From Anaerolineae bacterium (GTDB lineage Bacteria > Chloroflexota > Anaerolineae > B4-G1): a DNA stretch of 19,890 nt. The DNA lies in the NCBI GenBank assembly GCA_030612585.1, contig JAUWNP010000070.1:1-19890 (forward strand), given 5' to 3'. Position numbers and translations under genes: made by a program. Positions 1 to 19,890 of this stretch are shown here, one piece after another (the first letter of the stretch is position 1; every line of letters begins with the position of its first letter). The notes beneath the pieces are model-generated. The model was given only the letters and a program-made list of their open reading frames with translations, had not been told where the DNA came from and ran no database searches.

Positions 1-97
1 TTAAGCGGCGCTGTTATGGCATTACCAGGGTCACAACTCTATTCCAACGCATTTACCTTGACCTTGAGGGCTATCGCCGATTCGCCTAGCCGGAGTA

Positions 98-212
98 CCC
101 CCATATGTGGCCCTCCCATGCGAAATCCCAAAGAGCCAGAATTGTTATTAGACAGTCATAGCAAAAGGGGCATAATGCTTCGAGTGCATTGACAGCCTCC
201 CCCTATATGTGG
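98..212. repeat. Two copies of a CCCCC(T)ATATGTGG motif upstream of the GntR gene
   Basis: The motif ccccc-atatgtgg occurs at 98-110, and again with one extra T at 199-212. Each copy has a partly palindromic CATATG/TATATG core. The copies are 101 bp apart in the non-coding leader of the regulator gene, so they could be protein-binding sites. That is inference only; chance duplication is possible. I found no convincing gene in 1-366. Other small structures there are a 5-bp hairpin at 255-270 and a 7-bp hairpin at 274-292. Confidence 0.3.
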
Positions 213-273
213 AGGGAAATCAAGGTTTCTATCCAGTATCTTGGAGTCTGACAGCCCATTTCAGGATGGGATC

Positions 274-292
274 AATCGGCTTTGTGCCGATT
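274..292 (+). promoter_or_regulatory. Inverted repeat AATCGGC-n5-GCCGATT, possible operator or attenuator
   Basis: A perfect 7-bp inverted repeat (274-280 and 286-292) with a 5-nt spacer lies about 75 bp upstream of the GntR/FCD regulator start. It is followed by a short T run (291-294). FCD-type GntR proteins usually bind short dyads upstream of their own operon, so this is the best operator candidate in the leader. It could also be a weak intrinsic terminator of an upstream transcript. The assignment is inferred. Confidence 0.35.
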
Positions 293-366
293 TTGCTGCG
301 ACTGTTATTAATGGGGACCTGGTGGGATATCCGGCGTATGGTTGGAGATCTTGATATAGAGTCACG

Positions 367-1038
367 ATGATGCCTAGTTTGAAACCCAATACTACATCGG
401 CGAATCGGATTTACGAGGAGCTTCGTCGCTCTATTATCGTAGGACGCTACAAGCCAGGCGAACGGCTATATGTAGATAGACTGACCAAGCACTACGGGAC
501 CAGTGTCACGCCGGTGCGCGAGGCGCTCCAGATGCTCAGCCAGGAAGAATTAGTGACCATCAAACCCCACGCCGGTTTCTACGCCATCCGCGTCACCTTT
601 AAGGATCTGCGCGACATGCTCGAACTGCGCGAGATTCTTGAGGTAGCCGCCGTCGAACGAGCTGCGGTACGGATCACTGATGAGCAGATTGAACAACTCG
701 AACACGTCCACGCTGGCTACACCGGCGACAGCGAGGAATCCCGCGTTCGTTACATAACAGAAAATCGGCGTTTTCACTATCTCATTGCTCAGGCATCGGG
801 TAACCAGAAATTGGCAGAGATGTTGGGCCGCCTGCACGATCGGTTGGTCCGTTTCTTCATCACAGTCCACACTGGCGAGGAGATGGAGCGCATACACGCA
901 TGTATCATAGAGGCACTACGCACTCGTGACGTTGCGGTGGCTAGACAGGCCATACTTGATGAAGTCAACAAAACCCGTGAGATTACATTGAGACATATGA
1001 TCGAAGAAGAAGGTGACTCCTGGCATCTGACGACATAG
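367..1038 (+). CDS. GntR family transcriptional regulator, FadR/FCD subfamily
   Basis: This is a 223-residue cytoplasmic DNA-binding regulator. Residues about 11-75 form the GntR winged helix-turn-helix, with the typical run from YEELRRSIIVGRYKPGERL to TPVREALQML. Residues about 85-210 form the all-helical FCD ligand domain (LRDMLELREILE, RRFHYLIAQASGNQKL, RIHACIIEALRTRD). The length is normal for the family. Two of the usual FCD metal-site histidines are visible, but the third, late position appears to be replaced in AILDEVNK, so metal binding may be altered. The start has two adjacent ATGs and only a weak ribosome-binding site. The MttB-like methyltransferase gene follows after 29 bp, so the two are probably co-transcribed, and this protein is a candidate substrate-responsive repressor of the methyltransferase and importer genes. 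The ligand is unknown. Confidence 0.93.
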   Translation: MMPSLKPNTTSANRIYEELRRSIIVGRYKPGERLYVDRLTKHYGTSVTPVREALQMLSQEELVTIKPHAGFYAIRVTFKDLRDMLELREILEVAAVERAAVRITDEQIEQLEHVHAGYTGDSEESRVRYITENRRFHYLIAQASGNQKLAEMLGRLHDRLVRFFITVHTGEEMERIHACIIEALRTRDVAVARQAILDEVNKTREITLRHMIEEEGDSWHLTT

Positions 1039-1067
1039 GTCGAGTAAGCAACTACACAGGGAAGAAG

Positions 1068-2504
1068 ATGAACGGCGCTTCTATCTGGAAACCAAACCTG
1101 ACGCTGATGAATCAGGCCAGGATTGAACAATTGCATAATGCTGCAGCAACGATTCTTGAAACGACAGGTTTGAATGTGCATCATCCAGAGATGCGGCGCA
1201 GGCTGGCTGACACTGGTGCCAAACTGGGCGAAAGCCCACGTGTCTATCTTCCCCCAGAGATGGTGGAACAGGCACTCAGCACGGCCAAACACGACGTCGT
1301 CATATATAGTCGGCTGGGTGAGCCCGTGATGCCGCTGGGACCGTATCAGATCTATTTCGGCACGGGGTCGGACCTGATCAACACCCGCGACACCCAAACA
1401 GCGGAGCGGCGAGATTCCTTGTTGGAAGACGTGGGACGATCAGCTCGGCTGTGCGACGCACTGGACGATATTGACTTCGTGATGTCCTTTGCCCTGCCCA
1501 AAGATGTCCCCGACGAAGATGCTGAGCCGCAGCAATACTACACCTTGCTGCACAACACCATCAAGCCACCGATTATGACCAGCTTCTCCGGGCTAGACGC
1601 GCTTGAACGTATGCACGAGATGGCTTGCACAATTGTTGGCGGTGACGAGGCATTTCGACAGCACCCGAACTATATCCTGTACGGGCAGCTTGTCTCCCCC
1701 CTGCAGCACGATCTCCAGGCCGTCGAGCGACTTATCTTCTGTGCTGACCACGAAGTTCCGCTGATCTACGTTCCAACGATTATGCCGGGCGTCAGCGGGC
1801 CGATCACACTGGCTGGGTCGCTGGCGCTGGCGACTGCCGAGACGTTGGCTGGGCTGGTGATGCACCAGACTCAGCATCCTGGCGCGCCGTTTATCTTTGG
1901 TGCTTGCGTCAGCCAGTTGGACATGCGCACAATGCTCTTCCCTTATGGCTCACCAGAGTGGCGGTTGAATGACCTGGTCATGGCCGAAATGTCGCGCTAC
2001 TATGGCCTCCCTGTCTTTGGTACCGGTGGCGCCACGGACAGCAAGCTGGTCGACGCACAGGCAGGCGCTGAGTATGCTAGTAGCCTGCTGGTGGCGGCCC
2101 TGGCAGGTACAAGCCTGATTCATGACATCGGATACCTCGAATCAGGTCTCACAGGCAGCTTGGAGAGCATTGTGCTGGCCGCTGAAGAGATCCGCTGGGT
2201 GAAGCACTTTGTCGCTGGGTTTGAGGTGTCGGAGGAGACATTGGCAACGGATGTCGTTGCCGATGTGGGCCCTGGTAAGCAATTCCTGGACCGCGCCCAC
2301 ACGCTCAGGCACTTGCGTGAGGATATGTGGATGCCCTACGTCCTGGATCACGATGGGCATGACACTTGGGTTGCTGGCGGGGCCAAAGATTACGAGGCGC
2401 GCGCCCGTGAATGTGCCCGGGAACTGTTGGCTTCACACCAGCCGCAGGCTATCGCCGATTCGACGGATGCGGTACTACGAAGACTATGCAAGATCGAGTC
2501 ATGA
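1068..2504 (+). CDS. MttB-superfamily (trimethylamine methyltransferase family) protein, non-pyrrolysine type
   Basis: This 478-residue cytoplasmic protein matches the MttB/trimethylamine:corrinoid methyltransferase family over its full length. Members with pyrrolysine demethylate trimethylamine. Members without it (MtgB, MtpB, MtcB) demethylate quaternary amines such as glycine betaine, proline betaine or carnitine, passing the methyl group to a corrinoid protein. Family hallmarks visible are the N-terminal ATILETTGLNVHHPEM, the GTGGATDSKLVDAQAG stretch at 318-333 and GYLESGLTGSLE following it. There is no in-frame amber codon, so it belongs to the non-pyrrolysine group. The start follows an AGGGAAG ribosome-binding site. 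It lies 29 bp after the GntR gene and about 300 bp before the ABC importer operon. No corrinoid-binding protein gene is in the window, but a RACo-type activator lies at the far end. The substrate cannot be read from the sequence. Confidence 0.88.
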   Translation: MNGASIWKPNLTLMNQARIEQLHNAAATILETTGLNVHHPEMRRRLADTGAKLGESPRVYLPPEMVEQALSTAKHDVVIYSRLGEPVMPLGPYQIYFGTGSDLINTRDTQTAERRDSLLEDVGRSARLCDALDDIDFVMSFALPKDVPDEDAEPQQYYTLLHNTIKPPIMTSFSGLDALERMHEMACTIVGGDEAFRQHPNYILYGQLVSPLQHDLQAVERLIFCADHEVPLIYVPTIMPGVSGPITLAGSLALATAETLAGLVMHQTQHPGAPFIFGACVSQLDMRTMLFPYGSPEWRLNDLVMAEMSRYYGLPVFGTGGATDSKLVDAQAGAEYASSLLVAALAGTSLIHDIGYLESGLTGSLESIVLAAEEIRWVKHFVAGFEVSEETLATDVVADVGPGKQFLDRAHTLRHLREDMWMPYVLDHDGHDTWVAGGAKDYEARARECARELLASHQPQAIADSTDAVLRRLCKIES

Positions 2505-2672
2505 TTGCCAACTTCCACTATGACTGTCGGTTATCTGGACAGTATCGAGTATGCACCCGAACTGCTAGAAAGCCGGGCAATGGTCTCGGGTTGAGTTAAG
2601 CACAAGGAAGGTGGTGCCTAGTGTGAAGTCCTACCAGGTTGTCTCTGTCCACTGTAAGTTCATCTAAGAAAA

Positions 2673-2680
2673 AAGGAGGA
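2673..2680 (+). promoter_or_regulatory. Orphan Shine-Dalgarno sequence AAGGAGGA without a start codon
   Basis: A near-perfect ribosome-binding sequence in an A-rich context (2670-2682) has no ATG, GTG or TTG within the next dozen bases. The real binding-protein start at 2811 has its own AAGGAGG. The element lies in the 306-bp gap between the methyltransferase and the importer. It may be a relic of a lost or moved start codon, a standby ribosome site, or chance. Confidence 0.4.
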
Positions 2681-2728
2681 AATATAGAAACAGAAAAGGA
2701 TAAGTTCTAGCGATATGTTCATGTCCTT

Positions 2729-2761
2729 GGGGAGCAGCGATAAACGGTTCGTTTGCTCCCC
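2729..2761 (+). promoter_or_regulatory. Leader hairpin GGGGAGCA/TGCTCCCC upstream of the binding-protein gene
   Basis: A perfect 8-bp inverted repeat (2729-2736 and 2754-2761) encloses a 17-nt loop with a further short AAC/GTT pairing. It sits 50 bp before the binding-protein start codon. No T tract follows, so it is not a classical terminator. It is more likely an mRNA leader structure or a protein-binding dyad controlling importer expression. The rest of the gap (2505-2810) shows only a weak 6-bp dyad at 2523-2543 and no obvious promoter. Confidence 0.45.
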
Positions 2762-2810
2762 TATGGTGGCCTTGGGCCGCCTCTTAAGAATAACAAGGAG
2801 GAAAAGAACA

Positions 2811-4946
2811 ATGCTTAAGCAGTATATGAAGTGGGCCATTTTAATGGCCGTGATGCTCTCCCTGATACTGGCTGCGTGCGCTCCGCCGGCAACCCCAACC
2901 GAGGAAGCAGCGCCGACCGAAGAGGCAGCGGCGCCGACCGAAGAGGCAGCGGCGCCGACCGAAGAGGCAGCGCCACCCGAAGAAAGCGGTTGTCCAGCCT
3001 CCACGGTAGCCGACCCGATGGGCCTGGAAGGCGAATACCCGTACCAGTTCGAACTGTCCGAGTTTGAACAAAAGGCCGGCTGCGAGATGGTCTTTAGCGA
3101 GAACCCGGACATCGCCGCATTGAACGCCGAGCTGAATGGCGCGGATGCGGGTCTGCCGCCCGTCGCAGAGCGGTTGCCCTCAGAGCCGCTGGTCATACAA
3201 CCCTACATCGAAATTGGTACGTATGGCGGTCGCCTGCGCGGTATTTCCAAATCACCCGAAAGTGGCACTTCGGACGTCTTGAGCGTCCGTCACGTGAACC
3301 TGTTCCGCATGAGCGAAGACTTGAATACCGTCGTCCCCGAAGTGGCCTCCGGATGGGAATACAATGCTGACTTTACCGAGCTAACTGTCTTCCTGCGCGA
3401 AGGCATGAAATGGTCAGACGGCGAACCATTCACAAGTGAGGATGTCGAGTTTTGGTACAACGACATCAAGCTGAACGAGGAATACTACGAGAACGTAGAA
3501 AGTGTCTGGCTCTACGGTGGTGAGCCTATGCAGGTTGAGGCTATTGACGACACCACGGTAAAGTTCTCGTTCGCTGCCCCGGCCCCGAACTTTGTCACCT
3601 TCCTGTCCGTCAAGTACAGACAGCCTTACCAGCCGAAGCATTTCCTGAGCCAGTTCCATCCGAAATACAACTCGGATGCCAATGCCAATGCTCAAGCCAA
3701 TGGCTTTGACAATTGGGTCGGGCAGTTCAAACTCTACTTCCACGACTGGAAAGACTCGTACCACCCATTTGACGGTCCAGAGGGCACACAGTTTGTCGTC
3801 CCCACGCTCGAAGCGATCATCCTGGTTGAGGAGTCACCTGAATTTCGCCGTTACGTTGCCAACCCCTACTTCTTCATGGTGGATACGGCCGGCAACCAGT
3901 TGCCCTACTACAATGAGTGCAAGGAAATCTACAGCGAGGATCCGGAAATAACGATCCTCAAGTTCATTAATGGCGAAATAGACTACCGGGCACAAAGCAT
4001 CGAATTGCCAAACTACCCCGAACTGAAACAGAACGAGGCAGACGTGTACCGCGTCTTCCTGACGCCGACCGTGGGCGAAATGGTGTACTACTTTTTCAAC
4101 ATCACCCATCTAGACCCCGAAATGGCCAAGATCTTTGGTGATATACGCTTCCGTCAGGCCATGTCGTTGGCAATAAACCGCGAGGAGATGCAGGAAATCG
4201 TCTACCTCGGTCAGGGTGCGATCCAACAGGCACTGCCAATAGATCCCATGACAGCGGACTTTGTTTCCGAAGAAGCGTTGACTCAGTTCACCGAATATGA
4301 TCTCGACCGGGCCAACGAGTTGTTGGATGAAATGGGCTTGACCGAGCGCGGTGCGGACGGCTTCCGGCTGCGCTTCGACGGCGAACCCTTGGTCATCCTG
4401 CTCCAGTACGCGCCGCAAGGTGGCCCGCTCCAGGTTCACGAACTGACGGCAAGGTACTGGGAAGCGGTTGGTGTTCGAGTCCAACTCAAGGAAGTTACCT
4501 CGGACTTGTACCGCGCCGATACCAGCCAAAACCAGCACGACCTCGCCACCTGGCGGAACGGTGGAGTCGCTGTGTCAATCGATACTCAGTTGATGGTACC
4601 GCCATTCGGTTCCTTTCTCGACATCCGTACCGGCGTCCAGTGGAACCAGTGGGTACAGAGTGACGGGGCTGAAGGTATCGAACCCCCCGACGATGTCAAG
4701 ATGCTCTATGATCTGGCAGAGGAGTGGAAGAGTTACCCGCTTGGCTCTGCGGAGAACAGCCGCGTTGGCGCTGAGATCATCCAGATCTTTGCCGATAACT
4801 TCTTTGAGATGGGGCTCGTAGGTGCGGTTCCGTCGCCAGTGGTTATAAGTAACCACGTCGGCAACTTTAGAGAGTTCACGGCCAAGTCTGGTGATTACCA
4901 CTGGGCATATCCCTACCGCCCCACTCAGTGGTTCATCAAGGAGTAG
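2811..4946 (+). CDS. ABC transporter substrate-binding lipoprotein, family 5 (peptide/nickel type)
   Basis: This is the extracytoplasmic solute receptor of the importer encoded downstream. I chose the ATG at 2811 (711 residues) over an upstream start at 2715 because AAGGAGG lies just before it and the protein then begins with a lipoprotein signal: MLKQYMKW, a hydrophobic core, and the lipobox LAAC with Cys23. A Pro-Thr-Glu-Ala linker of about 30 residues follows, built from 21-bp DNA repeats. The mature domain is a family 5 solute-binding protein (for example FREGMKWSDGEPFTSEDV-like and AMSLAINREEMQEIVYLGQG stretches). It is larger than typical DppA/OppA (about 530-560 residues), resembling the long Chloroflexota/Rhizobiales members. 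The substrate is unknown. The neighbouring methyltransferase hints at a methylated amine, but peptides or sugars are equally transported by this family. Confidence 0.93.
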   Translation: MLKQYMKWAILMAVMLSLILAACAPPATPTEEAAPTEEAAAPTEEAAAPTEEAAPPEESGCPASTVADPMGLEGEYPYQFELSEFEQKAGCEMVFSENPDIAALNAELNGADAGLPPVAERLPSEPLVIQPYIEIGTYGGRLRGISKSPESGTSDVLSVRHVNLFRMSEDLNTVVPEVASGWEYNADFTELTVFLREGMKWSDGEPFTSEDVEFWYNDIKLNEEYYENVESVWLYGGEPMQVEAIDDTTVKFSFAAPAPNFVTFLSVKYRQPYQPKHFLSQFHPKYNSDANANAQANGFDNWVGQFKLYFHDWKDSYHPFDGPEGTQFVVPTLEAIILVEESPEFRRYVANPYFFMVDTAGNQLPYYNECKEIYSEDPEITILKFINGEIDYRAQSIELPNYPELKQNEADVYRVFLTPTVGEMVYYFFNITHLDPEMAKIFGDIRFRQAMSLAINREEMQEIVYLGQGAIQQALPIDPMTADFVSEEALTQFTEYDLDRANELLDEMGLTERGADGFRLRFDGEPLVILLQYAPQGGPLQVHELTARYWEAVGVRVQLKEVTSDLYRADTSQNQHDLATWRNGGVAVSIDTQLMVPPFGSFLDIRTGVQWNQWVQSDGAEGIEPPDDVKMLYDLAEEWKSYPLGSAENSRVGAEIIQIFADNFFEMGLVGAVPSPVVISNHVGNFREFTAKSGDYHWAYPYRPTQWFIKE
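2895..2984 (+). repeat. Coding 21-bp tandem repeat in the lipoprotein linker
   Basis: The codons CCG ACC GAA GAG GCA GCG (GCG) repeat about three times almost perfectly, flanked by degenerate copies at each end. They encode Pro-Thr-Glu-Glu-Ala-Ala(-Ala) units. The repeat stays in frame and gives a flexible acidic spacer between the lipid anchor at Cys23 and the binding domain. Copy number could vary between strains by slippage; that is inference. Confidence 0.85.
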
Positions 4947-4967
4947 GCGTTAGCGAGCACTAAGGTT

Positions 4968-5000
4968 GAGGTAGAGGTACACTTGTGGTACCTCTACCTC
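4968..5000 (+). terminator. Strong 13-bp hairpin after the binding-protein gene (terminator or mRNA stabiliser)
   Basis: GAGGTAGAGGTAC at 4968-4980 and its exact reverse complement at 4988-5000 form a 13-bp stem with a 7-nt loop, 22 bp after the binding-protein stop codon. No T run follows, so full rho-independent termination is doubtful. In binding-protein-dependent importer operons, such hairpins often reduce read-through or protect the upstream transcript, giving more binding protein than permease. That role is inferred here. Confidence 0.65.
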
Positions 5001-5030
5001 GTATGCTTCACAAAAGATAGAGATTAGAGA

Positions 5031-5173
5031 CTCGGTAGATCTAATTTTGCTCGGCTTGGATTCCTTCGGCAGGTTCAGGACAGGCTGCCAGATCTGGGCC
5101 AAAGGCGGGGATGGTTCGACTATGCTCACCACAGGTTTGGCAATCCCCTCAGAGCAATTTTGGATCTACCGAG
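5031..5173. mobile_element. MITE-like element with 22-bp terminal inverted repeats
   Basis: The segment begins with CTCGGTAGATC (5031-5041) and ends with its exact reverse complement (5163-5173). Extending inwards, the 22-bp ends (5031-5052 and 5152-5173) match at 19 of 22 positions. The 143-bp unit is non-coding and lies between the binding-protein and first permease genes. Inside are two copies of a 22-23-bp motif of the form TTCG-n-CTCA/TTCA-n-ACAGG (5065-5086 and 5115-5137). I see no convincing target-site duplication, so a large structured intergenic repeat or extended hairpin is the alternative to a miniature transposable element. Confidence 0.5.
5065..5137 (+). repeat. Two diverged copies of a TTCGnCn-GCTCAnnACAGG-type intergenic motif
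   Basis: The motif appears as ttcggcaggttcaggacagg at 5065-5084 and ttcgactatgctcaccacag at 5115-5134, alignable with one gap. Motifs of the form TTCGACTnnGCTCAGnAnAGG are, to my knowledge, frequent intergenic repeats in several phyla including Chloroflexota. Both copies are in the same orientation inside the inverted-repeat element. Confidence 0.4.
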
Positions 5174-5216
5174 ACTAGGAATATCCACAATCTCCGATCT
5201 CGAAAGGGGAAGATCC

Positions 5217-6212
5217 ATGCTGCGCTATTTTATCCAACGTTTCATTTTCATGATCGTCACGCTGTTACTCGTGTCGGTGATCATCTTTATCGTCATTGAG
5301 TTACCACCGGGTGACTATGCCGACCGGTACGCCTACAGCAAGCTGGCTACTGCCGGTCAGATGGTGACCGAGTCAGACATGATAGCCTTGCGCCACGAGT
5401 TTGGGCTGGATAAGCCGCCCGTCCTGCGCTACTTTAAATGGATCAGCAACATTCTGTTGCACGGCGACTTTGGCAACTCGTTTCTCTACCACATACCCGT
5501 CCGCAGTGTGATTGGGGCACGTATCTGGTTGACGATGGCTATGGCGCTTGCCGCCATTGTGTTGACCTATGCCCTGGCCATTCCCATCGGCATCTTTTCG
5601 GCGCTGTATCGCCACTCCTTCGGTGATTATCTAGCCACCTTCATCGGTTATATTGGTTTATCACTCCCCAACTTTATGTTGGCGCTGGTATTACTTTATT
5701 TCAGCGTGACGGTGCTCGGCAGTTCCGCGGGCGGTCTTTTCTCGGCCGAGTTCGAGGAAGCCGCCTGGAGTTGGGCCAAGTTTGTGGACTTGGTGAAACA
5801 TCTGTGGGTACCGGCGGTGGTCCTGGGCACGGCAAACACAGCCTTTCACCTCCAGACTATGCGCGCGACGATGCTCGACGAGTTGAACCAACTCTACGTG
5901 GATGCCGCCCGCGCCCGGGGCATCCCGGAATGGAAGGTCATTTTTAAATACCCTGTGCGGATCGCGCTGAACCCCATCGTCAGTTACCTGGGCTTCGACC
6001 TGGGAAAACTCGTCGCTGGTGCACCTGTTGTGGCACTGGTGCTATCCCTGCCAGATGCGGGCCAATTGTTGCTGGAAGCATTGCTTCAGCAGGATATGTA
6101 CCTCGGCGGAGCGATCTTGCTGATGATCAGCGCGATGATCGTGGTTGGGGTTTTCATCTCCGATCTGATGCTCGCCGCCCTGGACCCACGGATTCGCTTA
6201 GGAGAGACGTAA
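5217..6212 (+). CDS. ABC transporter permease, DppB/OppB type
   Basis: This is the first membrane subunit of the importer, 331 residues from the ATG at 5217. That start follows GAAAGGGGAAG and gives the classic DppB opening MLRYFIQRFIFMIVTLLLVS. An in-frame TTG at 5160 would begin inside the inverted-repeat element and is rejected. Six transmembrane segments are expected. The ATPase-docking EAA loop is visible as DAARARGIPEWKVIFKYPVR followed by ALNP. The extracytoplasmic stretch after the first helix includes the family-typical ALRHEFGLDKPPVLRYFKW region. The stop codon abuts the start of the second permease gene without a spacer, indicating translational coupling. Confidence 0.94.
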   Translation: MLRYFIQRFIFMIVTLLLVSVIIFIVIELPPGDYADRYAYSKLATAGQMVTESDMIALRHEFGLDKPPVLRYFKWISNILLHGDFGNSFLYHIPVRSVIGARIWLTMAMALAAIVLTYALAIPIGIFSALYRHSFGDYLATFIGYIGLSLPNFMLALVLLYFSVTVLGSSAGGLFSAEFEEAAWSWAKFVDLVKHLWVPAVVLGTANTAFHLQTMRATMLDELNQLYVDAARARGIPEWKVIFKYPVRIALNPIVSYLGFDLGKLVAGAPVVALVLSLPDAGQLLLEALLQQDMYLGGAILLMISAMIVVGVFISDLMLAALDPRIRLGET

Positions 6213-7361
6213 ATGGCCGCAACGACGATTCCCGAGGACAAACTGGCTGACCCAATTTCAACGTCCGACGAGGAAAAACTCAAATACTTTACCGCCAGTC
6301 AGTGGCAACTGGTGTGGTGGCGCTTCCGCCGCAACCGGTTGGGACTACTCGGCGCCGGCATACTGGCTACCTATATCCTTATCCTGATTTTTGCCGAGTT
6401 TCTGGCCCCTTATAGCGGCATGACGCTCGACGTCGAGTACGTTCTCGGCCCGCCCCAGGTCGTCCGGTTTTGGGACGAAAATGGTTTCTCCCTACGTCCC
6501 TTTGTCTACGGCGTGAGCACCGAACGCGACCCGGTGACGCTAGCGATGGTACCCACGATTGATACATCCGAGCGACGCTATCTTCGATTCTTTGTGCGAG
6601 GTGAAGAGTACAAGTATTGGAACAAAAACTTGATCGTCAGCGACTTGCACCTGTTCGGCGTGGACGAGGGCACCATCCACATCTTTGGCACTGACCGGAT
6701 GGGACGAGACCTGTTCTCCCGCGTCTTGTATGCGACCCGCATCTCGTTAACGCTGGGAGTAATGGGTGTGCTGATTGCCTTCGTGATGGGCCTCATCATG
6801 GGGGGAGCATCCGGGTACCTGGGAGGCCAGGTAGATTTCTTCACCCAGCGACTGATCGAGCTGATCCGTTCTGTGCCCGATATTCCGCTCTTTATGGGGC
6901 TGGCTGCGGCCCTGCCCAAGGAGTGGCCTCCGGAGCAAGTCTACTTTATGATCACCCTCATTCTTGGCTTCCTGGGCTGGACGACACTCGCCCGGCGCAT
7001 CCGCGGCAAGTTGTTATCGCTCCGCAAAGAGGACTATGTCATCGCCGCCCAGTTATCCGGCGCCAGCAACGCCCGTATCATTGGCCGCCACATGTTGCCC
7101 GCCTTTACCAGTTACATCATCGTGGATATCGTGGTTTCTTTCCCGTACATGATCCTGGCGGAAACGGCCTTGAGCTTTGTCGGTCTCGGCCTGCGGCCGC
7201 CCGTGATCAGTTGGGGAGTGCTCCTCAAGGGGGCGCAGAATATCCAGGCGATTGAGTTAGCGCCGTGGCTCTTCATCCCGGTGATATTTGTGGTGTTTGC
7301 TGTACTGGGTTTTACCTTCCTGGGAGATGGATTACGCGACGCGGCGGATCCATATAATTAG
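6213..7361 (+). CDS. ABC transporter permease, DppC/OppC type
   Basis: This is the second membrane subunit, 382 residues. Its ATG follows the previous stop codon directly, and AGGAGAG lies at the end of that gene. The N-terminus has an OppC-type cytoplasmic helix (QWQLVWWRFRRNRLGLLGAG) and the first membrane segment. A long extracytoplasmic insert of about 100 residues follows before the conserved HIFGTDRMGRDLFSRV. The EAA loop reads AAQLSGASNARIIGRHMLP, and the C-terminus FLGDGLRDAADP is typical. The protein is longer than standard DppC (about 300 residues) because of the insert between the first and second membrane segments, a known feature of some family 5 permeases. It forms a heterodimer with the upstream DppB-type subunit. 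Confidence 0.94.
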   Translation: MAATTIPEDKLADPISTSDEEKLKYFTASQWQLVWWRFRRNRLGLLGAGILATYILILIFAEFLAPYSGMTLDVEYVLGPPQVVRFWDENGFSLRPFVYGVSTERDPVTLAMVPTIDTSERRYLRFFVRGEEYKYWNKNLIVSDLHLFGVDEGTIHIFGTDRMGRDLFSRVLYATRISLTLGVMGVLIAFVMGLIMGGASGYLGGQVDFFTQRLIELIRSVPDIPLFMGLAAALPKEWPPEQVYFMITLILGFLGWTTLARRIRGKLLSLRKEDYVIAAQLSGASNARIIGRHMLPAFTSYIIVDIVVSFPYMILAETALSFVGLGLRPPVISWGVLLKGAQNIQAIELAPWLFIPVIFVVFAVLGFTFLGDGLRDAADPYN

Positions 7362-7379
7362 TTGACACAGGAAAAATCT

Positions 7380-8396
7380 ATGAGTAAAACAACAGGGCAA
7401 ATAGAGCGAGATACTTTGCTGGAGGTGAAGGATCTCAAAGTCTCCTTCAAAACGGACGAAGGGATTATCATTGCGGTTGACGGAGTGACTTTCTCTGTCG
7501 AGCCTGGGCAGACGCTGGGTATTGTGGGCGAAAGCGGCTCGGGCAAAACCGTGAGTGTAAAAGCTATCATGCAGCTTTTACCCAGAACTGCCATCGTCGG
7601 CGAAGGGTCCTCAATTCAATGGTATAGTAAGAATGGTGATACTATTGAGATTACGCGACTCAAGAAAGCGGGTCGTGAGATGCGGCGCATCCGCGGCGGG
7701 GAAATCGGCATGATCTTTCAGGAACCGATGAGTTCGTTTTCGCCCGTGCATACGATCGGCAACCAGATCATGGAGGCGATCCTACAACATCGCCAGGTCA
7801 ACAAGCAGGAAGCCCGCGAGATCGCCATTGATATGCTGGGCAAGGTAGGGATTTCCAATCCATCGGTGCGCGTGGATCAATACTCGTTCGAACTATCTGG
7901 CGGGATGCGACAACGGGCCATGATCGCCGTGGCGCTCTCGATGAATCCCTCGCTGCTCATCGCCGATGAGCCAACGACCTCACTGGATGTGACCATTCAG
8001 GCTCAAATTCTGGAACTGATGAATCAGTTGCAGGAAGAGTTGGGAATGGCGATCATTTTCATCACGCACAACCTGGGTGTCATCGCCCAGGTGGCGGACG
8101 AGGTGGCGGTGATGTACCTGGGGCACATCTTGGAGCAGGGAACGGCGAAAGAGATTGTCCTCCAGCCGCAGCATCCGTACACGCAAAGTCTGCTACGGGC
8201 CATACCGCGCCTGGATCACCTCGGGGAACGATTGACGGCGATAAGCGGCGACATTCCGAGTCCATTGGAGCGTCCAGGGGGCTGCCCGTTCCATACGCGC
8301 TGTGAACAAGTGATTGCCGGCGTCTGTGATACCCAGAGGCCCGCTCTCACCCGGATCAGCAGCACCCATACAGTGCATTGTTTTTTGCACGAGTAG
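7380..8396 (+). CDS. ABC transporter ATP-binding protein, DppD/OppD type
   Basis: This is the first ATPase subunit, about 338 residues from the ATG at 7380. That start has CAGGA upstream; an in-frame TTG at 7362 directly after the previous stop is the alternative. Visible motifs are Walker A GESGSGKT (50-57), a Q-loop FQEPMSSFSP, signature LSGGMRQR (172-179), Walker B LLIADEPTTSLD (Asp196, Glu197) and the H-loop in FITHNLG. The C-terminal oligopeptide-family extension ends with the Cys-containing CPFHTRC region, which in OppD/DppD relatives binds an iron-sulfur cluster. All motifs are intact, so it should be an active ATPase. It overlaps nothing and is 18 bp from the permease. Confidence 0.95.
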   Translation: MSKTTGQIERDTLLEVKDLKVSFKTDEGIIIAVDGVTFSVEPGQTLGIVGESGSGKTVSVKAIMQLLPRTAIVGEGSSIQWYSKNGDTIEITRLKKAGREMRRIRGGEIGMIFQEPMSSFSPVHTIGNQIMEAILQHRQVNKQEAREIAIDMLGKVGISNPSVRVDQYSFELSGGMRQRAMIAVALSMNPSLLIADEPTTSLDVTIQAQILELMNQLQEELGMAIIFITHNLGVIAQVADEVAVMYLGHILEQGTAKEIVLQPQHPYTQSLLRAIPRLDHLGERLTAISGDIPSPLERPGGCPFHTRCEQVIAGVCDTQRPALTRISSTHTVHCFLHE

Positions 8397-8411
8397 AGAG
8401 AGTAGAGAAGA

Positions 8412-9446
8412 ATGGCTGATATCCTGCTTGAAATCAAAAATCTCAAAGTCCATTTCCCCATCCGCAGCACGAATTTCTTTGGTGGCACTACGCAGTACGT
8501 AAAAGCGGTTGACGGCGTCAGTTTCTACATCGAGAAAGGGGAAACGTTGGGCCTCGTGGGAGAAAGCGGTTCTGGTAAGACCACCATAGGCCGCTCCATC
8601 CTGCGGGCGATAGAGCCGACGGAGGGGCAAGTCACCTTTAACCTGGATGGTCAAAAAGTGGATTTGACCCAACTCCAGGGCAAAGACCTGCGGGCGTTCC
8701 GCAGGCACATGCAATTGATCTTTCAGGATCCCTACTCTTCGCTGAACCCGCGCATGACGGTGCGGGATATCATCGCCGAACCTCTGGTCGCCAGCAAATT
8801 GGCGACTGGTAAAGAGGTGGACAAACAGGTGCGCGATGCGGCGGCGAGTTGCAAACTCAACCTGGAGTATCTGCGCCGTTTCCCCCACGCGTTCAGCGGC
8901 GGGCAGCGGCAGCGCATTGGGATCGCTCGCGCTCTCATCTCCCGACCCCAGTTCGTCGTCTGCGACGAGTCGGTGTCTGCCCTCGACGTGTCCATTCAGG
9001 CCGAAGTTCTCAATCTGCTGATGGACTTGCAGGCCGAGTTCGGGTTTACGTACCTGTTCATCGCCCACGATCTGAGCGTGGTGGCGCACATCTCCAAGCG
9101 GGTGGCAGTGATGTATCTGGGTCAGTTCGCCGAATTGGCGCCCACGAAGCAACTATTCTATACCCCCAGGCACCCTTACACAGAGGCCCTGATGTCGGCT
9201 ATTCCAGAAGTAAACCCGGATGTGGAAATGACGCCGGTGAGCCTCAAAGGCGAGATTCCGAGTCCCGTGAATCCACCGTCCGGCTGTCGTTTTCACACCC
9301 GCTGCCTCTACGTGCAGGACAAGTGCAAGACAGAGATACCACAGTGGCGGGAAATCGAGGACGGACACTTTGTGGCGTGTCATTTTGCTGATACGCTGGC
9401 GCTGAAAGGGGTGACTAAACTGGACACCCCTGACGGCGTGAATTGA
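8412..9446 (+). CDS. ABC transporter ATP-binding protein, DppF/OppF type
   Basis: This is the second ATPase subunit, 344 residues, 15 bp after the first. Walker A GESGSGKT is at 50-57, the Q-loop reads FQDPYSSLNPRMTV, signature FSGGQRQR is at 161-168, and the H-loop is in FIAHDLS. Walker B reads VVCDESVSALD, with Ser187 where the family almost always has proline directly after the catalytic Glu186. The Asp and Glu themselves are kept, so hydrolysis is probably retained. The C-terminal domain carries the GCRFHTRC cysteine motif. It pairs with the DppD-type subunit to energise the two permeases. The ribosome-binding site is weak (AGAGAAG). Confidence 0.95.
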   Translation: MADILLEIKNLKVHFPIRSTNFFGGTTQYVKAVDGVSFYIEKGETLGLVGESGSGKTTIGRSILRAIEPTEGQVTFNLDGQKVDLTQLQGKDLRAFRRHMQLIFQDPYSSLNPRMTVRDIIAEPLVASKLATGKEVDKQVRDAAASCKLNLEYLRRFPHAFSGGQRQRIGIARALISRPQFVVCDESVSALDVSIQAEVLNLLMDLQAEFGFTYLFIAHDLSVVAHISKRVAVMYLGQFAELAPTKQLFYTPRHPYTEALMSAIPEVNPDVEMTPVSLKGEIPSPVNPPSGCRFHTRCLYVQDKCKTEIPQWREIEDGHFVACHFADTLALKGVTKLDTPDGVN

Positions 9447-9479
9447 TCCAAGATTTTGAAAAACACGGGGGAGCGTTCA

Positions 9480-9989
9480 ATGGCCAAAACGAACATTCTG
9501 GTGCCGCTCACTAAATCGGAAACCAGTCAGCAAATCTTGCCACAGATCGAAAAACTCATTCCCGCCCAAGGCTGCAAACTCTTTTTGCTTTACGTGACAA
9601 AACCACCCAAGGGCCTCGGCTTCGCCGCACCGGACTTTCGGTCTGATTACGCGCTCGAAGCCGGCGGTGAACCACTGGGACCCAAAGCCCATCCGGTCTA
9701 TACCAGCCAACAGGAAGACAGCTTGCTGGCCGACGTGGAAGTCGCTTTGCTCCCCATCACGAACCACCTGAAGCAGCAGGGATACGAAGTCGCGCTCCAG
9801 ATTTGCCTCGGCGATGATACGATTGACGAGATCGTGCGGACCGTGAAGCGTGAAAATGTAGACCTGGTGGCGATGTCCACGCGGGCGCGGGAAGGTGTGC
9901 AACGTCTTTTCTTTGGCGACATTGCCGAGCGGGTCATGCAGCGGGTGAATATCCCCGTCTTGCTGATTCAACCCCAGACCCAGACGTAA
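9480..9989 (+). CDS. Universal stress protein (UspA family)
   Basis: This is a 169-residue single-domain UspA-fold protein. The ATG at 9480 follows GGGGGAG and gives the family opening MAKTNILVPL; a TTG at 9456 is in frame but has no ribosome-binding site. The C-terminal part shows LVAMSTRAREGVQRLFFGDI then AERVMQRVNIPVLLI. In ATP-binding members this region reads G-x2-G-x9-G-S/T. Here the first glycine is Ala (TRAREG) and the final pair is Gly-Asp, so nucleotide binding may be weakened. It sits 33 bp downstream of the importer ATPase and is probably the last gene of that operon. USP genes next to transporters are common, but the role here is unknown. Confidence 0.88.
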   Translation: MAKTNILVPLTKSETSQQILPQIEKLIPAQGCKLFLLYVTKPPKGLGFAAPDFRSDYALEAGGEPLGPKAHPVYTSQQEDSLLADVEVALLPITNHLKQQGYEVALQICLGDDTIDEIVRTVKRENVDLVAMSTRAREGVQRLFFGDIAERVMQRVNIPVLLIQPQTQT

Positions 9990-10030
9990 ACGGCCACTCG
10001 ACAACATTTGGCCGCATAAAGAACTCGGTG

Positions 10031-10072
10031 AAACCCCGGTTGATGGAACCAATACGCAGCCGGGATTTCTAT
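10031..10072 (+). terminator. Possible terminator hairpin after the stress-protein gene
   Basis: AAACCCCGG (10031-10039) pairs with CCGGGATTT (10060-10068) with a single mismatch; the loop contains a competing GGTT/AACC stem. The right arm ends in ATTTCTAT, a weak T-rich tail. It lies about 40 bp after the last gene of the importer operon. The rest of the 166-bp gap shows nothing notable apart from an AGGAGAG ribosome-binding site before the next gene. Confidence 0.35.
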
Positions 10073-10155
10073 ATGCATGGCGCTGGGAGAACAATGGGGG
10101 AATTTTGTCGAGATTACGCGAACGCGGTGCTGAATATAGATGACAGGAGAGAAGA

Positions 10156-10971
10156 ATGAAAGTTGTCCTGGTACTTTCTGATGGATTGCGCTACGACACC
10201 GCCGTTGACGGGATGGGCTTCCTGGGACATTTGGTCGAGGTCAAACTCGCCAGCCTCTATAAAGTGATCAGTGAACTGCCGACCATGTCGCGCCCGATGT
10301 ACGAGACGGTTCACACCGGGCTGCCGGTCACAGAACACGGTGTGGTCTCCAACCAGATGGTCCGTCGCTCCAACAAGCCCAATATCTTCCACTCAGCAGT
10401 GGAGGCCGGTAAAACTACCGCCGCTGCCGCCTACTACCGGTTTTCCGAACTCTATAACCGCACCCCTTATGACCCCCTTGACGACCGCGAGGTAGACGAC
10501 GAGTCATTGCTCATCCAGCACGGGCGCTTTTATACCCAGGACGAGTACCCGGACATTGAACTTTTCGCCACTGCCGGGATGCTGGTACGCAAGTTCGCCC
10601 CCGACTATTTGCTCGTCCACCCGATGGGCATGGACTACGTCGGGCACACGTACGGTGCCGCATCCGGCGAATACCGCAACCACGCCATTCGCCAGGACGT
10701 GATGCTGGCTAACCTCATCCCCGAATGGATAGAGCGAGACTATAACATCCTCGTCACCGGTGACCACGGCATGGGTGCGGACAAGATGCACGGCGGTACC
10801 ACGCCTGACGTGCGTGAAGTGCCGCTGTATCTCATTCGGCCGGGCGTACCCGGCGCGGGAGATACGGGAGAGGTGATTTCCCAACTCCAAATCGCGCCGA
10901 CGGTGCACAATCTGCTCGGAGTCCCCATCCCGGATACGATGAAGCAGGAGCCGGTGATCAGTAGTCAGTAG
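10156..10971 (+). CDS. Alkaline phosphatase superfamily protein (type I phosphodiesterase/nucleotide pyrophosphatase-like)
   Basis: This compact hydrolase has 271 residues. The complete set of NPP-type metal ligands can be read: Asp9 in VLSDG, Ser45 at the position of the nucleophilic Thr (PTMSRPMYE, followed by TGLPVTEHG), Asp160 and His164 (MDYVGH), Asp203-His204 (TGDHGM) and His212 (MHGGTTPD). NPP enzymes usually use Thr as nucleophile, and Ser is seen in other superfamily members. The protein is shorter than typical NPPs (about 400 residues), lacking most insertions. It has no signal peptide, so it should act in the cytoplasm. AGGAGAG lies 8 bp before the start. Candidate activities are phosphodiester or phosphomonoester hydrolysis; the substrate is not predictable. 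A metallophosphoesterase gene follows after 83 bp. Confidence 0.87.
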   Translation: MKVVLVLSDGLRYDTAVDGMGFLGHLVEVKLASLYKVISELPTMSRPMYETVHTGLPVTEHGVVSNQMVRRSNKPNIFHSAVEAGKTTAAAAYYRFSELYNRTPYDPLDDREVDDESLLIQHGRFYTQDEYPDIELFATAGMLVRKFAPDYLLVHPMGMDYVGHTYGAASGEYRNHAIRQDVMLANLIPEWIERDYNILVTGDHGMGADKMHGGTTPDVREVPLYLIRPGVPGAGDTGEVISQLQIAPTVHNLLGVPIPDTMKQEPVISSQ

Positions 10972-11002
10972 TTACCTGACATTTGTAGTCTTTCATAAAC
11001 TC

Positions 11003-11020
11003 GTGCCCCCTTGGGCACTT
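11003..11020 (+). terminator. Short hairpin GTGCCC-n4-GGGCAC, possible terminator
   Basis: A perfect 6-bp stem (11003-11008 and 11013-11018) with a 4-nt loop lies 31 bp after the phosphodiesterase stop codon. Only two T residues follow, so termination would be weak. Confidence 0.35.
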
Positions 11021-11038
11021 CACAAAATCGCGTCCCTT

Positions 11039-11056
11039 ATTTGAACTTGTTCAAAT
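11039..11056. promoter_or_regulatory. 18-bp palindrome ATTTGAAC-TT-GTTCAAAT overlapping a start codon
   Basis: The 8-bp arms at 11039-11046 and 11049-11056 are perfect reverse complements around a TT centre. The right arm includes the first two bases of the ATG of the metallophosphoesterase gene, and no Shine-Dalgarno sequence is present. A dimeric repressor bound here would block initiation. Alternatively the mRNA hairpin could hide the start codon. It is perfect and well placed, but no regulator can be named. Confidence 0.55.
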
Positions 11057-12239
11057 GGATGATCCCCTCCGCCCACCAGGCTACTACCCGCGCCCGCTGC
11101 ACCTGACCCTCGTCTTCAGCGACCTACTGGGACGTATACCCCCACTGATGCTCACGCCTGCCTGGCTGGCGCTGGCCGCGATCGCGTGCTGGCCCTGGGG
11201 TGCCCTCCGTCTCCCGGCTGCCGCCTTGTCGCTGGCCTTCACCATCGCCGACGGGACTGGCCTGGCACTACTCCCCCGACTGGAACGTTCCTTCGGGCCC
11301 GTCACCCCGCCTCTGTTGGCGCTGACCCTCGGCCGCACAGTCCTTGCCTTCGCGGCTGGTCTGCTTTGGGCAACCTGGCCCGGCCTGCTGCTGAGTGCTG
11401 CGTTACACCTCGCCATCACCGCCGCCTTTCTCTACGCCACATGGGTCGAGCCATTCCGCATCGGGGTCACACAGGCCGAACTGCGCTCCTCCAAACTCAA
11501 CGGTGACGCCCCGCTGCGGTTGCTCCACATCACCGACCTGCACATCGAGCACATCACCCCACGCGAGCAGAAGTTGCTCCAGTTGGTCCAGGAACTGGCC
11601 CCTGATGTCATAGTTATCACCGGTGACTACCTCAACCTGTCATCCGTCTACGATCCCGGCGCCCAGGCCGAGGCACGTGACCTGCTGGCTCAACTCTGTG
11701 ACATCGCTCGCAGCCCCGTTTACGCCATCAACGGCAGCCCCCCGGTGGATCGCTCTGACGTCGTGCCGGCCATCTTCGAGGGCCTGCCCATCACCTGGCT
11801 GCTGGACGAGACAGTCGAACTGCACATCAACGACCATACCCTACGTCTCGTCGGCCTGCGCTGCACCCGCGAGCGTCACCTGGATGCACCGCGCCTCCGT
11901 CGCTTGATGGACGATAGTCCGGGGGACAGATTCACATTGCTGCTCTACCACTCCCCCGACCTGATGCCGGAGGCGGTAGAATTGGGCGCCGACCTCTATC
12001 TCTGTGGTCACACCCACGGCGGACAGATCCGCCTGCCTCTGTTCGGCGCGCTCGTCACCAGTTCCGATTTCTGGAAGCGCTACGAGATGGGCCGCTACGA
12101 GGAGGGAAAAACAACGCTCTACGTGAGCCGCGGGTTGGGGATGGAGGGGCTGGGCGCTCCACGTGCTCGTTTCCTCGCCCCGCCCGAGGTCGTGCTGTGG
12201 ACGTTGTCAAGACCTGACAGGTTTCCACAAATTTCGTGA
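11055..12239 (+). CDS. Membrane-anchored metallophosphoesterase (calcineurin-like, YkuE-related) with degenerate active site
   Basis: This protein has 394 residues. Residues about 25-140 form four predicted membrane helices rich in Leu, Ala and Trp. A calcineurin-like phosphoesterase domain then begins with LLHITDLHIEH (Asp161, His163). The second motif is GDY (Asp191) and the last is GHTHGGQ (318-324), with LYHSPD before it. The third motif, normally GNHD/E, reads NGSPPVD around 227-230, so the usual Asn metal ligand and the catalytic His are missing. The enzyme may be impaired, may use another residue, or may belong to a divergent clade. The last dozen residues are encoded within an inverted-repeat element, so the C-terminus may have been reshaped by its insertion. 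The start lacks a ribosome-binding site; a later start would remove part of the first helix. Confidence 0.85.
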   Translation: MDDPLRPPGYYPRPLHLTLVFSDLLGRIPPLMLTPAWLALAAIACWPWGALRLPAAALSLAFTIADGTGLALLPRLERSFGPVTPPLLALTLGRTVLAFAAGLLWATWPGLLLSAALHLAITAAFLYATWVEPFRIGVTQAELRSSKLNGDAPLRLLHITDLHIEHITPREQKLLQLVQELAPDVIVITGDYLNLSSVYDPGAQAEARDLLAQLCDIARSPVYAINGSPPVDRSDVVPAIFEGLPITWLLDETVELHINDHTLRLVGLRCTRERHLDAPRLRRLMDDSPGDRFTLLLYHSPDLMPEAVELGADLYLCGHTHGGQIRLPLFGALVTSSDFWKRYEMGRYEEGKTTLYVSRGLGMEGLGAPRARFLAPPEVVLWTLSRPDRFPQIS

Positions 12240-12308
12240 CTTGAGGCCCCATTTGTCACTCGGCAACTGTGTTGAACAGCAAGTCTTGGGTAAAAACCTG
12301 TCAGGTCT
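12210..12308. repeat. Inverted-repeat element with AGACCTGACAGGTTT ends
   Basis: A 15-bp sequence at 12210-12224 is repeated as its exact reverse complement at 12294-12308. Each arm has its own near-palindromic core (ACCTG-A-CAGGT). The 99-bp unit contains further short dyads (GTGAC/GTCAC and GACTTG/CAAGTC), so it can fold extensively. The left arm lies inside the 3' end of the metallophosphoesterase gene and contributes its last codons. ACCTGACAGGT-type repeats are, to my knowledge, abundant between genes in Chloroflexota. A mobile origin (MITE-like) is possible but no target duplication is evident. Confidence 0.6.
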
Positions 12309-12332
12309 GACGTCGCACCGGCCAGGAGGAGC

Positions 12333-12363
12333 CGGTGCTGGTTCGTCTCCCGACCCAGCACCG
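12333..12363 (+). terminator. Hairpin CGGTGCTGG/CCAGCACCG downstream of the metallophosphoesterase
   Basis: A 9-bp perfect stem (12333-12341 and 12355-12363) is extended by a 3-bp inner stem after one mismatch (12343-12345 with 12351-12353), leaving a 5-nt loop. A second GC-rich dyad, CCGCC/GGCGG, follows at 12361-12378. There is no T tract. The position between a gene end and the next promoter suggests a transcript 3' end structure. Confidence 0.45.
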
Positions 12364-12397
12364 CCTGTTCCACGGCGGCGCGACTTACACACCACAC

Positions 12398-12425
12398 TTG
12401 CCCACGTCCACTACTATGCTATAAT
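12398..12425 (+). promoter_or_regulatory. Sigma-70-type promoter with extended -10 upstream of the phosphate transporter
   Basis: The -10 box TATAAT (12420-12425) is a perfect consensus, preceded by TGC giving an extended -10 (TGnTATAAT). A TTGCCC at 12398-12403 is a plausible -35 box (4 of 6) with a 16-bp spacer. The predicted transcript would begin near 12432, about 85 nt before the transporter start. Low phosphate often controls such genes, but I see no clear Pho box. Confidence 0.7.
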
Positions 12426-12466
12426 CTTAACACGCACACGGAAACTGGAGGAAGGGATCACCCGCC

Positions 12467-12515
12467 GTTAGCCACTAGCCGCTGATCGCTAACCGCTGAC
12501 TGCTACCCGCTATAT
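12467..12515. repeat. Degenerate heptanucleotide tandem repeat (consensus GCTRACC) before the phosphate transporter gene
   Basis: Seven consecutive 7-bp units (from 12467, 12474, 12481, 12488, 12495, 12502 and 12509) align on GCT-R-A/G-C-C, for example GTTAGCC, GCTGATC, GCTAACC and GCTACCC. The array ends two bases before the transporter ATG, so it replaces the place where a ribosome-binding site would be expected; none is visible there. Similar period-7 arrays occur elsewhere in this window with unrelated units. Confidence 0.7.
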
Positions 12516-12517
12516 CT

Positions 12518-13504
12518 ATGTCACCATTATTGATCATCTTCATCGCCATAGCCCTGGCCTTCGACTTCCTGAATGGCTTCAACGATAGCGCCAACATCGT
12601 CGCTACCATGATCTCATCGCGCGCCATGAGCCCACGACGCGCCCTGCTGCTCAGCGCAGCAGCACATTTCATCGCCCCCTTCCTCTTCGGTGTCGCCATA
12701 GCGACCACCATCGGCCACGAAGTGGTGCAACCCCACGCGGCCACGATGTCGGTCGTGCTGGCAGCACTCCTGGCGGCCATCGTCTGGAATCTGATTACCT
12801 GGTTGCTCGGCATCCCTTCCAGTTCCTCCCATGCCCTCATCGGCGGGCTGGTAGGTGCGACCATTGTGGGCCACGGGATAGACGCCGTACAACTCCATGG
12901 GCTGCTCAAAATCGTCATCGCGCTCCTACTATCGCCACTGGTGGGGCTGTTCGGGGGTTACATTCTCATGAAACTGGTGCTTTTCCTGGCGCGAGGGGCC
13001 TCGCCGCGCATCAATTGGTTCTTCAAGAGCGCGCAGACTTTCACCGCGTTGGCGCTGGCGTTGGGCCACGGGACAAACGACGCGCAGAAAACGATGGGAC
13101 TCATCACTATGGGCCTGGTGGGAGCCGGAGCACTGACACAATTCCAGGTGCCGTTGTGGGTAATTGCTGCTTGTGCTGGGGCCATCTCCCTGGGGACGGC
13201 CACGGGCGGCTGGCGTATCATTCGCACGCTGGGAGGGAAATTCTACAAGATCCGCCCGGTGCACGGCTTCACCGCCCAGTTAACGTCGGCAATCGTAATC
13301 CTGGGGGCAGCACTGCTGGGCGGCCCCGTCAGCACCACCCAGGTGGTCAGTTCGGCCATCATGGGCGTCGGGTCGGCCGAGCGGTTGAGCAAGGTGCGCT
13401 GGGGGGTCGTCGGCAACATCCTCACCGCCTGGGTGCTGACCATCCCTACCTCGGGGCTCCTGGCGGCGCTGGCGTATCTGGTGGTGCGGCGTATCGTGGT
13501 ATAG
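12518..13504 (+). CDS. pit: PiT family inorganic phosphate transporter
   Basis: This 328-residue integral membrane protein carries out cation-coupled uptake of inorganic phosphate or metal-phosphate. The two PiT signature repeats are clear: GFNDSANIVATMISSRAMSP near residues 20-39 and LGHGTNDAQKTMGLI around Asn187-Asp188. The serine-rich motifs GIPSSSSHALIGG and GPVSTTQVVSSAIMGVGSA are also present. About ten hydrophobic helices are expected. The length fits the short bacterial type lacking the long central cytoplasmic loop of E. coli PitA. The gene is followed after 9 bp by a DUF47/PhoU-like gene, the standard partner arrangement. The ATG at 12518 is preceded by a heptamer repeat array and not by a recognisable ribosome-binding site. 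Confidence 0.95.
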   Translation: MSPLLIIFIAIALAFDFLNGFNDSANIVATMISSRAMSPRRALLLSAAAHFIAPFLFGVAIATTIGHEVVQPHAATMSVVLAALLAAIVWNLITWLLGIPSSSSHALIGGLVGATIVGHGIDAVQLHGLLKIVIALLLSPLVGLFGGYILMKLVLFLARGASPRINWFFKSAQTFTALALALGHGTNDAQKTMGLITMGLVGAGALTQFQVPLWVIAACAGAISLGTATGGWRIIRTLGGKFYKIRPVHGFTAQLTSAIVILGAALLGGPVSTTQVVSSAIMGVGSAERLSKVRWGVVGNILTAWVLTIPTSGLLAALAYLVVRRIVV

Positions 13505-13513
13505 GAGGAGAGT

Positions 13514-14143
13514 ATGGGCTGGTTACAACGTTTCTTCAAGGCGCAGCCGAATCGGTTTATCCAGTTATTGATCCAGCAGGCCGAGTATACCGTCAAAGGT
13601 ATGGAGGCACTACAGGAGTACATGGATGACCCATGCAAGGAACGGGCCGGACTTGTCACACGGATGGAGAAAGAGGCTGACGAGGTACGACGCATCCTGA
13701 TTGACGAACTGAACCGCACCTTCGTCACGCCGATTGACCGCGAGGACATCTTTGCTCTCTCGCGTGCTATTGACGACATCATTGACTATGGCTACACGAC
13801 GGTAGGTGAAATGGACATCCTCGAAGTGGAACCGAACGACTATCTGCGGCGCATGGCCTCCCTGCTGTGCGATGCCGCGCACGAGATCTACGTGGGCGTG
13901 CAGCGGCTGGCCGACCATCCTGGCGTGGCTGAGGATCACGCCGTGCGGGCCAAAGCGCTGGAGAACCGCATAGAGACGGTCTACCGAGAAGCCATCGCCG
14001 AACTATTCCACAGGCCACAGGATATAGAACACGTGGTGGAGATGCTCAAACTGCGCGAGATCTACCGTCACTTGAGCAACGCTGCCGACCGGGGAGACGA
14101 GGCAGCCAACGTACTCTCCGACATCGTGGTCAAGATGACGTAG
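13514..14143 (+). CDS. DUF47 family protein (PhoU-like, partner of Pit transporter)
   Basis: This 209-residue, mostly helical cytoplasmic protein belongs to the DUF47/TIGR00153 family, structurally related to PhoU. Typical stretches are ITRMEKEADEVRR-like (VTRMEKEADEVRRILIDEL), NRTFVTPIDREDIFALSRAI and DDIIDYGYT. PhoU-like proteins carry acidic E/D-xxx-D motifs that bind metal clusters, matching the conserved EADE and DREDI acids here. Genes of this family nearly always accompany Pit transporters and are thought to modulate their activity. AGGAGGAG lies directly before the ATG, so it is strongly translated and co-transcribed with the transporter. A heptamer repeat array starts at the base after its stop codon. 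Confidence 0.94.
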   Translation: MGWLQRFFKAQPNRFIQLLIQQAEYTVKGMEALQEYMDDPCKERAGLVTRMEKEADEVRRILIDELNRTFVTPIDREDIFALSRAIDDIIDYGYTTVGEMDILEVEPNDYLRRMASLLCDAAHEIYVGVQRLADHPGVAEDHAVRAKALENRIETVYREAIAELFHRPQDIEHVVEMLKLREIYRHLSNAADRGDEAANVLSDIVVKMT

Positions 14144-14217
14144 AATGAACAATGAACAATGAACAATGAACAATGAACAATGAACAAATGAACAAATGAA
14201 CAAATAAACAAATGAAC
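14144..14217. repeat. Tandem repeat AATGAAC (6 x 7 bp) passing into AAATGAAC (4 x 8 bp)
   Basis: Immediately after the DUF47 stop codon, six perfect copies of AATGAAC run from 14144 to 14185. Four 8-bp units with one added A (one carrying AAATAAAC) then run from 14186 to 14217. The near-perfect copies suggest recent expansion by slippage. The base composition (about 25 percent GC) contrasts sharply with the surrounding GC-rich genes. No gene is in this spacer, though each unit contains an ATG. Confidence 0.93.
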
Positions 14218-14223
14218 AAATCT

Positions 14224-14250
14224 GCCCGAACACGGTAGATAACTTCGGGC
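14224..14250 (+). promoter_or_regulatory. Hairpin GCCCGAA/TTCGGGC in the leader of the LuxR-Kelch gene
   Basis: A perfect 7-bp stem (14224-14230 and 14244-14250) with a 13-nt loop lies 19 bp before the start codon. There is no T tract. It could end the Pit/DUF47 transcript or control translation of the LuxR-Kelch gene. Confidence 0.4.
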
Positions 14251-14269
14251 CGATGACGAATCGGGAGAC

Positions 14270-15604
14270 ATGCCTGAATACGGCGAGCCCCTCACCAAAC
14301 GCGAAAAAGAGATTCTGCGACTGGTAGCGACCGGCGTCACCAACCGCGAGATTGCCTACCAGTTGAGTATCAGTGTCAACACTGTCAAGGTTCACCTGCG
14401 CAACATCTTCGCCAAGTTAGGGGTCGAATCGCGCACCGAAGCGACGATGGTCGCCGTACGTGAGGGCTGGGTGCCCGTTGAGAGCGTCGAAGGAGCATCA
14501 GAAAGCGATACCGGTGCGCTTCTCCCATCCATTCCGCCGGTTGCCCCGGAGCCACCCCTTCCCTGGCCCAAGCGAGTGGCGCTGATTGCTGCCCTGCTGC
14601 TTGTAATGGCCGGGGTAGCCATGACGTGGCCCCGCAGCAGTCCACCAGAGGGTCCCGAACCGGATCTACCGCTAGACCAACCGCGAGGGCAGCCAGCAGT
14701 TGTGATAGAGGACACAGAATCCCTCTGGCAGGAGCAGGCCCAGATGCCCACCCGCCGGGCGTACCTGGCACTTGCCGCAGTGGGGGACAGGATTCTGGCT
14801 ATCGGAGGCTTAACCCCTGAGGGGGTCACGGCTGCAGTGGAGGCATACGATCCCGAAAACGACGTCTGGACGCCGGGGAGCGACAAGCCCACGCCGGCGG
14901 CCTACGTCTCGGGCGCTGTGATCGGGACGGAAGTGTACGTGCCGGGCGGCTGCGACGCTGAGAATACACCGACGCGGAGAGTCGAGGTCTACGATGCCCT
15001 GGCCGACTCCTGGCGCGAGGCCAGGCCACTGCCGGAACCACGTTGCGCCTACGCGCTAACCGCGCTGGATGGAAGGCTTTACCTCTTCGGCGGGTGGGAC
15101 GGGGAGCGGTACGTCGCCACGGTGTACGTCTACGATTCCCAGATGGATACCTGGACCGAAACAACGGCGATGGACACAAGGCGGAGCCTTGCCGCAGCCG
15201 CTCCTCTGGGGGAACTCCTCTACGTCGTGGGCGGATACGATGGCGAGCGAGAGATGACCACGTGCACAGTCTACGACCCGGTGGCGAGGACGTGGGCGGC
15301 GTGCGCACCGCTGGCAGTGGGGCGAGGAGGGCTGGGCCTGGTCGCTATGGGCAGCCAACTCTACGCCATCGGTGGGGGCGGCTGGACCAGTTACCTGGGC
15401 TTCAACGAGCGCTACAACCCGGCCGACGACACCTGGAACGTGGTTGAAACACCATTGATAGGACAATGGCGCAGCCCGGGCGTGGTCGCATTCGATACCA
15501 CCATCTACGCCGTCGGTGGCTGGAACGGTGACTACCTGAGTCTGAACCAGGCCTACGCAGCACTGCCCTTCCGCATCTTCATCCCTGTAGGCCGTCAACA
15601 GTAG
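14270..15604 (+). CDS. LuxR-type HTH protein with transmembrane helix and Kelch-repeat propeller
   Basis: This protein has 444 residues in three parts. Residues about 5-70 are a LuxR/GerE helix-turn-helix (LTKREKEILRLVATGVTNRE then IAYQLSISVNTVKVHLRNIF), normally found at the C-terminus of response regulators but here at the N-terminus. After a Pro-rich linker, residues about 101-121 form a single hydrophobic helix (RVALIAALLLVMAGVAMTWP). Residues about 152-435 form six Kelch blades, each with a double glycine (AIGGL, VPGGC, LFGGW, VVGGY, AIGGG, AVGGW) and spaced Tyr/Trp (VYD..TW). The topology predicted is a cytoplasmic DNA-binding domain and an outside sensor propeller, a one-component membrane regulator. 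No receiver domain is present. The ligand and target genes are unknown. The start follows a CGGGAGA ribosome-binding site. Confidence 0.9.
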   Translation: MPEYGEPLTKREKEILRLVATGVTNREIAYQLSISVNTVKVHLRNIFAKLGVESRTEATMVAVREGWVPVESVEGASESDTGALLPSIPPVAPEPPLPWPKRVALIAALLLVMAGVAMTWPRSSPPEGPEPDLPLDQPRGQPAVVIEDTESLWQEQAQMPTRRAYLALAAVGDRILAIGGLTPEGVTAAVEAYDPENDVWTPGSDKPTPAAYVSGAVIGTEVYVPGGCDAENTPTRRVEVYDALADSWREARPLPEPRCAYALTALDGRLYLFGGWDGERYVATVYVYDSQMDTWTETTAMDTRRSLAAAAPLGELLYVVGGYDGEREMTTCTVYDPVARTWAACAPLAVGRGGLGLVAMGSQLYAIGGGGWTSYLGFNERYNPADDTWNVVETPLIGQWRSPGVVAFDTTIYAVGGWNGDYLSLNQAYAALPFRIFIPVGRQQ

Positions 15605-15613
15605 AGCGAGACA

Positions 15614-16567
15614 TCACAGCGCCGGGCTAGCCAGCCGTGAGACCTTGACCCCCACCTCGCGCCAGGTGATCTTTGAGATCCCCAGTTTCTGGCGTAGTTT
15701 GTCGGCTGGCATTCCCGCCCGGTAGTCACGCACCGCGCAGGTCCAGCGCAGCATCTCAAAGGAGAGAGCGTGGCCCAGTTCGGCCCGCCGGGCCACGTCG
15801 GCCAGGACGTACTCCAGGTTGCGGGCGGTGCAGGGGAAGATCGATCCCTGCGGCTGGTGCTGGGCGCGGTACTCGGCCAGCACAGCCGGCCACCACACCG
15901 GCAGGCGTAGTTTGCGCTCCTTGTGCTGACGGCGGGGGTTGGTGTAGCGGATCCACAGCACCGGCTGGGTGGGGTCGCTGAAGTCGAAGTGGTTCATCAC
16001 GAGACTCATACACTCCCCCTTCTTGATACCGGTGTGGAGGAGCAACGTCACGAGGAGGTGAGGACGGGCATCAAGTTTTTCAGCGTGGCGCAGCGCTTGA
16101 GTCACCCCCAGCACCCGCTCGACCTCGGCGTCGGAGAGAATCTCGGGCAGCGGCGTCATCACCGGCTTGTGAACCACGGGGTCAGCAGGGTCGAAAGGCA
16201 ACACCTCAGCCTCGACCAGCCAGCCGAAAAAGACCTTGAGCGTGGTCACGCGCCGGGCCAGCGACTTGGGGTTGCAGGGCACACCGCGCTCGCGCACCAG
16301 CCAGTCGGTGAAACGATTGAGATCGCGGGTGGAGATGACACCAATGGCTGTCCCCACACCGATAAACTGGGCCAGGATGTTGAGGTCGGAGAGAAAAGCC
16401 CTGATAGTGTTTTCGGCGAAGCCCTGCTGCTGCATGTGAACCTCGAAACCGCCCATAGCGGCACGCAGCGAGGAGCGGGCGTCCAGACCAGGTGGGGCCA
16501 CGGCTCCTGGAGGCCCCTCCATAGAGACAGGAATATCCGCATCGGGCAGGACCATTTGTTCGACCAT
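15614..16567 (-). CDS. Tyrosine-recombinase-like protein lacking most catalytic residues
   Basis: This is a 317-residue protein with the XerC/D-like two-domain layout: an N-terminal SAM-like core-binding domain (about 35-130; FEVHMQQQGFAENTIRAFLS, DLNRFTDWLVRERGV) and a C-terminal catalytic fold. Of the family's R-K-H-R-H/W-Y set, only Lys219 and Arg274 are kept. The first Arg is Lys182 (TGIKKGE), the HxLR His is Glu271 (EMLRW), the LGH His is Ile297 (LGIS), and no tyrosine exists after 282, so the nucleophile is absent. It therefore probably binds DNA without recombining it, or it is a decaying integrase whose frame is still intact. The ATG at 16567 follows GAGAGG and a near-consensus promoter. 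Its 3' end faces the LuxR-Kelch gene with a 9-bp gap. Confidence 0.82.
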   Translation of the reverse strand: MVEQMVLPDADIPVSMEGPPGAVAPPGLDARSSLRAAMGGFEVHMQQQGFAENTIRAFLSDLNILAQFIGVGTAIGVISTRDLNRFTDWLVRERGVPCNPKSLARRVTTLKVFFGWLVEAEVLPFDPADPVVHKPVMTPLPEILSDAEVERVLGVTQALRHAEKLDARPHLLVTLLLHTGIKKGECMSLVMNHFDFSDPTQPVLWIRYTNPRRQHKERKLRLPVWWPAVLAEYRAQHQPQGSIFPCTARNLEYVLADVARRAELGHALSFEMLRWTCAVRDYRAGMPADKLRQKLGISKITWREVGVKVSRLASPAL

Positions 16568-16605
16568 TGTACACCTCTCTTTCGCGTAGCCGTTCGTCCA
16601 GGCCT

Positions 16606-16634
16606 ATTCTACCCTCAAGCAGAGACAATGTCAA
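16606..16634 (-). promoter_or_regulatory. Near-consensus sigma-70 promoter for the recombinase-like gene
   Basis: On the minus strand, TTGACA (16634-16629) is followed after exactly 17 bp by TAGAAT (16611-16606, 5 of 6 to TATAAT). Transcription would begin near 16599, giving a leader of about 30 nt before the ATG at 16567. This is the best promoter in the window. Confidence 0.82.
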
Positions 16635-16646
16635 ACACACTAATCC

Positions 16647-16674
16647 CGCGGGGCGTGTAACGCGGAGCCCCGTG
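16647..16674. promoter_or_regulatory. GC-rich inverted repeat in the divergent promoter region
   Basis: CGCGGGGC (16647-16654) pairs with GCCCCGTG (16667-16674) with one G-T pair and a 12-nt loop. It lies between the divergent recombinase-like and lipid kinase genes, just behind the -35 box of the minus-strand promoter. It may be an operator or an mRNA leader hairpin for the kinase gene. A TATAGT at 16685-16690 is a possible plus-strand -10 box without a clear -35. Confidence 0.4.
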
Positions 16675-16739
16675 GCGTGTTCTTTATAGTGATTGTGAAC
16701 AATCTATCCGGTCGCAGGAGGACACTAAAGGAGGACACT

Positions 16740-17648
16740 ATGGGACCCATCAAGGTCATTCTCAACCCGGTCGCGGGCCAGGGTTACGGTGCAAAGATTG
16801 AGCCTGAGTTGCGCCGGCTTCTGCAAGCGGAGGGACTGAATTTCGACCTGGTACGCACAGCCAGGCCGTGGCACGCGGCAGAACTGGCCGAACAGGCGAT
16901 CGGCGACGGCTTCGAGACCATCGTCGCCGCGGGTGGCGACGGCACGACGAACGAGGTGGTCAACGGTTTGATGGCGGCCTCGGAAAACGGAGCAAGCGGT
17001 ACGCTGGGCATCATCCCGGTCGGTTCCGGAAGCGACTTCGCCAACACAGCGGGGGTGCCTCCCCATTTGCCAGGAGCGTGCCATCGGCTGGCAAACGGCC
17101 AGACCAGGACAATGGACGTGGGCCGGGTCACGCTGCCGGGCCAGGCTCCCCGCTACTTCGACAACACCGTGAACGTCGGTTTTGGTGGTGCCGTGACACT
17201 CGAGGCTCGCAAGGTCAAACGGCTACGTGGAATTGCTCTGTACCTGCCGGTGGTGCTGAAGGTAATCTTTCTATACTACAAGGCTCCGTCGGTCACCATC
17301 GAGTACGACGAGCAGGAGTTGGCCCTGCGAGCAGTGATGATTAGCGTCGCCAACGGGCCGCGCGAGGGAGGCGGCTTTTACGTCGCGCCCCAGGCCCAAC
17401 CCGACGACGGTCTCTTCGACCTGTGCATCGTGCGCGAGGTGAGCCGGCTGGCCATGCTGGGCCTCGTCCCCCACTTTATGAAGGGCACCCACGTGGGCCG
17501 CGAGCCGGTCACGATGGCCCGTGCCCGGCGGGTGACCATCTCCTCACCGGACGACCTGGTCGCTCACATGGACGGGGAGGTCTTGTGCACTGACAGTCAC
17601 CGGATAGAGTTTGAGATTCTACCCCGGCGGTTGCGGGTGCGGTGTTGA
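16740..17648 (+). CDS. Diacylglycerol kinase family lipid kinase (YegS/DgkB/LCB5 type)
   Basis: This is a soluble, membrane-associated lipid kinase of 302 residues, likely phosphorylating diacylglycerol or a related lipid with ATP. I chose the ATG at 16740, preceded by AAAGGAGGA at 16727-16735 and giving the family opening KVILNPVAGQGYG; an in-frame ATG at 16677 lacks a ribosome-binding site. The nucleotide motif GGDGTTNEVVNGL is at 65-77. The usual GTGNDFA-type motif is present as PVGSGSDFANT, and FDNTVNVGFGGAV follows. A C-terminal beta-sandwich domain ends with VAHMDGEVL. The PlsY-like gene follows after a heptamer array, so the pair points to phosphatidate or phospholipid metabolism. The ribosome-binding region contains a duplicated GGAGGACACTA. 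Confidence 0.92.
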   Translation: MGPIKVILNPVAGQGYGAKIEPELRRLLQAEGLNFDLVRTARPWHAAELAEQAIGDGFETIVAAGGDGTTNEVVNGLMAASENGASGTLGIIPVGSGSDFANTAGVPPHLPGACHRLANGQTRTMDVGRVTLPGQAPRYFDNTVNVGFGGAVTLEARKVKRLRGIALYLPVVLKVIFLYYKAPSVTIEYDEQELALRAVMISVANGPREGGGFYVAPQAQPDDGLFDLCIVREVSRLAMLGLVPHFMKGTHVGREPVTMARARRVTISSPDDLVAHMDGEVLCTDSHRIEFEILPRRLRVRC

Positions 17649-17695
17649 TTGAAGATTGGAGATTGGAGATTAGAGATTAGAGATTAGAGATTGGA
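17647..17695. repeat. Heptanucleotide tandem repeat GATTRGA between the lipid kinase and PlsY-like genes
   Basis: Seven 7-bp units run without interruption from 17647 to 17695: GATTGAA, GATTGGA twice, GATTAGA three times, then GATTGGA. The first unit overlaps the last two bases of the kinase stop codon. The last unit merges into GGAGGGA, which can serve as the PlsY-like gene's ribosome-binding site. Related GATAGA/GATTAGA sequence also occurs at 5014-5027. Confidence 0.93.
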
Positions 17696-17709
17696 GGGAA
17701 GCAACGGCG

Positions 17710-18288
17710 ATGATTGAGTTTTTCTCGGCTGGGCTATTGGGGTATCTGCTGGGCGCGGTGCCCACGGGTGTATTGGTGTGCCGGGCGCTGCGGGGCGCGG
17801 ACGTGCGGCAACAGGGCAGCGGGCACACCGGCGGGCTGAACGTATCCCGCTCGGCCGGCATCTGGGCTGGCGCACTAACTGCCGTGGTGGATGTCCTCCT
17901 GGGAGTGGCGGCTGTCGCCGGGGCCACACTGATGACGGACAACCCCTGGGCGGCCACGGTGGCCGGCGTGATGGCGGTGGTGGGCCATAATTGGTCCGTC
18001 TTCATCCGCTTCGGCGGTGGCATCGGCCTCTCCACACTTGCGGGCACGCTGCTATGGCTATCGCCCGTGCTCACGCTGACGGCGCTGGTCGCCCTGGCGC
18101 TTGTCTGGGTGACCCTGGCAAGGCTATTGCGCGTTCACCGAGCCCGGGCCACGATACTGACGATGATAGCAGTCGGGCCGCTGCTATGGGCGCTAGGGTT
18201 GCCGCTGCACGGTATTCTGCTCGGAGTACTGGACGGAGCGGTGGTTATTCTCAAGACACTCCCGGACTGGAACAGGCAGTACGAGTAG
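17710..18288 (+). CDS. PlsY-like glycerol-3-phosphate acyltransferase family membrane protein, divergent
   Basis: This 192-residue membrane protein with about five hydrophobic helices resembles PlsY, which acylates glycerol-3-phosphate from acyl-phosphate. Motif positions are recognisable but altered. The opening LGYLLGAVPTGVLV matches the family. The GSGNxGATNxxR loop reads GSGHTGGLNVSRS (36-48). The GHxxPVFxxFKGGKGVAT loop reads GHNWSVFIRFGGGIGLST, losing the conserved lysines and proline. The family's late acidic helix feature is also not evident. Activity on the usual substrate is therefore uncertain; it may be a paralogue working on a different lipid. It lies 61 bp after the lipid kinase. 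The ATG at 17710 is about 12 bases from GGAGGGA, a rather long spacing. Confidence 0.82.
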   Translation: MIEFFSAGLLGYLLGAVPTGVLVCRALRGADVRQQGSGHTGGLNVSRSAGIWAGALTAVVDVLLGVAAVAGATLMTDNPWAATVAGVMAVVGHNWSVFIRFGGGIGLSTLAGTLLWLSPVLTLTALVALALVWVTLARLLRVHRARATILTMIAVGPLLWALGLPLHGILLGVLDGAVVILKTLPDWNRQYE

Positions 18289-18358
18289 GGAGGTGGGGGG
18301 GAGGGGGGGACAAGGGGCAAGGAGACGAGAGGCAGGGGGCAGAGGGCAGGGGGGCAAC
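18289..18358. repeat. Purine-rich G-run repeat with approximate 7-bp period (CAGGGGG)
   Basis: Directly after the PlsY-like stop codon the plus strand is almost purely purine with long G runs (18294-18300, 18303-18309, 18314-18317, 18335-18339, 18349-18354). From 18311 the CA or CG steps recur at 7-8-bp intervals, giving degenerate CARGGGG units. At least four runs of four or more G make a G-quadruplex on the plus strand possible. The remainder of the convergent spacer, 18359-18436, shows nothing recognisable. Confidence 0.7.
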
Positions 18359-18436
18359 TTTGCGTCGGCCCTACACCAGTGCGCGTTTGGGCGTGCGGCT
18401 TCTTTCCCACTGCTGGCGGGCACGGTTACGCGCCGG

Positions 18437-19819
18437 CTAGGGCAGCATCAGCGCGTTCATGTAGGCTTCGACAAAACGCGGATGGGTGGTCAGTTCGATG
18501 TACTCCACGCGGCGGGCGATCTCCTCGGTGACCGCGCGGCAGCGACGGGACACCAGCGCCAGTTTGGCGCCCATGCCAGCACCGTTCCCCACCTGGACAA
18601 ACCGTTCCCGAGGCAGCGGCGGGAACATCCCCACCGCCAGCGCACTGTCCACGTCCAGGTAGGTGCCGAAGGCCCCTGCCACCACCACGCGCTCGATCTG
18701 TTCCGCTTCCAGTCCGGCCTCGCTTAGCAACACCTCGATCCCGGCGCGGATGGCCCCCTTGGCCAGTTGGATCTCGTTCACATCCTTGCGAGTGACAACC
18801 AGGTCGCGGGGTGCGCCTCGCTCGCCAGCCGGGACGAGCAAGAACTCGGATCTAGCACCCTCCCCACGAACACAGGGATGGCTGCCCGGCTTCATCGCAC
18901 CATTGGCCTCCAGCACACCGACCCGCCGCAGTTCGGCCACGCTGTCCAGCACGCCGGAGCCACAGATGCCCACCGGCGGCGCACTGTCAATCGTCTGGTA
19001 CTCGACCTGCTCGCCAGCCAGCCGCACCCACTCAACCGCGCCCGGCGCGGCCCGCATCCCATCGTGAATGTGCGCCCCCTCGAAGGCTGGGCCGGAGGCG
19101 CAGGAGCAACTTAGCAGCCGTCCTTCGCCTTTGCTCAGGACAGGGCCGCCCACCGCCAGGCTGATCTCCGTGTTGGTGCCGATATCCAGGCCGACGGTGA
19201 TCTCGCGAGCCTCGTGCATACGAGTCGCCAGGAGCATAGCCACGTGATCCGCGCCTACGAAGCCGGCGATGTTGGGCAGAAGGTGGATATTTGCGCCAGG
19301 GACGAAACACAGTCCCAGTTCCCGCGCTTTCAGATCATAGGAGTCAGCCAGGGCAGGCACGTAGGGAGCCAGGCCCAGTTGGGCCACCGGCAACCCCAGC
19401 ACCAGATGGTGCATACAGGTATTGCCCACCAGCACCGCCTCGACGATCTCGGCGCTTTCGCGCCCGACCCGCGCACACAACTTGCGGGCCAGGTCGTCCA
19501 GCCCGCCGGTGAGAACTCGCTGGAGTTCCTGCGCCTGAGTCTCTCCCTCCATCGCATAGGCAATGCGGGTCATCACGTCTTCCCCGTAGGCGATCTGAGG
19601 GTTCATCGCGCCAGCGGCCTCTAGCGTCTCGCCGCTCTCCAGATCCACCAGATAGGCGGCCAGTTTGGTCGTGCCGATGTCCACCGCCAGCCCCAGCGGC
19701 GAGATATCAGCCGGTGCGACGGAGATGACCTCACCATCTCGGACGACGACGCGGACGCGCCAGTCGTTCTCCCGCAGCAAGGCAGGGAATCGGCACAGCG
19801 CTGCGTGGTCGAATCGTGG
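18437..19819 (-). CDS. RACo-type corrinoid activation/regeneration ATPase (DUF4445/ASKHA family), 5'-truncated
   Basis: The protein matches the C-terminal ASKHA ATPase part of RACo/RamA proteins, which use ATP and a [2Fe-2S] ferredoxin domain to reduce inactive Co(II) corrinoid proteins of methyl transfer systems. Visible motifs are the first phosphate motif GLAVDIGTTKLAAYLVDL, the second VGLDIGTNTEISLAVGG, the adenosine motif VVAGAFGTYLDVDSALAVG, plus NTCMHHLVLGL and SCSCASGPAFEGAHI. The frame contains a TTG at 19780, but the upstream codons read on as linker sequence (RFDHAALCRFPAL) until the G/C-only contig end near 19820. The start and the N-terminal ferredoxin domain (roughly 130-200 residues) are missing. 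It is a plausible partner of the MttB-like methyltransferase near the other end of the window. Confidence 0.88.
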   Translation of the reverse strand, partial: PRFDHAALCRFPALLRENDWRVRVVVRDGEVISVAPADISPLGLAVDIGTTKLAAYLVDLESGETLEAAGAMNPQIAYGEDVMTRIAYAMEGETQAQELQRVLTGGLDDLARKLCARVGRESAEIVEAVLVGNTCMHHLVLGLPVAQLGLAPYVPALADSYDLKARELGLCFVPGANIHLLPNIAGFVGADHVAMLLATRMHEAREITVGLDIGTNTEISLAVGGPVLSKGEGRLLSCSCASGPAFEGAHIHDGMRAAPGAVEWVRLAGEQVEYQTIDSAPPVGICGSGVLDSVAELRRVGVLEANGAMKPGSHPCVRGEGARSEFLLVPAGERGAPRDLVVTRKDVNEIQLAKGAIRAGIEVLLSEAGLEAEQIERVVVAGAFGTYLDVDSALAVGMFPPLPRERFVQVGNGAGMGAKLALVSRRCRAVTEEIARRVEYIELTTHPRFVEAYMNALMLP

Positions 19820-19890
19820 GGGCGGGGGGGGCGGCCGCCGCGGGCGGGGGGGGGGGGGGGGGGCGGGGGGGGCGGGGGGGGGCGGCGGCG
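19820..19890. other. Low-complexity G/C-only contig end, probable sequencing or assembly artefact
   Basis: After about 19819 the sequence contains only G and C, including an 18-20-base G run broken by single C residues. It interrupts a gene whose upstream part should encode a conserved ferredoxin domain. Such tails are typical of poly-G reads from two-colour sequencing or of unresolved assembly ends. It should not be read as biology. Confidence 0.85.

What the first reader, a model, noticed from the sequence alone, without database searches (positions are those of the whole stretch)
12467..18358. Four period-7 tandem repeat arrays with unrelated units fill the intergenic spacers
Arrays at 12467-12515 (GCTRACC), 14144-14217 (AATGAAC), 17647-17695 (GATTRGA) and 18289-18358 (CARGGGG) share a 7-bp period but not a sequence. 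Three begin at or within two bases of a stop codon, and the fourth ends just before a start codon. Finding the same period, position and length range with different units argues for a common process, such as a replication or repair mechanism or a selected 7-bp spacing. It resembles the heptanucleotide STRR repeats known in cyanobacteria. The arrays could vary in length and tune spacing between co-transcribed genes.
Basis: partly seen in the sequence, partly recalled or inferred. Interest (0 to 1): 0.75.

Follow-up and report, generated by a model that had tools for sequence, protein, structure and literature searches.

The report
Heptamer repeat arrays between Anaerolineae genes
Seven-letter DNA words repeated head to tail sit in the gaps between genes of an uncultured Chloroflexota bacterium; they belong to families of such words that occur in many of its relatives, an abundant but still unexplained kind of bacterial repeat.

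Summary
The period-7 arrays are real: arrays 1-3 far beyond chance, array 4 marginal and G-rich; array 2 drifts to period 8 half-way. In sampled relatives period 7 dominates: 41 of 97 arrays, 61 of 97 for multiples of 7, 21 of 97 for multiples of 8 (1.86 Mb, 42 genomes plus window), though one genome, G045, gives most of the period-7 arrays. Arrays concentrate in spacers, close behind stop codons. Several relatives carry the same gene pairs with spacers of at most 17 bp and no array, so the arrays are lineage-specific additions. Best reading: dispersed heptanucleotide tandem repeat families, comparable to cyanobacterial STRRs and Chloroflexus GATAGRA satellites, that expand by slippage and are tolerated between stop codon and ribosome-binding site. 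How they disperse is unknown; tuning of spacing is untested. A new member of a known kind, unusually rich in units.

The parts
12467..12515 (+). array 1: 7 degenerate GCTRACC units in the leader of the PiT-type gene, ending 2 bp before its start codon
   Evidence: lag-7 identity 0.62, 0 of 5000 shuffles; weak TRF hit; GCTRACC triplets in 4 of 48 genomes of the order
14144..14221 (+). array 2: (AATGAAC)6 turning into an 8-mer array (AATGAACA) from 14179, starting directly after the stop of the DUF47/PhoU-like gene
   Evidence: spacer 126 bp here, 6 bp in L001 and 14 bp in L006
17647..17696 (+). array 3: seven GATTRGA units (first one GATTGAA) between the kinase-like gene and the PlsY-type gene, overlapping the stop codon
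   Evidence: lag-7 identity 0.93; spacer 61 bp here, 17, 14, 5 and -7 bp in G012, G023, G009, G016
18289..18358 (+). array 4: degenerate G-rich CARGGGG-like stretch behind the stop of the PlsY-type gene, in a convergent spacer
   Evidence: lag-7 identity 0.60, marginal; CARGGGG triplets exist in 5 of 48 genomes of the order
12518..13504 (+). PiT-type phosphate permease gene downstream of array 1
   Evidence: relatives align from residue 1
13514..14143 (+). DUF47/PhoU-like gene upstream of array 2
   Evidence: Pfam PF01865
14270..15604 (+). LuxR-type/Kelch gene downstream of array 2
   Evidence: Pfam GerE and Kelch models
16740..17648 (+). diacylglycerol kinase-like gene upstream of array 3 (name from recalled sequence type, not from a family scan)
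   Evidence: orthologs in relatives
17710..18288 (+). PlsY-type glycerol-3-phosphate acyltransferase gene between arrays 3 and 4
   Evidence: Pfam PF02660

Best explanation
The arrays are local members of a lineage-wide set of dispersed heptanucleotide tandem repeat families of the Chloroflexota class Anaerolineae. Shown: the units recur across loci and species; period 7 (with 14 and 21) dominates, with a second peak at 8; neighbouring copies are the most alike; and several relatives have the same gene pairs with short, array-free spacers. Inferred: a few heptad units were seeded at new sites by an unknown copying or conversion process, expand and shrink there by slippage in whole units, mutate into neighbouring units, and now and then slip to an 8-nt unit (visible inside array 2). 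They persist where they do least harm, between a stop codon and the next ribosome-binding site, which is why they look attached to gene ends. No function at these four loci is needed to explain them.
For: Period: 41 of 97 arrays are 7, 61 of 97 multiples of 7, 21 of 97 multiples of 8; one block shuffle of each of 15 groups gave no array. Recurrence: G045 39 exact-unit pairs at unlinked loci against 1.6 (maximum 6 of 200 runs) for shuffled units; unbiased set 48 against 3.1. Each of the four units occurs as an exact triplet elsewhere in the order: 3, 2, 4 and 5 of 48 genomes, reversed-pattern controls 0; GATTRGA in 86 of 396 and AATGAAC in 12 of 396 genomes of the class, 8 with both, Fisher p 0.0009. 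Local growth: identity 0.88 between adjacent units, 0.67-0.70 six to seven apart. Recent gain: spacers of 5-17 bp or overlapping genes without array in relatives. Tolerance: 40 of 59 intergenic; placement leans to the stop. Copying between loci: composite stretches shared by pairs of loci in G045.
Against: No mechanism of dispersal was found: among non-heptad 13-mers shared by array flanks none listed occurs at more than two loci. Only 3 consensus units of the unbiased sample occur in more than one genome. The reversed-pattern control is not silent at class level: 24 hits against 51 in G349, and it equals or exceeds the pattern in G070, G108, G157 and G177, and in G284 for AATGAAC. G045 dominates the counts, and more of it was fetched because it looked rich. 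Most genomes sampled at 3-20 kb showed no array.
Confidence: 0.6

Rival explanations
1. Independent birth in place: a replication or repair property with a footprint of about 7-8 nt duplicates whatever heptamer lies in a spacer, and arrays then grow by slippage (the polymerase-footprint idea credited to Mrazek et al. 2007 in passages of PMC4692102 and PMC4679880). Mismatch repair would correct short loops of 1-4 nt but not 7-8 (general knowledge).
For: Sharp 7/8 periodicity with few other periods; adjacent units most alike; MutS1 matches over the cut-off in 38 of 48 genomes of the order, among them G045, G031, G032, G034, G024, G021; the ancestral-looking spacer of G012 contains a GAAAGGA that could seed GATTGGA.
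Against: Exact units recur at unlinked loci and in other species far above chance; units share AAT/ATT in 16 of 34 cases against 6.9 expected (post hoc).
Confidence: 0.27
2. Selected elements: the arrays tune spacing, translation coupling or transcript structure between neighbouring genes.
For: Placement close behind stop codons; 14 of 47 codirectional arrays fill more than 70% of their spacer; 4 of 9 neighbouring array pairs are near-complementary and could form hairpins.
Against: Not conserved: of 10 relatives with the kinase-PlsY pair only G045 and, below my threshold, G031 have a heptad array there, with other units. No sense-strand bias in purines (23 of 47), stop codons (20 against 14) or ribosome-site-like words (12 against 8). 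No Rfam match, no terminator excess, no array-built hairpin in arrays 2 and 3.
Confidence: 0.08
3. An active enzyme or mobile element writes the arrays (templated addition, or a non-autonomous element carrying heptads).
For: One dictionary of units per genome, composite successions of units repeated at several loci, facing pairs, an in-frame three-copy GATTRGA run inside mutS of G016.
Against: No common ends beyond two loci; no candidate enzyme was searched for.
Confidence: 0.04
4. Chance or assembly artefact.
For: Array 4 alone is near chance; the window ends in a G-run that looks like an artefact.
Against: Shuffle tests for arrays 1-3; the same units in many other genomes.
Confidence: 0.01

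Closest known systems
STRR heptanucleotide repeats of cyanobacteria (name from the finding; three tandem heptanucleotides of Calothrix PCC 7601 as cited in PMC4692102, passages read)
   Same: Several tandem heptamer families in one genome.
   Different: Other phylum; the Calothrix unit sequences were not held and not compared; here many more units, mosaic arrays and 8-nt offshoots.
GATAGRA satellites of Chloroflexus aurantiacus (PMC6749651; passages, abstract and section 10 read)
   Same: Heptamer arrays in the same phylum, 22 satellites in one genome; GATAGGA is one base from GATTGGA.
   Different: One unit in one species of another class; here many units across Anaerolineae.
GGGAATC repeats of Xanthomonas and GGGGA(C/T)T repeats of Nostoc (PMC4692102, passages read)
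   Same: Abundant intergenic heptamers with unit variants, varying in length and sequence between related genomes; ATTGGGG, the Nostoc unit, also occurs in G045.
   Different: One dominant G-quadruplex-type unit per genome.
TAACTGA direct repeats of Beggiatoaceae (PMC4679880, passages read)
   Same: Intergenic heptamer arrays at gene ends, some overlapping a stop codon.
   Different: One fixed unit, mostly just upstream of start codons; here many units, nearer to stops.

Membership tests
Bacterial heptanucleotide long simple sequence repeats | Tandem unit of 7 nt, longer than chance | tested here: met
   Arrays 1-3 against shuffles; array 4 marginal
Bacterial heptanucleotide long simple sequence repeats | Period 7 over-represented in the lineage | tested here: met
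   41 of 97 arrays, in relatives, not in the window's own genome
Bacterial heptanucleotide long simple sequence repeats | Mainly intergenic | tested here: met
   40 of 59 against 12.0%
Bacterial heptanucleotide long simple sequence repeats | Repeat number differs between strains | not testable with these tools
   No strain pair or reads of this organism held
Cyanobacterial STRR | Several heptamer families dispersed in one genome | tested here: met
   G045: 9 consensus units at two or more arrays
Cyanobacterial STRR | Same unit sequences as the cyanobacterial STRRs | not tested
   The unit sequences were not in any text read
Chloroflexus GATAGRA satellites | Unit GATAGRA | tested here: not met
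   Window units are GCTRACC, AATGAAC, GATTRGA, CARGGGG
Non-autonomous mobile element | Constant ends shared by many copies | tested here: not met
   Array flanks share more 12-mers than random spacers (G045 121 against mean 42, maximum 109; others 34 against mean 7.5, maximum 35), but about half are heptad-like and the other 13-mers listed occur at two loci each

The most novel reading that the evidence does not exclude
Anaerolineae carry an active, clade-specific process (a polymerase property or a templated enzyme) that writes and copies 7- and 8-nt repeats, producing a shared and evolving dictionary of heptads; one unit alone, GATTRGA, is found in 86 of 396 sampled genomes of the class.
Probability: 0.1. 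Interest if true: 0.75.

Novelty: new member of a known kind. Interest (0 to 1): 0.45.

Why it matters
That heptanucleotide repeats are over-abundant in bacteria has been noted (passages of PMC4692102 and PMC4679880) but not explained. This clade offers many arrays and units, array-free orthologous spacers at base resolution and 7-to-8 drift inside an array, so the two main ideas, a 7-nt slippage footprint against dispersal and descent of a few families, become directly testable with strain pairs or long reads. Such arrays can also create spurious ORFs in annotation.

Tried and rejected
Stop codons as a backup after the gene: 20 arrays with more stops in sense, 14 with fewer, although six of array 1's seven units read TAG, TAG, TGA, TAA, TGA, TAC at the same place. 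RNA structure in the window: no Rfam match; 4 terminator-like sites against 3.9 expected, none inside an array, one about 20 bp behind array 4; arrays 2 and 3 build no clear hairpin, array 4 pairs within its G-rich spacer. Loss of mismatch repair as the cause: MutS1 over the cut-off in 38 of 48 genomes. Literature: the searches listed no report of these units in Anaerolineae; the library is open-access only, and Mrazek 2007 and the original STRR paper were not read.

Limits: gene positions come from a simple caller written here; it puts the PiT-type start at 12530 where homology supports 12518, and arrays called 'inside genes' may lie in spurious ORFs. Sampling was of chosen contigs (low contig numbers or contigs with kinase hits), and more of G045 and G011 was fetched after they looked rich. 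Ten pattern-fetched loci (L134-137, L144-146, L150-152) were left out of the period, unit-pair and intergenic counts but kept in the position test (4 of 47 arrays), the adjacency test and the flank tests. In the orthologous-spacer count the same spacers enter many pairs.

Full report
What is there. The window is a contig without a held genome. Its closest relatives by the PiT-type gene are Anaerolineae MAGs (L001 78%, L002 73% identity), and by the kinase-like gene G002, G009, G021 and G023 (72-73%). Arrays 1-3 are solid; array 4 is marginal. Array 2 is (AATGAAC)6 followed by an 8-mer array.

Period across relatives. I read 1,862,585 bases not fetched by a repeat pattern, from 42 genomes and the window. 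At my main threshold there were 102 arrays of period 2-15: 59 of period 7, 22 of period 8, 8 of period 14 and 13 others. G045 gave 42 of the 59, and more of G045 had been fetched because it looked rich. Outside G045 and the window there were 43 or so arrays by period: 15 of 7, 13 of 8, 7 of 14 and 9 of other periods, 44 in all. With one score threshold for all periods from 1 to 40 there were 97 arrays: 41 of period 7, 11 of 14, 8 of 21, 1 of 28; 13 of 8, 3 of 16, 5 of 24; 15 others. One block shuffle of each of 15 groups gave no array. In 80 loci around PiT-type genes, of wider origin, 9 of 29 arrays had period 7. Many genomes sampled at 3-20 kb gave no array at all. In G045 arrays are clumped by stretch (51 arrays, p 0.002), which could also reflect mixed origin of a MAG.

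Position. By a simple gene caller 40 of 59 period-7 arrays are intergenic against a 12.0% intergenic share (p 2e-23); outside G045 9 of 17, the window's two included. Of 47 intergenic arrays of period 7, 8 or 14 between codirectional genes, 21 start within 5 nt of the upstream stop or overlap it, 11 lie within 5 nt of the next start or overlap it, and placement leans to the stop (mean 0.39 of the free spacer, n 44, KS p 0.0004). Selection against insertions near the ribosome-binding site would leave such a pattern (inference).

Empty sites. The kinase-like and PlsY-type genes are neighbours in 10 of 15 loci examined. Their spacer is 61 bp with GATTRGA in the window, 65 bp with a GCAAGAA-type array in G045, 69 bp with three GCAAGAY units (below my threshold) in G031, but 17 bp in G012, 14 in G023, 5 in G009 and -7 in G016; G002 and G021 have 141 bp with an inverted repeat, G008 69 bp without an array, and G015 about 32 nt between the aligned parts, without an array. 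In G012 the spacer reads TGA CGAAAGGAGCAACGACA ATG; the window has a similar last part and the array between it and the stop (compared by eye). The DUF47-LuxR/Kelch spacer is 126 bp in the window, 6 bp in L001 and 14 bp in L006. L001 has no array upstream of its PiT-type gene, and the printed 260 bases behind the PlsY-type gene of G012, where a similar convergent gene follows, have none either (by eye). Among 2214 orthologous spacer pairs, many of them redundant, 53 have an array on one side only and 3 on both; the 3 reduce to the kinase spacer of the window and of G045, which was fetched twice.

Units are not unrelated. In G045, 39 pairs of arrays at unlinked loci share the exact consensus unit; shuffled units give 1.6 on average, 6 at most in 200 runs. 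All four of the window's units occur as exact triplets in other genomes of the order: GATTRGA in 3 of 48, AATGAAC in 2, GCTRACC in 4, CARGGGG in 5, with no hit for the reversed patterns. In the class, GATTRGA occurs in 86 of 396 genomes, with up to 302 overlapping hits in one (G355), and AATGAAC in 12 of 396; 8 of the 12 have both (Fisher p 0.0009). Against this: the reversed control also hits in GATTRGA-rich genomes (24 against 51 in G349, 19 against 92 in G271), and in G070, G108, G157 and G177 it exceeds the pattern, as it does in G284 for AATGAAC; and only 3 consensus units of the unbiased sample occur in more than one genome. Of 34 distinct units 16 contain AAT/ATT against 6.9 expected from shuffled units, a post-hoc observation.

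How they change. Adjacent units are 88% identical, units six to seven apart 67-70% (28 arrays, 21 and 16 at the far end), as expected from local duplication. Arrays in G045 turn stepwise from one unit into another, with similar successions at three places in L247, and a longer stretch is shared by L236 and L247 (by eye). Of 9 neighbouring array pairs within 80 bp, 4 are complementary with at most 2 mismatches and none is alike in direct orientation at that level; facing GATTRGA pairs are listed in G407 and G164. In G016 a three-copy GATTRGA run lies in frame inside mutS, in a loop that is 13 residues longer than in the best-matching MutS chain. Array flanks share more 12-mers than random spacers do, but about half are heptad-like and the other 13-mers listed are shared by two loci each, so there are no constant ends.

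Mechanism. I favour dispersed heptad families that grow by whole-unit slippage and survive in spacers (0.6). Birth in place through a 7-8 nt slippage footprint is the main rival (0.27). MutS1 matches over the cut-off in 38 of 48 genomes, among them the array-rich G045, G031, G032, G034, G024 and G021, which fits the scarcity of 1-4 nt units under either view. Selected spacing or translation elements (0.08) lack conservation and sense-strand signals. Length variation, expression and dispersal could not be tested directly.

Known context. Read as passages: PMC4692102, PMC4679880, PMC4060949; PMC6749651 as passages, abstract and section 10. They report heptamers as over-represented in bacteria, the polymerase-footprint idea, single-unit families in Xanthomonas, Nostoc and Beggiatoaceae, three heptanucleotides in Calothrix and a GATAGRA family in Chloroflexus. 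This finding extends that kind to Anaerolineae, with many units per genome.

Noticed in passing
window 12210-12224 and 12294-12308: Perfect 15-bp inverted repeat (AGACCTGACAGGTTT) around the end of the metallophosphoesterase gene. The arm occurs in 12 of 48 genomes of the order, up to 40 hits in G031, control 0; arm starts are 84 bp apart here, 83 bp in G019 and G020, 18-19 bp in most G031-G033 pairs: a dispersed hairpin element.
   Followed up: partly
L136 (G016 contig C143) 16411-19998, minus strand: mutS with an in-frame insert of about 440 residues at the Walker A site; Pfam finds Intein_splicing and LAGLIDADG_3 there. G041 shows a similar gap in one open frame.
   Followed up: partly
window 19818-19890: The window ends in a long G-run with few other letters, probably a sequencing or assembly artefact.
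   Followed up: no
window 14270-15604: A LuxR-type DNA-binding domain fused to Kelch repeats, with orthologs next to the DUF47 gene in L001 and L006.
   Followed up: no
window 15614-16567, minus strand: A lone tyrosine recombinase gene (Phage_integrase and SAM-like domains) between the LuxR/Kelch and kinase-like genes.
   Followed up: no
L082 and L091 (G002, G021), spacer behind the kinase-like gene: 141-bp spacer with a long inverted repeat built of CGCAGAG-like words; similar words flank arrays in G045.
   Followed up: no
L189, L190, L192 (G031) and L205, L244, L247 (G045): An octamer family around the palindrome AACGTT (AACGTTTG) in both genomes.
   Followed up: no
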